The position numbers and the translations under genes are program-made. DNA of 64,000 bases from Phycisphaerae bacterium (GTDB lineage Bacteria > Planctomycetota > Phycisphaerae > UBA1845). The stretch spans positions 62,001 through 126,000 of the forward strand of contig JAJDEB010000032.1 of NCBI GenBank assembly GCA_029260015.1. The letters are read 5' to 3'. The notes below the pieces were generated by a model. The model was not told the DNA's origin and made no database searches. It saw only the letters and a program-made list of their open reading frames with translations. Every line of letters starts with the position of its first letter. Positions within the stretch are counted from its first letter, which is position 1. Below are positions 1-64,000 of the stretch, piece by piece.

Positions 1-2
1 AG

Positions 3-203
3 GCCACCAGCATTTATGCCGACGGCAAAATGATTATCTTAAACGAAAGCGGAACGCTCTACCTGGCCAAGGTATCTCCGACTGAACTGACGGTTATCTC
101 TGAAACAAGCGTTGCGAAAGGCCGAACATGGACCGTTCCCACACTGGTGGGCAAGCGACTTTTCATTCGCGACCGCGAAAAGATCATGGCGTTTGATATC
201 TGA
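3..203 (+). CDS. 3' end of a PQQ-like beta-propeller protein (partial)
   Basis: An open frame enters from the left edge and ends in TGA after 66 codons. The residues include IYADGKMIILNESGTLYLAK and end with LVGKRLFIRDREKIMAFDI. The alternation of short strands with aromatic-glycine turns (IYADGKM, GTLYLAK, RLFIRDREKIMAFD) is the pattern of the last blade of PQQ-like or BamB-like propellers, where xLYxRDxxxLxxxD closes the ring. Such proteins are secreted or periplasmic and are abundant in planctomycetes, often without PQQ. Start, signal peptide and substrate lie outside the window, so function cannot be named. The reading frame stays clean up to the stop, which supports it as real coding sequence. 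Confidence 0.65.
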   Translation, partial: ATSIYADGKMIILNESGTLYLAKVSPTELTVISETSVAKGRTWTVPTLVGKRLFIRDREKIMAFDI

Positions 204-399
204 TTTTTCCTGCGCATTGTCAACGACGGTATTCTTTGTATGGCCCGCAGAATTCTGCCGACAGCGACACCGATGTTGGTCGGTTTTGTGGCTTGAATCG
301 CTTCTGTATGAGCTCCAGAGATCGAAACCTTGAATTGACATACTCCACCTCTAAACCAAAACGGTTGGATCGCAAATCTCGGCGCGGTATGCTATTGGC

Positions 400-903
400 A
401 TGAGTTGGGTGGTGCTATTCATCTTAGTGGCCGTACCGCCGGGGGCATCAGTCGTGGAAGAAGACGGCGTGCGTGTCCGCACACAAGTTCAAGGGCACCT
501 GTATAGCTACCGAGTGAAAAATCTCGGTCGCCATCCAATCACAGGAATCGAGTTGGGGCACGCCAATGGCTATTACTTCCAAGTTCCAGAAGGCTGGGAA
601 TGGGGAGAAGCGGACGGCGTGTTTCGCGCTTGGACAAAAGGCAATCGATGGGCGATTCGACGCGGCGAGGCCCGTCACTTTAGTTTCAGAGTGGGAACTG
701 CTGGGTTGGTGCTCGGCCATGTACACAATCGCTTCACAAAGTCGGCGGGTGAGTTTGTCCGCATGAAAGGAGTTTGGGGTCCAACGCCTGAGCCGCGCGG
801 TCACGTTTTGCTTGTGGCGAGTTTCATCGGGGTCATTATGGTGGTTCACATTCTTTTCGGTTACGCGGCCAAGAGTCGCCATTCGAGGCATTTCATCGAC
901 TAA
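400..903 (+). CDS. Secreted or membrane-anchored protein of unknown function
   Basis: 167 residues starting at ATG. An N-terminal hydrophobic segment (SWVVLFILVAVPPGAS) looks like a signal peptide, the middle (about 20-130) is a polar, beta-rich domain with many Gly and aromatic residues, and residues about 137-155 (LLVASFIGVIMVVHILFGYA) form one transmembrane helix followed by a basic tail KSRHSRH. The layout signal-domain-TM-basic tail resembles a sorting-type or simple C-terminal anchor, but no PEP motif is present. It converges on the EpsI-like gene, the two stops overlapping by 11 bp. I do not recognise the family. A long frame on the opposite strand (448-987) is judged a shadow because its product lacks any signal or domain pattern. 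Confidence 0.6.
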   Translation: MSWVVLFILVAVPPGASVVEEDGVRVRTQVQGHLYSYRVKNLGRHPITGIELGHANGYYFQVPEGWEWGEADGVFRAWTKGNRWAIRRGEARHFSFRVGTAGLVLGHVHNRFTKSAGEFVRMKGVWGPTPEPRGHVLLVASFIGVIMVVHILFGYAAKSRHSRHFID

Positions 904-1696
904 GGTCAGCGGCGGACGGGAAGTGCTCGCCGACGAGCACAGGCAGCGCTTCGGTGAGTAGTTTGCGGCAAGTCGGCGGGCCGGCATTGCTGTCGTCCTC
1001 GAGCCAGACTACGACTTCTATCTTGGCGAAATATACATAGTGGCTGCTAAGGTCGCTCATGCTCCATCGTACCTGCTCGCGGTCGGTGCAAAACTTGCCA
1101 TTAACGCAGAAAAAATATGCCAGTACGCCGCGCTGGCCGTCTTGATTGAGATCCAACACACGCGCTTCAATTCCCTCATCGTCCAAATTTAGATCTGGTA
1201 TTGTGAGTTGCATGGTTTCTGAAGAGTTGATGATGGCTCCTGCTTGGCGATAGCATACTTCAGGAGTGTGCGGAACCTTATCGCGTGGATTGCTGTAATA
1301 CGAGACGAAAAACCAGATGTTACGGACTCCGGGCTCTGGTGTTTCCATCTTCATGTCTTTCCAGAGGTATTGTTTCGTTCCCAACGCTTCCAATGGAAAG
1401 TCTGGTCGGGATTGGTTCGGCGACGGCCTGAATGACTTGAGTGTAGAAAAGTCGAATTCGGTCAGCGGTTGTCTGAGCGCTATTGATTCTTTTGCGAAGT
1501 GCGAAGCCAGCGACTTCATGGCGGGCCGCATACCGAGGGCAGCGAATATGATCAATGCGAAGCACCAAAGGAATCGCGGTGTTAGGCACGATTGCGTGAG
1601 TGATTGGCGATCTTGTTGCACAGTATCACTCCGTTTCCATCTGCAGGGACTCTGAATAGTCCAAGGACTCTGAATAGGCATCGTCCCGCTCATCAT
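893..1696 (-). CDS. Exosortase-associated EpsI-like protein (DUF3485 type)
   Basis: 267 residues. A basic N-terminus is followed by one hydrophobic helix (FLWCFALIIFAALGMRPA, about 43-60) and a periplasmic domain. The segment VPHTPEVCYRQAG at about 140-152 matches the conserved H-x-P-x-x-C-Y-x-x-x-G signature of the EpsI family, which accompanies exosortases and is sometimes fused to them; its biochemical role is unknown. The start ATG lies inside the 3' end of the exosortase gene (71 bp overlap), so the two are translationally coupled. A second ATG three bases later is equally possible. Family assignment rests on the signature, length and context; confidence is good for the association, low for any activity. 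Confidence 0.8.
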   Translation of the reverse strand: MMSGTMPIQSPWTIQSPCRWKRSDTVQQDRQSLTQSCLTPRFLWCFALIIFAALGMRPAMKSLASHFAKESIALRQPLTEFDFSTLKSFRPSPNQSRPDFPLEALGTKQYLWKDMKMETPEPGVRNIWFFVSYYSNPRDKVPHTPEVCYRQAGAIINSSETMQLTIPDLNLDDEGIEARVLDLNQDGQRGVLAYFFCVNGKFCTDREQVRWSMSDLSSHYVYFAKIEVVVWLEDDSNAGPPTCRKLLTEALPVLVGEHFPSAADLSR

Positions 1697-2612
1697 CGGT
1701 TTCCTCGAACAGCCAGGAAAGCAACCAGCAAGTCAGTGCAAAGCAGAGATAGGCGATGGTCAACGAGATAATCGCTGAAGCAGCCCGGAAGCTGGGGTTC
1801 ACTGCATCGTGGGATACATAGACGGTCAAAATCCCTTGGCAGACGAGCCTGAAGAGGTTGCACGACAATGAAAACGGAATTGCCGCAAGCGCCAACATTG
1901 CAACGTGCCAGGATGGGCGTATCCGGCTGAACACCACGAATACGCCTACGAAAATGTATGTTACCAGCAGGGACGCTGCGCAACGGGTCTCGCCCAATGC
2001 AACTGTGCCCTTTAGGTCGTCGCTTATGAAAATAAGAGTTGGTCCGTCGAGGACTGCACTAATGTCAGGCAATTGATTGAGCACGAAGCGTGTTGCCGAG
2101 AGAGTGTATGTCTCCGTGCGTGCCGTCAGCGAGGAAAAAGCTCGTGCCCCTACCGGAATGCTTAAGAATAATAATAGGAGCATTGGAAGACTGAGCTTCA
2201 GAACTCGCCATCCGCACATCGCAAGAACCATGCCAGCGACGACAGGAACGACAGAGATGCGTCGCAGGTAGGCGTAATCAAAAGGCCAACTTGTGATACC
2301 AAAGAGCCCTATCCCCAATATCAGCGCGATCACACCCCAGGCGGAGCCTCGAGTTAGAGTCGCCCTCAACTCGCATCGACGACGAAATATAAGAATGCCG
2401 ATCGCCAGCGGAGCAATGAGACCATGTGACCAATCGCTCTCCCTCATACATACGCTCGCAGCGGACCTCAGTTCGGGCCAGAACGCCCAGGCTGTCAGCG
2501 CAAATAGAATCGTCAGCTTGACGCCCGCGAACTGGGGCGTCACACCAGGCGCAATCGGATCAGAGTTAGACGGGATGGGTTCACGGTCAATCAGTGGAAT
2601 CCTCCTTGTCAT
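1626..2612 (-). CDS. Exosortase (PEP-CTERM sorting transpeptidase)
   Basis: About 328 residues with eight or so predicted membrane helices. The exosortase/archaeosortase catalytic triad is visible: the Cys in GETRCAASLLVTY (about 203), the Arg in CNLFRLVCQG (about 252) and the His in VSHDAVNPSFRAAS. Known family members cut PEP-CTERM proteins near the Pro-Glu-Pro motif and release or anchor them at the outer surface. Two proteins with such tails are encoded about 30 kb away in this window. The gene overlaps the EpsI-like gene. I take the ATG at 2612; an in-frame GTG at 2696 would add 28 residues but encodes no family feature. No clear Shine-Dalgarno is seen for either start. Confidence 0.85.
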   Translation of the reverse strand: MTRRIPLIDREPIPSNSDPIAPGVTPQFAGVKLTILFALTAWAFWPELRSAASVCMRESDWSHGLIAPLAIGILIFRRRCELRATLTRGSAWGVIALILGIGLFGITSWPFDYAYLRRISVVPVVAGMVLAMCGWRVLKLSLPMLLLLFLSIPVGARAFSSLTARTETYTLSATRFVLNQLPDISAVLDGPTLIFISDDLKGTVALGETRCAASLLVTYIFVGVFVVFSRIRPSWHVAMLALAAIPFSLSCNLFRLVCQGILTVYVSHDAVNPSFRAASAIISLTIAYLCFALTCWLLSWLFEETDDERDDAYSESLDYSESLQMETE

Positions 2613-2831
2613 TGTTTCGTGAGGAAGTCTTAATTTCGCGCCTAGGGCAGAGTCAAATTGGCACGGAGCGTCTTCAAAACGAAAGCACGAACTCACGGTG
2701 CCTCAGATGCTAACAATGCAGAAACTGATGAGTTTGTGACACGGCGGGCGATTGTGACGCGTGTGCCCAATTTTTCTGATGGACTCCAATCCCTGATGGA
2801 GTAGTGTCGATTCCGTCCCGGCCGACCCATT

Positions 2832-4481
2832 CTACTTAGGTTCTGGAAAGAGCGACCAAACGTAACCGGCTGCGTCCAGCGTAGTCAACTCGCCCGACAA
2901 GGCGATGTCGAGGCTGCGTGTTTTTTGGAGTTCAGCGAGATTATGGCCGATTTTGTGGATCAAGAACGGAACATACTCGTTTCCGTCATCTCCTGAGTGC
3001 TTTCCGTAGTCCACGTGTGACGCATGATCTCCGTATAGCACAACGACCAAATCGTCGGGTAATGCTTGGATATACCTCTTGAGTTGCGTATCGACGTAAC
3101 GCATCGAATTTAAATATTGTTCGCGCAGGCTCGTGGGTGCGGGGAACAGTTCGCAGTCTTCCGGAGCCAGAAAGTGGAATGGTGCATGACTGGTTAGCGT
3201 GATGATGAAATGCATCTTGCGATTCGAAGAGGCGAGGAATATCTCGCGCGACGTGTCAAGAACGTCTTGGTCTGAAATGCCCCAGTGCCCGGACACCCGA
3301 TTGTATTGAGCCTCCAATTGTTCGCTAAACAGCGTTTGGTGAAAGCCCATCTGGTTCACGCCAACTCCTCGGTTGAAGAAACTGCTGCCGTTGCCGTGAA
3401 AAAAGGTTGATTCGTATCCACTTGCATGAGCGCGAACGGCAATTGAAGGACGCCAATCGAATCCAGGAACGCTGTAGGGCGTTACGTCTCCTGCAGGGTT
3501 CAGATTCATTAACATCACGAAGTCTGCGTCACATGAACCCGATTTATGAATCGCAGAGATGCGATAACTCATTGACCGTGTCGTCAGATCAGAGAGGAAC
3601 GGCATCACCAATTCTCCATCGACGCGGTGTTGTACCACGTCGTAATCCAGGCTCTCAATCTGGACGATCGCGAGTTTGTCCTCCAAAGGTACCGGAAATT
3701 CGACCGGTGTGAGCCTGTTCTGCTTGGTGAGTGAGGCCTCATTTGCCCGACGTAAAAGGGAATCGCCGTCAAGGTACCACCATTCGCCGAGCCAGGTGAT
3801 CACATAGCCATGGGTCATCGTCAGACGATCTACTGTGCCAAAGCTCTTGAGCTTTGCGATCCGGTCGATGAATTGTGTTGACGCAATCGCTAGCAGGATC
3901 CAACACGCCAAAAGTGCTGTACAGACTTTTCCACGTAGCCGTCGAGCCAGTGTTCGCCGATTTGCCCTCGCGGCCAGCAGTAGGAGCGCGGATGTCGCAA
4001 TGAGGATCAACGTGAAAGACTGCCAGTGGAACAGTTTGACCACATACGGGCCCATCGCCAAACCCTCTGAACACTGGTTGGAAATCGTGGTCCACGACAA
4101 CGCTCTGCCGAAGTAATCGTTGTAGATGAGAATGGCCGAAGTCGCCGTCGCCCATCCCAGAATTGCGAGGTACCTGAGCCAACCCACGACCAGAAACGTG
4201 ACTGCCCCGCAAGCCAGAAGATCCAGCGAGAAGCGAATAATACGACACCCCACAGCCCGATGCAGCGGCAGGGGATAATTCGCCTCCGAGGTTAATTCCT
4301 GAACGACAAACACGGCAATGGCCCAGCAGATGGCAAGTGTCAGTGGAGCAAGAAGCTGCCGCGAGGAATAACCATTGACCGATGATTCGAGGCGTTCTTG
4401 CTCAATGTCGGATAGTCGCTTGGATTCGGATAGATGCTCGGAGTCGGATAGAGACGTAGATGTTGGCTTAGTTTCGGTCAT
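2832..4481 (-). CDS. LTA-synthase-like sulfatase-fold membrane phosphotransferase
   Basis: 549 residues. A polar N-terminus (about 1-42) precedes five membrane helices (about 43-205), then an extracytoplasmic sulfatase-fold domain. Family marks: VPLEDKLAIVQIESLDYD at the domain start (metal-binding Glu), the nucleophile region KSGSCDADF at about 315 and VVVLYGDHASH at about 488 (Asp-His metal ligands). Lipoteichoic-acid synthases and phosphoglycerol transferases carry a Thr nucleophile in G-K-T-S-D-A-E-F; here the aligned residues are S-C, so Ser replaces Thr. The substrate is unknown; planctomycetes lack LTA, so an osmoregulated-glucan or lipid phosphotransfer role is more likely. It lies upstream of the exosortase gene, 219 bp apart, in the same direction. 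Confidence 0.75.
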   Translation of the reverse strand: MTETKPTSTSLSDSEHLSESKRLSDIEQERLESSVNGYSSRQLLAPLTLAICWAIAVFVVQELTSEANYPLPLHRAVGCRIIRFSLDLLACGAVTFLVVGWLRYLAILGWATATSAILIYNDYFGRALSWTTISNQCSEGLAMGPYVVKLFHWQSFTLILIATSALLLLAARANRRTLARRLRGKVCTALLACWILLAIASTQFIDRIAKLKSFGTVDRLTMTHGYVITWLGEWWYLDGDSLLRRANEASLTKQNRLTPVEFPVPLEDKLAIVQIESLDYDVVQHRVDGELVMPFLSDLTTRSMSYRISAIHKSGSCDADFVMLMNLNPAGDVTPYSVPGFDWRPSIAVRAHASGYESTFFHGNGSSFFNRGVGVNQMGFHQTLFSEQLEAQYNRVSGHWGISDQDVLDTSREIFLASSNRKMHFIITLTSHAPFHFLAPEDCELFPAPTSLREQYLNSMRYVDTQLKRYIQALPDDLVVVLYGDHASHVDYGKHSGDDGNEYVPFLIHKIGHNLAELQKTRSLDIALSGELTTLDAAGYVWSLFPEPK

Positions 4482-5310
4482 GGTCCTTCGTGAGCCTTAG
4501 CGGGTCCGGATGGTCAGCCGAACGAGAAACTTAGAACGTTTTGATTGTAAGCGATAATCGAGTGTGGGGCCCGGCGCGATTCGGGCAAAATCCAGACTTC
4601 AGAACCGACGCTTTGATCATATCTGAAGGAAAACCTCGGTAAAAGCCAAAAGAGGTCGCTTGCTGCGTTTTGTGCCTGCCGAGCGCTCTCACGGTCCAGA
4701 CAGATATCGGTTGCTTTGCTCAGCACATGAGCCCCATCACCCGATAGATGTTGCGAACAGATTGGACCCTTGAACGACAACCCCGCCTATAAACCTAGCG
4801 TCCCAATAATGTTGTTTTTTCGAGGGCTCCACTGAAAATACCCACTTCATGAAACTGCCGCAAGTCGTCAACCCGATTGAGGTTCAAACCTCCGCAACGA
4901 TCCGAGAAGACCTTGCGGATTTTCCCCGCGCGTCGATATCTCACCCATTTCGCTTCAATTTTTACCACTTCATGTTGCAGCTATCACATAATTCCAAGGA
5001 AGCCCAACAGCGATTGATGAGCAAGACAATGGCGGCCAACGATTGACGTTAGCCGCCATGGAATCGAACGGAGAGGGAGGGATTCGCGAGTCTCGGTATT
5101 GCGCAACTTGATGACCGTGCTGGATTTACGCGCAAGCTCTTCTTTGGAAGGGCGTTGCGCGATTCCAATTGTTCACTGTCAATACGAGTCAAATACGGTT
5201 GTAAGCGCATCGCACCGGGACGAGTCCGGGACAAGTTGCAGTTCGCCGATAGCAGCGCGAACGCACTGGCATTACCCGCTTGCAGTTTGCGCGGGCGACG
5301 GCGAGCGCGT
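4482..5310. other. 829-bp stretch without a supported gene
   Basis: I find no frame here with domain features. The best candidate is a 65-codon frame starting with ATG at 4849, with no recognisable domain and no clear ribosome-binding site. Its stop codon lies in the loop of the hairpin at 5029-5059. The stretch borders the decayed recombinase and efflux region and may be degenerate sequence. Confidence 0.5.
5029..5059. repeat. Stem-loop without T-tract
   Basis: ATGGCGGC at 5029-5036 pairs with GCCGCCAT at 5052-5059, extended inward by AACG/CGTT around a five-base loop with one mismatch. Neither side has a run of T, so it is not a clear intrinsic terminator; it may be a relic repeat. Confidence 0.4.
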
Positions 5311-5910
5311 ATGGGAAAGCGGCTTCGCGGTGCAATCTACGCACGGTTTTCGACAAGGGATCAACATTCCATCGAGGACCAAGTGCGGAGTTGCCGCGAA
5401 CTCGCGGACATGAATGGAATCGACATCGTTGATGAACTGATATTCTCTGACAGCAGCGTTCGTGGCTGTCGTACCCGCAGGCCCGGGTTCACAGCGCTCT
5501 GTTCTGAGTTGGAACGAGGTGAGATCGACATCGTTCTGATCTTCTCAACGAATCGCCTCTACCTGAAAACCTACAAGTCTCTCCAATTCGTGGAGGAGGA
5601 AATCGTAGATCGTGGAATTCGCGGCGTTTTCGTCAGGTCCGGGATCGACACGGCGGACACCGACCGCTGACGACAGTTGCTGCATCTTCACGCGATGATG
5701 GACGAAATGGTTGTCCACATGGGTGCCTCTCATATCCGCGCCGCGCACGAAGGGATGCTGGATCAGGAGTTGGTTCACGGCACAGTGACTTTTGGATTCC
5801 GCGGTGTCGCCGTTTCTGGCCAGAAAACTAAGAAGAACAACGCGCGTCGGCGATTTGAGATTGATCCCGTCCTAGCCGAATGGGTGCGCAAGATCTTCGC
5901 GTGGTGCGTC
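5311..5910 (+). pseudogene. Serine recombinase (resolvase family), nonsense-mutated and truncated
   Basis: From ATG 5311 the frame reads RLRGAIYARFSTRDQHSIEDQ, the catalytic-domain start with the YARxST nucleophile motif, then LEDI-like strands (ELERGEIDIVLIFSTNRLYL) where a normal protein has S/T-x-x-R-x-x-R. At 5668-5670 an in-frame TGA sits between DTADTDR and RQLLHLHAMMDEM. Homologues usually have Trp here, so TGG to TGA is the simplest explanation. The same frame continues for 80 codons through a recombinase-like region (LVHGTVTFGFRG) to WVRKIFAW, after which homology stops abruptly where the efflux-adaptor fragment of the opposite strand begins. The DNA-binding and zinc-ribbon or coiled-coil C-terminus of large serine recombinases is absent. 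It is therefore doubly broken. Confidence 0.75.
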
Positions 5911-6052
5911 GATGTTCCTGTACGCGTTCTGATGTGACGGATTCTGTTCTCACTGGCGTGGGCATTTGAGCGATAGCGGTTGTCGCACTCAAAAGCGCCG
6001 ACGCGATTGATAACGTCGCAACAGCAGCGGGGGAGTATGGTTTGGCGTACAT
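5905..6052 (-). pseudogene. 5' fragment of an RND-efflux periplasmic adaptor gene
   Basis: Reading from ATG 6052, behind a good ribosome-binding site (AAGGAG seven bases upstream), the product begins with a signal peptide (AVATLSIASALLSATTAIAQ) and then MPTPVRTESVTSERVQEHRR. The P-V-x-V/T-E-x-V-x-x-x-x-V-Q-E-H-R-R pattern is that of the mature start of HlyD/AcrA-type membrane-fusion proteins. After about 50 codons the likeness ends, exactly where the remnant of the recombinase on the other strand begins, so the two share a breakpoint near 5905-5912. Only the 5' end of the gene is left. It is downstream of the tetR pseudogene on the same strand, the usual order for a repressor-efflux operon. 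Confidence 0.6.
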
Positions 6053-6075
6053 CGTGTCACTCCTTCAAGGAATAA

Positions 6076-6090
6076 ACCGGTCGTCTAGTT
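6076..6090. promoter_or_regulatory. Putative TetR operator, copy 1
   Basis: The 15-mer ACCGGTCGTCTAGTT is found exactly here, just upstream of the efflux-adaptor start, and again upstream of tetR at 6719-6733. Its core ACCGGT is self-complementary and AGACGACCGGTCGTCT would be the full palindrome; this copy keeps only the right half. TetR-family operators commonly have this size and place. Function is inferred. Confidence 0.55.
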
Positions 6091-6113
6091 TGCGGGTAAA
6101 TAAAAGATCGCCC

Positions 6114-6704
6114 TTAGATTCCTGGAAGCGTTTTCGTAATACGCTCGATGAATTGATTGATTGCGTCGGTGTTCTGATCGATCTGCATGCGAACCGTGCA
6201 GCCTTCCCACGCGTTGATGAGAAATTCGGCCAATTCTTCGGGGGTCTTGCGCGTCGCTGATTTCTCCCGCAGCTTTGGCTTCGGTAAGTGCCCTTGCAAC
6301 TTGGGCGGACCAATTTGCATACGCGTACTTGATGGCCAACCGCATGGGTTCACTCAATTGAGCCACCTCGAGCGCGAGCTTGGCAATCACGAATTCACGC
6401 ATGGGTCCATGTTCGACGTAGTGATCGCGCATGGCGCCGAACATATTCTGAACTCTCTTCAGCGGGCTCTTCTGGCGATCGCTGAGGTGTTCGCGAATGA
6501 GTTCACCATGGGTGGCAGCCGATTCCTCGATGACTGCCACGTCCAGGTCTTCCTTCGATTTGAAGTAGTGGTAGAAAGATCCCTTGGGAACGTCTGCCAG
6601 ATCAAGAATCTCTTTTAACCGCACCCATTGAAGCTCTTCGCGGCAATGGACGACGCGCCGGCTTCAATGATGCGATCCTTGGTATTGGCAGTAGCAGGGC
6701 TCAT
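6114..6704 (-). pseudogene. TetR-family repressor with two frameshifts
   Basis: The N-terminal frame from ATG 6704 gives ANTKDRIIEAGASSIAAKSF and then NGCG followed by a stop. One base out of frame the protein continues LKEILDLADVPKGSFYHYFK (the TetR helix-turn-helix) through EFVIAKLALEVAQLSEPMRL to GEISDAQDP. It then returns to the first frame for EELAEFLINAWEGCTVRMQI and the natural end ITKTLPGI. So a one-base loss near 6620 and a one-base gain, probably in the G run at 6240-6244, bracket a shifted middle. Reconstructed, it is a complete repressor of about 195 residues of the NemR/AcrR-like group (VPKGSFYHYF, NAWEG). Assembly error at the G run is possible, but the adjoining adaptor and recombinase are also broken, favouring true decay. 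Confidence 0.75.
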
Positions 6705-6718
6705 GATTAAAGTATGCG

Positions 6719-6733
6719 ACCGGTCGTCTAGTT
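6719..6733. promoter_or_regulatory. Putative TetR operator, copy 2
   Basis: Second exact copy of ACCGGTCGTCTAGTT, 15 bp upstream of the tetR start. Here the left half TATGCGACC matches the expected TAGACGACC at seven of nine positions, so the site is an imperfect palindrome, as expected for a dimeric repressor controlling its own gene. Confidence 0.55.
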
Positions 6734-6905
6734 GCCAAGCCATCAGGTAAGATTCTTGAAATTGGCGTCCGCAGTTGTGCAAAATCAGACTCCCGCAGAC
6801 TGGTTCTCTAAAGATCGAGAATATAGACAAGTAGTCGGGTTGGAGCGATGCAAATAGACCAATCCGCCATCTGAGACATCAATGAGTAGGTGAATCGGTT
6901 TTTCA

Positions 6906-9326
6906 CTAATTGCCGGTAAAGACTTCTTGCATCAGATGGAAATCCGTGAGGTCGATCTTCAAGTCACCATTGCCATCCATTGGCAGGCAAATGTGTCCCT
7001 CCGGATATGCCGTGGCGGGCCCCAGAGCGCACAGTGCGTAAACGTTGAAGTCCACCAAGTCAACATCACCGTCATCGTCCCAATCAAAGTCTAACGAAAT
7101 TGCACGGAAGCCTTCAGCACGGGCACCGCTGACATTCAAATCGTTGCCGAAATATTCGTGATGACCAATTCCAAACCTTCCGTGGGCATGATTGGTGTCG
7201 GTTACCGAGGCGACGATCACGTCATCGACACTGAAGTTGATGTTCGACTCACGGGCGTCAATTTCAAACCGCCGCCAGGCCGAAGAGGGCGCGAATTGAG
7301 GATCGGATTCTAGAAAATCAGTGAAGACGCCATCGACAATCACGCCAGCACGGATTCGACCGTCATTGGAATCGTAAGTCAGCGCGTAGCAATTCCCACC
7401 GCCGAGTGAAGTACTGTCAAAATTTGCATTGCCATCATCTCGCGCAAAGATACCGATGCGCTCGAACCCATCAGCCGCCACCTCCGGACGGTGATCGCAA
7501 TACAGGGAAACGGATACCGTGTAGTTTCGATCGCCAGTGCCACCGAGTGACGCCGATTCAAAACCACCGGCTGGGTTCGTCACTTCCAAGACTTGCCCAT
7601 CACCACTGGGAGCAGTTGGGGCAAATGCTACGACCGGGTTAAATCGAAATTTGTCGTCCCATGGCAGGGTACGACCCGTCGCGAGGAATTCATCTTCCAA
7701 CGGAAATGAGGTTGTGGGGTCACGTTCAACAAGCATCAACGCGTTGGGTACCGCTCGCTCATTTCCCGTGCAGGGACTTGAAGCGCCGTCGGAGGGGCAG
7801 TTGACGACTTCGCCTTCGACCACCAACGATGTTGATCCACCGCCGTCAAGATTGATGGCATTGTCGACTTGCAGCGTGTCGATGAGGAACTCCGTCATCT
7901 CGGCGACGTTGGCACCGACGCTGTATCCCGGCTGGCGTCCGTCAAACGCAACAAACCAATGTTTCGTTCCGGACCATGCAAGAACCGATCTGGGATGACG
8001 TTCAGGTCCGCCACCATGGAACGGCGCACCATCCTTGACCATCCACGCATTGCCTGTGCAGAGTGTTTTGAGATTCACGAACTCGGGTGGCGACATGTCA
8101 AATCGAATTGAGACTTGTTCTCCTACGGTAACGTGCGAGAGTATTTCCGATTCGGCTCCGGAACATGCGGCCAAAACGAACCCACCTTCAGGAATCGCGT
8201 TGTTGATCGATGCCGCACCGGTATGAATTGCAGTGATCGTACCGCTAAGTTCTTTGTTCGGTCGCAACGGGTAGTTGACGTTTTCTACAATGACTTCGAT
8301 CCCTTGAAGTGACGAACCGGTTGAGGTGTCCCAGTCGGGCGTATAGACACTGATTGAACTGCCCGAGCAGGGATAATCGAGAATGTCGATCGATATTTCG
8401 GTTGTGTCTGCGAAGCGAGCTGTCATGACAGCACTGGCGAGGTCCGAACCGGCCCAACCTTCTCCGGACTGCATGAGCATATAGGTCTGCTGGTCCCACC
8501 ACGTATCATCTCGGGAGGCAACCAGGTTTCCCCCAGAACCCAACATGCCAAGGATGCCCAGTCCCGCCTCGAAATATGATGCGTTGATTGCGCCCACAAT
8601 GTCGTTCTCGGTCGTGTTATGGCGCTGAGCGATTCCTGTTACTGGTTCCTTGAATGCATAGTTTCTTTTTCCCAATGCGAAACCCATGTCAATGGTGTAC
8701 TCCGGGTTTTGCAGATCGAACTCGAGGACATGAATCGCACGGGGGGCTGGGCATGAGTATGCCTTGTGAAAGACATTGGGGCGGACTTGGTTTGTGGAAT
8801 CAAGTGTGCATTCGCCACCGGCGGTTCCTCCGAAACGCACTGCATCGGCGATGACAACTGCGCCACCAGAACTACCGGCGGCGTCGAGCGTAATGGTGTT
8901 GCTTCCTGCGTTGAAGTTAAATGTTCCAAGAGAATCAAAGGTGAGTCCGCCACCGGTTTGATTGACAAAGACGGTATGCGGACCATCGCTGGCAACAATA
9001 TCGTATTTGGCCGATGTAGCCCGATTTGATCCTGGGACGTACCAAACGAATACTTCATAGTCACCTGTGCTGGGAAGTGTGGCCGTCCAGGTGGCCGTAC
9101 TCGCACCGCCCGGTGAGGCAAACCGATAGGTTCCACCATCGTACCCAGTCGAGCCGCTGGCCGACCAACCACCGGATTCAACGTATGCTGGAGCGCCTTC
9201 GTCATTATCGACGATGACCTGCGCCTTCGTCGGCACTGACGCCATCAAAACGATCAACCCCGCTAAAATCGCTTCACGGGACGAAGTACTGGCAAACTCG
9301 ATTGAGCTGAGATACGTGCTCCGCAT
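6906..9326 (-). CDS. Secreted NAGPA-type phosphodiester glycosidase with dockerin-like C-terminus
   Basis: 806 residues with a strong GAGGAG ribosome-binding site. Order of parts: signal peptide (about 1-36, ending VPTKAQ); a golvesin-like beta-sandwich (about 37-165; STATWTATLPSTGDYEVFVW); the phosphodiester-glycosidase domain (about 200-535) with VTGIAQRHN, the ASYFEAG region, GGGPERHPRSVLAW and the hallmark AINLDGGGSTSLVVEGE near 490; a concanavalin/LamG-like region (about 550-735); and two calcium-type loops, DFDWDDDGDVDLVDF and PMDGNGDLKIDLTDFH, spaced like dockerin repeats. In the known family (NAGPA, DUF2233) the enzyme removes GlcNAc or similar sugars from phosphodiesters, for example in wall polymers. 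In planctomycetes dockerin-like ends occur without cellulosomes, so the anchoring role is uncertain. Confidence 0.8.
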   Translation of the reverse strand: MRSTYLSSIEFASTSSREAILAGLIVLMASVPTKAQVIVDNDEGAPAYVESGGWSASGSTGYDGGTYRFASPGGASTATWTATLPSTGDYEVFVWYVPGSNRATSAKYDIVASDGPHTVFVNQTGGGLTFDSLGTFNFNAGSNTITLDAAGSSGGAVVIADAVRFGGTAGGECTLDSTNQVRPNVFHKAYSCPAPRAIHVLEFDLQNPEYTIDMGFALGKRNYAFKEPVTGIAQRHNTTENDIVGAINASYFEAGLGILGMLGSGGNLVASRDDTWWDQQTYMLMQSGEGWAGSDLASAVMTARFADTTEISIDILDYPCSGSSISVYTPDWDTSTGSSLQGIEVIVENVNYPLRPNKELSGTITAIHTGAASINNAIPEGGFVLAACSGAESEILSHVTVGEQVSIRFDMSPPEFVNLKTLCTGNAWMVKDGAPFHGGGPERHPRSVLAWSGTKHWFVAFDGRQPGYSVGANVAEMTEFLIDTLQVDNAINLDGGGSTSLVVEGEVVNCPSDGASSPCTGNERAVPNALMLVERDPTTSFPLEDEFLATGRTLPWDDKFRFNPVVAFAPTAPSGDGQVLEVTNPAGGFESASLGGTGDRNYTVSVSLYCDHRPEVAADGFERIGIFARDDGNANFDSTSLGGGNCYALTYDSNDGRIRAGVIVDGVFTDFLESDPQFAPSSAWRRFEIDARESNINFSVDDVIVASVTDTNHAHGRFGIGHHEYFGNDLNVSGARAEGFRAISLDFDWDDDGDVDLVDFNVYALCALGPATAYPEGHICLPMDGNGDLKIDLTDFHLMQEVFTGN

Positions 9327-9634
9327 GGCTGATTCTCCTCAATTGACTTATCCAAGCCTCGAATCTTGTACAGATCGAAGATATGAATGACGCTGCCTCA
9401 GTGCATGTCACATGTAGATCGTGGGTTCTTCAAATCGCCCTGCGGGCAAAGCATATACTAAATAAACCGGAAAATGAATTAAATAATTCTGATGATTCGG
9501 CACAAACTAACTGGACTTGAAAGTGCGTCACAGTGGCATACGAGCGTTAACTTGCTGACAGTGAATGAGTTACAATTTAGGCGGCCTGCGGTAAGCCTAC
9601 GTTGAGCATTGAATGCGACTTTGGAGGACGAAAC
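9327..9634. other. Divergent intergenic region, about 308 bp
   Basis: It separates the glycosidase (minus) from the GDSL gene (plus) and should hold both promoters. The part around 9450-9500 is AT-rich (ATATACTAAATAAACC, GAATTAAATAATTC), unlike its surroundings, but I cannot assign exact promoter boxes. Confidence 0.4.
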
Positions 9635-10402
9635 ATGTCTCGAACTTGCCTGATTCCCGGATCAATGTTGCTGTGTCTCACGGTCACTGCATTGACTTGG
9701 ACCGCCATAGTCGCGGCTGACACGAAGACCGCGGAACCATCAGCCGCGGTGACACCAGCCCCGCGCGCCGCGTCGTGGTGGATGGATCGACATCGGAGCA
9801 TTAACGAACGCGTTCAGGCTGGAAATGTTGATCTGATTTGGATCGGTGATTCCATCACGCAGGGCTGGGAAACGGCAGGGGCCAAGGTCTGGCAAGAGTT
9901 CTACGGAAATCGTCGGGCTGTCAACCTTGGTTTCAGCGGCGATCAAACCCAGCACGTCTTGTGGCGATCGGAAAATGGCAACGTCAACGGCATTGCCCCC
10001 AAGGTTGCCGTCATCATGATTGGTACCAACAACTCCAACGATGACGACTTTTCTGTCGACGAAATTTCCGATGGAGTGAAGGCCATCGTGAAATTGATTC
10101 GCGAGAAACTACCTGAAACGCGCGTACTCCTACTTGGAATTTTCCCACGTGGCGCGCGGCCCAATGCCCAGCGCGACAAAATCAGCGCCGTCAACGAAAA
10201 GATCGAGACGATCGCCGACGCAACGATGATCCGATACGCAAACATTGCGGACGCATTTTTGGAAAAAGACGGAAGCATCAGTCGCGAGATCATGCCTGAC
10301 ACGTTGCATCTTAGTCCAAAAGGGTATCAACTTTGGGCGAAAGCAATTGAACCGATCGTCGCTGAGATGCTGGAAGAAATGCGCCCGCCAGAGTCGAAGT
10401 AG
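9635..10402 (+). CDS. Secreted GDSL/SGNH-family hydrolase
   Basis: The ATG at 9635 follows GGAGGA at good distance; an upstream in-frame start at 9602 has no such site. 255 residues. Signal peptide about 1-28 (LLCLTVTALTWTAIVAAD). SGNH blocks: IWIGDSITQGW (nucleophilic Ser, about 70), GFSGDQTQHVLWR (block II Gly), IGTNNSNDD (block III Asn), and DTLHLSPKGYQLWA (Asp-x-x-His, about 227). This is the set of the platelet-activating-factor acetylhydrolase subunit-like branch, common in planctomycetes and often acting on acetylated carbohydrates. Substrate cannot be told from sequence. It stands alone, divergent from the glycosidase, which could act on related polymers. Confidence 0.85.
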   Translation: MSRTCLIPGSMLLCLTVTALTWTAIVAADTKTAEPSAAVTPAPRAASWWMDRHRSINERVQAGNVDLIWIGDSITQGWETAGAKVWQEFYGNRRAVNLGFSGDQTQHVLWRSENGNVNGIAPKVAVIMIGTNNSNDDDFSVDEISDGVKAIVKLIREKLPETRVLLLGIFPRGARPNAQRDKISAVNEKIETIADATMIRYANIADAFLEKDGSISREIMPDTLHLSPKGYQLWAKAIEPIVAEMLEEMRPPESK

Positions 10403-10557
10403 AACGAATTGGGGCGCAGTCATTTGGCGCCATGATGAGCAAGATCAGGCTGTGGTTTACAAGAGCGGCAAGTTGCGCTCTCTATTCCGTAAGCGACCCA
10501 TCGTTTAGATGCGTTGCGAAAAGGCTTCTATGCGGTTGGTTCCAGCGATGGCAGGAA

Positions 10558-11235
10558 TCAATGAATTTCCACGCGTTGAAATTCGCCTGAACTTTTGATC
10601 AACGCGTAGACCTCTTCCACGTTCCAATCGCGACGAAACCGCAATTCATATGATGCAATGAGAAGTCCTTTTTCGGCTCGATGGTCCACCGATACGCGAA
10701 GGATCTTTGCTCCGCTTGCTTCCATCGCCTCCCGCCAACGATCGAGTTCTCCTGCATCGGTGATCGTGATAGCGACTCTTCGATAGTGATGCCCCTGCAT
10801 CGAATTGCCCACTTGGCGCATCGCCGTCAAGGTTGCGAACGCAATCAACATGCCCGCGCCGGCGACAACATACATACCGAGTCCGGTGGCCAAACCCAAT
10901 GCGGCTACGGTCCATAGCGAAGCAGCCGTCGTCAATCCGTGAACCGTCGCTCCCGACTTCATGATGACCCCTGCGCCGAGGAAACCGATCCCCGTCACCA
11001 CACCATACGCCAACCGCGCGGGGTCCAGCCGCACGACGCTGTCCACACCCAGGTGGCTATAGAGTCTCACGAAATGAGTCGAGCCAAGCATCACGATGCA
11101 ACATCCCAAACAAACCAAAACGTGCGTGCGAAACCCTGCAGCCCGTCCGTGATACTCACGCTCGATGCCGATGGCGCCGCCAATGACGACGCACAGAAGC
11201 ATGCGACCGATCGCTGTCCATTCCCAGCTTTCCAC
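10558..11235 (-). CDS. MgtC/SapB-family membrane protein
   Basis: 225 residues from a GTG start. Four to five hydrophobic helices in the first 140 residues carry the family marks: GGAIGIEREYHGRAAGFRTH (the R-E-x-x-x-R-x-A-G-x-R-T-H loop), GIGFLGAGVIMK, and VHGLTTAASLWTVAALG. A soluble C-terminal domain (about 145-225; YRRVAITITDAGELDRWREA) resembles an ACT-like fold. MgtC proteins support growth at low magnesium and act on membrane ATP synthase or transport in pathogens; the role in free-living bacteria is poorly known. It is a single gene, convergent with the GDSL gene. Confidence 0.88.
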   Translation of the reverse strand: MESWEWTAIGRMLLCVVIGGAIGIEREYHGRAAGFRTHVLVCLGCCIVMLGSTHFVRLYSHLGVDSVVRLDPARLAYGVVTGIGFLGAGVIMKSGATVHGLTTAASLWTVAALGLATGLGMYVVAGAGMLIAFATLTAMRQVGNSMQGHHYRRVAITITDAGELDRWREAMEASGAKILRVSVDHRAEKGLLIASYELRFRRDWNVEEVYALIKSSGEFQRVEIH

Positions 11236-11563
11236 TACGAGTCACCCCAATCCGAAAGATCTTGCGATCTGTTAAGCACCATGGCCATCCACCCTACCTC
11301 AAGCATCGGAACGCCTCAATGGCGTGTTGACCATTGAATGTGACCACTCTGGACCTTCCAATAACATATGCCTCGACAAATCCTGAGTCCACTTGGCCCT
11401 AACGCAAGTACCCATGTTCAAACAATCGTGGCATTACCCGATTCCTAACTTGCAAGCAGACCAACCGGCGATACGCTCCGGAAAGAAATCTCTAAACACC
11501 ATCCCCAACCGAGGGGAATTGAAAGCGCATGTCCAAGGAAAGCAAGTTCAGTTAGGAGAATCG
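11236..11563. other. Divergent intergenic region, 328 bp
   Basis: It lies between mgtC (minus) and the phosphoesterase (plus). An in-frame extension of the phosphoesterase upstream to 11393 exists but encodes no signal peptide or domain and is rejected as coding. No repeat or clear promoter box was recognised. Confidence 0.4.
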
Positions 11564-13198
11564 ATGTTGCAACGAATCGCATTGAGTACCGCCGTTTTGA
11601 TTTTCGCGTCGATCATGGGCGGTTGTTCGGGCGCTCAAAAAACGGGGATCGACACCGTGCCTAAAAAACGCCAGTCCGATCCGCAAGCCGTGGGAGTTGT
11701 TTTCAACGATCGCAATGGCAATGGTCGGCGTGACGATGGCGAACCTGGAATCGGTGGTGTTTCGGTTTCCAATGGCGAGGATGTCGTTGTCACCGATTCG
11801 CGCGGTCGTTACTCGGTCGGTATCAATGACGACACTGCGATCTTCGTTATTAAACCGACCGGCTGGATGACGCGGGTCAGCAAACAGAATTCGCCAAGAT
11901 TCTACTACGTCCACAAGCCGAACGGTTCGCCGTCGCTTCAATATGCCGGTGTCGAACCGACAGGTCCGCTTCCCAATTCGATTGACTTTGCGTTGCAGCG
12001 GCAAAAGGAACCGACCCGATTCCGGGCGATTCTCTTTGGCGATCCACAGCCACATGACAAGCAGGATATCTATTATCTCGCGCATGACATCGTAGAAGAG
12101 TTGGTCGGATACGACGCGTCGTTCGGCGTTTCACTTGGTGACCTGGTCAGCAACAACCTCGATCTGTTTCAGCCGTACAACGAAGTCGTTGGGCATGTCG
12201 GACTGCCGTGGTATAGCGTGTTGGGCAACCACGACATCAACTTCGATGCGTCGGAGGATAAGTATTCCGATGAAACGTACGAACGAGTTTTTGGACCGGC
12301 GACCTATGCGTTTAATTGGGGGAAGGTTCACTTCATCGTGCTGGACGACGTGCATTGGATGACTGCCGAAGAGCTCAAGCGAGAAAAGGGCGGGTATCGC
12401 GGAGAACTCGGTGAACGTCAGCTAAAATTCGTTGAGAACGATCTGTCTATGGTTCCGAAGGATCGGTTGGTTGTTCTGATGATGCACATCCCGCTCGGAA
12501 GTGTGCGTGATCGGGTGAAACTGCTGACGCTTCTCGAAGGGCGGACCCATGTGTTCAGCATGTCAGCCCATCGTCACGTTCAACACCATCACTTTCTTGG
12601 CGGCGAAAAAGGTGATCATGATGACGAGCACGGACACCATCATTTCGTCAACGCGACAACCAGCGGGAGTTGGTGGGGCGGTGAGCTTGATGAAGAGAAC
12701 CTTCCGCACACGACCATGCGCGACGGCGCTCCCAACGGCTACTCGATCATCACGTTCGACGGTGACGAATATTCCATTAAATTCAAAGCCGCCCGCCGAC
12801 CGTGGGATCATCAGATGACCATCTATGCCCCGAACGAAATCACCGCGGCGCTGGCTGGGCAGACAGAAATCATCGTCAACGTATTTGCCGGATCGGTGCG
12901 ATCGAAGGTGGAGATGCGTCTGGGCGAATCGGGTCCGTGGATTCCCATGACACAGGTCGAGCGCAACGACCCGTACTATATGGACATGAAAAAACGCGAA
13001 GCTCGATTGGGTGACCTAGCCCGCAAGATGCCCAAGATCATCGAATCGGAGCACATCTGGACCGCCAACCTGCCAGCCAACGCTTCCCTTGGCAGTCATC
13101 TAATCCATGTTCGCACCACAGACATGTTCGGGCAGACCTTTACTGACCAACGCGTCATTGCGATCAGAGCAACCGAAGCGGTGACAAAGCTCGATTGA
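11564..13198 (+). CDS. Lipoprotein calcineurin-like metallophosphoesterase
   Basis: 544 residues from ATG 11564, preceded by TAGGAGA. A lipobox (FASIMGGC, Cys about 21) marks an anchored lipoprotein. Residues about 40-100 form a Cna-B/SdrD-like domain (VVFNDRNGNGRRDDGEPGI, then VVTDSRGRYSV). The catalytic domain (about 150-360) shows FGDPQPHD, GVSLGDLVSNN, SVLGNHDIN, VVLMMHIPLG and SMSAHRHVQHH, the five metallophosphoesterase blocks, although the first is GDPQ where many members have GDxH. A loop following the last block (about 347-362) is rich in His and Asp. The remaining 150 residues are a beta-sandwich domain ending GQTFTDQRVIAIR. This domain order is known from the calcineurin-like proteins with metallophosphatase N- and C-terminal regions; the substrate is unknown. 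Confidence 0.85.
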   Translation: MLQRIALSTAVLIFASIMGGCSGAQKTGIDTVPKKRQSDPQAVGVVFNDRNGNGRRDDGEPGIGGVSVSNGEDVVVTDSRGRYSVGINDDTAIFVIKPTGWMTRVSKQNSPRFYYVHKPNGSPSLQYAGVEPTGPLPNSIDFALQRQKEPTRFRAILFGDPQPHDKQDIYYLAHDIVEELVGYDASFGVSLGDLVSNNLDLFQPYNEVVGHVGLPWYSVLGNHDINFDASEDKYSDETYERVFGPATYAFNWGKVHFIVLDDVHWMTAEELKREKGGYRGELGERQLKFVENDLSMVPKDRLVVLMMHIPLGSVRDRVKLLTLLEGRTHVFSMSAHRHVQHHHFLGGEKGDHDDEHGHHHFVNATTSGSWWGGELDEENLPHTTMRDGAPNGYSIITFDGDEYSIKFKAARRPWDHQMTIYAPNEITAALAGQTEIIVNVFAGSVRSKVEMRLGESGPWIPMTQVERNDPYYMDMKKREARLGDLARKMPKIIESEHIWTANLPANASLGSHLIHVRTTDMFGQTFTDQRVIAIRATEAVTKLD

Positions 13199-13248
13199 TC
13201 CAACCGCAACGACGCGCTGGAATTATCCATTCGATGGATCACGCGGAA

Positions 13249-13716
13249 TTATCCGAATGCCTTACTGCCGGCTTCTGCCATCTCTTCGGGTGTCATGTCT
13301 TTCTTATGCGTAGCAAACGACCAATCGTGTCCGTAAGGGTCCTGGAGTTTGCCATACCGATCGCCCCAAAATGCGTCCATGGCGGGCATGGTGACAATCG
13401 CGCCACAGTTGGCAGCTTTTTCCAAAGCCGCATCGCAGTCTTCAACGTATTGGTGAAGGTTGACCGGTGAACCGCCGAGCGCTTTGGGCGTGCGCGACTT
13501 GCCTTCGCAGAATTCGGGAAAGTCGTCACAGAGATAGAACGGGCTGCCGTTGATTGACATTTCTGCGTGCATGATCTTCGTACCATCGGGCATGGGCATG
13601 CGGCAGATTTCTTCCGCGCCGAATGCCTTGCGATAAAACTCGATGGCCTCAATGGCGTTGTCCACGACGAGATGTGGGATGAGTCCTTCGTGTCCTTCAG
13701 GGATGGGGGCGGTCAT
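13249..13716 (-). CDS. VOC-family (PhnB/glyoxalase-like) protein
   Basis: 155 residues from ATG 13716, which follows AAGGAAGG. Two beta-alpha-beta-beta-beta modules are visible: IPHLVVDNAIEAIEFYRKAF with MHAEMSINGSPFYLCDD, and NLHQYVEDCDAALEKAANCG with AFWGDRYGKLQDPYGHDWSF. The ending WGDRYGKLQDPYGH-W-x-F-x-T-H is typical of the PhnB/YdhR-like group, annotated in many genomes as glyoxalase or bleomycin-resistance-like, with no established substrate. The metal ligands of true glyoxalase I are only partly present. A longer in-frame extension upstream overlaps rlmN and is rejected. Confidence 0.85.
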   Translation of the reverse strand: MTAPIPEGHEGLIPHLVVDNAIEAIEFYRKAFGAEEICRMPMPDGTKIMHAEMSINGSPFYLCDDFPEFCEGKSRTPKALGGSPVNLHQYVEDCDAALEKAANCGAIVTMPAMDAFWGDRYGKLQDPYGHDWSFATHKKDMTPEEMAEAGSKAFG

Positions 13717-13828
13717 TTGAACCTTCCTTTCTGTTTCTCTTGATTGACTGAATGCATGGATACTATGCCCGAAACCGTAGTTGGATTTTATCATGCGACA
13801 GCCAAGGGGCCAAACGAGGACGACGCAA

Positions 13829-14908
13829 TCAGTCTTGATGACCCGTGCTGTCGGATTGCTGGGCGCGGCGTCGAAGTTGTCCGCAGGCACTGTCGATATC
13901 TAATCCGCGACTCGGACGCAGGTGCGCGTTGACGCCGTTGTCCTTTAAGGTTGCCAGGAATTGTCGTGCAGTGGCGTCGGTGGGGCGACGGTAGGGCAGA
14001 TCGGGTACGGGGTTGTAGAGAATCAGGTTGACGTTGGCTCGCATTTTCTTGCAGATCTTTGCGACGTCTTTTGCGTGCTGTGGTGAGTCGTTGATATCCG
14101 CGAGAAGTACATATTCCAGCGTGACTTCGCGGCCCGTGCGTTCAAAGTAATGTTGGGCAGCGCCGACAAGTTCTTCGATGGTTACACCCTCAGCCCAGGG
14201 GATCAGTTTTTGGCGCAATTCGTCGGTCGGTGCGTGCAGTGAAAGTGCCAACGTGAATTGCAACTGTTCGTCCGCGAGGCGCCGCATCTGCTTGGGCAGA
14301 CCGACGGTGCTGATTGTGATCTTGCGAGCACCAATGCCGATCGAACCGTTGATGAGGCGAAGGGCGGCTGTCGTGTTGTCATAGTTGGCCAACGGTTCGC
14401 CCAGCCCCATAAAGACAACGTTCGACAAACGATGCTCGGGTTCGCACAACCGCTTCAAACGCATGACCTGCTCAACGATTTGGCCGGCGTGAAGATTTCG
14501 CTTCACGCCATCAAGTCCACTCGCGCAAAACACGCATCCCACCGGGCAACCGACCTGTGTCGAAATGCACGCGGTGCGTCGATTTTCGCCCGGAATCAGC
14601 ACGCATTCGGTGGTCTGCCCATCGGACCAGGAGAGCAATAACTTACGCGTGCCGTCCGTTGCGACCGATTCGGTGACGATTTGGGATTCAAAAAGGTGGA
14701 ACGCTCCGGTGAGCTTTTCACGAAGTGGTTTTGAAAGATTGGTCATCTCTTCGATCGAAGCGACCTGATGCTGATAAATCCACTCGAAGATCTGTTTGGC
14801 CCGAAACTTTTTTTCGCCCCATTGCTCAAACAGCGATTCAAGATCGGGCTGCGTCACGCCGAGCAGCGATTTCGTTTCGAGCTCTGTGCTGTGAATGGGT
14901 AGCTTCAT
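13829..14908 (-). CDS. rlmN: Dual-specificity RNA methyltransferase RlmN
   Basis: 359 residues, typical length. The radical-SAM cluster motif is C-P-V-G-C-V-F-C (about 120-127) within STQVGCPVGCVFCASG. SAM-binding GEP region: VVFMGLGEPLANYDN. The catalytic C-terminal Cys is in IDSACGQL (about 343), matching the methyl-carrying Cys of E. coli RlmN. The N-terminal HTH-like accessory domain includes KKFRAKQIFEWIYQHQ. The enzyme methylates C2 of A2503 in 23S rRNA and A37 of some tRNAs, affecting translation accuracy. It lies downstream of lon on the same strand, 105 bp apart. The last residues (RRRAQQSDSTGHQD) are a non-conserved tail. Confidence 0.97.
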   Translation of the reverse strand: MKLPIHSTELETKSLLGVTQPDLESLFEQWGEKKFRAKQIFEWIYQHQVASIEEMTNLSKPLREKLTGAFHLFESQIVTESVATDGTRKLLLSWSDGQTTECVLIPGENRRTACISTQVGCPVGCVFCASGLDGVKRNLHAGQIVEQVMRLKRLCEPEHRLSNVVFMGLGEPLANYDNTTAALRLINGSIGIGARKITISTVGLPKQMRRLADEQLQFTLALSLHAPTDELRQKLIPWAEGVTIEELVGAAQHYFERTGREVTLEYVLLADINDSPQHAKDVAKICKKMRANVNLILYNPVPDLPYRRPTDATARQFLATLKDNGVNAHLRPSRGLDIDSACGQLRRRAQQSDSTGHQD

Positions 14909-15013
14909 CGCTGCAATCGGTTGGGGACGCCAATAAATCGCCGGCGCGTTGTTTGGTTAACCGTCGTGCGCGATTTGGGTTGGACGGCAAAGTCATTCAT
15001 TGAGTGATAGCCG

Positions 15014-17692
15014 CTACTTGGCTCGGCGTCGATTGGCCCGCTTGCGACTTTTCTTTTTCACGGTCTTCTTTTTTGGTGTCTTCTTTTTTGGTGTCTTCTT
15101 TTTTGACGGCTTTTTCTTGCTTGATTTCTTTTTGGTCTGCTTCTTTTTCTTAGGCGATTTCTTCTTCTTGGTGGGCGGCTTCTTCACCGTGGGTTTCTTG
15201 CGCGTGGTAATTTTCCTTTTAACGCTGACCTTGCTCTTGGTTTTGAATTTCTTAAATGCTTCCTTGATGACCTCGTCGATGTGCGCCACGGGAATGAAAG
15301 TCAAGTCTTTGCGAACGTCGTCGGGCAACTCGCCCAAGTCCTTCATATTTCCCTTGGGCATGATGATCCTGCGAATGCCAGCACGGTGAGCGCCCAGGAA
15401 TTTTTCCTTGATCCCGCCGACCGGAAGAACCGCACCGCGCAACGTGATCTCACCGGTGAAGGCGACACGCGGATCGATGGGTTTATTCTTGAGGCACGAA
15501 ATCATCGCGACGAGCATTGCCGTTCCAGCAGAGGGCCCGTCTTTGGGGACCGCACCGGCGGGCAAATGAACGTGCAGGTCGGTTTCAAAAATATCGCGAA
15601 GGCTTACCCGCAACTTGCGGGCGCGGGCGCGGATCAAGGTATGGGCGGCTTGGGCGCTCTCACGCATGACATCACCGACCTGGCCGGTCAACGTCATGGA
15701 GCCTCGACCCGGCATGCGGGTGGCTTCGATGAATAGAATCTCACCACCGACCGAAGTAAATGCCAATCCGGTCGCAACACCGGGAAGGCCCACGGTCGAG
15801 GCAATGTCGGATTCGAAGCGGGCTGGTCCCAATTCCTTTTCGACCATTTTAACGGTGACTCGGTGGCGATCGACATCGCCCCGAACGGTCCTCGCAGCCA
15901 GTGCGCGACACACCGCGCCGATGCGGCGCTCCAACTCGCGAACGCCCGACTCCCGCGTGTGCCCACTGATGATTTCGTTGAGCGCCTCATCCTTAAACGT
16001 GATCCTGTCGGCGGTCAGACCGTTGGCGATTAGCTGTCGGGGGACGAGATAGTTTTTGGCAATTTCAAGTTTTTCCCGACGCGTGTAGCTGGAAAGAGTG
16101 ATGACTTCCATCCGGTCGTAAAGCGCGTGGGGGACTTCTTCCATGTAGTTGGCCGTCGCGATGAAAAACACGTCGGACAAATCGAAGGGCACGTCGAGAT
16201 AGTGATCGGTGAACGTGTCGTTCTGCTGAGGATCGAGCACTTCGAGAAGCGCCGATGCAGGATCGCCGCGAAAGTCTTTTCCAATCTTGTCGATCTCATC
16301 GAGCATGAACACGGGGTTGTTCGACCCGCATTTCTTGATTTCCTGAATGATGCGCCCCGGCATTGCGCCGACGTAGGTGCGGCGATGTCCGCGAATTTCA
16401 GATTCATCGCGCACGCCACCCAGCGACATGCGAATGAAGTTGCGCCCCAGCGCCCGCGCGACACTGCGACCGAGCGACGTCTTACCGACGCCGGGCGGCC
16501 CTGCGAAACAAAGTATCGATCCGCGACCTTCAGGGTTAAGCTTGCGAACGGCTAAGAATTCTAAAATGCGTCGTTTGATTTTAAGCAGACCATAGTGATC
16601 TTCATTAAGCACCACTTCAGCCTGATCCAGATCGAAGTGATCTTTGGTGCTGGTCTCCCAAGGCAGCGACGCCAGCCACTCGACGTAGTCGAGCGCGACA
16701 GAATACTCGGGCGACGCCTGTGGGATGATGCCCAACCGCTCAAGTTCACGATTAGCAGCCTTGGCAGCTATTTCCGGCAGTTTGGCTTCTTTGACTTTTT
16801 CCTTCAGCGCGTCGAGTTCATTACCTCGGGCATCGGTCTGTCCAAGTTCCGTCTGAATCGCTTTGAGCTGCTCGCGCAGATAGTATTCGCGCTGCGATTT
16901 ATCCATCTGCTCACCGACTTGTTCCTTGAGCTTGTTGGACAATTCCAGCACTTCGAGTTGACCCGACAACGTCAGGTAGACTTTTCGCAATCGCTCAGAA
17001 ACACCAAACGTTTCAAGCAATTCCTGCTTGTGGACCAGCGAGAGCGACAGGTTCGCCGCAAGAAAGTCGGCCATCCCGCCAGGCGAAGTGATGTTGTCCA
17101 GAACGATGCGGGCTTCTTCCGGTACGCTGGGCGAAAGCTCCATGATCCGTTCAGCCGAGTGCCGCACGTTATGCACGAGGGCATCAATCTCGGTGGACTC
17201 TTCGTCCTTGTCGATGTGATGGTTGACGCGGGCTTCGACGTATGGTGTTTCCTGCGTGACAGCTTCGATCCCGACTCGGGCGACGCCATGGACGATGATC
17301 GTTTCCGTCCCATCGGGAAGCTTGAACATCTTGAGAATGCGGCAAGCCGTCCCGATGCGATACAGATCGTCGAGTTTGGGATCTTCGGTTTCGGAGGAAC
17401 GTTGCGCGAAGACGCCGATCATGCGGTCAGAAGCCAACGCTAAATCGAGTACACGTTTGGACTTCGCCCGCCCAACATTAATGGGCATCACCGTCCCCGG
17501 AAACGACACGTTGTCGCGCACCGGCAGAATCGGAAGCTTGTCAGGAATGTTGGCCTGCTCGTCGTCGCCGTCCAAGTCGCCCAAATTCAGATCGGTATCG
17601 GCGCCATCGGTATCGATCGAGAGCGACGCGTTGGACTCGGCGAATTGGCCCGGCGTCATGTCTTCCTGGTCAAAATCGTTGGCATCAGTCAT
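15014..17692 (-). CDS. lon: ATP-dependent protease Lon with lysine-rich C-terminal extension
   Basis: 892 residues. Order: LON substrate domain (about 50-250; LPILPVRDNVSFPGTVMPI), coiled coil (about 240-320), AAA+ module with Walker A GPPGVGKTSLG (about 397) and Walker B PVFMLDEIDKIG, then the Ser-Lys protease with PKDGPSAGTAM (catalytic Ser about 720) and LPVGGIKEKFLGA (catalytic Lys about 762). Lon degrades misfolded and regulatory proteins in the cytoplasm. A normal Lon would end near residue 813; here 79 more residues follow, almost only K, T, P, S and R, arranged as repeats such as KKKTPKKKTPKKKT. That tail resembles histone-H1-like or nucleoid proteins and could bind DNA or polyphosphate. 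The hsp20 gene lies 73 bp upstream on the same strand, suggesting a heat-shock unit. Confidence 0.97.
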   Translation of the reverse strand: MTDANDFDQEDMTPGQFAESNASLSIDTDGADTDLNLGDLDGDDEQANIPDKLPILPVRDNVSFPGTVMPINVGRAKSKRVLDLALASDRMIGVFAQRSSETEDPKLDDLYRIGTACRILKMFKLPDGTETIIVHGVARVGIEAVTQETPYVEARVNHHIDKDEESTEIDALVHNVRHSAERIMELSPSVPEEARIVLDNITSPGGMADFLAANLSLSLVHKQELLETFGVSERLRKVYLTLSGQLEVLELSNKLKEQVGEQMDKSQREYYLREQLKAIQTELGQTDARGNELDALKEKVKEAKLPEIAAKAANRELERLGIIPQASPEYSVALDYVEWLASLPWETSTKDHFDLDQAEVVLNEDHYGLLKIKRRILEFLAVRKLNPEGRGSILCFAGPPGVGKTSLGRSVARALGRNFIRMSLGGVRDESEIRGHRRTYVGAMPGRIIQEIKKCGSNNPVFMLDEIDKIGKDFRGDPASALLEVLDPQQNDTFTDHYLDVPFDLSDVFFIATANYMEEVPHALYDRMEVITLSSYTRREKLEIAKNYLVPRQLIANGLTADRITFKDEALNEIISGHTRESGVRELERRIGAVCRALAARTVRGDVDRHRVTVKMVEKELGPARFESDIASTVGLPGVATGLAFTSVGGEILFIEATRMPGRGSMTLTGQVGDVMRESAQAAHTLIRARARKLRVSLRDIFETDLHVHLPAGAVPKDGPSAGTAMLVAMISCLKNKPIDPRVAFTGEITLRGAVLPVGGIKEKFLGAHRAGIRRIIMPKGNMKDLGELPDDVRKDLTFIPVAHIDEVIKEAFKKFKTKSKVSVKRKITTRKKPTVKKPPTKKKKSPKKKKQTKKKSSKKKPSKKKTPKKKTPKKKTVKKKSRKRANRRRAK

Positions 17693-17765
17693 TGGAAGAT
17701 CCTGTTTATTTGCATTGGTGCGCTAATGTGCCAATTGGCGATTGTTCGCGGCGCACCTGGACGGT

Positions 17766-18182
17766 TTATTGATCGGCCTTCCCTCGGCGGGGCAGGCTGA
17801 TCCAAACATAACCGTTCTTGTAGCTGGCTTTACACTGTTCAAAATCGATGTCGCTAGGTACGGGGATCTTGCGATGGAATTTTCCGGAATCGATTTCCAT
17901 CAGATGAACACCGACCGGTCCGGATTCGTCAGGCAAACTGGGTTTGCCGCGCTGTCCGCGTATGTGCAGGATGCCTTCGTGAACCTGCACATCGAGTTCG
18001 CCCGGTTGAATGCCAGCGAGTTCCACGCAGATGACGATTTGGTCGCGAAGCTCATAGACGTTGACCCTCGGGTCCCACGAATCTTTACCGGACGAACTGA
18101 AGAAGTGAGGGCTGGTCATGCTGCCCATCACGGCTTCCATGCTTTTAACCAGTTCGTCGAAGCTGTCTTCAATCGGGCTCAT
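17766..18182 (-). CDS. Small heat-shock protein (Hsp20/alpha-crystallin)
   Basis: 138 residues from the ATG at 18182 (MSPIEDSFDELVKSMEAVMG). The alpha-crystallin domain spans about 40-135: PRVNVYELRDQIVICVELAG, IQPGELDVQVHEGILHIRGQ, and FHRKIPVPSDIDFEQCKASY, ending NGYVWISLPRRG, where the usual G-V-L-x-I-x-x-P is varied to G-Y-V-W-I-S-L-P. It binds unfolding proteins and keeps them refoldable for the DnaK and GroEL machines, both partly encoded in this window. Upstream in-frame starts at 18296 (ATG) and 18311 (GTG) would add about 40 residues that run into the panB promoter; the shorter form fits family length better. It is transcribed toward lon. Confidence 0.9.
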   Translation of the reverse strand: MSPIEDSFDELVKSMEAVMGSMTSPHFFSSSGKDSWDPRVNVYELRDQIVICVELAGIQPGELDVQVHEGILHIRGQRGKPSLPDESGPVGVHLMEIDSGKFHRKIPVPSDIDFEQCKASYKNGYVWISLPRRGKADQ

Positions 18183-18360
18183 GTTTGATACCGGCCTTGC
18201 GATGAACGGTCGAACGTGCTTCGGACCCCAACCAAAGCCGTATCCGTGAATCCAATCCGCAATGATAAGGGCGTTGGCGCTTGGGTCAAACCGCATCGTA
18301 CGACTTTTCACAATGGGACAGCTTGTTTGGCGCCCGATGCGGACATATCCTTATGGCATC

Positions 18361-19248
18361 ATGGCCAACCCCAATAAGATTACGATCGCGACGCTGCAAT
18401 CCTATAAGCGGCAGGGCAAGAAATTCGGCGTGCTGACCTGTTACGACCATACGACCGCGAGGTTGATGGCCGAGTCGGGCGTTGAGGTCATCCTTGTCGG
18501 TGATACTTATGGCGAGGTGTGCCTCGGGCATGCGACGACTTTGCCTGTGCGGCTGGATCATCTGCTGACCATCACCGAAGCCGTGCGGCGCGGAGCGCCT
18601 GACGTGTTTTTGATGGGGGACATGCCTTACCTGACGTATCAAGTGTCGCACGAAGAAGCGATCCGCAATGCAGGCCGATTCATGTCAGAAGCCGGTTGCG
18701 ATTGTGTCAAGCTTGAGGTGGATCGACGGTTGGTGAAAACCGTTGAGGCGCTTTCGGCTGCGACGATACCGGTGATTGCCCATTTGGGATTGCGTCCGCA
18801 GTCAATCCATGCCCACGGTGGATATCGCGCCCAGGGTAAAAATGCAGATAGCGCGCTGCGATTGATCGAAGATGCCCAGCTTTTTGAAGAAGCCGGGGTT
18901 GTCGGTTTCTTGCTTGAGGCGGTTCCCAACCAAGTCGCACGCATCATAGCAGAGAACACCACCCTGCCGGTCATTGGTTGTGTGGCCGGTCCGCATTGTG
19001 ATGGTACGGTTGTGGTGATGCACGACATGCTGGGGTATTCTGCTGGCCATCCGCCCCAGAGTGTTAAGAGATACGCGAACCTGCATTCTGTCTTGACAGG
19101 CGCATTTCGGGAATACGTCAATGATCTTCAAACAGGACAATTCCCTATTGAGGAAAACGGCATTTGCATGTCTGATGCCCAATACGATAAGCTTTGTGCA
19201 GTGATGGATGAACGCAGCAAAAGTAAAGCTGGCATCCGTAATTCGTAA
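18361..19248 (+). CDS. panB: 3-methyl-2-oxobutanoate hydroxymethyltransferase
   Basis: 295 residues from ATG 18361. Family blocks: ITIATLQSYKRQGKKFGVLTCYDH, GDTYGEVCLGHATTLPVRLD, DMPYLTYQVSHEEAIRNAGR, CVKLEVDRRLVKTVEAL, VIAHLGLRPQSIHAHGGYRAQGK and FLLEAVPNQVARII. Metal ligands and the Glu of LLEAVP are present. PanB adds a hydroxymethyl group from methylenetetrahydrofolate to ketoisovalerate, the first step to pantothenate and CoA. Earlier in-frame starts exist (18262) but add an unconserved segment overlapping the divergent hsp20 upstream region. It is a single gene followed by the DUF151 gene in the same direction after 136 bp. Confidence 0.95.
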   Translation: MANPNKITIATLQSYKRQGKKFGVLTCYDHTTARLMAESGVEVILVGDTYGEVCLGHATTLPVRLDHLLTITEAVRRGAPDVFLMGDMPYLTYQVSHEEAIRNAGRFMSEAGCDCVKLEVDRRLVKTVEALSAATIPVIAHLGLRPQSIHAHGGYRAQGKNADSALRLIEDAQLFEEAGVVGFLLEAVPNQVARIIAENTTLPVIGCVAGPHCDGTVVVMHDMLGYSAGHPPQSVKRYANLHSVLTGAFREYVNDLQTGQFPIEENGICMSDAQYDKLCAVMDERSKSKAGIRNS

Positions 19249-19384
19249 AGTTACCATTAGAGCCCGTAGCGATTCCTGTGCCATTCGGCGCTTCACTGTT
19301 TGAGCAGCAGAATTTTTCTGATTTTGGGCTGGCAGTTTGTTGCGCGCGGATTCTGTTCGGATCGCGATTTTAGAGAGTGTGTCC

Positions 19385-19786
19385 ATGCTCATCCCGATGG
19401 ACCTCGTTAGAACGATCATCGTTGAAACCAGTGATTCGCAAGTGATCGTTCTCAAGGAGCGCGACGGCGAACGCCATTTGCCTATCTTAATTGGCATGAA
19501 TGAAGCGCTGGCGATCGACCGCCGTCTCAAGGGTTTGAATACGCCGCGTCCTATGACGCACGATTTACTTGCCCATCTTGTCGAGCGCTTGGGATGCGAG
19601 TTGGAACAAATCGTCATCTCGGACTTGCGAGATCATACTTTTTATGCAACTTTGGTTGTGCGCCAGAACGGTCATTTGATAGAAGTAGATTCAAGACCGT
19701 CAGACGCGATTGCGTTGGGGGTGTCGAGTGGTACTCCCATTTTCGTAGAGAGTCACGTCTTGGACGAAGCCAACGGCAACGAATAA
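19385..19786 (+). CDS. Bifunctional nuclease family protein (DUF151)
   Basis: 133 residues. The DUF151 pattern is clear: MDLVRTIIVETSDSQVIVLK, ERDGERHLPILIGMNEALAI, TPRPMTHDLLAHLVERLGCE, and VDSRPSDAIALGVSSGTPIFV. The SRPSDAIALA/G block is the diagnostic one. Structures of bacterial members are known (Thermotoga TM0160) and a plant member has DNase and RNase activity, so the label bifunctional nuclease is used, but the bacterial role is not established. I chose ATG 19385 because the conserved part begins directly after it; ATG 19397 is also possible. Confidence 0.88.
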   Translation: MLIPMDLVRTIIVETSDSQVIVLKERDGERHLPILIGMNEALAIDRRLKGLNTPRPMTHDLLAHLVERLGCELEQIVISDLRDHTFYATLVVRQNGHLIEVDSRPSDAIALGVSSGTPIFVESHVLDEANGNE

Positions 19787-19878
19787 TTTTTGCGATTGAA
19801 GGTTTTCTTTGCGATTCGTTTTGTTCATCATGTGTTTCTGACAAGCAACAAGTACGAACTCAGCAATAAGTGCAAACA

Positions 19879-21474
19879 ATGAGCGATGAGTCGAGCCAAG
19901 GTACGGTTGTCCATTCCACACCAACGCAACCGGCGCAAATTCTAAAGAGTCCAACCCGCAAGGTTCCCGTCGCCCGCCCGAACCAGCCAGATCAAAACCA
20001 GCCAGATCAAAAACAGCCAGATCAAAAACAGCCTGGCACAAACAAACTTGCTGACACCAATTCCAAGCCAGCCTCGCAGCGCGTCATGGGCAGTTTTGAC
20101 GTGATGGGGGGCATCGCCGAATATTGCGGGTCGCTCACGCTCAGTGCGCCGACACGGGACCATGTCGATGTTGCCACGACCTTGCGTCAGGATCAGCAGG
20201 TCGCAGTGTCGTTTGTCGACGGAACGGGTTCGCCTGTTGCTAAGACCGATCCCCAACATCCTGCCAGTGATTCGATTCACCAAGGCAGCACCGGACATTC
20301 CACGAATTCAAGGTCATCGTCTATTGCAAATATCAGCACGGAAAAAATTGTTGCAGATTGGCCGCTGCGAGCTTTCTACGGTGAACATGATGGTGAATTG
20401 GCATCGGTGAAAGCGGTTCACAAGATTGGTGCTGAAAGTGGAACGACCGAAGCCGGGCTGGTACTCGCGGTCCTTCGGTCGTTGTTGGCTGACGGTGTGA
20501 TTCCCCACTTTAGCGGTGGATTGACGATTCGGATCAATTCAAGCCTCTTGGGTGATGTCACGCGCCGGCGAGCGGCGCTAGCAATGGGCGTGCATCGATC
20601 TGTTACTGCAGCGTTTGGTGCAGAATGCAGCGAAGCCGATTCAGCATCGCTTGTGCATGGTGTGTTCGGGGATGTCGGAGAATACCCGGTTGGACTGGCG
20701 ACTGTCACCGGATTGCTGATCGACAAACCGGGTCACCTGACACCGATTTGCTGCAGGCCTTTGGAGATCGGCGAATGGGTCGCACTGCCCGATGGTGTCA
20801 CGCTGATCGGAATTGACTCGGGAATTCTTCATCCGAAAGCAGCAGAAAAATATCGCCATGCTCGCACGACGTCGAAAATGGGAACGGCGATCATCGCTCG
20901 ATTGATCGAAACCGCCAACCCGAATCAAGGTCCGTGGCACGGTCATCTTGCGGGCATCACGGTTTCAGAATATGTGGATCAGTTCCGCGATTTGCTCCCG
21001 ACGAAAATAAAGGGCGCTCAGTTTCTTGAACGGTTTGGCCAACTGCCCGACCCTGCGGCTGTCATCAACGCGAAGGACACTTACAAGATTCGCTCGCGCA
21101 CTGAACACCACATTTATGAAAATGACCGGGTCCGAAAATTCGCCGAAAAACTGTCTCGGGCAACGCGAACCGGTCAGCTGTCGGCAATCATCGAAGCCGG
21201 CGAATTGATGTACGCATCGCATTGGAGTTATGGCCAGCGTTGTGGATTGGGCAGCAAGGAAACAGACGCGTTGGTCAATATGATTCGCGGCTGCGGTAAA
21301 GATTCCGGGGTCTACGGAGCGAGAATTTCTGGTGCGGGTACCGGTGGAACTGTCGTAGTCCTCATGCGCGATTCAGACGAAACACGTTCAGCGATCGCCC
21401 GTGCAATCGGGCAATACGAACAAAAGATCGGATTGTCCACGACCATCCAGCCCGCAGCCCACGCCAATTCCTAA
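19879..21474 (+). CDS. GHMP-kinase-family protein (L-arabinokinase/galactokinase-like), possibly non-catalytic
   Basis: 531 residues. The first 65 are low-complexity and include three near-identical Q-P-D-Q-K/N units. The GHMP fold then starts with RVMGSFDVMGGIAEYCGSLT, close to the GxLDVMGGIADYSGS start of L-arabinokinases. The C-terminal blocks are well kept: ELMYASHWSYGQRCGLGSKE (arabinokinase H-x-S-Y-x-x-C-G-L-G-S) and GVYGARISGAGTGGTVVVL (GHMP motif 3). The central phosphate-binding motif, normally P-x-G-x-G-x-S-S-S-A, is replaced by LLGDVTRRRAALA, so ATP binding is doubtful. A divergent kinase or a pseudokinase with a sugar-sensing role are both possible. It follows the DUF151 gene by 92 bp. 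Confidence 0.7.
   Translation: MSDESSQGTVVHSTPTQPAQILKSPTRKVPVARPNQPDQNQPDQKQPDQKQPGTNKLADTNSKPASQRVMGSFDVMGGIAEYCGSLTLSAPTRDHVDVATTLRQDQQVAVSFVDGTGSPVAKTDPQHPASDSIHQGSTGHSTNSRSSSIANISTEKIVADWPLRAFYGEHDGELASVKAVHKIGAESGTTEAGLVLAVLRSLLADGVIPHFSGGLTIRINSSLLGDVTRRRAALAMGVHRSVTAAFGAECSEADSASLVHGVFGDVGEYPVGLATVTGLLIDKPGHLTPICCRPLEIGEWVALPDGVTLIGIDSGILHPKAAEKYRHARTTSKMGTAIIARLIETANPNQGPWHGHLAGITVSEYVDQFRDLLPTKIKGAQFLERFGQLPDPAAVINAKDTYKIRSRTEHHIYENDRVRKFAEKLSRATRTGQLSAIIEAGELMYASHWSYGQRCGLGSKETDALVNMIRGCGKDSGVYGARISGAGTGGTVVVLMRDSDETRSAIARAIGQYEQKIGLSTTIQPAAHANS
19987..20031 (+). repeat. Three tandem 15-bp units in the GHMP gene
   Basis: CCAGATCAAAAACAG occurs at 20002-20016 and 20017-20031, with a one-base variant at 19987-20001. 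Each unit encodes QPDQK or QPDQN, so unit number can change without shifting the frame. It makes a flexible N-terminal linker. Confidence 0.85.
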
Positions 21475-21569
21475 GACCGCGACCTTAAGACCCATCGCAG
21501 CATGCGGAAAGACCCATCGCGGCATGCGGATCGAGCGAAGCTGCAACGACCGTTCGATGCTCTCTCCTC

Positions 21570-21598
21570 TTGTCATTTTCCGTGTAAACTTCTAGAAC
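21570..21598 (+). promoter_or_regulatory. Sigma-70-type promoter for moaA
   Basis: TTGTCA at 21570-21575 and TAGAAC at 21593-21598 are separated by 17 bp. This lies 97 bp upstream of the moaA start with no other gene between. Box identity and spacing are good; function is inferred. Confidence 0.55.
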
Positions 21599-21695
21599 GT
21601 TTAAGTTCATTACCTGTTTCAAGTGTAGCCAAGCAAGTTTCCACACCCGATTGCCAATCGGTGTGAAGCCTTTTTTAGATGTAGGACGGGTTAGC

Positions 21696-22685
21696 ATGCC
21701 CCTGGATCGTTTTGGTCGAAATATCAACTACTTGCGTATTTCGGTGATTGATCATTGCAATTTCCGATGCGTGTATTGCATGCCTCTGGATACATCGCAG
21801 TACGTTCCGAGTTCGCAGCTACTAACGCCCGTTGAAATTGAGCGAGTCGTTCGCGCCGCTGCGGGAGTGGGGTTCGAAAAAATCCGACTCACCGGTGGAG
21901 AGCCAACGCTGCGCAGCGACCTGCTGGAAATCGTTGATCGCATTGCCCGCGTCGATGGTATTCGCGATGTTTCAATGACGACCAATGGCGTGTTGCTTCC
22001 GCGATTGGCAAAACCACTAGCAGATGCCGGGCTCAATAGGGTGAACCTGCATATTGATTCCCTCGATCCGCAACGATTCGCCAAGGTCATGCGCTTTGGA
22101 ACGCTTTCGGAAGCGTGGGCTGGTTTGGAAGCAGCTGAGTGTGCCGGATTGACGCCCATCAAAATTAACGCAGTCGTAGTGCGTGATTACAACGAACAGG
22201 ATGTTGTCGAGTTGGCCCGCTTGACGATCGACAAACCGTGGACGATTCGATTCATTGAACTGATGCCGCTCGGTAATAATGAATGCGCTCGCCTGGCGAA
22301 GGACAATTTCGTATCGTCAGCCGACAGCATGCGTCGAATCGAAGAAGCCCTCGGGACGTTGGCACCCGTCGACAATCCAAACGAGGCGGACGAGTCCGTC
22401 AACTATCGATTGGCCGATGCGGAAGGCATCGTCGGATTCATCTCGCCCGTTAGCGAACCGTACTGCGGAACGTGCAATCGCATGCGGCTGACAGCCGACG
22501 GACGGTTCCATTTGTGCCTGCTCAATGATGACGAGTTGGACGTCCGTGCAGCCCTTCGCGGCGATGGCGGTGACGCTGAAGTGCGTGAGATACTCATCAA
22601 AGCGGTGCAAGCCAAACCCACAGGCCATCGCCTTCATGAAGGCATTTCGACAGCTCAACGCAGCATGTTTCAAATCGGCGGTTAA
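21696..22685 (+). CDS. moaA: GTP 3',8-cyclase (molybdenum cofactor biosynthesis)
   Basis: 329 residues from ATG 21696 with AGGA nearby. The N-terminal radical-SAM motif is C-N-F-R-C-V-Y-C in VIDHCNFRCVYCMPLD; GGEP region RLTGGEPTLRSDLL; the C-terminal second [4Fe-4S] site is CGTCNRMRLTADGRFHLC. The protein ends in Gly-Gly (MFQIGG), the conserved tail needed for radical catalysis in MoaA. It converts GTP to the cyclic intermediate that MoaC turns into cPMP, the first step to molybdopterin. No other moa genes are near in this window, so the pathway is dispersed. An earlier in-frame start (21651) lacks family sequence. Confidence 0.96.
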   Translation: MPLDRFGRNINYLRISVIDHCNFRCVYCMPLDTSQYVPSSQLLTPVEIERVVRAAAGVGFEKIRLTGGEPTLRSDLLEIVDRIARVDGIRDVSMTTNGVLLPRLAKPLADAGLNRVNLHIDSLDPQRFAKVMRFGTLSEAWAGLEAAECAGLTPIKINAVVVRDYNEQDVVELARLTIDKPWTIRFIELMPLGNNECARLAKDNFVSSADSMRRIEEALGTLAPVDNPNEADESVNYRLADAEGIVGFISPVSEPYCGTCNRMRLTADGRFHLCLLNDDELDVRAALRGDGGDAEVREILIKAVQAKPTGHRLHEGISTAQRSMFQIGG

Positions 22686-22785
22686 TCGTTGCGTTCATTC
22701 ACAAGCATTGTTGGTTCGGAATTCGACGGCCACATGGCCCCGCGCCAGTGAGTGGCTACAATCCATTTGACGCAGCGTTATCTCG

Positions 22786-22814
22786 TTGACCTGAGTCAGC
22801 ACCATCCTTAGAAT
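22786..22814 (+). promoter_or_regulatory. Sigma-70-type promoter for the 22927 gene
   Basis: TTGACC at 22786-22791 and TAGAAT at 22809-22814 with a 17-bp spacer, 112 bp upstream of the next start codon, in a 241-bp intergenic region. Confidence 0.6.
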
Positions 22815-22926
22815 TTAATTTCGCTTTGATCTTGAACCGCAGGTTCCTGACGGCGCGCAAAGCACGAATTCAATCGCCGTGACTTCCATTTACCGTCGCG
22901 TCGATCTATTTGGGGAGTGATTCGTC

Positions 22927-23739
22927 ATGGAAAACAAACCGTTTCTATCGCGACTAAAGGGCTGGTTTCAGCCGGGGGCGGCTGGCAGCGCGACCGATGT
23001 GATGGATTCGCCGTCGGATGGGGCTATCACTGATTCGAAGGATGCCAGCGATAAGCCCAGGACAATTGATCAATGGACAGGTCAAAAGCACCCCAACACG
23101 ACGCCATCAAGTGAGCAGTCGGCTGACACCCGATCGAGTGATCGCGTGCAACTCGGTTCGCTTTCCCCTGGCCAAAACAAATTGGAAAAGCTGCAGGACG
23201 GTTATCTGCAAGTCATCGAATTGGTCGAGACAATCCGCAAGCATCAGGATCGTCAGGATGAACGGGCAGTCGAATTTTCGACTTCGTTATCAAAGATGGC
23301 CAACACGTTGGCAGAAATCGAAAAGGGCAACCATCAGCAGGTTGACCAATTGGGCAACATCGCCGATGAATTGAAAGCCGGTAACAAACGCGGCGATCAT
23401 TGGCAAGAAGTACTTGCCGAGTTTCCGAAAACTGCCCAGGCGCAACGAGAGGCGTTGATGGGCGTGACGCGGCAGATGGAGGCTGTGGGCGATCGTGATG
23501 ACAAGATGACCGGTTCGCTCGATTCGCTGCGCGACGCGGTCACTGCGCTAGGTGATGCAACAACGGCATCGAGTGTGGCGGTCAAGAATTTGCAAATGAC
23601 GGCGATCGAAGACAGTGAGCGGACGGCCGACCTTTTGGTGTCGCAGAACAAGCGGTTCACGATGCTTTTCGCGCTGACCGTAACACTGACCTTGGTGGCG
23701 TTGATCACGGGTGTGTTGGCGTATACGCGTGGTGGTTGA
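22927..23739 (+). CDS. Coiled-coil protein with C-terminal membrane anchor
   Basis: 270 residues, ribosome-binding site GGGGAG. Residues about 1-80 are polar and probably disordered; about 80-235 are heptad-rich helix (LEKLQDGYLQVIELVETIRK, MANTLAEIEKGNHQQVDQLG, and similar), and about 245-267 one membrane helix (MLFALTVTLTLVALITGVLA) close to the C-terminus. This is the plan of a tail-anchored scaffold or a chemoreceptor-like sensor without a signalling tip. No known domain was recognised. It lies directly upstream of pilT (57 bp), in the same direction, so a link to type IV pilus retraction or polarity is possible but unproven. Confidence 0.75.
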   Translation: MENKPFLSRLKGWFQPGAAGSATDVMDSPSDGAITDSKDASDKPRTIDQWTGQKHPNTTPSSEQSADTRSSDRVQLGSLSPGQNKLEKLQDGYLQVIELVETIRKHQDRQDERAVEFSTSLSKMANTLAEIEKGNHQQVDQLGNIADELKAGNKRGDHWQEVLAEFPKTAQAQREALMGVTRQMEAVGDRDDKMTGSLDSLRDAVTALGDATTASSVAVKNLQMTAIEDSERTADLLVSQNKRFTMLFALTVTLTLVALITGVLAYTRGG

Positions 23740-23796
23740 GTTGCACGGTGAACGCGCAGTGTTTAGAGGGCACTAGGACTTGGAGGCACGGGCAAT

Positions 23797-24915
23797 ATGA
23801 ATCAGCATGCACTCGGTGAACCCAAGCAAGTGATCATGCAACTCCTGGAAGGCATGGGCAAGTTCGGCGCTTCAGACCTTCATCTCAAGGTGGGGTACAT
23901 CCCGACGTATCGCGTGGGTGGCCACCTTCGCAAGCTCGACATGCCCGTACTTCCCAACAGCGATTACGTTCGCGAAATGATGATTCCGCTAGTCCCGGAA
24001 TCGCGCAAGGGCGAATACAACCAACGCGGCGATTTGGATTTTTCGTTCGGCGAGCCAACGGGCGATCGCTACCGCATCAACGTGTATCGATCCGGCAATG
24101 ACATGAACGCTGCGATTCGTCGCGTGCAGAGTAAGATTCCCAATTTCCAGGATCTGCATCTTCCGAAGGTCTACGAAAAGATTTGCAAGATATCGTATGA
24201 CGGACTCGTGCTGATCAGCGGTGTAACCGGTTCGGGTAAGAGCAGCACGCTCGCCGCGATGCTCAATCATATCAACCACGATCGGTCTGCCCATGTGATT
24301 ACCATTGAAGACCCGGTCGAGTATCGTTTCACGCCCGAAAAGTGCATCATCTCGCAGCGCGAAGTCGGAATCGATATTCCCACCTACGCCGAAGCGCTGC
24401 GCTACGTCGTTCGCCAGGATCCGGATATCATTTTGATTGGCGAGATGCGCGATCGCGACACGATGATGGCCGCCCTGCAAGCGGCTGAAACTGGTCACTT
24501 GGTATTTGGCACGTTGCATTGCAGCGACGCCCAGCAGTCGTTCAATCGCATACTTGAATTCTTCCCCCGCGCCGAACACTCTTTCATTCGATCTTCCTTG
24601 TCCAACAGCCTGCGCGGTATCTGCGTGCAGCGGCTGCTTCCCGGGATCGAAGAAAACTCGCGTTATCCGGCCACCGAAGTCTTGCTAAGCAATTCGATCG
24701 TTCGCGACAAGATCCGCAAAGAAGAAGACAAAGACCTTCCGGCGATTATCAATCAATCAGGTGAAGAGGGGATGCGCAGTTTCACTTATTCCCTGGCCGA
24801 ACTCATCGAGAATGAATGCGTGCACTACGACACCGCGATGGAATTCGCTCCAAATCGTGAAGCGCTCGCAAGCAAGGTCAAGGGTATTCAAACTGCCACC
24901 GAAGGACTCGTCTAG
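23797..24915 (+). CDS. pilT: Twitching-motility ATPase PilT
   Basis: 372 residues. N-terminal PAS-like domain: GMGKFGASDLHLKVGYIPTY (the SDLH motif), then Walker A GVTGSGKSSTLAAM (about 141-154), the Asp box VITIEDPVEY, Walker B PDIILIGEMRDRDT, and the His box ETGHLVFGTLHC. The AIRAGGKTHQ-like C-terminal helix region of E. coli/P. aeruginosa PilT is replaced by a longer tail (ELIENECVHYDTAMEFAPNR), a known variation. PilT hydrolyses ATP to depolymerise type IV pili at the inner-membrane base. No pilin or PilB gene is in the window. The preceding coiled-coil gene may be in the same transcript. Confidence 0.93.
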   Translation: MNQHALGEPKQVIMQLLEGMGKFGASDLHLKVGYIPTYRVGGHLRKLDMPVLPNSDYVREMMIPLVPESRKGEYNQRGDLDFSFGEPTGDRYRINVYRSGNDMNAAIRRVQSKIPNFQDLHLPKVYEKICKISYDGLVLISGVTGSGKSSTLAAMLNHINHDRSAHVITIEDPVEYRFTPEKCIISQREVGIDIPTYAEALRYVVRQDPDIILIGEMRDRDTMMAALQAAETGHLVFGTLHCSDAQQSFNRILEFFPRAEHSFIRSSLSNSLRGICVQRLLPGIEENSRYPATEVLLSNSIVRDKIRKEEDKDLPAIINQSGEEGMRSFTYSLAELIENECVHYDTAMEFAPNREALASKVKGIQTATEGLV

Positions 24916-25112
24916 TCGCAGTTGAATAATCCGCCGAGTTGGTCATTCGCCGGTTATGGGGCGTCCATTCACCCGCCGCAGGTCCGATCTTGTGTCACCC
25001 CATCATGAATCAGTGATGCCTCAAATCGTTCATTTAGCTTGCTAATTGATCTGCCGATGATTCGTGTCCAGCAGAGCGGGGACGCTCTGTGGATACCTCT
25101 TGGAGATCAAAA

Positions 25113-27419
25113 ATGTTGGAACTGCTTCGCAATAGCACGATGTTCGGTTTAATGATTGTTGCCTTGGGAATCGCTATCCCAGGCTGCGAGAATGGTTCCA
25201 ATTCTGACGGTTCGGGCGGAGGTTCCAATCAAACGGACGCCAAGAACCAGTTGGCTGTCAATGACGATCCCAATAGCAATCTCGTCGCGCAAGCCAAGGT
25301 CAGCGACGGCAGCTCGTTTTCTGTATTCGGTGAGAAAAATGGCGACGGTGACGTCGAACAGGTTTCGCAAATTGACATGGTCTTGGAAGGCGGCGAATCG
25401 CTGACGCTGGAACTCGACGATAATGGGCGACCCGTTCTCGTCGATGGCGGTGAATCCAAGACGACGTTCTCGTACGATGACGACACCGCCACCGTTCAAG
25501 CCGAAGTCGATGATTCAAACGGCACGTCCATTCTTGAAGGTGACGTCACCGTCCAGGCTTCTGCAAAAATCGTAGGCCGTCGCTTTCGAGCGACTCCGGA
25601 ATCGTTGTGCGAACGTTTGCGAAACTCCCAAGGCGTACTTGAAAATCTCTTTCCTTGTGAGTCGGACGATTCAGATCAAGCCAGCGACGACAATTCGTCA
25701 TGTGGTGGAATTGCACCACGCGTCAAAAATGTGATCGATCGATTCTGTTCTGCGCAAGCCGAAGTCGTCACGCAAGTCGATGCGAACCTTTCCGACACAC
25801 CCAAAGTGATTCCGCTGGGTGTCAAGGGATTTTTCACGACGCGCCCGCGTGATGGTGGAGCGACAGTCGTTTTAGTAGCCACTGTATTTGGCGGTGTAAA
25901 GCCGATTGAAAACGTCGATTGGGAGTTGTCAGACGGGCCAGCCGCTCCAGTCGAAAATCTTCCCGGTGGCGTGGCGGTGGCAGACGTTGGTTCGGAAGGA
26001 ACGCACACTTTCAAAGTGACCGCTACCGACGGTGAGGGCACGAGCGCAACGCATGAAGTAGAGGTGGGGGAATCAAGGCGACCGGTGATCAATGTGATCG
26101 CCGACCCACCCAATGCAGCCCCAGGCGCAGAAGTTGCGTTTTCTGTTGAATCAAACGTCGATCTTCCCGCCGATGTTCTCGCCAATATCAAATGGCGGTT
26201 CGGTGATGACACCGAAGCCGTCGGTGCAAATGTGACCCATAGCTTTGACGAAGACGGCGCATTTGTTGTCGTCGCACTTCTTCGTGGTGGCGATCGCCGC
26301 GAAACCGCATCGACGGTCGTCCGCATCGGAGCAGACTTAGAATGCTGGGAAGGGTGCCAAACGCGCTCCGAGCAGGTCTTCTTCGAGTGTGACTTTGACA
26401 ATAACGGCGATGCGAACTGTGCTGCTCGCTCCAACGCGGTTCTGACGCAATGCTTGGCCGATCGATGCGGTGAAGAACTGGACTGCGAATTCCACTGCCA
26501 TCGATTCGGTGCGAAAGTAAGACGACAGTGCATGTCCGCCGGTGGCAATCGACGCTTGTGTGCGGCGGCTGGTCGTGCGGCGCGGATGTATTGCACGTTT
26601 GAACAGTGCGACGAAGACGCCGATTGCGAACAGTTCTGTGACGACGACTTCGATCTGTTCGTCGATGAGTGCTTGGAGGGCGAAGATCGCGGTGTGGACT
26701 GCGAGGTGTCGGCAGAGGATTCAATCGACGAGTGCATCGTCGAAGAATGCGGCGCCGATTTTGAATGTGAAGATGATTGCGCCGATCAAGCCGATCGACT
26801 CTTCGGGGCGTGCAGCGACAGCGGCGCATCGTTTGATGAATGTGCGGCTCGCTCGCGCCGGTTCTTTGAAGACTGTGCCCGTGAACAGTGCGACGTTGAG
26901 TTCGATTGTGAAGCAGTATGCGAAGACCAGCGCGAGCAGATCATCGCTGAATGCGAAGCCGATGGCGTCGATCCACAAATTTGCCGCCAGGACGCCCGTG
27001 ACTTCGTCGACCATTGCCTGTTCGAACACTGCGGTGTTGCAGGCGCAACGGTACCGGTTGACGACGACATTGATGCGATCGACCCCAACGACTTTGGCGG
27101 TGATTCAATTGAAGAGTGCAAGGAACAGTGTCGTCAGGACGCAGACCTAGCCGACCGAGAATGTCGGGACACGGGGGGAACAGGCGCAGAATGCCGTTCG
27201 TTGCGAGAATTCATCCTGCAAGACTGCATCGAGGTGCTGTGCGAAAATGGCGATCCGGCTGATGGTGACCCATTCGGCGACGATCCGTTCGGGGACGACC
27301 CATTCGGAGATGATCCACCACCGCCACCTCCCGGAGACGACCCGTTTGGTGATGATCCGCCACCACCACCCCCAGGAGACGGCCCGTTCGGCGACGGTCC
27401 TCCGCCACCCGGACCGTAG
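25113..27419 (+). CDS. Large PKD-domain lipoprotein with six 47-residue cysteine repeats
   Basis: 768 residues from ATG 25113, behind TTGGAGA. The lipobox AIPGC (Cys about 24) gives a lipoprotein. Residues about 25-190 are acidic and beta-rich; about 230-320 and 325-405 look like two PKD-type Ig sandwiches (WRFGDDTEAVGANVTHSF). Residues 411-710 hold six repeats, each with six Cys spaced exactly C-x3-C-x10-C-x9-C-x10-C-x4-C; the first five follow one another with five residues between, and the sixth comes after a 28-residue acidic insert. The end (about 710-768) is built of DDPFG and PPPPPPGD units. The repeat suggests stacked disulfide-held helical hairpins. Function is unknown; surface adhesion or a spacer role is inferred. 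It is convergent with pyrB. Confidence 0.85.
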   Translation: MLELLRNSTMFGLMIVALGIAIPGCENGSNSDGSGGGSNQTDAKNQLAVNDDPNSNLVAQAKVSDGSSFSVFGEKNGDGDVEQVSQIDMVLEGGESLTLELDDNGRPVLVDGGESKTTFSYDDDTATVQAEVDDSNGTSILEGDVTVQASAKIVGRRFRATPESLCERLRNSQGVLENLFPCESDDSDQASDDNSSCGGIAPRVKNVIDRFCSAQAEVVTQVDANLSDTPKVIPLGVKGFFTTRPRDGGATVVLVATVFGGVKPIENVDWELSDGPAAPVENLPGGVAVADVGSEGTHTFKVTATDGEGTSATHEVEVGESRRPVINVIADPPNAAPGAEVAFSVESNVDLPADVLANIKWRFGDDTEAVGANVTHSFDEDGAFVVVALLRGGDRRETASTVVRIGADLECWEGCQTRSEQVFFECDFDNNGDANCAARSNAVLTQCLADRCGEELDCEFHCHRFGAKVRRQCMSAGGNRRLCAAAGRAARMYCTFEQCDEDADCEQFCDDDFDLFVDECLEGEDRGVDCEVSAEDSIDECIVEECGADFECEDDCADQADRLFGACSDSGASFDECAARSRRFFEDCAREQCDVEFDCEAVCEDQREQIIAECEADGVDPQICRQDARDFVDHCLFEHCGVAGATVPVDDDIDAIDPNDFGGDSIEECKEQCRQDADLADRECRDTGGTGAECRSLREFILQDCIEVLCENGDPADGDPFGDDPFGDDPFGDDPPPPPPGDDPFGDDPPPPPPGDGPFGDGPPPPGP
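26343..27242 (+). repeat. Protein-level repeat array, 36 cysteines in six units
   Basis: Units begin at residues 411, 458, 505, 552 and 599 (period 47), and a sixth after a short insert. All six keep the spacing 3-10-9-10-4 between cysteines with otherwise different residues, so selection has held the spacing while DNA identity has been lost. Confidence 0.9.
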
Positions 27420-27444
27420 TGCATGGTTAAAATATTGAAAAGTC

Positions 27445-27520
27445 GTGCCACTGCTTTGTGAGCAGTGCGAATACGAGTCGGGTCCAATGCGCAAATGCAC
27501 TGCTCACAGAGCAGTGGCAC
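27445..27520. repeat. Paired-hairpin element GTGCCACTG, copy 1
   Basis: Two 24-bp arms, 27445-27468 and 27497-27520, are reverse complements with one mismatch. Each arm is itself a hairpin (CACTGCT...AGCAGTG). It lies between the convergent stops of the cysteine-repeat gene and pyrB and may also act as a two-way terminator. A second copy is at 39498-39634. Confidence 0.85.
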
Positions 27521-27557
27521 ACGTTCTTGGGCGTCCTCCTCGACCAAGAGACCTAAC

Positions 27558-28658
27558 TCAATATGTATAGTGGCTTTGGAAATGATCGAGGATCGCGGCG
27601 TCGGCATTGAAAATGTACGCGATGATCGCCGCCCGCATCCACATGCCATTCTTCACCTGATCCCAATAGCGGGCCCGAGGGTCCGTATCCAGCGCCCGGT
27701 CAAGTTCATTTCGACGCGGCAGGGGGTGCAGAATCGCGAGATTGGGTTTGAACTTCGGGGCCATGTCCGCTGACAAACGGAATCGATCGTAGTCGATGGA
27801 CTTTGACTCGCCCTGAACGTCATACTCATCCTGCAGGCGGGTCATGTAAACGGCGTCGCAGTCGCTGATGATCGCACCAAGATCGCTCGCCAATTCGAAC
27901 TGCATATCGTTGCGTTTCAGGTAGCTGACGATGTCTGATTCCAAACTCAACTCCGGCGGCGACACGAACACCAACCGCACGCCCGGGTAGCTGCAGAGTA
28001 AATACACCAGGCTGCGCACGGTCCGGCCACGCTTGAGGTCGCCCACAAATGCGATCGTCTTGCCTGACATTCGATCATGGGCGAAAGACGGAATCCCTTG
28101 CGGACCGGTCTCTTCAGCGAAGCTTCGCAGCAACGTGTAAATGTCCAGAAGCGCCTGGGTCGGGTGCTGATCCTTACCGGAACCACCGTTGATGATCGGA
28201 ATCGACAGATGCAGGGCGTCGAGTTCGTGGGCCATCGTCTCGGCGAATCCTTCCACCGGGTGACGCATGATAATGAGGTCGAAGTATTGGCTCAGAACGC
28301 GGATGGTGTCGTCTTCAGTTTCGCCCTTGATTTCGGAAGAGACGGACGGATTTCGCACTTCGTCGTAGGGCATCCCCAGAATTTGACACGCCGACGCAAA
28401 CGACAGAAACGTTCGGGTGGACGGCTGAATGAAGTAGAGCATCGCGCGTTTATGGCTCAGCAGCGTTCTCAAGAAATGCACGCCCTGCCGAGTTTCTGCC
28501 ACCGTTCGGATCATCTCAGCCAGCTTGCAAAGATGGTCGATGGTGTCGCGTTGCACCTGCTGAGCTAGGATGACGTGGAAGAGTCGGTCATCTCGATTCA
28601 GCAATGCAACCCGCTTGGCTGTGGGTAGACTTGAAAGTGCCGTTTTGTCAGAGGTCAT
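27558..28658 (-). CDS. pyrB: Aspartate carbamoyltransferase catalytic subunit
   Basis: 366 residues, longer than the usual 305-315 because of an N-terminal extension (about 30 residues) and loops. Carbamoyl-phosphate motif: QPSTRTFLSFASA, where most enzymes have E-P-S-T-R-T; INGGSGKDQHPTQALLDIYT (the H-P-T-Q-A-L-L-D block) and LAILHPLPRRNELDRALDTD. The first and last favour aspartate rather than ornithine as acceptor. PyrB forms carbamoyl-aspartate in pyrimidine synthesis. The regulatory partner PyrI is not nearby. It is a single gene, with the paired-hairpin element downstream. Confidence 0.88.
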   Translation of the reverse strand: MTSDKTALSSLPTAKRVALLNRDDRLFHVILAQQVQRDTIDHLCKLAEMIRTVAETRQGVHFLRTLLSHKRAMLYFIQPSTRTFLSFASACQILGMPYDEVRNPSVSSEIKGETEDDTIRVLSQYFDLIIMRHPVEGFAETMAHELDALHLSIPIINGGSGKDQHPTQALLDIYTLLRSFAEETGPQGIPSFAHDRMSGKTIAFVGDLKRGRTVRSLVYLLCSYPGVRLVFVSPPELSLESDIVSYLKRNDMQFELASDLGAIISDCDAVYMTRLQDEYDVQGESKSIDYDRFRLSADMAPKFKPNLAILHPLPRRNELDRALDTDPRARYWDQVKNGMWMRAAIIAYIFNADAAILDHFQSHYTY

Positions 28659-28804
28659 AGACGGGTATCCGGAATCTGAGTTGCCGCTGATTTTTCAAGA
28701 AATCGAAGCGACTGGGCGCATCTTCAGAATTTCTCTAGGGCAAGTCAAGCCGGCTTGAGATCGGCGGTTGCCTACGAAAGCACCCGACTCTACCATCGTG
28801 GCCT

Positions 28805-30157
28805 ATGTCCCAAGTCTTGCGCCCCATGTCATGGTTTGCCAACGTCATCTACGCCCTTGCTGGCTTGGCATTTGTTCCTGTCTTGACCTATCAGATGATT
28901 GCCCAACGCAAGAATCGACGTGGATGGCGCGAGAAGCTGTTCGGACCACGAGCCTCGCTGACCCATGGGTCCAATCGGCGGCGCGTCTGGGTTCATGCAG
29001 TCTCTCTGGGTGAGATTAATGCTGCCCGTCTATTCGTCGAGAAGTTGGAGGCAGCCGACCCGGCACTTGAGGTGGTCATTTCAACGACGACGGACACCGG
29101 TTTTGCTCGCGGTTGTCAGTTGTTTGGTTCCGATCGCGTGTTTCGTTATCCGCTCGATTTCAGTTGGGCGGTGAGAAATGCCCTTCGCACGATCAAGCCC
29201 TCGGCGATCGTCCTCGTAGAACTCGAGGTCTGGTACAACCTCACAACGATCGCAGCCGGGCAGGGCATCCCAGTTTGTGTCATCAATGGCCGCCTGACCG
29301 AGCGGAGTTGCAACCGATTGGCCATGTTGGGTCCGCTATCCAAACGGATGTTCAAATCGTTGTCATGGGTTGGGGCGCAAGATGGCGCAATCGCCAATCG
29401 ATTTAAGCGGTTGGGCGTCGCGGACGAACGCGTGGATATCACAGGTTCGGTCAAGTGGGATACGGCAGAAGTGACCGATCACATCGACGGTCAAGCAGAA
29501 TTGGCCACCGCGATGGGTATTGATGTTGCATCGCCGCTGTGGGTCTGTGGCAGTACCGGACCGGGTGAAGAAGCATTGATTCTTGATGCCTACGAGACAC
29601 TGCTCAAGCGACTGCCGAATTTGCAATTGGCGTTGATTCCTCGGAAACCAGAGCGTTTTGACGACGTGGCTGCATTGATCAACAAGAGCGGGTTTACTTG
29701 TATGCGTCGGAGTGACTCGGGGGCCAATGCAAAATCTTCAGTCCCCCACCCTGAAAGGGCGGGGCACCCCTCTGGTCAACACGTCGTCTTTCTTGGCGAC
29801 ACGATGGGTGAATTGCGAAAGTTTTATTCGCTTGCCGCCGTGGTGTTCGTGGGGCGGTCGTTGGTGCCGATGGGCGGGTCTGATCCGATGGAAGTCGCGG
29901 CGCTGGCCAAGCCGATTGTTACCGGTGCGGACATGGCCAATTTCAAAGATGCAACGACTCAATTGCGCGATGCTCGAGCGTTGGTGCAAATCGAGTCGCC
30001 CAACACACTCGCGGCACAAATTGCTACGATTTTGGCTGACAACGCCATGCGCGATCGTATGGGGATGACCGCACAAGCAACGGTTCAGTCGAATCGGGGC
30101 GCGACCGATGAAAGTGTTCGCAATATCGTCGAACGATTGGGAATGGATCGTGTGTGA
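28805..30157 (+). CDS. kdtA: 3-deoxy-D-manno-octulosonic-acid (Kdo) transferase
   Basis: 450 residues. One N-terminal membrane helix (about 8-28), then the GT30 domain with WVHAVSLGEINAARLFVEKL (catalytic Glu about 68), STTTDTGFARGCQLFG, ILVELE-like VLVELEVWYNLTTIAAGQGI, and a C-terminal half with CGSTGPGEEALILDAYETLL, FLGDTMGELRKFYSLAAVVF and FVGRSLVPMGGSDPMEVAAL. KdtA attaches Kdo to lipid A on the inner membrane, so the organism probably makes an LPS-type outer membrane. Near residue 310-325 is an extra segment of about 20 residues encoded by a small GC-rich hairpin (29743-29764), not expected in the family. The next gene starts 42 bp downstream. Confidence 0.93.
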   Translation: MSQVLRPMSWFANVIYALAGLAFVPVLTYQMIAQRKNRRGWREKLFGPRASLTHGSNRRRVWVHAVSLGEINAARLFVEKLEAADPALEVVISTTTDTGFARGCQLFGSDRVFRYPLDFSWAVRNALRTIKPSAIVLVELEVWYNLTTIAAGQGIPVCVINGRLTERSCNRLAMLGPLSKRMFKSLSWVGAQDGAIANRFKRLGVADERVDITGSVKWDTAEVTDHIDGQAELATAMGIDVASPLWVCGSTGPGEEALILDAYETLLKRLPNLQLALIPRKPERFDDVAALINKSGFTCMRRSDSGANAKSSVPHPERAGHPSGQHVVFLGDTMGELRKFYSLAAVVFVGRSLVPMGGSDPMEVAALAKPIVTGADMANFKDATTQLRDARALVQIESPNTLAAQIATILADNAMRDRMGMTAQATVQSNRGATDESVRNIVERLGMDRV

Positions 30158-30199
30158 GAACATTTGCTCATGAATCCGGGTAGAGGAGCTAAGTCACGA

Positions 30200-32686
30200 A
30201 TGCCTGAGAAGTCAGCGATTTCAAATGCGCCGAAGTCGGGTTCGTGGGCGCTGTTTGCCGTGGGCATCGTTCTGCTTTGCATAATCGTAGCCGCAGTCCA
30301 TTGGCCCGTACTCTCGGCCCAGGCGCTTTCCCTTGATGATGGGGACTTCTTGCAGGACAATCCGCTGGTTCAAAATCCAAGTTGGGATTCAGCGAAGCGG
30401 TTCTTGGGGGAAGTCTTGGAACCCACCACGGTCAAGGGCTACTACCTGCCGCTGTCGATGATTTCACTGATGACCGACTATGCAATGGGGGGACGGCCAG
30501 ACAATCTATTTGCATTCCACCGAACGAGTCTGGTGCTTCACATTCTCAATGTCGCGTTGGTCGCAATCTTGCTTCGGATGCTCTTCGGTAATGCAACGGC
30601 TGCAATCATCACCGCGTTAATTTTTGGCTTACATCCCCTGACCGTTGAGCCCATCGCTTGGGTGGGTGAGCGAAAAACGCTCTTGGCGATGTTCTTTGCG
30701 CTACTCACGATCATCGCCTATCTGAAGTCCACGCATGGACGACGGTGGGCCTGGATGACTGTCGCCAGTCTGATGTACGTTCTCGCTTTGATGTCCAAGC
30801 CGACAGCAGTTCCGCTTCCATTGCTACTCGTGGTCATGGACTATTGGCCACTAAATCGATCGATTCGTCAATCACTGATAGAAAAGGCACCGCTATTTCT
30901 CTTGGCAGGCTTGTTTGCCGTTGTGACTTTGGTTTCTCACTTCGGTACTGCCGGCGGAGATTCAACAACAGTCAGTGGCCCGGTGGATAAGGCATTGCTG
31001 TTGTGTCACCTGTCAGCGTTTTACGGGCAAAAGATTTTGTTTCCGTTCAACTTGTCTTCGGTTTACCCGTTGCCTGCGCCAATCTCGCTTGCCAACCCGA
31101 CGATTTTAGTCGGCATGGTCGTGACCGTTTTGCTCGTGGCAGGTCTTTTCTATTCCGCAAAAAAGACGCGGGTGTTTCTTGGTGGGGGGATGTTCTTTTT
31201 CTTTGCGATGTCTCCCACGCTGGGCATCGTCCAGTACAGTTGGATTTACGCGTCGGACAAATATGTCTATTTGCCAGCAATAGGGCTTCTGATGATTCTG
31301 GCCTGGTGCCTGATTAAGGTCATGCAAAGTAGGGGGCGTCAGAAGATTCTAGCATGTGCTGGGATCATCGGCGTCCTGTGCATCGAAGTCGTAGGAGTCC
31401 GGATGTATCTCCCGCAGTGGCGCGACACGATGTCTTTGTCGCAGTACATTCTTTCAAAGGCTCCGGGCACGCCCCAGATTCATGTCAATCTTGGCGATGC
31501 GTACGAGCAGGCCGGTCGGCGAGATGACGCCAAAGCCGAATACAGAGCGGCGATCAAGAATATGCCTAACTACGCGCTGGCCCACAACAACCTCGGCACT
31601 ATCTTGGCGTTGGAAGGTCGATTTTCCGAGGCGATCGAACAGTTTCACATTGCATTAAAGAGCAGCCCCAAAGATGCGCCGGCGCACTGCAATCTTGCGG
31701 TCGCTCTTCTGGAGAGTGGTCGAGTCGATGAGGCTCAAGAATTCTGTGGCAAAGCGATTCGGCTCAAACCTGGCTACCCGAAACCTCTGTACGTCATGGG
31801 AGATATTCTGCGGGACAAAGGAGACTTTGACGGAGCGATTGAAAGCTATCGCAAGGCTATTGCCGTTCATGAAAATTACGTAGAGGCGTGGCAGCACTTG
31901 GCCAATGCACTCCAAATGAGCGGGCGGTCCTCAGACGCCATCGCTGCCTATCAGCAATGGCTGCAATTGGATCCGGCCAGCTCACTGGCCCATCACAATC
32001 TTGCCATGGCATTGCGGGCTCAGGGCAATGACATCGCCGCCGCACAACATTTGCGTGAGGCGATCAAGTTGGATCCCGAGTATGCCGACGCCCACAACAA
32101 TCTGGGAATATCGCTGGCGGCGCAGGGGCAAACCAATCAAGCGATAGAGCATTTCCTGGAGGCTTTAGAGTTGAACCCGGAGTACGGCGAGGCGTATCAC
32201 AACGTCGCCTTGGTGTTTCAACAGATGGGCAGGCATCGCGACGCTGCTGCAAACTTTCGCAAGTCAGCAGAATTGTCTCCCGACGATCCGCAAGCACATT
32301 TTGTATTGGGTGTGAGCTTAAGTCTCAATCGCGATGCGGCTGGTGCGTTGGTCGCTTTTGAAAAAATGCTTGCGCTTGATCCAAGCAATCCCGGCGCTCA
32401 AAACAGCGTGGCGTGGATTTTGGCAAGTAGTGCGGACGACAGTATTCGCGACGCTGAAAGGGCGATTGCCATCGCAAAGGAAGCAGCCGACCGGACACAG
32501 TACCGACAACCTCAAGTCCTCGACACGCTTGCGACAGCATACGCGGCTGCCGGGCGGTTTGATGATGCCGTCATGACGATTCGCAAGGCACTGGAGATAG
32601 CCGAGGCGCAGCCCAATCGTGTTAATGCAGCGGGTATCAAGAAACGATTGGCGCTGTTTGAATCAGGTGTTCCGTATACCGAATAG
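30200..32686 (+). CDS. TMTC-like membrane glycosyltransferase fold fused to TPR repeats
   Basis: About 828 residues from ATG 30200, which follows GAGGAG; ATGs at 30164 and 30170 are also in frame. The first 400 residues hold about ten membrane helices with SLDDGDFLQDNPLVQN in the first outer loop (acidic DD motif) and ALIFGLHPLTVEPIAWVGER, a hallmark of the TMTC/PMT-like C-type family. Residues about 425-800 are TPR units (for example ALAHNNLGTILALEGRFSEA and YADAHNNLGISLAAQGQTNQ), about ten in a row. Animal TMTC proteins O-mannosylate cadherins; the bacterial homologues are abundant in planctomycetes and have no established substrate. It is cotranscribed with kdtA, which suggests a role in envelope glycans, but this is inference. 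Confidence 0.85.
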   Translation: MPEKSAISNAPKSGSWALFAVGIVLLCIIVAAVHWPVLSAQALSLDDGDFLQDNPLVQNPSWDSAKRFLGEVLEPTTVKGYYLPLSMISLMTDYAMGGRPDNLFAFHRTSLVLHILNVALVAILLRMLFGNATAAIITALIFGLHPLTVEPIAWVGERKTLLAMFFALLTIIAYLKSTHGRRWAWMTVASLMYVLALMSKPTAVPLPLLLVVMDYWPLNRSIRQSLIEKAPLFLLAGLFAVVTLVSHFGTAGGDSTTVSGPVDKALLLCHLSAFYGQKILFPFNLSSVYPLPAPISLANPTILVGMVVTVLLVAGLFYSAKKTRVFLGGGMFFFFAMSPTLGIVQYSWIYASDKYVYLPAIGLLMILAWCLIKVMQSRGRQKILACAGIIGVLCIEVVGVRMYLPQWRDTMSLSQYILSKAPGTPQIHVNLGDAYEQAGRRDDAKAEYRAAIKNMPNYALAHNNLGTILALEGRFSEAIEQFHIALKSSPKDAPAHCNLAVALLESGRVDEAQEFCGKAIRLKPGYPKPLYVMGDILRDKGDFDGAIESYRKAIAVHENYVEAWQHLANALQMSGRSSDAIAAYQQWLQLDPASSLAHHNLAMALRAQGNDIAAAQHLREAIKLDPEYADAHNNLGISLAAQGQTNQAIEHFLEALELNPEYGEAYHNVALVFQQMGRHRDAAANFRKSAELSPDDPQAHFVLGVSLSLNRDAAGALVAFEKMLALDPSNPGAQNSVAWILASSADDSIRDAERAIAIAKEAADRTQYRQPQVLDTLATAYAAAGRFDDAVMTIRKALEIAEAQPNRVNAAGIKKRLALFESGVPYTE

Positions 32687-32780
32687 TTGAGTGGGTCGAT
32701 TATTGCTGCTCAGACTCAGCCCGATTTGCCATGCAATTCCCGCAACTCAGGCCCAGATTGGCAGACCGATCACAAAAAAG

Positions 32781-32813
32781 AAGCGGGCGAGTCGAACTTC
32801 GACTCGCCCGCTT
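32781..32813. terminator. Bidirectional intrinsic terminator
   Basis: A perfect 15-bp stem (AAGCGGGCGAGTCGA with its complement) around ACT sits between the convergent TMTC-like and PEP-CTERM genes. On the minus strand it is followed by CTTTTTTG; on the plus strand by TTGGTTT, so it works best for the minus-strand gene. Confidence 0.85.
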
Positions 32814-32888
32814 TGGTTTGGAATTTGTGATCCCTGGAACTGGCAACACCCAAATCGGCATCACCGGTCAAGAATCCGATCAGAATGC

Positions 32889-33674
32889 TTAGGCTTTGCG
32901 GCGACGCAGGACGGTGATTCCACCGAGTGCGAGCAACGCAAGTGATGCAGGTTCCGGAAGAACCGAAGCAAAGTCTGAACCTGCAGCAACGGCATCGACG
33001 CTGACAATAGCGTGATCGCCACCGCTGATGAAGTCTTGACGAATGGCCACACCGGTGAGCCCGACCGAAGCTGAACTGATGTCGCTCACGCTCGTGCTGG
33101 CTTCGCTTGCCGGATCAACCCACATGTTTGAAACACCTGAATCAAAATCGTAGGAAATGATGAGTTGATATTGAGTATCAAAATCGAGGTCCGTTCCCCA
33201 CTCCACAGCCGGCTCTCCGGATGAACCCGAAAGGCCCAAGGTGTAGTGGTTGGCATCGCTACCATCACGCAGGTGGACACGCGACTTGAAACCGATGAAA
33301 TGCGCGAAGTAGGCCTGGTCACCATTAAAGGCCTCAACGCCACCGCGAAGATCTTCAACTGAGAAGATGTAGCTGGCGTAGAGAGTTTCGCCCGCACCCA
33401 ATGTGCCACCAGTCAAACGGGTAGCGTCCTCGCTCGCAGGGTTACCCTGACGCAGGATGGCCTGGCCACTGCTTACCTCGATCGACGTGGGGAAGGTAGA
33501 ACCACTGTGCGGAGCCCAGAGTCCACCTGAGACGTCGTCACCGGTTCCATCGTAAACGGTGAGATCGCCATCGGCATAGTTGAATTCATCGTTCCAAAAC
33601 AGCGCGGCATCGGCCGACGCGGTGAGGAATAGTGCGGCGAGAGAGGCCGCCAGAATTGACTTACGAAGTCCCAT
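32889..33674 (-). CDS. PEP-CTERM surface protein 1
   Basis: 261 residues. Signal peptide about 1-23 (LAASLAALFLTASADA). The body (about 24-225) is a beta-rich lectin/LamG-like domain (WNDEFNYADGDLTVYDGTGD and similar). The C-terminus has the sorting signal: LPEPASLALLALGG near residue 239, a hydrophobic helix, and RRRKA. Such proteins are recognised by exosortase, which is encoded at 1.6-2.6 kb. Ligand and role unknown. Promoter and leader are nearly the same as those of the next PEP-CTERM gene (34190-34825), although the two coding regions are unrelated. A strong AGGAGGAG precedes the start. Confidence 0.9.
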   Translation of the reverse strand: MGLRKSILAASLAALFLTASADAALFWNDEFNYADGDLTVYDGTGDDVSGGLWAPHSGSTFPTSIEVSSGQAILRQGNPASEDATRLTGGTLGAGETLYASYIFSVEDLRGGVEAFNGDQAYFAHFIGFKSRVHLRDGSDANHYTLGLSGSSGEPAVEWGTDLDFDTQYQLIISYDFDSGVSNMWVDPASEASTSVSDISSASVGLTGVAIRQDFISGGDHAIVSVDAVAAGSDFASVLPEPASLALLALGGITVLRRRKA

Positions 33675-33857
33675 GTTTCTCCTCCTGAAAGAAAGTTTGC
33701 CGTACGAAAACTAGTGTCTCAACGCAGGAACATCCCGCGCCGAAATCTGCAACTACGGTTCTCTCTCTCAAAAGGAGCGTCGCCGAACGAAATATCCGAA
33801 CAAAGACTCGGCTTGGCTGACTCCGTTCCCCTACCCTTAACTCCTGCCTTCATCGTA
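33675..33857 (-). promoter_or_regulatory. PEP-CTERM leader and promoter, copy 1
   Basis: On the minus strand: a -35 box TAGACA (33876-33881), 18 bp, and -10 box TACGAT (33852-33857), then a leader of about 170 nt holding a GAGAGAGAACCGT stretch, a hairpin at 33722-33740 and AGGAGGAG. The same order with the same spacer length recurs before the second PEP-CTERM gene. In the transcript the hairpin has eight pairs, two of them G-U. Confidence 0.7.
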
Positions 33858-34132
33858 GCAGATCGAGAAACCCTCTGTCTAGGTAAAACAGCCTAATTGA
33901 GGCAGGTTTCACCGTATCTTAACGGCCCAAAACGGTAAACCCTGTGACTTACGTAACTCTAGAACAGGTAGGCACTTAGCGGCGTCGACGAGTCACGTTC
34001 TTGAATTTTTGGATTGAAGTGCAGCAGAAAAAAGTGATCAAAAGAGCAGAAAAAGCTTGAAGAAGTGATCCAATTCAGAATCGGACGCTCAATTGAAAGA
34101 GAAAGGGCGTCTTGGACATCACAACAGAAAAA

Positions 34133-34158
34133 CGGGTCGGTTCAAAAGAACCGACCCG
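34133..34158 (-). terminator. Intrinsic terminator of PEP-CTERM gene 2
   Basis: CGGGTCGGTTC (34133-34143), a four-base loop and its exact complement (34148-34158); on the minus strand the stem is followed by TTTTTCTG. It lies 32 bp past the gene end. Confidence 0.88.
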
Positions 34159-34189
34159 CTCGAATGCTCTAACTGATTGTGTTTGGAAT

Positions 34190-34825
34190 CTAGCGGCGAC
34201 GAATGATCGTCAGTCCACCCAATGCCAACAGAGCGAGCGTTGCCGGCTCTGGTGTGTATGTTCCGATCGGGAATGGGTTTGCGGCGGTGTCATTTGTCGA
34301 TTCACCGTCTAGTCCACCAAGTCCGCTGAAATTCCAATTGGCTGGTGCGAACGTCGTGCCGTCCGGACCGGTTCCGTCAACGCGGTAGGCCCAACCGTCG
34401 GTGTAGTCCCAAACTTCGCCATCGCCGATGAGATTGATGTCACCGTAGGTGTCAATCACGCTGCCGTTGAAGAACAATTCAAGGGCATCGTCGCCATTGA
34501 CGTTGGCGGCGCTGGACGTGTCGTCCGGACCAAATCCGAAGAAAGTCGTGAAACCAGTCGATTCTGAAGCGATGTGAATGTAGTCGCCGGCAGTCGCCGA
34601 ACCCGAGAAGGTGTATTCCTCGCCGTCCGAACCACCACCATTATTGGCCGAACCGAAACCGTAGAGGCTCAAGTCAGCGATGTCTGCCGTGACATAAAAT
34701 TCAACTGCTTTGGGAAGCCCGCCCGACAAATCGCCATCGACGACGCCGGTAAGAATGAGCGACGCGTTGGCCGCGCCCGCGTACATCCCCAAAACGAGGG
34801 ATGCAACTATGAGATGCTTACGCAT
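34190..34825 (-). CDS. PEP-CTERM surface protein 2
   Basis: 211 residues. Signal peptide about 1-21 (LIVASLVLGMYAGAANA). The mature part begins LILTGVVDGDLSGGLPKAVE and goes on with FYVTADIADLSLYGFGSANN, the pattern of a lamin-tail-like/endonuclease-associated beta domain common in secreted planctomycete proteins. The C-terminus has YTPEPATLALLALGG, a hydrophobic helix and IIRRR, the exosortase sorting signal. Function is unknown; a cell-surface or matrix place is expected after sorting. It shares promoter and leader with PEP-CTERM protein 1 but not sequence. Confidence 0.88.
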   Translation of the reverse strand: MRKHLIVASLVLGMYAGAANASLILTGVVDGDLSGGLPKAVEFYVTADIADLSLYGFGSANNGGGSDGEEYTFSGSATAGDYIHIASESTGFTTFFGFGPDDTSSAANVNGDDALELFFNGSVIDTYGDINLIGDGEVWDYTDGWAYRVDGTGPDGTTFAPANWNFSGLGGLDGESTNDTAANPFPIGTYTPEPATLALLALGGLTIIRRR

Positions 34826-34996
34826 TTTTTCTCCTCCTGAAAGAAAGCTTGCCGTAAAAACCTGGTCTCAGCGCAGGAACATCCTGCGCAGAAATCTGCA
34901 ACCACGGTTCTCTCTCTCAACAGGAGCTTCGCCGGTAAGGCTGGACTTGGCTGACTCTTGTTCCCCTTTTCCACTCTTACAACGCACGGGATCGTA
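34826..34996 (-). promoter_or_regulatory. PEP-CTERM leader and promoter, copy 2
   Basis: Minus strand: TGGACA (35015-35020), 18 bp, TACGAT (34991-34996), then about 160 nt of leader with GAGAGAGAACCGT, a perfect eight-pair hairpin (34871-34889) and AGGAGGAG before ATG. Similarity to copy 1 is high in the last 110 bp before the start and continues as blocks (TTGGCTGACTC, CATCTTAACG) to beyond the promoter. Confidence 0.7.
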
Positions 34997-35383
34997 CCAG
35001 ACGGGCAATCCACTTGTCCATACAAAACAACCCGAATAGAACAGGATTCACGGCATCTTAACGTTGGACGAGCGGGCACCTTGTGATATCCACAACGTTC
35101 TCGGGCATCGGCTGCTAAAGTGAGCCGCCAATTGGCGAACAGCCCAAGGCACTTTGAACGGTATTGCCGCCCCCAAAAAACTGACCTTGCGCCGCTCATT
35201 TCGCCAATAATTCAGCTTTCATGCGCCTAAATTTGGAATCGTGTGATGCCGGTCTGAACTGAATCAATTGATTGACGCCGCGATTTCCGGCAATATCGTC
35301 GATTCACGCCGACTCAAACCGGATCGGACGATGTGGTCGGCTCCCGATTGAAATTGACGAGTTTCTGACATGAGGTTTCAGGC
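34997..35383. other. Divergent upstream region of acs
   Basis: It holds the -35 box of the second PEP-CTERM gene and the 5' region of acs. No other gene, repeat or convincing acs promoter box was recognised. Confidence 0.4.
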
Positions 35384-37333
35384 ATGACGGCCAAGCAAGG
35401 CATCGAATCGATTTTACACGAAAACCGAACTTTTCCCCCACCGGCATCGTTGGCGAAAGAAGCCCACATCAGCGAGCTCGCTGAATACGAGCGCATCTAC
35501 AAGCGCTCGATCGAAGACCCGGAAGGTTTCTGGGATGAGGTGGCCAAGGGTTTTCATTGGTTCGAGCCGTATTCCAAGGTACTCGAATGGGACACACCCA
35601 ATGCCAAGTGGTTTGTAGGCGGCAAGACGAACGTCTGTTTCAACTGCCTCGACAAACAGATCAACGATGGGCGCGGTGATCACCCTGCGATTTTGTGGGA
35701 AGGGGAACCCGGCGACACCAAGACGTTGACCTATCGTGAACTGCTCGCCGAAGTCTGCACATTCGCCAACGCGCTCAAGTCGCTCGGCGTGAAGAAAGGC
35801 GACCGCGTCACGATATATATGCCGATGGTCCCGGATCTTGTTGTGGCCATGCTCGCGTGCGCCCGCATCGGCGCGCCGCACAGTATTATTTTTGGCGGGT
35901 TTAGCGCAGCAGCCATCGCCGACCGCGTTGAAGACGCATCGAGTACGATCGTTATTACGGCTGACGGTGGGTGGCGACGTGGCAAAATCGTGCCATTGAA
36001 ACAAAATGTCGATGACGCCGCCGAACTTTGCAGCATCATCAAGAACGTCGTCGTCCTTAAGCGCACCGAAAACGAAGTCGCGATGAAAGAAGGGCGAGAC
36101 ATTTGGTGGCACGATTTGGTCGCCGATAAATCCGAAGACTGCCCAGCCGAACCGTGCGATTCAGAAGACTTGCTCTACATCCTTTATACGTCGGGCACCA
36201 CCGGTAAACCCAAGGGGATCATGCACACGACAGCCGGGTACATGATCTTCACACAACTGACGTCGAAGTATGTGTTCGACCTTCAACCTGACGACGTCTA
36301 TTGGTGTACAGCCGACATCGGTTGGGTCACCGGGCACAGTTACATTGTGTATGGCATTCTGCAGAACGGCGTGACCAGCATGATGTACGAAGGTGCGCCG
36401 AATCATCCCGATTGGGATCGTTTCTGGCGTCTCGTCGAGAAGCACAAGGTGACGAAATTCTACACCGCACCGACGGCGATTCGGGCATTCATGAAACAGG
36501 GACGCGAGTACCCCGATCGCTGCGATCTGTCTTCGCTCAAAATCCTGGGATCAGTTGGCGAGCCCATCAATCCCGAAGCTTGGATCTGGTATCACACGGT
36601 CATCGGTCGCGAGAAGTGTCCGATTGTAGATACCTATTGGCAGACCGAAACCGGCGGCATCATCCTTACACCGCTACCGGGAATGACCCACACGAAACCG
36701 GGCAGTGCAACGCGTCCGTTCTTCGGCATCGATGCAGCCGTCCTCGACGACGATGGCAACGTGCAAGGTCCGCACCAGGGCGGTTACCTCAGTGTGCGCA
36801 AGCCCTGGCCCGGAATGCTTCGCGGGATCTACGGCGATCCGGCGCGCTTCAAGGATCAGTATTGGTCGAAGTACGAAGGCATGTACTTTACGTCCGACGC
36901 CTCGCAGCGTGACGAGGATGGATACTTCTGGCTGATGGGTCGCGTCGATGACGTGATCAACGTGTCGGGCCATCGTTTGGGAACGATGGAAGTGGAGTCG
37001 GCGTTGGTGTCCCATCCGAAGGTCGCAGAAGCAGCCGTCGTCGGCATGCCGCATGAAATCAAAGGGCAGGGGTTGGCTGCGTTCGTGACGTTGATCGGAG
37101 GCGTTGAACCCACGCCTGGTTTGAAAGACGAATTAGCCGCCCATGTGACCAAAGAGATCGGCGCGATCGCCAGGCCGGATCAGATGCGATTTACCGAAGC
37201 ACTTCCCAAAACTCGGTCCGGCAAAATCATGCGCAGGCTTCTGAAGGAATTGGCAACGAGCGGTGAAGTCAAAGGCGACACGACAACGCTCGAGGATTTT
37301 TCGGTCATCGCCAATTTGCGCGAAGACGAATAG
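35384..37333 (+). CDS. acs: Acetyl-coenzyme A synthetase (AMP-forming)
   Basis: 649 residues, normal length. N-terminal ACAS_N region ([20 protein letters not shown]), [10 protein letters not shown]-loop [19 protein letters not shown] (about 264-282), the [19 protein letters not shown] core, and [20 protein letters not shown]. The acetylation-sensitive catalytic Lys is in [13 protein letters not shown] (about 610). It activates acetate through acetyl-AMP to acetyl-CoA in the cytoplasm. Starts with ATG after GAGG. The peptidase gene follows after 8 bp and so shares its transcript. Confidence 0.97.
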
Positions 37334-37341
37334 GGGGAAGC

Positions 37342-38739
37342 ATGGTCGCTCGTCGTCGAATTTCGGAAATATCCAAGCGTTCGCTTTGCCTAATGGTTGC
37401 ATCGGTTGTCCTCGTGATCGTGGAAGCCAATGGCGACGACAATTCGCCGGCACCCATCGATGCTAAGATTGCGAAAATGGTAAGCGACGTTTCGCGCGAA
37501 CGACTCGAAGCCGACGTGCGAACCTTGGTTGGGTTTGGTACACGTCAAACCGAGAGCGCGACCGACCATCCCACACGGGGCATCGGTGCCGCCCGACGCT
37601 GGATACAAGCCGAATTTGAGAAAATCGCCGCGAAGTCGGGCGGCCGCATGACCGTGTCGCTCGATTCCTACACCGAATCGCCACCAACCCGCCGCATCAC
37701 CAAGCCCGTGGAGATTGTCAATGTGATTGCCACGTTGAAGGGCACCCAATCCGAATCCGCTGAACGCATCTATGTCGTTAGTGGACATTATGATTCGATG
37801 TGCAGCGACCCGACCGATTCCGATTGCGACGCACCGGGAGCGAACGATGACGCCAGTGGCGTAGCCGCAGTCCTGGAAGCTGCCCGCGTTTTAAGCGCCC
37901 ACGAGTTTGATGCAACCATTGTGTTCGCGGCGGTTGCGGCAGAAGAGCAAGGGTTGTACGGCTCCAAACATTTGGCCAACGGTTACAAGTCCAAGGGCAC
38001 GGACATTGCGGGCATGTTGACGAACGACATTGTCGGCAACTCAGTATCGGAACTTGGTATGCGCGACGACAAACACGTCCGCGTGTTTTCTGAAGGCGTA
38101 CCCGAAATTGAAACGCCCGAAGAGCAGCGTATGCGGTTGGCCACGGGCAGCGAGAACGACGCGCCCGCCCGCCAACTCGCTAGATACGTCGCCGATTGTT
38201 GCCGCCAGTATGTCGAGGGGTTTGAAGTTGAACTCATGTTTCGGCGCGATCGGTTGATGCGGGGCGGCGATCATACGTCGTTTTCGCGAGCAGGCTTTCC
38301 CGCCGTCCGTCTGACGGAAATGAACGAAGATTACCGCCACCAGCACCAGAACGTCCGCTCCGAAGATGGCGTGCCATTCGGCGACCGGCTGGAGTACGTC
38401 GATTTTGATTATCTCGCCAACGTAACAAGAACCAACGCCGCCGCACTTGCGAATCTTGCCTTGGCGCCTGCCCGGCCCGCAAATGTTCAGATCGTGCTGG
38501 ACAAACTTGCCCCTACGACGACGATCGCCTGGGACAAGAACGTCGAACCGGACGTGGCTGGATACGAATTGATGTGGCGCAAGACTTCATCGCCAACGTG
38601 GGAGGGTGTCGAGTCGGTCGGCATGGCCAACCGAGTCACGACTGATCGCTCCAAGGACAATTACTTCTTCGGGCTGCGGGCGGTCGATGAGCACGGTCAC
38701 CGCAGCGTCGTCACCTTCGCCCAACCCATTCGCAAGTAG
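37342..38739 (+). CDS. M28-family zinc aminopeptidase-like protein, secreted
   Basis: 465 residues, good ribosome-binding site (AGGGGG). A hydrophobic N-terminal stretch (LCLMVASVVLVIVEANG) is a likely signal or anchor. The metal ligands of the M28 family are in order: His in VVSGHYDSM (about 149), bridging Asp in GANDDASGVAAVLEA, catalytic and ligand Glu pair in VAAEEQGLYGS, Asp in LTNDIVGNS, and His in RGGDHTSFSRAGFPAVRLTE. The last 80 residues form a fibronectin-like domain (TTTIAWDKNVEPDVAGYELM). It probably trims peptides outside the cytoplasm. Linked to acs only by close spacing. Confidence 0.92.
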   Translation: MVARRRISEISKRSLCLMVASVVLVIVEANGDDNSPAPIDAKIAKMVSDVSRERLEADVRTLVGFGTRQTESATDHPTRGIGAARRWIQAEFEKIAAKSGGRMTVSLDSYTESPPTRRITKPVEIVNVIATLKGTQSESAERIYVVSGHYDSMCSDPTDSDCDAPGANDDASGVAAVLEAARVLSAHEFDATIVFAAVAAEEQGLYGSKHLANGYKSKGTDIAGMLTNDIVGNSVSELGMRDDKHVRVFSEGVPEIETPEEQRMRLATGSENDAPARQLARYVADCCRQYVEGFEVELMFRRDRLMRGGDHTSFSRAGFPAVRLTEMNEDYRHQHQNVRSEDGVPFGDRLEYVDFDYLANVTRTNAAALANLALAPARPANVQIVLDKLAPTTTIAWDKNVEPDVAGYELMWRKTSSPTWEGVESVGMANRVTTDRSKDNYFFGLRAVDEHGHRSVVTFAQPIRK

Positions 38740-38985
38740 CGATTGATTTGAGCCGCCCATGACGTCTCTGAGAACGCTTTCGGTCCATTTAGCCAGCCTG
38801 CGGCCACGATAATCATCCAAATGGCGGCTAGACAATTTATTACCGGTCCTACTTCACTCCGCGATTGCGAAGACTATACTTGCAGTGGAGGTCGGGCAAA
38901 TTGAGGAGTTCATTACGCAGCCCGGCGAATTGTACCTTGGCTGAGTCTGTGTAATTCAGGCATTTGGGCAAGGGGGAAAAAGACG

Positions 38986-39444
38986 ATGGCAAATGCTGAC
39001 ATCATCATGGTGGGTCCGACAGAGACCACGCTCATCACCGAATTGTACAACCAGGTGTTTGCGCCCAAGCGCGACATCGAATTCTTTGAACGCCGCTTCA
39101 AAGGCCGCGGAAATCTTCTCAACCTAATTGCCGAAGTGGACAATCGCCCGGTTGGTTTCCTCAGCGGATTTGAACTGAAACCGTCCACCTGGTTCAACTG
39201 GCTGGTTGGTGTGCTGCCCGATTTTCGTCGCGCCGGAATCGCGTCGCAGCTCTGCGAAGCCGAGCAGGCCTGGGCACGCGATCAAGGCTACCAGCACGTT
39301 CGCATGGAATGCCACAATCAACATCGCCCAGTGCTACAAATGTTAATCCGCCAGAATTTCGACATCGTCGGGTTGCGATTTGATTCCGATCGTCATAACA
39401 ACCTCGTCGTGTTCGAAAAAGAAATCGGATCGATGGACGACTAG
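38986..39444 (+). CDS. GNAT-family N-acetyltransferase
   Basis: 152 residues after AGGGGGAAA. The acetyl-CoA motif is present as VLPDFRRAGIASQLCEAEQAW (the Q/R-x-x-G-x-A loop, here R-R-A-G-I-A), with the earlier strand NRPVGFLSGFELKPSTWFNW and the C-terminal VRMECHNQHRPVLQMLIRQN. The acceptor, whether a small molecule or a protein N-terminus, cannot be predicted. It is followed by the second GTGCCACTG element. Confidence 0.88.
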   Translation: MANADIIMVGPTETTLITELYNQVFAPKRDIEFFERRFKGRGNLLNLIAEVDNRPVGFLSGFELKPSTWFNWLVGVLPDFRRAGIASQLCEAEQAWARDQGYQHVRMECHNQHRPVLQMLIRQNFDIVGLRFDSDRHNNLVVFEKEIGSMDD

Positions 39445-39497
39445 CGCTGGTTGAACAAATCAGTATTCTAAATCTCCCGCACAAATAATTTTCCGTC

Positions 39498-39634
39498 GTG
39501 CCACTGCGCTGTGAGCAGTGCGATCTGCAAGTGCGCGCATTTCATTGGAACTACCAATGCGTCATTCGATGGTTGCGTCGTTCTTTCGTTGCTAGCGATT
39601 TCCGCGTTCCGCACTGCTCACAGAGCAGTGGCAC
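39498..39634. repeat. Paired-hairpin element GTGCCACTG, copy 2
   Basis: Arms 39498-39521 and 39611-39634, reverse complements with one mismatch and matching copy 1 at 23 to 24 of 24 positions; the centre (about 90 bp) is unlike that of copy 1. The right arm reaches into the 3' end of the glycosyltransferase gene and supplies its TGA. Like copy 1 it sits between convergent genes. Confidence 0.85.
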
Positions 39635-40445
39635 GGTTTGATTGGCTTCGTTTACGTTTGGTCCACCATAGGCGAGCGCAGGTGCTCAGGATCCAATAGC
39701 CGGCGAGAAACACACCGCGAACCGTACCGCTGATTTTGGATTTGCCGCGTCGTTTGAAGTAGGGGACATCAATTTCGTCAATGCGCAGATTCTGTTCGAC
39801 GGCTTTGATTTGCATTTCGACCGTCCACCCGAACGCCCGGTCCTGCATTTGCATTCGGTGTAGGCATTCTCGGCGAATCGCTCGAAAGGGGCCAAGGTCG
39901 CGGTAGCGGTGTCCCCAGCCGACTCGAATCAGAAGCGTCGCCAGCCAGTTGCCGAAAACTTGCGGAAGTGACATCGAACCCGTTTCGCGATCTTTGCGCG
40001 ACCGCACGCCAATCACCATATCTGCATTGTCAGCGAGTATCGGTTTCACCAATTCGGGCAAGAGTGAAACATCGTCTGCAAGGTCTGCATCCATAAACGC
40101 GACGACCTCAAACCGATTCGAATTCGGCAGATGCATCAACGCTTCCATGCCGGCAAAACATGCAGCCCCATAGCCGCGCGTGGGTTGGTGGACGACCATC
40201 GTCGCACCGTGGGTTGAGGCTAGACGGGCGGTGTCATCGGTCGAACCGTTGTCGCAAAGCAGGATCGCGCCGACACCGAGTTCGACCAACTGGGGAAGAA
40301 GAACCGGCATGTTGGCGGCTTCGTTGAGCGCGGGGATCAACAGGGCCGTCGTTGCGAGGGACGGCTGGCGTGACTGCGTTTTTTCAGGCTCTGAAATCAG
40401 GAGATCAACCTTGCAGGTAGGGGTTGGTTGCCCGTTCCTGTCCAA
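39618..40445 (-). CDS. Family 2 glycosyltransferase (dolichyl-phosphate-sugar-synthase-like)
   Basis: Up to 275 residues. The GT-A fold starts TALLIPALNEAANMPVLLPQ; nucleotide sugar motifs are CDNGSTDDTARLA and FMDADLADDVSLLPELV; the acceptor side has EVVAFMDAD and RVGWGHRYRDLGPFRAIRRE, typical of the polyprenyl-phosphate-sugar branch. There is no membrane anchor apart from a weak hydrophobic stretch (GVFLAGYWILSTC). The start is uncertain: TTG at 40445 overlaps the MBL gene by 41 bp. The last codons and the stop come from the repeat arm, so the natural C-terminus may have been altered. Confidence 0.85.
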   Translation of the reverse strand: MDRNGQPTPTCKVDLLISEPEKTQSRQPSLATTALLIPALNEAANMPVLLPQLVELGVGAILLCDNGSTDDTARLASTHGATMVVHQPTRGYGAACFAGMEALMHLPNSNRFEVVAFMDADLADDVSLLPELVKPILADNADMVIGVRSRKDRETGSMSLPQVFGNWLATLLIRVGWGHRYRDLGPFRAIRRECLHRMQMQDRAFGWTVEMQIKAVEQNLRIDEIDVPYFKRRGKSKISGTVRGVFLAGYWILSTCARLWWTKRKRSQSNRATAL

Positions 40446-41061
40446 CGGTGGTGGCCGGTCCGTGTCCGGGGATCAGGGTCGTATCGTCGGGCAACGTCAG
40501 GATGTTTTCCTTGATATTGCGGATAAGACGCTCGCCATCGCTGTGATGAAAATCGGTGCGACCGACGCTGCCGGCGAAAACCGCATCACCGACGAGGGCC
40601 AGCTTCAACGACTCGCAGTACACCGCCCGACCGTCTGGTGAATGACCCGAAACGTCGAATGCTTTCCAAACGGTGCCATCAAGAGAGAGCTCATCGCCCG
40701 GTGCCAAGTCCAGCGCCGATGCATTTTTGACGACAGTGCCAACACCATGCTGCGATGAAAGATTCTCATGGGCGTCGGTCAGCATGTGCCATTCGCCCTT
40801 GGCGAGATACATCGGGATTTCGGGAAACGCCTCGCGGATTACATCGATTCCGGCAATGTGATCGCCATGAGCATGGGTCAGGACGATCTTCTCAGGTTGC
40901 AAGCCCTTTTCAGCGATGAAGGCGACGATCTCATCGCCCTGCGGTGGCAAACCCGGATCGACGACCCAGCATGCTGCCCCGGAGCCAATCGAGATCACCA
41001 TTCCATTTTCTGCGTAGAACGGATCGTTGAATATTTTGATGTGTACGTCTGAATTGCTCAT
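40405..41061 (-). CDS. MBL-fold metallohydrolase (glyoxalase II-like)
   Basis: 218 residues from ATG 41061. Metal-binding H-x-H-x-D-H in LTHAHGDHIAGIDVIREAF (about 75), second His in DVSGHSPDGRAVYCESL, Asp in ALVGDAVFAGSVGRTDF and final His in TLIPGHGPATTVGQER. This is the small MBL group often annotated YcbL/glyoxalase II-like, which hydrolyses thioesters or detoxifies persulfides. The G-R-T-D-F segment is typical. Its 3' end overlaps the start of the glycosyltransferase gene on the same strand, so both are likely co-transcribed, without obvious functional link. Confidence 0.9.
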   Translation of the reverse strand: MSNSDVHIKIFNDPFYAENGMVISIGSGAACWVVDPGLPPQGDEIVAFIAEKGLQPEKIVLTHAHGDHIAGIDVIREAFPEIPMYLAKGEWHMLTDAHENLSSQHGVGTVVKNASALDLAPGDELSLDGTVWKAFDVSGHSPDGRAVYCESLKLALVGDAVFAGSVGRTDFHHSDGERLIRNIKENILTLPDDTTLIPGHGPATTVGQERATNPYLQG

Positions 41062-41200
41062 CGTTATTGAGTTCGCTTGGTGCAATGGTTGGCCGTCAGC
41101 GTGACGCCTTGGTAAGGCATGATAACGCTATTTGCGTTGGTTGAAAGTCAGAGCATTTGATGGGCTTGGATCAACAACCCTTGCCGTCTGAATTGAATAT

Positions 41201-41232
41201 GGGCATGCCCGCTGCGTCAAGCGGACATGCCC
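41201..41232. terminator. Stem-loop after the coiled-coil gene
   Basis: GGGCATG...CATGCCC with inner pairs around GCGTCA, one mismatch. It is 58 bp past the end of the minus-strand coiled-coil gene. There is no T-tract, so termination is only possible. Confidence 0.4.
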
Positions 41233-41289
41233 AAAGTGTGGTCGCCGGTGTGTGTGGGCCGGCAGACTTGGAGTGTTTTTGGTCTTGGA

Positions 41290-42513
41290 TCAGTTGGCAC
41301 CGAACACGGTCATGGTCGGGCGCTTGGTGGTGGAAATGCGGCGTTCGAGATCGGCAAGGTTGCGTTGCACCATATTGAGACGATCTCGGGCAATTTCGAG
41401 TCGGTCTCCACCGAGTTGTTCGTACTCTTCTGCGACCTTAAGCGATGCCCGAAATTTCTCCATTCGCTCTGTGGTTGCGTTGTATTTGGCTTCCATGTCG
41501 GCGTCATCGATGGCCATCTTGGTCAATTCGTGGTTCATCTCGATAATAAACCCAGCCCCCATTTCGCGCCTGCGCTGTTCATGTTCTCTGCGGGCGTCTT
41601 GTTCGGCACGGGCGAGTTGGGCTTCGGCTTGAGCGACTTCGATACCAAGAGCGTCCAACTCAGACGTTTGCATGTGTCCGAGTTCGACAGACTGCTTAGC
41701 TCGTTGAAGTGCTTCCTCGCGAATCGCGACAATTTTGCGTAGCTGATCGATATCGGTTCTGTCGGCGGGAACTGCTTCGGCTTTCTGCGACAGGTGTGCG
41801 ATTTGCTCCTGCATCGCGTCGCGCCTGGCTCGGGCGACGGCGCGTTCCAACTCCAGTTTGGCCCTTTCGTGTTCAAGACTATTGAGCGAGTTGGTCAAAC
41901 TTCTATGGTTCAATTCGCTGACTTGATTTTTTTCGCGAAATGCGCGACGTTCCGTCAGAATCTTGTGAACGTCTTGGCGTGCTTTGTCCAATTCCTCTTT
42001 GAGTCGCGCTCGTTGTTCGTGCTGTTCCATGATTGTCGACTCGGCGAATTGGATGATCGATTGCTCAAGCAATTCGCACACACGGTTGAGCAGCGGTACG
42101 GCATTTCCGTCAATGGTACCAACGGCATTGTTGATTGCGTCGTTCTCAACCCTGACGTCCAATCGAGCCACCACCGTCATGAGTACTTCGCCTTGTCCCT
42201 GCTTGACGGTGTCGATATTCAGCGTTTCGAATCCGATGGCAACGTTGTCATGCATGCGCGATAAATCTTTGCCGAACGTTTCTCTCAGTGCCGTCCCCCA
42301 AACGCCCGAGGATTCGAGCAATGCCTCGATCACTTCCGGACTGAGCGATGATGAACTCCTCTCCCAACTCGTTTTCACCACGCAGCTTTCGGTGATGACC
42401 ATTGATTCAAAGATCGAATCGTTTTTTTCTGCTTCGTCGGCCAATGCGATTGGTGAAATGCTACAGAACGCGATGGCCAGCGCGAGTAAACGGATTAGTG
42501 AATTTGATTTCAT
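41290..42513 (-). CDS. Secreted coiled-coil protein
   Basis: 407 residues. Signal peptide about 1-25 (LLALAIAFCSISPIALAD). Residues about 30-140 form a globular part with two Cys; about 150-400 are nearly all helix with heptads (for example HEQRARLKEELDKARQDVHK, ANRQARRDAMQEQ-like stretches and LDALGIEVAQAEAQLARAEQ). It would form a long periplasmic or surface rod. The ATG overlaps the stop of the preceding gene (ATGA), so translation is coupled to the membrane protein and through it to the ECF sigma factor. I do not recognise the family; a sensor or envelope-spanning role is possible. Confidence 0.75.
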   Translation of the reverse strand: MKSNSLIRLLALAIAFCSISPIALADEAEKNDSIFESMVITESCVVKTSWERSSSSLSPEVIEALLESSGVWGTALRETFGKDLSRMHDNVAIGFETLNIDTVKQGQGEVLMTVVARLDVRVENDAINNAVGTIDGNAVPLLNRVCELLEQSIIQFAESTIMEQHEQRARLKEELDKARQDVHKILTERRAFREKNQVSELNHRSLTNSLNSLEHERAKLELERAVARARRDAMQEQIAHLSQKAEAVPADRTDIDQLRKIVAIREEALQRAKQSVELGHMQTSELDALGIEVAQAEAQLARAEQDARREHEQRRREMGAGFIIEMNHELTKMAIDDADMEAKYNATTERMEKFRASLKVAEEYEQLGGDRLEIARDRLNMVQRNLADLERRISTTKRPTMTVFGAN

Positions 42514-43133
42514 ATCGTGGCTCCTGATTGATTCTTGATTTCACTCAGGCGGGTTCGGGCGATGATCGCTGCCGCCGAAGTTGGGAATAGTTTGATGGTG
42601 CGTTCAAATGTACGGATGGCGTCACCTCGTCGGTTGGCTTGATTGATCCAGCGATTGGCTTGCTCGACCATGACGCGGGCGGTGATTTCGGCTTCTTGCT
42701 CGATCAGCAGCGGCACTGGAATTGGCATCGGTGTGCTTCGGTGCATCGGTGAACTCTGCGAATCGTACGATACCGTTTGCATGCCCTCTTTTGAATTCAG
42801 TCGATTGGCGCGGACAATGGATTCAAGGCGGTCGGCTTCTTCACGAAGGGCTTTGATTCTCGCTTCGAGATCGATCACGGCAGACGGTGGCGCGTTTTGG
42901 ATCTCGGCGATTTGCGGTTGATCAATGTTGACCGATTGATTTCTTGTTGCGACATTCAAGACGAACACCATCAGGGCGATGACCACGGACGTACCAACCG
43001 CTGCTCGAACCTGCTTCTGCCGGCGTACGCGGTGTCGCGCCCGGTTGGCAAGAGTGGCCGGCGAAGCGATGTCCACATCGGCAGCTTGGTCGGCGCGTTG
43101 GAGAAGTTGTTCTAGTTCGTTCGGTTGCATCAT
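42510..43133 (-). CDS. Single-pass membrane protein, possible anti-sigma partner
   Basis: 207 residues from ATG 43133. A cytoplasmic part of about 55 residues (LEQLLQRADQAADVDIASPA, then basic ARHRVRRQKQ), one membrane helix (VGTSVVIALMVFVLNVATR), and an extracytoplasmic part with a coiled coil (IKALREEADRLESIV) and a TPR-like end (RVMVEQANRWINQANRRGDA). Position after an ECF sigma gene and topology fit an anti-sigma factor, but no zinc-binding H-x-x-x-C-x-x-C motif is present, so it would be of another class. Between it and the sigma gene lies the GTAGGGT repeat; an in-frame extension through that repeat is rejected. Confidence 0.65.
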   Translation of the reverse strand: MMQPNELEQLLQRADQAADVDIASPATLANRARHRVRRQKQVRAAVGTSVVIALMVFVLNVATRNQSVNIDQPQIAEIQNAPPSAVIDLEARIKALREEADRLESIVRANRLNSKEGMQTVSYDSQSSPMHRSTPMPIPVPLLIEQEAEITARVMVEQANRWINQANRRGDAIRTFERTIKLFPTSAAAIIARTRLSEIKNQSGATI

Positions 43134-43165
43134 TGGGTCGCCGAAATCGTCCGGGTCGTGTGATC

Positions 43166-43232
43166 CGTAGGGTGGGCCGTGCCCACCAATCCGTAAGACA
43201 TGCGAACTGCGGTGGGCACGGCCCACCCTACG
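43166..43232. repeat. Paired-hairpin element GTAGGGT, copy 1
   Basis: Perfect 22-bp inverted arms at 43166-43187 and 43211-43232 around 23 bp. Each arm holds its own hairpin (GGTGGGC/GCCCACC). The right arm provides the TAG stop of the ECF sigma gene. Confidence 0.9.
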
Positions 43233-43833
43233 ATTCGCACTTGTCATTCAGTTCAGATAACTGCTGTCTCAGTCGTTCGCGTCCGCGATGAAGTCGGACT
43301 TCCGTGTTGTTTTTGGAAATCCCTAAAAGTGCTGCGATCTGCGCGATAGGGATTTGTTCCAAATACCGCAGCACAATCACTTCGCGTTCGCGCGTCGGTA
43401 GTTCTTGAACCGCGCTTCGTACCGACGCGAGCGTTTCATCATCGAAACCGGAGTCGCTCTTTGCTGCGTTCTTATCGTGTTCATTTCTTGCAGTGAGAAT
43501 CCTCAGTCCCATGCGTCGCAACACCAGTCGCCGTTGATGACGTCGACACGCGTTGATCGTGACCCTCGTCAGCCAGGTGTCGACGCTGCTTTCCTGTCGA
43601 AACGCTTTGAAGCCCTTGAGCGCGTCCACGATGACATCCTGCACGACATCGTTCGTATCCTGCGACCAACCGAGTAGCCGCGACACCAAACGTGCGATTC
43701 GCGGTTGATACTGTTCGACAAACCGGTCGAACTCCAGCCCATCGCCGGCGATCAACCGTTGGATCGATAACTCCGTCATGCTGTCCACCGGTTGGGCTTG
43801 CGATACGTCCGACACGTCATCACCTTTGTTCAC
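43228..43833 (-). CDS. ECF-type RNA polymerase sigma factor
   Basis: Up to 201 residues. Region 2: FDRFVEQYQPRIARLVSRLL, then NDVVQDVIVDALKGFKAF and SVDTWLTRVTINACRRHQRR; region 4: VRSAVQELPTREREVIVLRY, then IAQIAALLGISKNNTEVRLH and RGRERL. Starts: GTG 43833, GTG 43815 (with AAAGGTGA nearby) or ATG 43779; the conserved part begins after the last one, so the exact start is open. It directs RNA polymerase to stress or envelope genes. The membrane and coiled-coil genes downstream are the natural candidates for signal input. Its stop codon lies in the inverted repeat, so the last three residues (CES) probably come from it. Confidence 0.9.
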   Translation of the reverse strand: MNKGDDVSDVSQAQPVDSMTELSIQRLIAGDGLEFDRFVEQYQPRIARLVSRLLGWSQDTNDVVQDVIVDALKGFKAFRQESSVDTWLTRVTINACRRHQRRLVLRRMGLRILTARNEHDKNAAKSDSGFDDETLASVRSAVQELPTREREVIVLRYLEQIPIAQIAALLGISKNNTEVRLHRGRERLRQQLSELNDKCES

Positions 43834-43950
43834 AACATTGGAGAGGGCAGAGGCGAAATGCTTACAAAGTATCTGAAGATTTTCTACGAATGGTACGCAC
43901 GATCACCGGTGAAGTTGCCGGAAATCCTGATTTCAAGGCGAAATGTGATA

Positions 43951-44013
43951 GTAGGGTCCGCTGTGCGGACCATTTGGCGGCTATGAAGTTTCGGTCCGCA
44001 CAGCGGACCCTAC
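43951..44013. repeat. Paired-hairpin element GTAGGGT, copy 2
   Basis: Perfect 21-bp inverted arms at 43951-43971 and 43993-44013 around 21 bp. It begins with the same GTAGGGT as copy 1 but the hairpin core is TCCGCTGTGCGGA instead of GGGCCGTGCCC. It lies five bases past the stop of the sugar-transferase gene. Confidence 0.9.
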
Positions 44014-44018
44014 GGACT

Positions 44019-45488
44019 TCAGCAAGCCCCGCGAAGGAACGTGCCCAGCGTGCGGAAGAGGATGATGATGTCGAGTTCGAGATTCATGTGCTTGAGGTAA
44101 TACAGGTCAAACTGGAGTTTTCGCTTGGCGTCTTTGATGCTGCTGCCGTAACGAAAGCTGATCTGCGCCCAGCCAGTGAGTCCCGGTTTGACGAGATTGC
44201 GTTCGGACCAATACGGGATTTGTTTGCAAAGGTCGATCTGAATGTCGGGCCGTTCCGGGCGCGGGCCCACGACAGACATCTGACCGAGCAGGATGTTGTA
44301 GAATTGAGGCAGTTCGTCGAGACGCATTTGACGCATGATTCGGCCAACGCGGGTGACGCGGGGATCGTTCTTTTTCGCCCAGACGCTTTCGCCATTTTCT
44401 GCATCGATGCGCATCGTCCGAAACTTGTAGAGTTTAAAAACCGTTCCGTTCTTGCCAACGCGATTTTGTGCGTAGAAGGCCGGGCCGCCGTCTTCAATCT
44501 TGATCAATAGCGCCAGGATCGGATAGAGCGGAACAGAAACAAGAAGTCCGACCATCGCCACGCTGATATCAAACAGGCGTTTGAGCGACGCATATTCATC
44601 GCAGTGGGCTTTGAGATCGCTGACGAGAAACCAGTCGGGCGTGATTTCATCGACGAGGATTTGCCCGGCGCAGGTTTCGTGGAAGGTGGCTTCGTTGGTC
44701 ACGCGGCAGCCGAGTCGCAAACAGGGCAGCATCCACGACGTCATCTTTCGGCGCTGGGCACCATTGCAAACGACGATGTCCTGAATGCCAAGGTTGCGGC
44801 AAATGCGAATCAATTCGTCGGTCGAACCCAGTCCGGGAAGGCTTGCTTGCGTACCTTCTGCCGGGGATTGGCTGACGAATCCCATGACTTCATGCGCAGA
44901 CAGGAAACCGCCGTCGAGGCGCTCAACAAACGCCTCAGCCGCATTGCGCGAGCCGACCACCACCAACCGGCGTTTGACGCTGTGGATTGCGTAACAGGCG
45001 AGCAAGCGAATCGAAAGACCGGCTACCAGATAAGTCGCAAAAGTCAGCGCGGCGATGCGGCGACTCAGGCTTGAATACATACCGACGTAAATGATCGCGT
45101 AAACCAGAACTGCCCCGGCGATCGAGGTCAACAGCATGCGGGTCACGATGTGCCAGCGGCTATAAAGCGTAGCCCGTTCGTTGAGTCCGAAGATGAGGCT
45201 GCAAACAGTCAGGCACGTGACGCAGACGGCGTAGGCGACAGTGGCACCGGTGTGTTTGGTCATCCCGGTCAGGTCAAACCAGGCGTAACCTTGAATGAGA
45301 GCGCCCCAGAGGATGACAGCATCGATCACGATCCATGCCGGTAGGGGCAGTCCGCGTAATACCTGGCCAAGTGTAATGAATGGATGACGCGGGCGTTTGT
45401 GGCTAGTGGAAGATTCCAGAATCGTTGCCCGCGTCGCGGAGACAACGGAACTGGAAGACTCTGCCCCCAAGGCGTACTCGGACTTCAT
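44019..45488 (-). CDS. Polyprenyl-phosphate sugar phosphotransferase (exopolysaccharide initiation)
   Basis: 489 residues from ATG 45488. Four to five membrane helices (about 50-180), a Rossmann-like central domain (KRRLVVVGSRNAAEAFVERL), then a fifth helix (LFDISVAMVGLLVSVPLYPI) and the bacterial sugar transferase domain with KLYKFRTMRIDAENG, RVTRVGRIMRQMRLDELPQF and SVVGPRPERPDIQ, ending KPGLTGWAQISFRYG. Members such as WcaJ and WbaP load the first sugar phosphate on undecaprenyl phosphate for exopolysaccharide assembly. In many bacteria this enzyme travels with exosortase and PEP-CTERM genes, which are in this window but more than 10 kb away. No other polysaccharide genes adjoin it. Confidence 0.93.
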   Translation of the reverse strand: MKSEYALGAESSSSVVSATRATILESSTSHKRPRHPFITLGQVLRGLPLPAWIVIDAVILWGALIQGYAWFDLTGMTKHTGATVAYAVCVTCLTVCSLIFGLNERATLYSRWHIVTRMLLTSIAGAVLVYAIIYVGMYSSLSRRIAALTFATYLVAGLSIRLLACYAIHSVKRRLVVVGSRNAAEAFVERLDGGFLSAHEVMGFVSQSPAEGTQASLPGLGSTDELIRICRNLGIQDIVVCNGAQRRKMTSWMLPCLRLGCRVTNEATFHETCAGQILVDEITPDWFLVSDLKAHCDEYASLKRLFDISVAMVGLLVSVPLYPILALLIKIEDGGPAFYAQNRVGKNGTVFKLYKFRTMRIDAENGESVWAKKNDPRVTRVGRIMRQMRLDELPQFYNILLGQMSVVGPRPERPDIQIDLCKQIPYWSERNLVKPGLTGWAQISFRYGSSIKDAKRKLQFDLYYLKHMNLELDIIILFRTLGTFLRGAC

Positions 45489-45847
45489 TTGTCGCAAACT
45501 CCCGCAGAACCAAAAGCGTCAATACCTGCCTTGAGCATCGGCGGATCGCAGCGAGGGCTGGAATTATAGGTCCCCGCAACCTGATCGATCAGATTGAACG
45601 GGACAAGCGTGTCACCCAATTCATTCATCGCGCCATTCGCGGGTTGCAGAATCTGCGCATCGAGCGGCTGTTTTTGCGCATGTTTGTCGACGATCTGAAG
45701 CGTCCTCAACAACCGATAATTCTCGCCTCAGTTTGCAGGGGCAGGTTCCGATATCATCGTTACGGAGAGGCGTGAAAAGGACTCGAACGTTGGCTTGAGT
45801 CTTTCGATTGTCTTCGGTTCACGATGTGGCTGTAAACGAGGTTTGAA
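45489..45847. other. 359-bp stretch without a supported gene
   Basis: It lies between the divergent sugar-transferase and lipoprotein genes. A frame on the plus strand reaches 45775 but starts inside the sugar-transferase gene and shows no domain; I do not accept it. Confidence 0.4.
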
Positions 45848-46618
45848 ATGACCCATAAAGATCAAATGATTTCATTAACCGTTGGCATGGTTTTGGTGAG
45901 CGTTGTTGGCTGCTCGAATCATAAGAACGATGCGTATGCTCCACCGGCAGAGCCCGCCGGTTGGTCGGACCTTTCGCCCGGTGCGTCGGTGACGTCAGAC
46001 GAGGGCTATCGCATGTTGGTTCCCGAAGCCACCGAGGGACTCTTCCCCGCGTCGATCGCTGTTGCGCGCATGGGGCAGTCACCATACAACAACGGGCAGC
46101 TCACTCTTGAGATGAAACCGGAAGTTGACTTTCTGGCATGGAACTCGGTGTTCGACGACTTCCGAAGTGTCAGCGAAGTATTCCCCCTGAATGACAAAGA
46201 CCTCGATGGCGGGGAAGTGTCTGCGGACAACTTGCTGTCGGCGGCTGACGCCCTCGAAGCCGGGTTGCTTTTGTTATACACCGAGTCGCGAACGCAGTTT
46301 GATCGTTGTAGTTTGTCGGGCGTGCTCTACGACGTTCGCTCGCGCAAGGCCCTGGCTGCCATCCACGCGAACAGTTTGATTACCGATCCGGTCATGCCCG
46401 ACGATCGCGTTGCCAAGACCGCATCAATGGAAGAGAGTGACCCGCGATTGGTCGCGATCGGTTCGTTCGAGTCGCATGTGCGAGACTGCCTCCGGCGGCT
46501 GATGACCAAGGATAAGTCCAAGAATGTTGGCCCCATCGAGGGGTGGATTCCTGCTTATCCTGTCGAACCGCTGATTTGGCCGAGTACTTATCAAGGCACT
46601 AATCGCAACCGAAGATAA
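45848..46618 (+). CDS. Lipoprotein of unknown function
   Basis: 256 residues. The N-terminus has a signal with lipobox VSVVGC (Cys about 22). The remainder has no recognised domain; blocks such as SPGASVTSDEGYRMLVPEAT and LLLLYTESRTQFDRCSLSGV and VRSRKALAAIHANSLI recall predicted envelope stress lipoproteins that handle string-like parameters in planctomycetes, but this is weak. Two further Cys (about 156 and 210) could form a disulfide. The ribosome-binding site is weak (GAGGTTTG). It is alone between a divergent and a downstream cold-shock unit. Confidence 0.7.
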   Translation: MTHKDQMISLTVGMVLVSVVGCSNHKNDAYAPPAEPAGWSDLSPGASVTSDEGYRMLVPEATEGLFPASIAVARMGQSPYNNGQLTLEMKPEVDFLAWNSVFDDFRSVSEVFPLNDKDLDGGEVSADNLLSAADALEAGLLLLYTESRTQFDRCSLSGVLYDVRSRKALAAIHANSLITDPVMPDDRVAKTASMEESDPRLVAIGSFESHVRDCLRRLMTKDKSKNVGPIEGWIPAYPVEPLIWPSTYQGTNRNRR

Positions 46619-46693
46619 GGCTGATCCGTCATTCATCTCCCAATTTACCGGACAAATGTGAATTTAATCCGCCAAGGCCTCAAAAGTGTCGGT

Positions 46694-46722
46694 TTGACAG
46701 TTCGGGGGGTGTGGCGTAGATT
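46694..46722 (+). promoter_or_regulatory. Sigma-70 promoter of the cold-shock gene
   Basis: A consensus -35 TTGACA (46694-46699), 17-bp spacer and TAGATT (46717-46722), the best promoter in the window. It predicts a leader of about 107 nt, typical of cold-shock mRNAs whose 5' UTR controls translation. Confidence 0.8.
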
Positions 46723-46835
46723 GCTAGAGGTTAAACGCATTCCGATTCTCTACTTTCGGGGCCGTTCTGATTTGAGGCATCGTTTGTTTCAAACTGACCT
46801 CGTGCGGGGTGCAAAATTTGTAGAAGGTTGTTTCA

Positions 46836-47042
46836 ATGCAAGGTACAGTAAAGTGGTTTAATGACACCAAAGGTTTTGGCTTCGTGGCTCCTGAAGATGG
46901 CTCAGCGGACGTTTTCGTCCACTATTCCGCCATTGAAGGTGACGGCTTCAAGTCGTTGGCTGAGGGAGTTGTGGTTGAATTCGAAGTGACCGTCGAAGGC
47001 AAGGGACCGAAAGCGTCCAATGTCCGCGTCGTCGGCAACTAG
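46836..47042 (+). CDS. Cold-shock domain protein
   Basis: 68 residues. RNP1 KGFGFVAP and RNP2 VFVHYSAI are complete, with the opening [11 protein letters not shown]. The protein is a small OB-fold binding single-stranded RNA and DNA, easing translation at low temperature or in stationary phase. Ribosome-binding site AGAAGG. It has its own promoter, a leader of about 107 nt and a terminator, so it is a single-gene unit. The C-terminus ([14 protein letters not shown]) is standard. Confidence 0.97.
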
Positions 47043-47103
47043 TTTCAACCCAGGTCGCCAGACCGATTATTTTTGTTCTGGATGATCAACGAGTATTACG
47101 AAG

Positions 47104-47134
47104 GCCCGCTCTTTGAAAAAGGGCGGGTCTTTTT
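47104..47134 (+). terminator. Intrinsic terminator of the cold-shock gene
   Basis: CCCGCTCTTT pairs with AAGGGCGGG across a GAAA loop and is followed by TCTTTTTC. It ends 62 bp past the gene and before the ABC-F start. Confidence 0.88.
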
Positions 47135-47196
47135 CTATAAGCGTATTTCGAGGAAATAATACGCGAAGGTTTGAATACGAGAAGGTTTTACGCGCG

Positions 47197-49128
47197 ATGG
47201 GTTTGATTCAACTTCAAAATGTGACCAAGGAATTCGGAAGCTTAAGAGTGCTAGACGGCATCTCGGTCGATTTCCATTCGGGTCGAATCACCGGGATTGT
47301 GGGCCCCAATGGTGCCGGCAAGACGACGCTGTTTCGGATGATCAGCGGTGAATTGGATCCAGACCTGGGAACGGTGACTAAGTCGCGCGACCTGAAGGTT
47401 GGGTATCTCACGCAGGATCCAACGCTCCGCTCCGATGCCACGCTTCACGATGAAGTGCTCAGTGTATTCGAAGGCTTGCTGGCGATCGAACACCGGATGC
47501 AAAAGCTCTCTGAAGAAATCGCCCTTCAGCACGACAGTGACGGTATCGGCGAATTGATGGAGCAATACGACAAGCTCAACGCCCAGTTCGAGACGGCTGG
47601 CGGTTATGCCCACGAGCAGCGACTTGAAGAAGTGCTGGGCGGGTTGGGGTTTTCAATTGAAGACCGCAAGCTGCCGGTGTCGGCGCTGTCCGGCGGGCAG
47701 AAATGTCGCGCCGCGCTGGCGAAGTTGCTGCTGCAAGATCACAACATGTTATTGCTCGACGAACCGACGAACCATTTGGATATCGACGCGGTTCGCTGGC
47801 TCGAAAAGTTTCTGGCTGGCCATCGTGGTGGGGCAGTGATTATTTCGCACGATCGCTACCTGATGGATCGCGTGACGGACCGAATTGTCGAAGTCGATAA
47901 GCGACGGGTGACGACTTATACCGGCAACTATTCAACCTATATCGATACCAAAGAACTCAACCGCCTCAGCGCCGAACGCCAGTTTTCAAAAGATAAGGAT
48001 TTCATCAACAAGGAGCGGGCGTTTATCAACAAGCACATGGCCGGTCAGCGCACCAAGGAAGCGCAAGGCCGCCAAAAACGCTTGGAACGTCGCTTGCGAA
48101 ACGGCGAATTCGTCACCGATGTCGAGTCAAAACGTCGCAATGTTAAGTTTGATTTCGACGAGGGCAGCACGCTCGGTGGCGAAATCATGCGGATTGAGGA
48201 ACTCGCCAAGTCATTTGACGGTAAAGACCTGTTTAGCGACATGAGTTTCCTGATCGAAGCCGGTCAGCGGCTGGGCATCACCGGTCCAAATGGCACGGGA
48301 AAATCAACGCTGATCAAAATCCTGCAAGGCATGGAACCCGCCAGTGGGGGAGCTTTTGAATGGAACCCGAAGGTGTCGGTCGCTTATTTTGCACAGGAGG
48401 CCAAGGCATTAACTGGTAGCCATACGCTGGTCAAGGAAATGCAGATCATTCGTCCGGGTATCACCGAGGGTGAAGCGCGATCGCATTTGGGCCGGTTCAA
48501 CTTCATCGGTGACGACGCATTCAAACCGCTGAACGTGTTGTCGGGCGGGGAGCAATCTCGCGTTCGATTGATCAAACTTCTTGAAGAGAACCCGAACGTT
48601 TTGGTGCTGGATGAGCCGACCAACCATCTGGATATTCCCTCGTGTGAAGCGCTCGAAGCGGCGCTGGCAGAGTTTCCCGGGACGATTATCGCGGTGAGCC
48701 ACGATCGATATTTTCTCGATCGGTTGATCAGTCACTTGTTGGTGATTCGATCCGAGGGGCATCGATTGATTCGTGGAAATTATTCTGACTACGCGGAATT
48801 GTTGGAAAAGCGGCCGAGCATTTGGGAAAAGGATGCGGAGTCTTCGTCGGCCCAAAATACCGGCAAAAATACATCGCAGTCATCAAAACGGAAAGCGAAG
48901 CGCAAAAAAAAAGCGGACTCGCGATTCGACGTCATGCCGGTCGAGAAAATTGAAGAACTGGTGATGGATTGCGAAGGACGATTGGCGGCGGCCAACGAAC
49001 GGTTTGCAACGCCCGAAGTCTATAGCGATCCGGGGCAGGTGGCTGAGCTTCGACAAACCATCGACGCGCTGCGCGAAGAACTCAGCGATCTAGAGTCGGT
49101 TTGGCACGAGCGCATCGAAAATGCGTAA
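47197..49128 (+). CDS. ABC-F family ATPase (Uup-like)
   Basis: 643 residues from ATG 47197; an in-frame extension to 47113 runs back into the terminator and is rejected. Two ABC cassettes without membrane segments: first GPNGAGKTTLFRMISGE, LSGGQKCRAALAKLLL, LLLDEPTNHLDIDAV; second GPNGTGKSTLIKILQG, LSGGEQSRVRLIKLLE, VLVLDEPTNHLDIPSC. Between them is the P-site tRNA-interaction motif region (FINKERAFINKHMAGQRTKE). A lysine-rich linker (about 580-600) and a coiled coil (about 610-643; LRQTIDALREELSDLESVWH) are the Uup-type C-terminus. ABC-F proteins act on the ribosomal E site to rescue stalled translation or resist antibiotics. Confidence 0.93.
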   Translation: MGLIQLQNVTKEFGSLRVLDGISVDFHSGRITGIVGPNGAGKTTLFRMISGELDPDLGTVTKSRDLKVGYLTQDPTLRSDATLHDEVLSVFEGLLAIEHRMQKLSEEIALQHDSDGIGELMEQYDKLNAQFETAGGYAHEQRLEEVLGGLGFSIEDRKLPVSALSGGQKCRAALAKLLLQDHNMLLLDEPTNHLDIDAVRWLEKFLAGHRGGAVIISHDRYLMDRVTDRIVEVDKRRVTTYTGNYSTYIDTKELNRLSAERQFSKDKDFINKERAFINKHMAGQRTKEAQGRQKRLERRLRNGEFVTDVESKRRNVKFDFDEGSTLGGEIMRIEELAKSFDGKDLFSDMSFLIEAGQRLGITGPNGTGKSTLIKILQGMEPASGGAFEWNPKVSVAYFAQEAKALTGSHTLVKEMQIIRPGITEGEARSHLGRFNFIGDDAFKPLNVLSGGEQSRVRLIKLLEENPNVLVLDEPTNHLDIPSCEALEAALAEFPGTIIAVSHDRYFLDRLISHLLVIRSEGHRLIRGNYSDYAELLEKRPSIWEKDAESSSAQNTGKNTSQSSKRKAKRKKKADSRFDVMPVEKIEELVMDCEGRLAAANERFATPEVYSDPGQVAELRQTIDALREELSDLESVWHERIENA

Positions 49129-49151
49129 ATCGCAACATGTTGGGAATTGCC

Positions 49152-50318
49152 ATGTTTGAAGCCCCAGACCTCTATGACATCACCCGCCTGCTGGCCGACG
49201 ACCAACGGATGATCACCTCAACCGTTCGGCGATTCGTGACCGATCGCATCATGCCTGACATTGCCAAGCACTTTCACGATGGCACGTTTCCGAAAGAGAT
49301 CGTTCCCGAAATGGGAGGGCTTGGATTGCTCGGTAGCAATCTCGAAGGTTATGGCTGCTCGAATGTCGATGCGATTTCATATGGCCTCATCAATCAGGAA
49401 CTCGAGCGCGGCGACAGCGGTCTGCGCAGTTTTGTTTCGGTGCAGACGAGCCTGTGCATGTGGCCGATCTACACCTATGGCAGCGACGGGCAGAAGGATC
49501 GATGGCTTCCCGCGATGGCCAAGGGTGAGGCGATCGGGTGCTTTGGCCTGACTGAAACTGGACATGGTTCGGACCCGGGCGGAATGATGTCGAATGTTCG
49601 CCGCGATAGTGCTGATTTTATTCTCAACGGTGGGAAGATGTGGATCACCAATGGTTCGATTGCTGACGTGGCTGTCGTCTGGGCAAAGCTCGACGGACAG
49701 GTGCGCGGTTTCCTCGTCGAGAAGGGTATGGACGGCTACACCACGCGCGACATTCACAATAAATTTTCGCTGCGGGCATCGGTGACTTCGGAGTTGATTT
49801 TTGAAGATGTGCGTCTTCCAGCGGAGAACATGCTGCCGCACGATAAAGCGGTGGGCCTGCGCGGTCCGCTGTCCTGTTTGAACCAGGCACGTTACGGCAT
49901 CGCATGGGGTGCGATCGGCGCGGCGATGGCGTGTTATGATGAAGCGTTGCAATACGCCAAAGTGCGCAAACAGTTCGATCGACCGATCGCGAGTTTTCAG
50001 TTGGTGCAGCGCAAATTGGCCAAGATGATCACCGAGATCACCAAAGCACAATTGCTCGCCCTTCGCCTCGGCCAGTTGAAGGACGAAGGCAAAGTCCGCC
50101 ACGATCAAGTGTCAATGGCCAAGATGAACAACGTAGCGATGGCCCTCAAATGCGCCCGCGTCGCCCGCGATATTCTCGGAGCGGCAGGCATCTGCGATGA
50201 TTTCCAGGCAGGTCGCCACATGTGCAACCTCGAAAGCGTCTACACATACGAAGGCACCCACGACATCCACACGCTAATCGTAGGCGAAGCGATCACCGGT
50301 ATCCGCGCCTTGGCGTGA
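49152..50318 (+). CDS. Acyl-CoA dehydrogenase, glutaryl-CoA dehydrogenase type
   Basis: 388 residues; ATG 49152 (or 49137). FAD-binding GCFGLTETGHGSDPGGM (the T-E-x-x-x-G-S-D block) and KMWITNGSIADVAVVWAKLD; the substrate side has SCLNQARYGIAWGAIGAAMA and VRKQFDRPIASFQLVQRKLA; the catalytic Glu is in VYTYEGTHDIHTLIVGEAIT (about 371). The Y-E-G-T-H-D-I-H-T and A-R-Y-G-I-A-W-G patterns match glutaryl-CoA dehydrogenase, which oxidises and decarboxylates glutaryl-CoA to crotonyl-CoA in lysine and tryptophan breakdown. No partner pathway genes are near. The kinase-like gene follows after 13 bp. Confidence 0.93.
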   Translation: MFEAPDLYDITRLLADDQRMITSTVRRFVTDRIMPDIAKHFHDGTFPKEIVPEMGGLGLLGSNLEGYGCSNVDAISYGLINQELERGDSGLRSFVSVQTSLCMWPIYTYGSDGQKDRWLPAMAKGEAIGCFGLTETGHGSDPGGMMSNVRRDSADFILNGGKMWITNGSIADVAVVWAKLDGQVRGFLVEKGMDGYTTRDIHNKFSLRASVTSELIFEDVRLPAENMLPHDKAVGLRGPLSCLNQARYGIAWGAIGAAMACYDEALQYAKVRKQFDRPIASFQLVQRKLAKMITEITKAQLLALRLGQLKDEGKVRHDQVSMAKMNNVAMALKCARVARDILGAAGICDDFQAGRHMCNLESVYTYEGTHDIHTLIVGEAITGIRALA

Positions 50319-50331
50319 CGTAACCAACACA

Positions 50332-50877
50332 ATGACCAAACGAATCAATATCCTGGGCGCATCCGGATGCGGTGCATCGACGATAGGTCGAGCCATGGCC
50401 ACCGAGTTGTCCATACCGCATTTTGATTGCGACGATTACTATCACGCACCAACCGATCCACCGTTTCAAGTTCAGCACACCGCGCAGCAGCGATTCGACG
50501 CCATCTCTGCCGACCTGTCGCCAATGGAAAGTTGGATTCTGTCGGGTGGGGTGGCTGGCTGGAAACCTTATCCTGAACTCGATTTTACGTTGATTGCGTT
50601 TGTAACCGTACACACGCCGATCCGCATCGAACGCTTGCGGGTCCGCGAGTTTGAACGATTCGGCGAGCGCATCCGCAAAGGCGGCGACATGCACGACGCC
50701 CACGAAGAATTCATCGAATGGGCCTCGCGTTATGACGAGGGCGACATCGAAGGCAAGACGCTCGCAAGGCATGAGGCATATCTGGCAAATCAAACCTGCC
50801 AGGTTGTTTGGATTGACGGCACGCTGCCGATCGACGATTCAATCCGCACGATTTGCTCCGCAGTAAATCACCCCTGA
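50332..50877 (+). CDS. Adenylate-kinase-like P-loop protein lacking the Walker lysine
   Basis: 181 residues. N-terminus INILGASGCGASTIGRAMAT: the P-loop frame G-x-x-G-x-G-x-S-T is complete but Ala takes the place of the Walker Lys (the usual G-K-S/T). HFDCDDYYHAPTDPPFQVQH is the substrate region of small nucleoside or shikimate-like kinases; WILSGGVAGWKPYPE and VHTPIRIERLRVREFERFGE are the core and lid helices. Related proteins with GASGSGTT are known, annotated as adenylate-kinase-like or AAA-type without proven activity. It follows the acyl-CoA dehydrogenase closely; function unknown. Confidence 0.75.
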   Translation: MTKRINILGASGCGASTIGRAMATELSIPHFDCDDYYHAPTDPPFQVQHTAQQRFDAISADLSPMESWILSGGVAGWKPYPELDFTLIAFVTVHTPIRIERLRVREFERFGERIRKGGDMHDAHEEFIEWASRYDEGDIEGKTLARHEAYLANQTCQVVWIDGTLPIDDSIRTICSAVNHP

Positions 50878-50888
50878 TAATCGGGGTC

Positions 50889-51212
50889 ATGCGCGATCCA
50901 ACCGTCATTCGAATGGGTTACTTCAAAATCCGTATCCGCACCCATGAGTGGGCGGAGGGCGAGAAAGTGTCGCTCCTCGATGTGAAGGGCATCTCCAAAG
51001 CTCGGATGAATCTGCTGTTCAAGGAAAAGTATTTCACAGCCACCCGCATCATGACTGCTTCGATCGATGAGATGGTCGAACGACTTGCCCCGCACGATCC
51101 ATTCTTCCGCGACCCCGAAAAGACTCGCGAACTCATCAGGGACTGGCGATCTCAAATCTGCCGGTTGTGGCTTGACAAGATTGGCGAGCCGCTGCCGAAC
51201 GGCTGGCAGTGA
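50889..51212 (+). CDS. Small conserved-looking protein of unknown function
   Basis: 107 residues from ATG 50889, eleven bases after the preceding stop; ATG 50913 is also possible. The sequence (MGYFKIRIRTHEWAEGEKVS, LLDVKGISKARMNLLFKEKY, then FRDPEKTRELIRDWRSQI) is charged, with helix and no signal, membrane segment or known motif. LLDVKGISKARMNLLFKEKY has the look of a helix-hairpin-helix DNA-binding element (the G-I-S hinge), but this is tentative. Close spacing suggests the same transcript as the P-loop gene. Confidence 0.55.
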   Translation: MRDPTVIRMGYFKIRIRTHEWAEGEKVSLLDVKGISKARMNLLFKEKYFTATRIMTASIDEMVERLAPHDPFFRDPEKTRELIRDWRSQICRLWLDKIGEPLPNGWQ

Positions 51213-51403
51213 CCCTGGCTAGGCCTGGACCTGCTCTGTCAATTTGGCATCCCGGATTAGGTGTTTGAAGGCTCCCTGCCACTGTGGCAGCCGACTCCGT
51301 AGATTCGCCTGAAACGTGTCTCCGTCTAAACACTTATCAATAAATGATTTATGAATTCTCAGCAGCCGGGGGAGTTTGGCACTGGCCTTGCTGTGTGATG
51401 GTT

Positions 51404-53150
<1,747 letters not shown>

Positions 53151-53259
53151 TGGGACATGATGTAGTCCGTTATTGGAAATTGGCGATCGTTGCGCCGGTT
53201 GGCGCGACGAACCGTGTTTACGATATTCTGAAAGTTTGCTCGAAAGGAAGTTAAGAATT

Positions 53260-53571
53260 ATGGCAACAGCAACAGCCAAAAAGCTCAAGATCCGTCCGTT
53301 GGATGATCGTCTCGTGGTCGAACAGTGTTCAGCTGAAGCAGTAACCTCAGGCGGAATTGTTCTGCCAGATAGCGTTCAGGAAAAACCGCAGCGCGGCAAG
53401 GTCGTATCCGTTGGTCCGGGCAAGCTGCTCGAAAACGGTGACCGTGGCGCGATGGATGTTTCGGTCGGTGATGAAGTGTATTACGGCAAGTACTCAGGTA
53501 CGACCATCGAAGTCAATGGTGACGAACTCGTCATTCTCCGTGAGAGCGACGTACTTGCGATTTTTTGCTAG
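53260..53571 (+). CDS. groES: Co-chaperonin GroES
   Basis: 103 residues from ATG 53260 after GAAAGGAAG. KIRPLDDRLVVEQCSAEAVT, the mobile loop TSGGIVLPDSVQEKPQRGKV and VGDEVYYGKYSGTTIEVNGD are complete; it ends ILRESDVLAIFC. It caps the GroEL rings as a heptamer. It lies between the two groEL genes and could serve either. Intergenic distances are 109 bp and 70 bp. Confidence 0.97.
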   Translation: MATATAKKLKIRPLDDRLVVEQCSAEAVTSGGIVLPDSVQEKPQRGKVVSVGPGKLLENGDRGAMDVSVGDEVYYGKYSGTTIEVNGDELVILRESDVLAIFC

Positions 53572-53588
53572 TAGCGGGTTAACTTGTT

Positions 53589-53614
53589 CCTCGTAAGGTC
53601 AGAATCGTACGAGG
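53589..53614. promoter_or_regulatory. Inverted repeat between groES and groEL2
   Basis: CCTCGTA at 53589-53595 and TACGAGG at 53608-53614 around 12 bases, 28 bp before the groEL2 start. No T-tract follows, so a processing or regulatory site is more likely than a terminator. Confidence 0.4.
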
Positions 53615-53641
53615 GATCAACATATAGGAGCAGCGACGATT

Positions 53642-55261
53642 ATGGCGTCGAAACAAATGATGTTTAGTCAGCAGGCCCGCCAGCAGTTTCTGGAAGGTCT
53701 GACCAAACTCGCCAACGCGGTGAAGGTGACAATGGGGCCAGTCGGTCACAACGTCCTCTTGCAGAAATCGTGGGGCGCACCGCGAATCACCAAAGACGGT
53801 GTCTCGGTGAGTAAAGAAGTCGAATTGGAGCAGCCCTTTGAAAACATGGGCGCCAAGATGATTAACGAAGTCGCATCGAAGACCAGCGACGCCGTGGGCG
53901 ATGGTACGACCACCGCGACGGTGCTGGCTGAGGCGATTTACAAAGAAGGCTTGAAGCTGGTAACTGCCGGCGTGAGCCCGATGGAATTGAAGCGCGGAAT
54001 GGACCTTGCGGTGCAGGCTGCGGTCAAGAGCATTGCGTCGCTCTCAACGCCCGTGAAGAACTCAGCCGACATCGAAAAAATCGCCACGATCAGTGCCAAC
54101 GGCGACGTGGAAATCGGCAAGCTACTCGCGTCCGCACTTGAAGAAGTCGGCAAAGAAGGCGTCGTCGAAATCGAAGAGGGCAAGACGCTCGAAACCGAGA
54201 AAGAAGTTGTCGAAGGTATGCAGTTTGATAAAGGCTACCTTTCGCCATACTTCATGACCGACCCCGGAACGCTTGAGTGCGTTCTCGAAGACGCGTTCGT
54301 TTTGGTCTACGAAAAGAAGATCAGCAATCTGCGAGAATTCGTACCGCTCGTTGAGAGTATCGCGTCATCCGGCAAGCCGTTCCTCGTCATCGCCGAAGAT
54401 GTCGAAGGCGAAGCGATGGCCGCTCTGGTCGTCAACCGTCTCCGCGGATTGCTGCACGTCTGTGCGGTGAAAGCCCCCGGATTCGGCGATCGTCGAAAGG
54501 CGATGTTGGGTGATATTGCCACGCTCACCGGTGCGAAGATGATCAGCGAAGACCTCGGCATCAAGCTCGAGAACGTCACGCTTGCCGATCTTGGTAACGC
54601 CAAGAAGATCGTCATCACCAAGGAAGACACGACGATCATCGAGGGGGCTGGCAAGAAGGGCGAGATCAAAGCCCGCATCGAGCAGATCCGCAACCAGATC
54701 GAAAAAACCACCAGCGATTACGATCGCGAAAAACTTCAAGAGCGTTTGGCCAAGTTGACCGGTGGCGTGGCTGTCATCCGCGTTGGCGGACCGACCGAAA
54801 TTGAAGTGAAAGAGCGTAAGGACCTGGTTGACGACGCGTTCCATGCCACGAAGGCAGCGGCAGAGGAAGGCGTTATACCTGGTGGTGGTGTTGCGTTCTT
54901 GCGTGCGATTGCAGCCGTCGATAAGGCGCGCAGCAAAGCAGTGGGCGAACAGAAGATGGGCTTTGACATTGTCGCAAAAGCCCTTCGCGCACCGGCATGG
55001 CAGATCATTCACAATTGCGGTGAAGACGGCGACGTCATTATCGAGCAAATCCTCGAAAAAACCGGGATGAATGGATACGACGCCCGTAATCGAGAATTCG
55101 TCGATATGGTCAAAGCCGGAATCATCGACCCGGCGAAGGTTGCGCGGACGGCGTTGGAAAACGCGGTGAGCGTTTCTGGCTTAATGCTGACCACCGAAGT
55201 AATGCTGACGGACCTAAAAGATGGCGATGCGAAGAAATGCGTCGCCAACGCGGTTCACTAG
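53642..55261 (+). CDS. groEL: Chaperonin GroEL, divergent copy 2
   Basis: 539 residues after AGGAGC. The fold is complete: [40 protein letters not shown] and [20 protein letters not shown]. Differences from copy 1: the phosphate-binding G-P-K-G-R-N is G-P-V-G-H-N, the apical part is diverged, and the C-terminus ends [11 protein letters not shown] with no Gly-Met tail. Secondary GroELs of planctomycetes, chlamydiae and rhizobia often show such changes and serve special substrates. It probably still uses the adjacent GroES. An intrinsic terminator follows at 55394. Confidence 0.95.
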
Positions 55262-55266
55262 TGATT

Positions 55267-55347
55267 CGTCACTCCCGCGCATGCGGGAGTCCATAACGAG
55301 CGATGGGTGATGCGCGGGGCTTGGATTCCCGCTTTCGCGGGAATGAC
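55267..55347. repeat. CCCGC double-hairpin element, copy 1
   Basis: CACTCCCGC...GCGGGAGT and ATTCCCGC...GCGGGAAT hairpins in tandem, starting 5 bp past the groEL2 stop. Copies 2 and 3 are at 57764 and 58163 (inverted). The ATTCCCGC-CGCGGGAAT core is a widespread bacterial intergenic repeat. Confidence 0.85.
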
Positions 55348-55393
55348 AGTGGAGCAAAACCCGCAAAGATGACACGGATTTGGTAAGAATACG

Positions 55394-55429
55394 GGGGCGG
55401 ACGAAAAGCAACTCGTTCGCCCCTTTTTT
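55394..55429 (+). terminator. Intrinsic terminator of the groEL/ES unit
   Basis: GGGGCG-G-ACGA pairs with TCGT-T-CGCCCC (one G-T) around AAAGCAAC and is followed by TTTTTT. It closes the groEL1-groES-groEL2 transcript before dnaJ. Confidence 0.92.
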
Positions 55430-55518
55430 CACTGAAACTGTTCTGATGGCCAATGAATTGACGATGCCACTTAATGGCATGTTTGACCAAGAGGCTGCTT
55501 GACGCACAAGGCAGGGCA

Positions 55519-56658
55519 ATGAGTACAAAACGCGATTACTACGAAGTGCTGAGCGTATCGCGCACGGCGTCTGCTGATGAAATCAAGAAAGCCTACCGCA
55601 AGTGCGCATTGAAACACCACCCCGATCGCAACCGCGACAACCCCGATGCAGAGGTTCGGTTCAAAGAAGCGGCAGAGGCGTATGAAGTTCTGAGCGATGC
55701 CAACAAGCGTGGCCGCTACGATCAATTCGGACATCAGGGTGTCAGCGGCAACGGGATGCATGACTTCTCGCACATGGGTGCGGACGACATCTTCTCGATG
55801 TTCAATGACATTTTTGGCTCGGCGTTTGGTGGCGGTGGTGGGCGAAGGGGCCGACGGCGCGGTGCCGATTTGCAAGCCGAAGTTGCGATCACGCTCAATG
55901 ACGTATCCAAGGGTGTGAAAAAACGCCTTGAATTTGTTCGCGAAGATGAGTGCGAGGCGTGTTCTGGAAGCGGGGCGGAACCCGGTACCGATCGTCAAAA
56001 CTGCCCGACCTGCGGTGGTTATGGTCAGGTCGAACAAGCCGGTGGATTCGCAAGTTTGTTTGGCCGCATGGTTACGACATGTCCGGATTGTCGCGGGCAG
56101 GGGTCGGTCGTGGTCACACCGTGCAAGGCGTGTCGCGGAGCGGGTCGTTCGCCCAAAGAACGGGTTGTCATCGTTGACATTCCAGCGGGCATTCACGATG
56201 GGCAAGCCGTGCGGATTCGCAGCGAAGGTGAATTCGGCGAACCGGGCGCGCCGCAAGGTGATTTGCATTGCTATGTGCGCGTCGCGGCGCATGAATTGCT
56301 GGAACGCCACGAGAATGATCTGGTGTGTCGCATGCCGATTTCGTTCACGCAGGCAGCGCTCGGAGCAAGGGTTGAAGTTCCGACCCTCAACGGTAAAGCT
56401 GAACTGACCATCCCCAAGGGTGCTCAGCATGGGCAAGTGTTTAAGATGGCAGGATTGGGTTTGCCTGACCTGCGAACCGGTCGGGCGGGTGACGAACTCG
56501 TTCAAGTGTTGATTGAGATTCCCAAGAAGCTTTCGGAAAAACAGAAAACATTGCTGCGGGAGTTTGCGGAAACCGAGGACCATACCGTTTTGCCAGATTC
56601 CAAGGGGTTTTTCGAGAAACTAGCTAATTATTTTGGTGTTGAAGAATCAAAGAAGTAG
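55519..56658 (+). CDS. dnaJ: Chaperone protein DnaJ
   Basis: 379 residues from ATG 55519. J-domain with H-P-D ([10 protein letters not shown], about 33-35), Gly/Phe region ([13 protein letters not shown]), four zinc repeats [24 protein letters not shown] and CKACRGAG, and the C-terminal substrate domain ([40 protein letters not shown]). It delivers unfolded proteins to DnaK and stimulates its ATPase. dnaK is not in this window. A small inverted repeat ATGCCA-N5-TGGCAT (55464-55480) lies 38 bp upstream and might be an operator. grpE follows 37 bp downstream. Confidence 0.97.
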
Positions 56659-56695
56659 TACGAAATTAAGTTAGACGGACCGAGTATTAGATTCG

Positions 56696-57337
56696 ATGAG
56701 TGAAAAAAAGAACAAGAAGAACGTCGCCATTGTGGATGACAACTTTGAAGAAGAAGTTGAGAGCGATGGCGCAACCGATTCTGATCAGGAATCTGTGGCG
56801 AGCGCCGATCCAATCGAGCAGCTCGATCCACTCGAGCAACTCAGGGGCGAAATGGCGGAGTGGAAAGATAAGTATCTGCGCTCAAAAGCCGAGCAGCAGA
56901 ACATCGCCCGGCGAAGCAGCAACGAAATCTCTGAGGCGCTTCGCTACGCGGGAACCGGGTTGCTCAAATCGGTCATCGAAGTGATGGACGACTTGGATCG
57001 TACCGTCGAGGCGGTCGATGGCGCAGACGGTAACAATTCAGAAAATGCGTTGTTGGATGGTGTGCGACTCGTTCGCGATAAGCTGCAAAAAATTCTGACT
57101 GACAATCACGTTGAAATCATCGATGCCAGTGATGCTGTTTTTGATCCCATGCAGCATGAAGCATTGATGCAGCAACCGTCAGCCGACCATGAGCCCGGGC
57201 GCGTGATGCAGCAGATTCAAAAAGGGTATCGGCTACACGATCGGGTGTTGCGAGCGGCGAAGGTGATTGTGTCGGCTTCCGCCGTCGATGGTGACGACGC
57301 CAACGGATCAGACGAAGCCACTGCGTTCAACGAATAG
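56696..57337 (+). CDS. grpE: Nucleotide-exchange factor GrpE
   Basis: 213 residues. A highly acidic disordered N-terminus (about 1-45) precedes the long coiled coil (MAEWKDKYLRSKAEQQNIAR) and the beta-domain (DAVFDPMQHEALMQQPSADH, GRVMQQIQKGYRLHDRVLRA), where the GrpE signature ending K-G-Y-x-L-x-x-R-V-L-R-x-A-x-V is exact. It releases ADP from DnaK. It is cotranscribed with dnaJ; fmdB-like gene follows after 43 bp. Confidence 0.95.
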   Translation: MSEKKNKKNVAIVDDNFEEEVESDGATDSDQESVASADPIEQLDPLEQLRGEMAEWKDKYLRSKAEQQNIARRSSNEISEALRYAGTGLLKSVIEVMDDLDRTVEAVDGADGNNSENALLDGVRLVRDKLQKILTDNHVEIIDASDAVFDPMQHEALMQQPSADHEPGRVMQQIQKGYRLHDRVLRAAKVIVSASAVDGDDANGSDEATAFNE

Positions 57338-57380
57338 GGACGATAGCGGCTAGGCCATTTAATGGCTGGAGCATTTGGAT

Positions 57381-57758
57381 ATGCCAACTTACGATTATGA
57401 ATGTGAAGGTTGTGGTCACGTTTTCGAGATGTTTCAAAGCATCACCGCGCGGGCAAAGCGCAAGTCCGACGAACCCTGCGAGGGTTGCGGAAAGCGCGCC
57501 CCGATTCGCCGGTTGATCGGTGCGGGCGGAGCGGTGATCTTCAAGGGCGATGGCTTCTACGAAACCGACTATCGCAGCGATAGCTACAAGAAGGCAGCCA
57601 AAGCCGACAAGGACGGCCAATCCGATTCAGGCGATAAGTCCAAGAAGTCGGATAGCGCGGACAGCAAAAAAGAATCGACAACTGAAACCAAGCCATCGAC
57701 GACAACTGCGAAGTCTACCGATTCGGACAAACCCGCGAAAAAGTCTTCTGATTCATAG
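57381..57758 (+). CDS. FmdB-family zinc-ribbon protein
   Basis: 125 residues from ATG 57381. The N-terminal zinc ribbon is PTYDYECEGCGHVFEMFQS with a second pair PCEGCGKRAPIRRLIG, the standard FmdB/CxxC-CxxC start, followed by GGAVIFKGDGFYETDYRSD. The remaining 60 residues are Ser/Lys/Asp/Thr-rich and disordered. Known as a putative regulatory protein from formamidase operons; real function unknown. Position after grpE suggests expression with the stress genes. A repeat element follows directly. Confidence 0.9.
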   Translation: MPTYDYECEGCGHVFEMFQSITARAKRKSDEPCEGCGKRAPIRRLIGAGGAVIFKGDGFYETDYRSDSYKKAAKADKDGQSDSGDKSKKSDSADSKKESTTETKPSTTTAKSTDSDKPAKKSSDS

Positions 57759-57763
57759 TGGTT

Positions 57764-57844
57764 CGTCACTCCCGCGCATGCGGGAGTCCAGAACGGGCGA
57801 TGAGCAACGTGCGGGACTTGGATTCCCGCTTTCGCGGGAATGAC
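57764..57844. repeat. CCCGC double-hairpin element, copy 2
   Basis: Same orientation and make-up as copy 1, about 90 percent alike by eye, starting 6 bp past the fmdB-like stop. Confidence 0.85.
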
Positions 57845-57920
57845 GGCGACACAGATCCCGCAAAATTACGCGAGTGTCTGCACTAGTCAACCAGAACTCA
57901 ATCGCTAGAACCCCAATCGC

Positions 57921-58124
57921 ATGATTCGCTACACGTGCCCAACCTGTGACAAATCGCATGAAGTTATCCAGCGCGAAGATGCACCGTGCCGACCGTTTTG
58001 CTGTCGTCGCTGTCAGTTGATTGACCTGGGCAAATGGCTCAACGCCGAATATGTCATCAGCGATCCCATCCTTCCCGATGATGTTGACGATATGGGCGAT
58101 GTCGATCCCACGTCGCTGAACTAG
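57921..58124 (+). CDS. yacG: YacG-type zinc protein (DNA gyrase inhibitor family)
   Basis: 67 residues. Zinc site C-x-x-C in YTCPTCDKSH and the second pair in RPFCCRRCQLIDLGKWLN, the F-C-S/C-x-R-C-x-x-I-D-L-G-x-W signature of YacG. E. coli YacG binds GyrB and inhibits gyrase. The tail (PILPDDVDDMGDVDPTSLN) is acidic. It lies alone between two CCCGC elements. Confidence 0.92.
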   Translation: MIRYTCPTCDKSHEVIQREDAPCRPFCCRRCQLIDLGKWLNAEYVISDPILPDDVDDMGDVDPTSLN

Positions 58125-58162
58125 TGTAGGCCCACGTGTCATCTTGCGGGTTGCGTACCACC

Positions 58163-58233
58163 GTCATTCCCGCGGACGCGGGAATCCACGCCCATCGCTC
58201 GTTCTGGACTCCCGCATGCGCGGGAGTGACGAA
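58163..58233. repeat. CCCGC double-hairpin element, copy 3 (inverted)
   Basis: ATTCCCGC...GCGGGAAT first and ACTCCCGC...GCGGGAGT second, the reverse of copies 1 and 2, in the gap between yacG and the next membrane gene. Confidence 0.85.
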
Positions 58234-58363
58234 CCACAAGTGCAATTCACTTTTGGATATAGCGCCAGCGGATTCTCATTGCTTGGGGCATGCCTCCGTT
58301 TATAATCGCGGCGACGGGCCTTCAAGAATTACGCATCATTTATCAGCAGCGAGCCTTCGGCAT

Positions 58364-59428
58364 ATGACCAACGACGCCAACAACAATGCGACTTCATCGG
58401 TTGCGTACTGGCTGCGCAGTGTTGGTGTGTTTGATTTTGCGAAGGCATGGCGCGAAGCGTTTCAGGGTGGGGCGGTGGTGTTGGCGACGGCTGGCCTATT
58501 GGTGACTTCGATCTGGTTTTGGGTTTTGGATCGATTGTGGAAAGTCAGCGGCGTCGAAGATGTCCCGTCGCGATTGTTCCGATTCGCCCGCGCGGAACTC
58601 GATTCGATGTTTCTGTTGGGAGCCTCGCTTCGCGAACAATGGTTTTATGGTATGTGCCTGCTGGTTCCGTTGGTCTTCTTGTGGTCGCTTATTGGCGGGG
58701 CGATATGGCGGATGCTTGCGTGTCAGCAGACCGGGACGTCAAATCTTTCGATCAGCCGTTCCCTTGAGTTTTCGATTCAACATTATTGGAATGGGTTTCT
58801 TCTTGCCTGGGCGCTTCCGTTGGGCTTCTCTCTGCTGATCGGTGCGGTTATTTTCGTGTACGGCATGTTCATGGCCATCCCCTGGTTTGGCGATTTGGTC
58901 GGTGGCGTATTCTTCTTCGTTCCGCTACTTCTGGGGTGCCTGCTGGCATTTGGAATACTCGTGTTGTTTATTGGCGGGCACCTTTTTGCGCCGGGCGTGG
59001 CTGTTGGTGGGGCACAGGGGGCAGATGCAGTTACGAGTGCGGTGTCATATGTATTGAGTCGCCCACTCCGCGCAGTAGCCTATCTGCTGGTGACCTGTCT
59101 GATGGTCTGGGCGACTTCGTTTCTGCTGACTCTCCTCGTATCGTTGGCAGAGTCGGTGACATTGGGGTTACTTTCGTTGGGTGAAGAACTGCTTTCGACC
59201 CGAGGCGATGGAAACAGCGATAAGACATCTCAATTCCTGATGAGTTGCTGGCTCGGCGGGTTGCATTATCTGGCGAGTGGTGCGGTAACGTGCGTTTTCT
59301 TTGCAGGATCGGTTGTGAGTTTCTTGCTTCTGCGCGAATCCGTCGATGGCATAGATCGCCGCGAACAGTGTGCGGTGGGTGGTGGAGCGGTCAAACGCAG
59401 CTTTGTCGAACCGGTTGAATCGTCCTGA
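58364..59428 (+). CDS. Polytopic membrane protein of unknown function
   Basis: 354 residues from ATG 58364; an in-frame extension upstream runs through the repeat and is rejected. About six membrane helices (for example GAVVLATAGLLVTSIWFWVL, MCLLVPLVFLWSLIGGAIWR, FLLAWALPLGFSLLIGAVIF, VFFFVPLLLGCLLAFGILVL). No transporter or enzyme motif is visible. Polar loops include GIDRREQCAVGG near the C-terminus. Similar uncharacterised membrane proteins are frequent in planctomycetes. It precedes the GT2 gene by 160 bp in the same direction. Confidence 0.75.
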   Translation: MTNDANNNATSSVAYWLRSVGVFDFAKAWREAFQGGAVVLATAGLLVTSIWFWVLDRLWKVSGVEDVPSRLFRFARAELDSMFLLGASLREQWFYGMCLLVPLVFLWSLIGGAIWRMLACQQTGTSNLSISRSLEFSIQHYWNGFLLAWALPLGFSLLIGAVIFVYGMFMAIPWFGDLVGGVFFFVPLLLGCLLAFGILVLFIGGHLFAPGVAVGGAQGADAVTSAVSYVLSRPLRAVAYLLVTCLMVWATSFLLTLLVSLAESVTLGLLSLGEELLSTRGDGNSDKTSQFLMSCWLGGLHYLASGAVTCVFFAGSVVSFLLLRESVDGIDRREQCAVGGGAVKRSFVEPVESS

Positions 59429-59588
59429 TCCGCAAGCGACGCGAAGCCGACGGTACTTTGTCGACCAATCCATATGTATTCTGATGGGCCATATGTTTTC
59501 TGATTGGACAATGCCCGAGCGGTGCGGATAATTCAATCCTTTGAAGACTCGTTGAACAGACTCTCACTTTTGGGCTGAAAGGCGCGAT

Positions 59589-60884
59589 ATGCCCGTTGGG
59601 ATGATGATTTGGCTTTCATGTTGTGGGTTGGTCGGATTGGTCTGGGCCAGCCGCCAGTTCGCCGTGGTTCGTGCGGTCAGGCATGACCGTCGACTTCGAC
59701 CCGATTCTCATGAACCGCTCGGTGAAGATGCGCCGCGTCTAACGGTGCTGGTTTCCGCGAAGGACGAGGAAGACAATATCGAGACATGCGTCGATTCCTT
59801 GCTCGCTCAGGATTATCCAAATCTCGAAATCATCGCCATCAATGATCGCAGCGACGACCGAACCGGTGAAATTCTGGATCAGATTCAGCGGAAGCATGGC
59901 GATCGCGTGCAGGCCGTCCACGTTCGACGCCTTGCCGATGGGTGGTTCGGCAAGAATCACGCGATGCACACGGGCATGAAATACGCCACCGGTAAGTGGC
60001 TGTGCTTCATCGATGCCGATTGCCGGCAGACCTCAGACAAGACGCTGTCGATGGCCATGCAGGAAGCCCTCAGTCGCAAGGTCGATTTCCTTTCCGTTTT
60101 ACCGGTGCTTGAAACGAAGACATTTTGGGAGCGGTTGATTCAGCCGATCTGCGCGGCCATCTTGGTGATCTGGTTCGATCCTGAAAAAGTCAACAACCCG
60201 CGCTGCAAAGCCGCATATGCCAACGGCGCGTTTATGATGATGTCGCGCGATGCCTATCAGAAAATCGGCGGGCACACTGCCGTCAAGACCGAACTCAACG
60301 AAGACATCTGCATGGCCCGGCTCGCCAAAGACGATGGGCTCCGCTTGTTCGTGATTCAAAACGATGGACTGTACCTCACCCGCATGTACTCGACGTTCTT
60401 GGAAGCGTGGCGCGGGTGGAGTCGGATTTTCTTCGGTACGTTTCGAACGTATCGCCGATTGTTTGCAACGCTCGGACTTGTCCTGTCGATGAGCGTGTTT
60501 CCATTCGTAAGCCTTGCCGTTGCGATTGTCGGGCTGATCATGGCGGGTGACGGGGCGCGTGAGAATTGGTGGACGGCGCTGTTTGTAACCGGTGCGGTTG
60601 TGACCATGCTCGAGATCGTGATCTTTCAATTCATGCGGCTCGTCCGGGCGGCGAACTGGGCGTGGGCCACCTACTTCTTTGGCGTGTTGTTGGGGGTGGG
60701 GATGTTGGTCGTCGCGCTGCGCAAGGCGGCGGGCGCTTCAACGACTTGGCGCGGAACAACCTATCACAATGACCAGGGTGCCCAGCCGGAAGATCAACCC
60801 GAAGTCGCAATGTCAGATTCGACCATAGGCAGTGTTGTTGAAATAGGTGGGGTTGGGGATACTCGCCCCGTGACCGATGCCTAG
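59589..60884 (+). CDS. Membrane-bound family 2 glycosyltransferase
   Basis: 431 residues. N-terminal membrane helix (about 6-22), then the GT-A domain LTVLVSAKDEEDNIETCVDS, IIAINDRSDDRTGEILDQIQ, WLCFIDADCRQTSDKTL (the D-A-D metal site), AAYANGAFMMMSRDAYQKIG, and ELNEDICMARLAKDDGLRL with the acceptor-base E-D; the W-R-G-W-S-R segment is near 275. C-terminal helices: LFATLGLVLSMSVFPFVSLA, and two more. The shape resembles HpnB and similar proteins that glycosylate lipids. It overlaps the next gene by 8 bp. Confidence 0.88.
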   Translation: MPVGMMIWLSCCGLVGLVWASRQFAVVRAVRHDRRLRPDSHEPLGEDAPRLTVLVSAKDEEDNIETCVDSLLAQDYPNLEIIAINDRSDDRTGEILDQIQRKHGDRVQAVHVRRLADGWFGKNHAMHTGMKYATGKWLCFIDADCRQTSDKTLSMAMQEALSRKVDFLSVLPVLETKTFWERLIQPICAAILVIWFDPEKVNNPRCKAAYANGAFMMMSRDAYQKIGGHTAVKTELNEDICMARLAKDDGLRLFVIQNDGLYLTRMYSTFLEAWRGWSRIFFGTFRTYRRLFATLGLVLSMSVFPFVSLAVAIVGLIMAGDGARENWWTALFVTGAVVTMLEIVIFQFMRLVRAANWAWATYFFGVLLGVGMLVVALRKAAGASTTWRGTTYHNDQGAQPEDQPEVAMSDSTIGSVVEIGGVGDTRPVTDA

Positions 60885-61377
60885 CGAATTGCAGTGGCAG
60901 ATCGTGGTCGCGTCCACGGTCATGGTGGCTTCGATTTGGATTCTGATGCGAATCCGCAAGTGGTTTCGACGAAGGCGGCCGCCTACAATCCATCCAAAGC
61001 TTCAAAAATACCAGCCAACGGATGACGATTTTGCATCGAAGCGCCGCGCGGAATCTGCAAAGATCATTGCAACTTCCAGCGGTGATGTGTTGGCTGGTTA
61101 TCGCGTGATTCGGCAGGTTGAAGCCGTGTTTGTTGACGGATTCAGGCGGCCTGAAGAAGCGGTCGAAGGCTTGAAGGCTGTTGCAGCGATGAAGGGTGCC
61201 AACGCGGTCTTGCGCGTTCGACATGAACCGATCGGTTCGGGACGGTATTCGGCGAGCGGTGATGCGGTGATTGTCGAGTCGATTGACCCGCCGCAATCAA
61301 CAGATGAAGCAGAGATTTCCGGGCCCGAAGACTTGGACGATGACGAGAACGATGCTTCAATCCCGACCGGATCTTGA
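60877..61377 (+). CDS. YbjQ-like (heavy-metal-binding domain) membrane protein
   Basis: 166 residues. A membrane helix at about 8-25 (IVVASTVMVASIWILMRIRK) and a domain from about 60 to 130: IIATSSGDVLAGYRVIRQVE, AVFVDGFRRPEEAVEGLKAV, AAMKGANAVLRVRHEPIG, fitting the YbjQ/UPF0145 alpha-beta pattern (A-x-x-x-G-A-N-A-V). The C-terminus is acidic. Overlaps the GT2 stop and the start of the next unit, so translation is coupled. Function of the family is unknown. Confidence 0.7.
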   Translation: MPSELQWQIVVASTVMVASIWILMRIRKWFRRRRPPTIHPKLQKYQPTDDDFASKRRAESAKIIATSSGDVLAGYRVIRQVEAVFVDGFRRPEEAVEGLKAVAAMKGANAVLRVRHEPIGSGRYSASGDAVIVESIDPPQSTDEAEISGPEDLDDDENDASIPTGS

Positions 61378-61394
61378 TTGAAAGGACTCATCCC

Positions 61395-62573
61395 ATGAAG
61401 ACGATTGCGAAGGTTCTAGTGGCGAGTCTCGTTCTCGCGGTTGGCGTGTTTGTGCTGTCAGGGCCGAATGCCTTAGCGGATCGCAATGAAAAGAAGCTGA
61501 CGCGGATCGATCCGCTAGTTCAGAAACAGGCAGACGAAGCGCAGAAACGAGCGCTGGAATACCTTGCGGCATCGCAGCAACCTGATGGCGGATGGGAGGG
61601 GCACCAAGGCAGCGATCCGGCGATCAGCGCGCTGGTGGCCAAGTGTTTCGCACAGCACCCTGACTATGGTTCCAATCATCCGGTGGTTCGTCGTGCGTTT
61701 GATTTCATACTGAAGTATGTGCAGCAAGATGGTGGCATCTATGTTGCAGAACAGGGACTTCAAAACTATTACACGTCGGTGGTCTTGATGGCCCTGACAA
61801 CTAGCGATGACCCTGAAATCAAGAAAGTCGTTGCCAATGCGCAAAAGTATTTGTCGAAGTTGCAATGGGACGAGGGCGAGGAGCGCGATCGGTCCGATGT
61901 CTTTTATGGCGGTGCGGGTTACGGCCAACACAAAAGGCCCGATCTTTCCAATACGCAGATGATGCTCGAAGCGCTTCACGACAGTGGGTTGTCGCCTGAA
62001 GACCCGGTGTTTAAGAAAGCGGAGGCCTTCATTTCGCGATGTCAAATGCTTGAACAGACCAACGATCAATTGTTTGCCAAAGGGGGCGATGGCGGGTTTA
62101 TCTATTCGCCGGCCAACGGTGGTGAGAGCAAAGCCGGATTCAATCCGCTTGGGGCGGGTGAATCGGACGACAAGAAAGTGCTGCGGTCGTATGGGTCGAT
62201 GACCTACGCAGGACTCAAGAGTTTGCTCTACGCACAAGTTGGCAAGGATGATATCCGCGTGCAACGGGCGATTGGCTGGATTCGCAATCATTACACGCTG
62301 TCGCAAAACCCGAACATGCCAGAATCTCAGAGCAAGCAGGGGTTGTATTACTATTTCCACACCTTTGCCCGGGCGCTCGATGCTTGGGGCGAAGATGTGA
62401 TTGTGGATCAAGATTCGGTGCGTCACCAATGGCGGGCTGACATTTGCTCAGAATTGATCAAACTCCAGCGAAAAGATGGAAGTTGGGTCAACGAAGTGGA
62501 TCGGTGGTTTGAATCGAATCCGAATCTGGTGACGGCGTATGCGGTGTTGGCGATTCAGGCGGCGACTCAATAA
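61395..62573 (+). CDS. Secreted prenyltransferase/squalene-oxidase-repeat protein
   Basis: 392 residues from ATG 61395. Signal peptide about 1-28 (VLVASLVLAVGVFVLSGPNALA). Repeated alpha/alpha-toroid units: RALEYLAASQQPDGGWEGHQ, QQDGGIYVAEQGLQNYYTSV, GGDGGFIYSPANGG, GLKSLLYAQVGKDDIRVQRA and SELIKLQRKDGSWVNEVDRW, the Q-x-x-D-G-x-W/F class of terpene cyclase and prenyltransferase folds. The DxDD or catalytic residues of squalene-hopene cyclase are not seen, so the protein is not a cyclase but a binding or structural form, common in planctomycetes. It follows the YbjQ-like gene by 17 bp. Confidence 0.85.
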   Translation: MKTIAKVLVASLVLAVGVFVLSGPNALADRNEKKLTRIDPLVQKQADEAQKRALEYLAASQQPDGGWEGHQGSDPAISALVAKCFAQHPDYGSNHPVVRRAFDFILKYVQQDGGIYVAEQGLQNYYTSVVLMALTTSDDPEIKKVVANAQKYLSKLQWDEGEERDRSDVFYGGAGYGQHKRPDLSNTQMMLEALHDSGLSPEDPVFKKAEAFISRCQMLEQTNDQLFAKGGDGGFIYSPANGGESKAGFNPLGAGESDDKKVLRSYGSMTYAGLKSLLYAQVGKDDIRVQRAIGWIRNHYTLSQNPNMPESQSKQGLYYYFHTFARALDAWGEDVIVDQDSVRHQWRADICSELIKLQRKDGSWVNEVDRWFESNPNLVTAYAVLAIQAATQ

Positions 62574-62607
62574 ATTTACATTGGGCATGACATGGCCGCA
62601 ACTGGAC

Positions 62608-62637
62608 CTGACGGCCTGTGTTGCATTATGCTATAAG
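62608..62637 (+). promoter_or_regulatory. Candidate promoter for the 62683 gene
   Basis: CTGACG (62608-62613), an 18-bp spacer and TATAAG (62632-62637), 46 bp before the start codon. The -10 box is good and the -35 box fair. Confidence 0.5.
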
Positions 62638-62682
62638 AATCAAAGGTTGATTCATTTCGATTGCTTGCGGTGAGGTGTTGCG

Positions 62683-63039
62683 ATGGCAAAAGGAAGTATG
62701 CGTCGGTTCGATACTCAGGCGAAGTATGCGTTGTATGCTTCGGTTGCGGGATTGTTTGGGCTTGTCGGATTGGCCGCCCTGGTCATGCGGAATTACAGAA
62801 AGGCAGAAGTCGCAGTCGTGTACAGTCGTGATTCGATGTTTGCCCCGGTCGTGTTTATTGCGACCGCTGTCACGTTGTTGCTGGCTGCAACTGCGGCGAT
62901 GATGGGATTCAACAGCGCCGGGCAAAAGCGTAACGAGAAAAACAAGCAATCCTGGATTGCATTTTTTGTGGGAACCGCAACCGCATCTTTGGCGATCATC
63001 GTGTTTAGCGTGTTTTGGTTCTACAAGCTGAAGATCTGA
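62683..63039 (+). CDS. Small three-helix membrane protein
   Basis: 118 residues. Membrane helices at about 18-36, 47-72 and 88-112 (ALYASVAGLFGLVGLAALVM, PVVFIATAVTLLLAATAAMM, IAFFVGTATASLAIIVFSVF). A basic cytoplasmic segment (GQKRNEKNKQ) sits between helices two and three. No family recognised. It converges on metF, whose stop is 17 bp away; no terminator was seen. Confidence 0.7.
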   Translation: MAKGSMRRFDTQAKYALYASVAGLFGLVGLAALVMRNYRKAEVAVVYSRDSMFAPVVFIATAVTLLLAATAAMMGFNSAGQKRNEKNKQSWIAFFVGTATASLAIIVFSVFWFYKLKI

Positions 63040-63055
63040 CAAGTGGCGGTTTGCG

Positions 63056-63934
63056 TTACTTCTTGATCAATTGATTCTGAAGATGCTGATGGATGGCGCG
63101 GGTCGCCGTTGATCGATTCATCGTGTAGAAGTGAAGCCCCGAAACGCCGTTGGCCACCAGCTCTTCACACTGCCGCAGCGCATGGATGCACCCCACCTGA
63201 CGGACGGCTTCGCTGTCATCTTCCACCGCTTCAATTTGCGACAGAAGTGTTTTCGGAATGGTCGCACCGCACATCTGCGTAAAACGCTTGACCTGCTTGA
63301 CGCTTAAGATTGGCATCACACCAACGATGATCGGTACGTTGATGCCGAGTTTTTGGGCACGGTCTCTAAACCTAAAGAAATCGGCATTGTCAAAGAACAA
63401 CTGCGTCACCAGATAGTCGCAGCCGGCATCGACTTTTCGCTTGAGGTTTATCAGATCGGAATCGAGGTCTTTCGCCTCGGGGTGTGTCTCGGGGTGGCAC
63501 GCACCGCCGATGCAGACGTCGTAACGATCCTGTAAGAATTCAATCAAGTCGGACGCGTGGGCGAACCCGCCTTCCGGTTGCACGAATTCGGTTTCGCCAG
63601 CCGGAGGATCACCACGCAGCGCGAGAATGTTTTTAACGTCGCCGGCGACCAGTTCATCCACCACTTCGGCAATTTCGCCCCGGGTTGCACCAACACAGGT
63701 GAGGTGAGCCACCGGTTCGATACCGGCGTCTTTCTTGATGCGCCGCACCAGGTCAACGGTCTTCTGTCGGGTAGAACCACCAGCTCCATAGGTGACGGAA
63801 ACGTAAGTTGGGTTCAGTGATTTGAGGTCAAGGATGGTCTTGTACAAATCCCAGAAACCGACGTCTGCTTTCGGAGGAAAGAACTCGAAGGAGAACGAAG
63901 GCGAATCTTTCTGAAGTTTGTCGATGATTTTCAT
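63056..63934 (-). CDS. metF: 5,10-methylenetetrahydrofolate reductase
   Basis: 292 residues. MetF blocks: SFSFEFFPPKADVGFWDLYK, PTYVSVTYGAGGSTRQKTVD, VAHLTCVGATRGEIAEVVDE, LALRGDPP, VCIGGACHPETHPEAKDLDS, DYLVTQLFFDNADFFRFRDR and VPIIVGVMPILSVKQVKRFT. All catalytic features (Glu of FEFFPP, Asp of RGDPP) are present. It reduces methylene- to methyl-tetrahydrofolate with NADH and FAD, feeding methionine synthesis and competing with PanB (also in this window) for the same folate. Only 66 bp of upstream DNA are in the window, so a riboswitch could not be assessed. Confidence 0.97.
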   Translation of the reverse strand: MKIIDKLQKDSPSFSFEFFPPKADVGFWDLYKTILDLKSLNPTYVSVTYGAGGSTRQKTVDLVRRIKKDAGIEPVAHLTCVGATRGEIAEVVDELVAGDVKNILALRGDPPAGETEFVQPEGGFAHASDLIEFLQDRYDVCIGGACHPETHPEAKDLDSDLINLKRKVDAGCDYLVTQLFFDNADFFRFRDRAQKLGINVPIIVGVMPILSVKQVKRFTQMCGATIPKTLLSQIEAVEDDSEAVRQVGCIHALRQCEELVANGVSGLHFYTMNRSTATRAIHQHLQNQLIKK

Positions 63935-64000
63935 TTTGCTATCTGCCGACTATTTGCGTCGCGGGCAATTGATCAGACTGAACGATCAGTGAATTATACG

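What the first reader, a model, noticed from the sequence alone, without database searches (positions are those of the whole stretch)
26343..27242. Six-fold 47-residue repeat with six invariantly spaced cysteines in a planctomycete lipoprotein
Each of six units has Cys spacing 3-10-9-10-4 without one exception, while most other residues vary; five units run in strict 47-residue period. This is stronger spacing conservation than usual for surface repeats and points to a stacked disulfide-bonded helical-hairpin module. I do not know a named domain with this spacing. It follows two PKD-like domains and a lipobox, so it would be exposed outside the cytoplasm.
Basis: partly seen in the sequence, partly recalled or inferred. 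Interest (0 to 1): 0.78.

Follow-up and report, generated by a model that had tools for sequence, protein, structure and literature searches.

The report
Disulfide-stapled helical-hairpin repeats in bacterial lipoprotein
A predicted bacterial surface lipoprotein carries six copies of a small two-helix module pinned together by three predicted sulfur bridges, and the same uncatalogued module turns up in long arrays in many exported proteins of two distant bacterial groups, probably as a tough extracellular building block.

Summary
Six units with Cys spacing 3-10-9-10-4 lie exactly where stated. Non-Cys identity between units is only 3-19%, so the spacing is kept by selection. The unit is widespread: I collected 409 units in 65 proteins, from the window's own family (29 of 51 genomes), a distant order of the same phylum (5 of 10), and the phylum of a Myxococcales MAG (14 of 237). 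None was found in 249 and 198 genomes of two other phyla. No Pfam, NCBIfam or PDB entry describes it. Sub-threshold hits include several disulfide-stapled helical hairpins (thionin, hefutoxin, COX17/COX6B, alpha-hairpinin). AlphaFold2 gives each unit as a helix-turn-helix (mean pLDDT 92). The Cys spacing is palindromic, so pairs 16-26, 5-37 and 1-41/42 fall on one antiparallel register. Cysteines are lost in those pairs: 22 units lack exactly C1+C42, one lacks exactly C16+C26. The hairpin reading is therefore supported. "Stacked" is not shown: linkers vary and inter-unit placement is uncertain, so beads on a string is likelier. Most likely function (inferred): a protease-resistant extracellular spacer or binding array. 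It is an uncatalogued domain of a known structural kind, not a new mechanism.

The parts
25089..27419 (+). whole ORF (776 aa from GTG; likelier start ATG at 25113), exported Cys-rich lipoprotein
25113..25187 (+). signal sequence and lipobox (AIPGC, Cys33), followed by a Gly/Ser/Asn-rich tether
   Evidence: sequence; lipobox-like Cys conserved in relatives
25188..25598 (+). N-terminal predicted beta domain (residues 34-170), no Pfam match; found without the hairpin array in other families of the order
25599..25808 (+). helical segment with four conserved Cys (residues 171-240)
25827..26321 (+). two PKD domains
   Evidence: Pfam PF18911/PF00801, two stretches
26343..26468 (+). hairpin unit 1, Cys 3-10-9-10-4
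26484..26609 (+). hairpin unit 2
26625..26750 (+). hairpin unit 3
26766..26891 (+). hairpin unit 4
   Evidence: AF2 model of units 4-5
26907..27032 (+). hairpin unit 5
27033..27116 (+). acidic 28-residue linker between units 5 and 6
   Evidence: pLDDT about 37
27117..27242 (+). hairpin unit 6
27249..27416 (+). acidic, Pro/Gly-rich low-complexity tail (FGDDP / PPPPPP)
   Evidence: sequence

Best explanation
The repeat is an exported, independently folding helical-hairpin domain of about 42 residues. Helix 1 carries C1, C5 and C16; a turn (usually GG) follows; helix 2 carries C26, C37 and C41/42. Three disulfides (16-26, 5-37, 1-41/42) staple the two antiparallel helices. The protein is threaded out unfolded, lipidated at Cys33, and oxidised outside the cytoplasm, probably by the genome's VKOR-type pathway. 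The result is a lipid anchor, a beta domain, two PKD domains, and then an acidic string of six covalently locked hairpins. I propose that the string works as a degradation-resistant spacer or multivalent binding surface on the cell exterior. Shown: sequence pattern, conservation, distribution, VKOR gene. Predicted: the hairpin fold and export. Inferred: disulfides and their pairing (strong indirect evidence). Inferred, weak: spacer or binding role. The confidence given is for the hairpin plus extracellular structural role together; for the hairpin with this disulfide pairing alone I would say 0.85.
For: AF2 on 55 aligned two-unit segments: pLDDT 92, helices 2-22/27-45 and 52-69/74-93; the whole-protein model shows all 12 array helices. 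Cys positions obey i+j=42 for 16/26, 5/37 and 1/41, one antiparallel register; solved alpha-hairpinins obey the same rule (VhTI and EcAMP1 7-29/11-25, PMC7191063). Paired losses: 22 units in 9 proteins lack exactly C1+C42, one lacks exactly C16+C26; the few single departures are indels, truncations or one CxxC variant. Cys kept 30/30 against 53% identity elsewhere. Weak profile hits to disulfide hairpins; the thionin match covers the GG turn and the flanking C16/C26. VKOR in the own genome and in 65/65 good genomes of the order. Signal or lipobox sequences on many homologs; variable Pro/Glu-rich linkers. Acidic units, mean charge -4.8.
Against: No conserved neighbour: pilT upstream and pyrB downstream are syntenic only within the genus. 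The outer-pair losses are at unit ends, where erosion could be joint for trivial reasons. Some homologs combine the units with Kazal-like and other Cys-rich modules (L092), which hints at binding or inhibition rather than pure spacing.
Confidence: 0.55

Rival explanations
1. Polyprotein precursor: the hairpins are cut apart outside the cell and act as small peptides, like plant modular alpha-hairpinin precursors (signal peptide plus a cassette of up to 12 hairpin modules).
For: Same gene layout as the plant precursors described in PMC11591084; single-unit small secreted proteins exist on viral-collection contigs (L135, L138).
Against: Units are strongly acidic (mean -4.8, 91% negative), unlike cationic antimicrobial hairpins; no regular basic cleavage site in the linkers by eye; window linkers are only 5 residues; lipid anchor and PKD domains suggest retention.
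Confidence: 0.1
2. Tandem protease inhibitor: each hairpin presents a loop to proteases, as VhTI and BWI-2 alpha-hairpinins do.
For: L092 combines two units with Kazal-like and other Cys-rich modules (by eye); alpha-hairpinin trypsin inhibitors share the hairpin plan (PMC7191063).
Against: No conserved Arg/Lys in the turn; the turn consensus is GG followed by small or acidic residues. Pfam did not confirm Kazal in L092.
Confidence: 0.1
3. Metal (for example copper) binding by reduced cysteines, as in copper storage proteins or COX17.
For: CxxxC on a helix; a Csp3 chain appears low in the fold list.
Against: Cys lie in an antiparallel disulfide register and are lost in partner pairs; extracellular location; no Csp family match; the Csp3 match is weak (Z 3.7, rmsd 5.0) among generic helical hairpins.
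Confidence: 0.07
4. True relative of the eukaryotic CHCH (twin CX9C/CX10C) family.
For: The core C5-x10-C16-x9-C26-x10-C37 is a twin CX10C hairpin; 22 units keep only these four Cys; weak hits to COX17, COX6B and a CX9C chain.
Against: All hits are below any threshold (one unit each, E about 0.01-0.02; PDB E 3.8); no intermediate sequences; short stapled hairpins arise convergently.
Confidence: 0.03

Closest known systems
Plant alpha-hairpinins (CX3C...CX3C; Antimicrobial21 and related)
   Same: Two antiparallel helices stapled by nested Cys pairs that share one register; modular precursors with many units after a signal peptide (PMC7191063, PMC11591084).
   Different: Shorter, four Cys (or 6C as CX3CX3C...CX3CX3C), usually cationic, plants only; here six Cys 3-10-9-10-3/4, long helices, inner 16-26 rung, acidic, bacterial.
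Plant thionins (PF00321), viscotoxins
   Same: Two-helix tip with C-x9-C and a GG turn; the match covers unit positions 12-33.
   Different: Thionins have CC near the N terminus and beta strands; only the tip matches and scores stay below the Pfam cut-off (22 against 23.6 bits).
CHCH / twin CX9C-CX10C proteins (COX17, COX6B, COA6)
   Same: Helix-turn-helix with nested disulfides between CXnC helices (PMC7909247).
   Different: Mitochondrial intermembrane-space single domains oxidised by MIA40; no significant sequence relation found.
kappa-hefutoxins (PF08095)
   Same: Cystine-stabilised two-helix fold with a CX3C...CX3C motif (PMC7191063).
   Different: 22-27 residue scorpion toxins with two disulfides; only 2 of 46 units touched the profile, best E 0.024.

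Membership tests
Plant thionin (PF00321) | Whole-domain profile score above the curated cut-off | tested here: not met
   Best whole protein 22 bits against 23.6 (L040); six of 46 units weakly, best E 0.0019
Plant thionin (PF00321) | CC near the N terminus and the thionin Cys order | tested here: not met
   Units have CX3C and no CC
Alpha-hairpinin | Motif CX3C-X(4-20)-CX3C (4C) or CX3CX3C-X(4-20)-CX3CX3C (6C) | tested here: not met
   Observed CX3C-X10-C-X9-C-X10-C-X3/4-C; definition from PMC11591084
Alpha-hairpinin | Antiparallel helix-loop-helix with nested disulfides | tested here: inconclusive
   Hairpin predicted; disulfides inferred from register and paired loss, not measured
CHCH (COX17 PF05051, COX6B PF02297) | Profile match | tested here: not met
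   One unit each at E 0.0088 and 0.019
CHCH | Twin CXnC core in a helical hairpin | tested here: met
   C5-x10-C16-x9-C26-x10-C37 in nearly every unit; hairpin predicted
PKD domain (PF18911/PF00801), for the upstream part | Profile above cut-off | tested here: met
   42.5 bits against 27, two stretches
Bacterial lipoprotein | Signal peptide ending in a lipobox Cys | tested here: inconclusive
   IPGC after a hydrophobic stretch; VPGC, LTGC, MTGC in relatives; no signal-peptide predictor was available
Any solved fold | Clear structural match beyond a generic hairpin | tested here: inconclusive
   No Foldseek match at E below 2.4; VIA-align 2 best Z 6.2 over 46 residues

The most novel reading that the evidence does not exclude
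An uncatalogued bacterial counterpart of plant alpha-hairpinin cassettes: arrays of three-disulfide hairpins, spread across at least two phyla, that bind or are released to act on other organisms or their enzymes, with the twin CX10C core as a bacterial example of a CHCH-like stapled hairpin.
Probability: 0.12. Interest if true: 0.65.

Novelty: new variant of a known kind. Interest (0 to 1): 0.45.

Why it matters
It defines a recurrent extracellular domain that Pfam and NCBIfam (2025-2026) lack, with an easily recognised signature (C-x3-C-x10-C-x9-C-x10-C-x3/4-C) and clear predictions: three named disulfides and independent folding. It would give names to many Cys-rich hypothetical proteins in the window's family, a distant order of its phylum, and the Myxococcales phylum. 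It also offers an acidic, multi-copy stapled-hairpin scaffold for protein engineering, and a test case for convergent evolution of disulfide hairpins.

Tried and rejected
Profile and single-sequence searches of Pfam, NCBIfam, PHROGs and PDB gave no named domain. A Terpene_syn_C_2 hit to L040 (30 bits summed over three stretches) was rejected as a repeat-summing artefact. The one scan of all GTDB contigs was wasted: my pattern was one base short, so its nine hits are taken as chance and serve only as a background rate; the corrected pattern was checked on L040 (5 hits) and run on viral contigs. MAFFT alignments of overlapping five-unit windows slipped register and were not used for folding. Fold searches gave only generic helical hairpins; the top matches of the whole-protein fold search are mostly Ig-like and PKD-type proteins, so they say nothing about the array. 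Single-unit pattern hits across the phylum were mostly low-complexity TGC/TGT repeats; only G123 and G365 were real among the distant ones listed. Operon logic: pilT and pyrB neighbours are syntenic in the genus but were found beside the gene in no other locus tested. Dockerin-like C-terminal ends in L037 and L039 were seen by eye, but Pfam did not confirm them.

Full report
Observation. The ORF at 25089-27419 (+) encodes 776 residues (likelier start ATG 25113). Six copies of C-x3-C-x10-C-x9-C-x10-C-x4-C lie at the stated place, five in an exact 47-residue period and the sixth after 70. Shuffling the region never gave more than one match in 20,000 trials. Outside the cysteines the five tandem units are only 3-19% identical to each other, yet each unit resembles the unit at the same position in same-genus relatives L004 and L006 (0.39-0.86), so the array is old and stable. 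In the most distant same-genus relative (L006) 30 of 30 array cysteines are kept while other residues are 53% identical, although 18 of those Cys codons differ synonymously. The spacing is under selection.

Distribution. Whole-protein search finds six-unit orthologs in all four other genomes of the genus; L007 and L008 in the same family are 36% and 34% identical. Other family members carry arrays of 3 to 13 units in proteins that otherwise look unrelated. A profile of 46 units (A2) matches 29 genomes of the order, all in the window's own family (29 of the 51 family members seen), and only 3 of 294 genomes sampled across the phylum. In the distant order of G123 it matches 5 of 10, and in the phylum of a Myxococcales MAG (L058/G505) 14 of 237. 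It matches none of 249 genomes of the phylum of a Pseudomonas and none of 198 of the phylum of a Kapaibacterium MAG; those two searches had no positive control inside them. Single-unit small proteins with signal-like N termini occur on two IMG/VR contigs (L135, L138). The scan of all GTDB contigs was lost to my pattern error, so the true range is not known.

Anatomy of the module. In a non-redundant set of 409 units from 65 proteins, 378 have all six cysteines. Among those the loop is 9 residues in 345, and the last gap is 4 (220) or 3 (149). Consensus: CEERC...A...F..CI..GGt.e.C...Ar..L..CL...C. The intra-unit spacing is nearly fixed while the unit-to-unit period varies from 45 to over 100 residues with Pro/Glu-rich linkers. 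This is what independent domains on a string look like.

Fold and disulfides. AlphaFold2 on two window units with 55 aligned rows gives pLDDT 92 and four helices, two per unit; pTM is 0.56, so the placement of one unit relative to the next is uncertain. The whole mature protein (6 rows, pLDDT 66) shows beta structure, PKD domains, then twelve helices. The cysteine positions are palindromic: 16+26 = 5+37 = 1+41 = 42, which puts the three pairs on one antiparallel register; with the x4 spacing the last one is one residue further. Solved alpha-hairpinins follow the same rule (7-29 and 11-25; PMC7191063). Losses agree: 22 units in 9 proteins lack exactly C1 and C42, and one lacks exactly C16 and C26; the few single departures are indels, truncated ends or a CxxC variant. 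Caveat: C1 and C42 are unit ends. A VKOR gene, which can drive extracytoplasmic disulfide formation in bacteria in place of DsbB (general knowledge), is in the window's genome and in all 65 good genomes of the order, so it fits but does not discriminate.

Comparison with known families. Nothing named covers the unit. Among the weak hits are thionin (6 of 46 units), hefutoxin, COX17, COX6B, Antimicrobial21 and, in PDB, viscotoxins and a CX9C chain: proteins built on disulfide-stapled helices, mixed with other chance matches. The thionin match is local, over the GG turn and the two cysteines that flank it. Membership fails by motif or by score in each case. It works like an alpha-hairpinin or CHCH hairpin; it is not shown to be one.

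Function. The window protein is a predicted lipoprotein with a beta domain, a four-Cys helical segment and two PKD domains before the array; related N-terminal/PKD parts occur without the array match in other families of the order, so the array is a separable part. Homologs include signal-peptide-only and lipoprotein-like forms and C termini that look dockerin-like by eye (unconfirmed). The shared denominator is export. Units are acidic (mean -4.8), which argues against membrane-active peptides. A robust extracellular spacer or multivalent binding array is the best guess; released peptides, protease inhibition and metal binding are live but less likely rivals.

Verdict. Real, well conserved and apparently uncatalogued, but of a familiar structural kind and without a demonstrated function.

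Noticed in passing
27445-27520 and 39498-39634: A 24-nt inverted repeat (GTGCCACTGCTTTGTGAGCAGTGC, 96% complementary, 28 nt between arms) after the array gene; the 23-nt core recurs as a second inverted pair near 39.5 kb with 0-1 mismatches, so it looks like a REP/MITE-type element.
   Followed up: partly
window residues 34-415 of the ORF (25188-26333); L009, L010, L012: The N-terminal beta domain plus PKD part matches ORFs of 979-1134 codons in another family of the order, without a match to the hairpin array; the N-terminal domain has no Pfam match.
   Followed up: partly
L135, L138: IMG/VR contigs encode small (about 100 aa) proteins with signal-like N termini and a single hairpin unit; L135 has two such genes close together.
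   Followed up: partly
L104, L105: Lipoprotein-like ORFs from the Myxococcales phylum mix the hairpin units with many copies of another Cys-rich module (CDDVQCDRGQRCEMSDDGPHCV).
   Followed up: no
L113 / L089: A long Cys-rich ORF (1130 codons in L113) combines hairpin units with many CDPxxCxPGDGVCDxxCDxxCDxDC repeats.
   Followed up: no
L107, L111: Arrays made largely of four-Cys units (pure twin CX10C hairpins), lacking C1 and C42.
   Followed up: partly
32892-33674 (-): Protein of 261 aa with a C-terminal PEP-CTERM motif.
   Followed up: no
22927-23739 (+): 270-aa ORF directly before pilT without any Pfam match at E 0.001.
   Followed up: no
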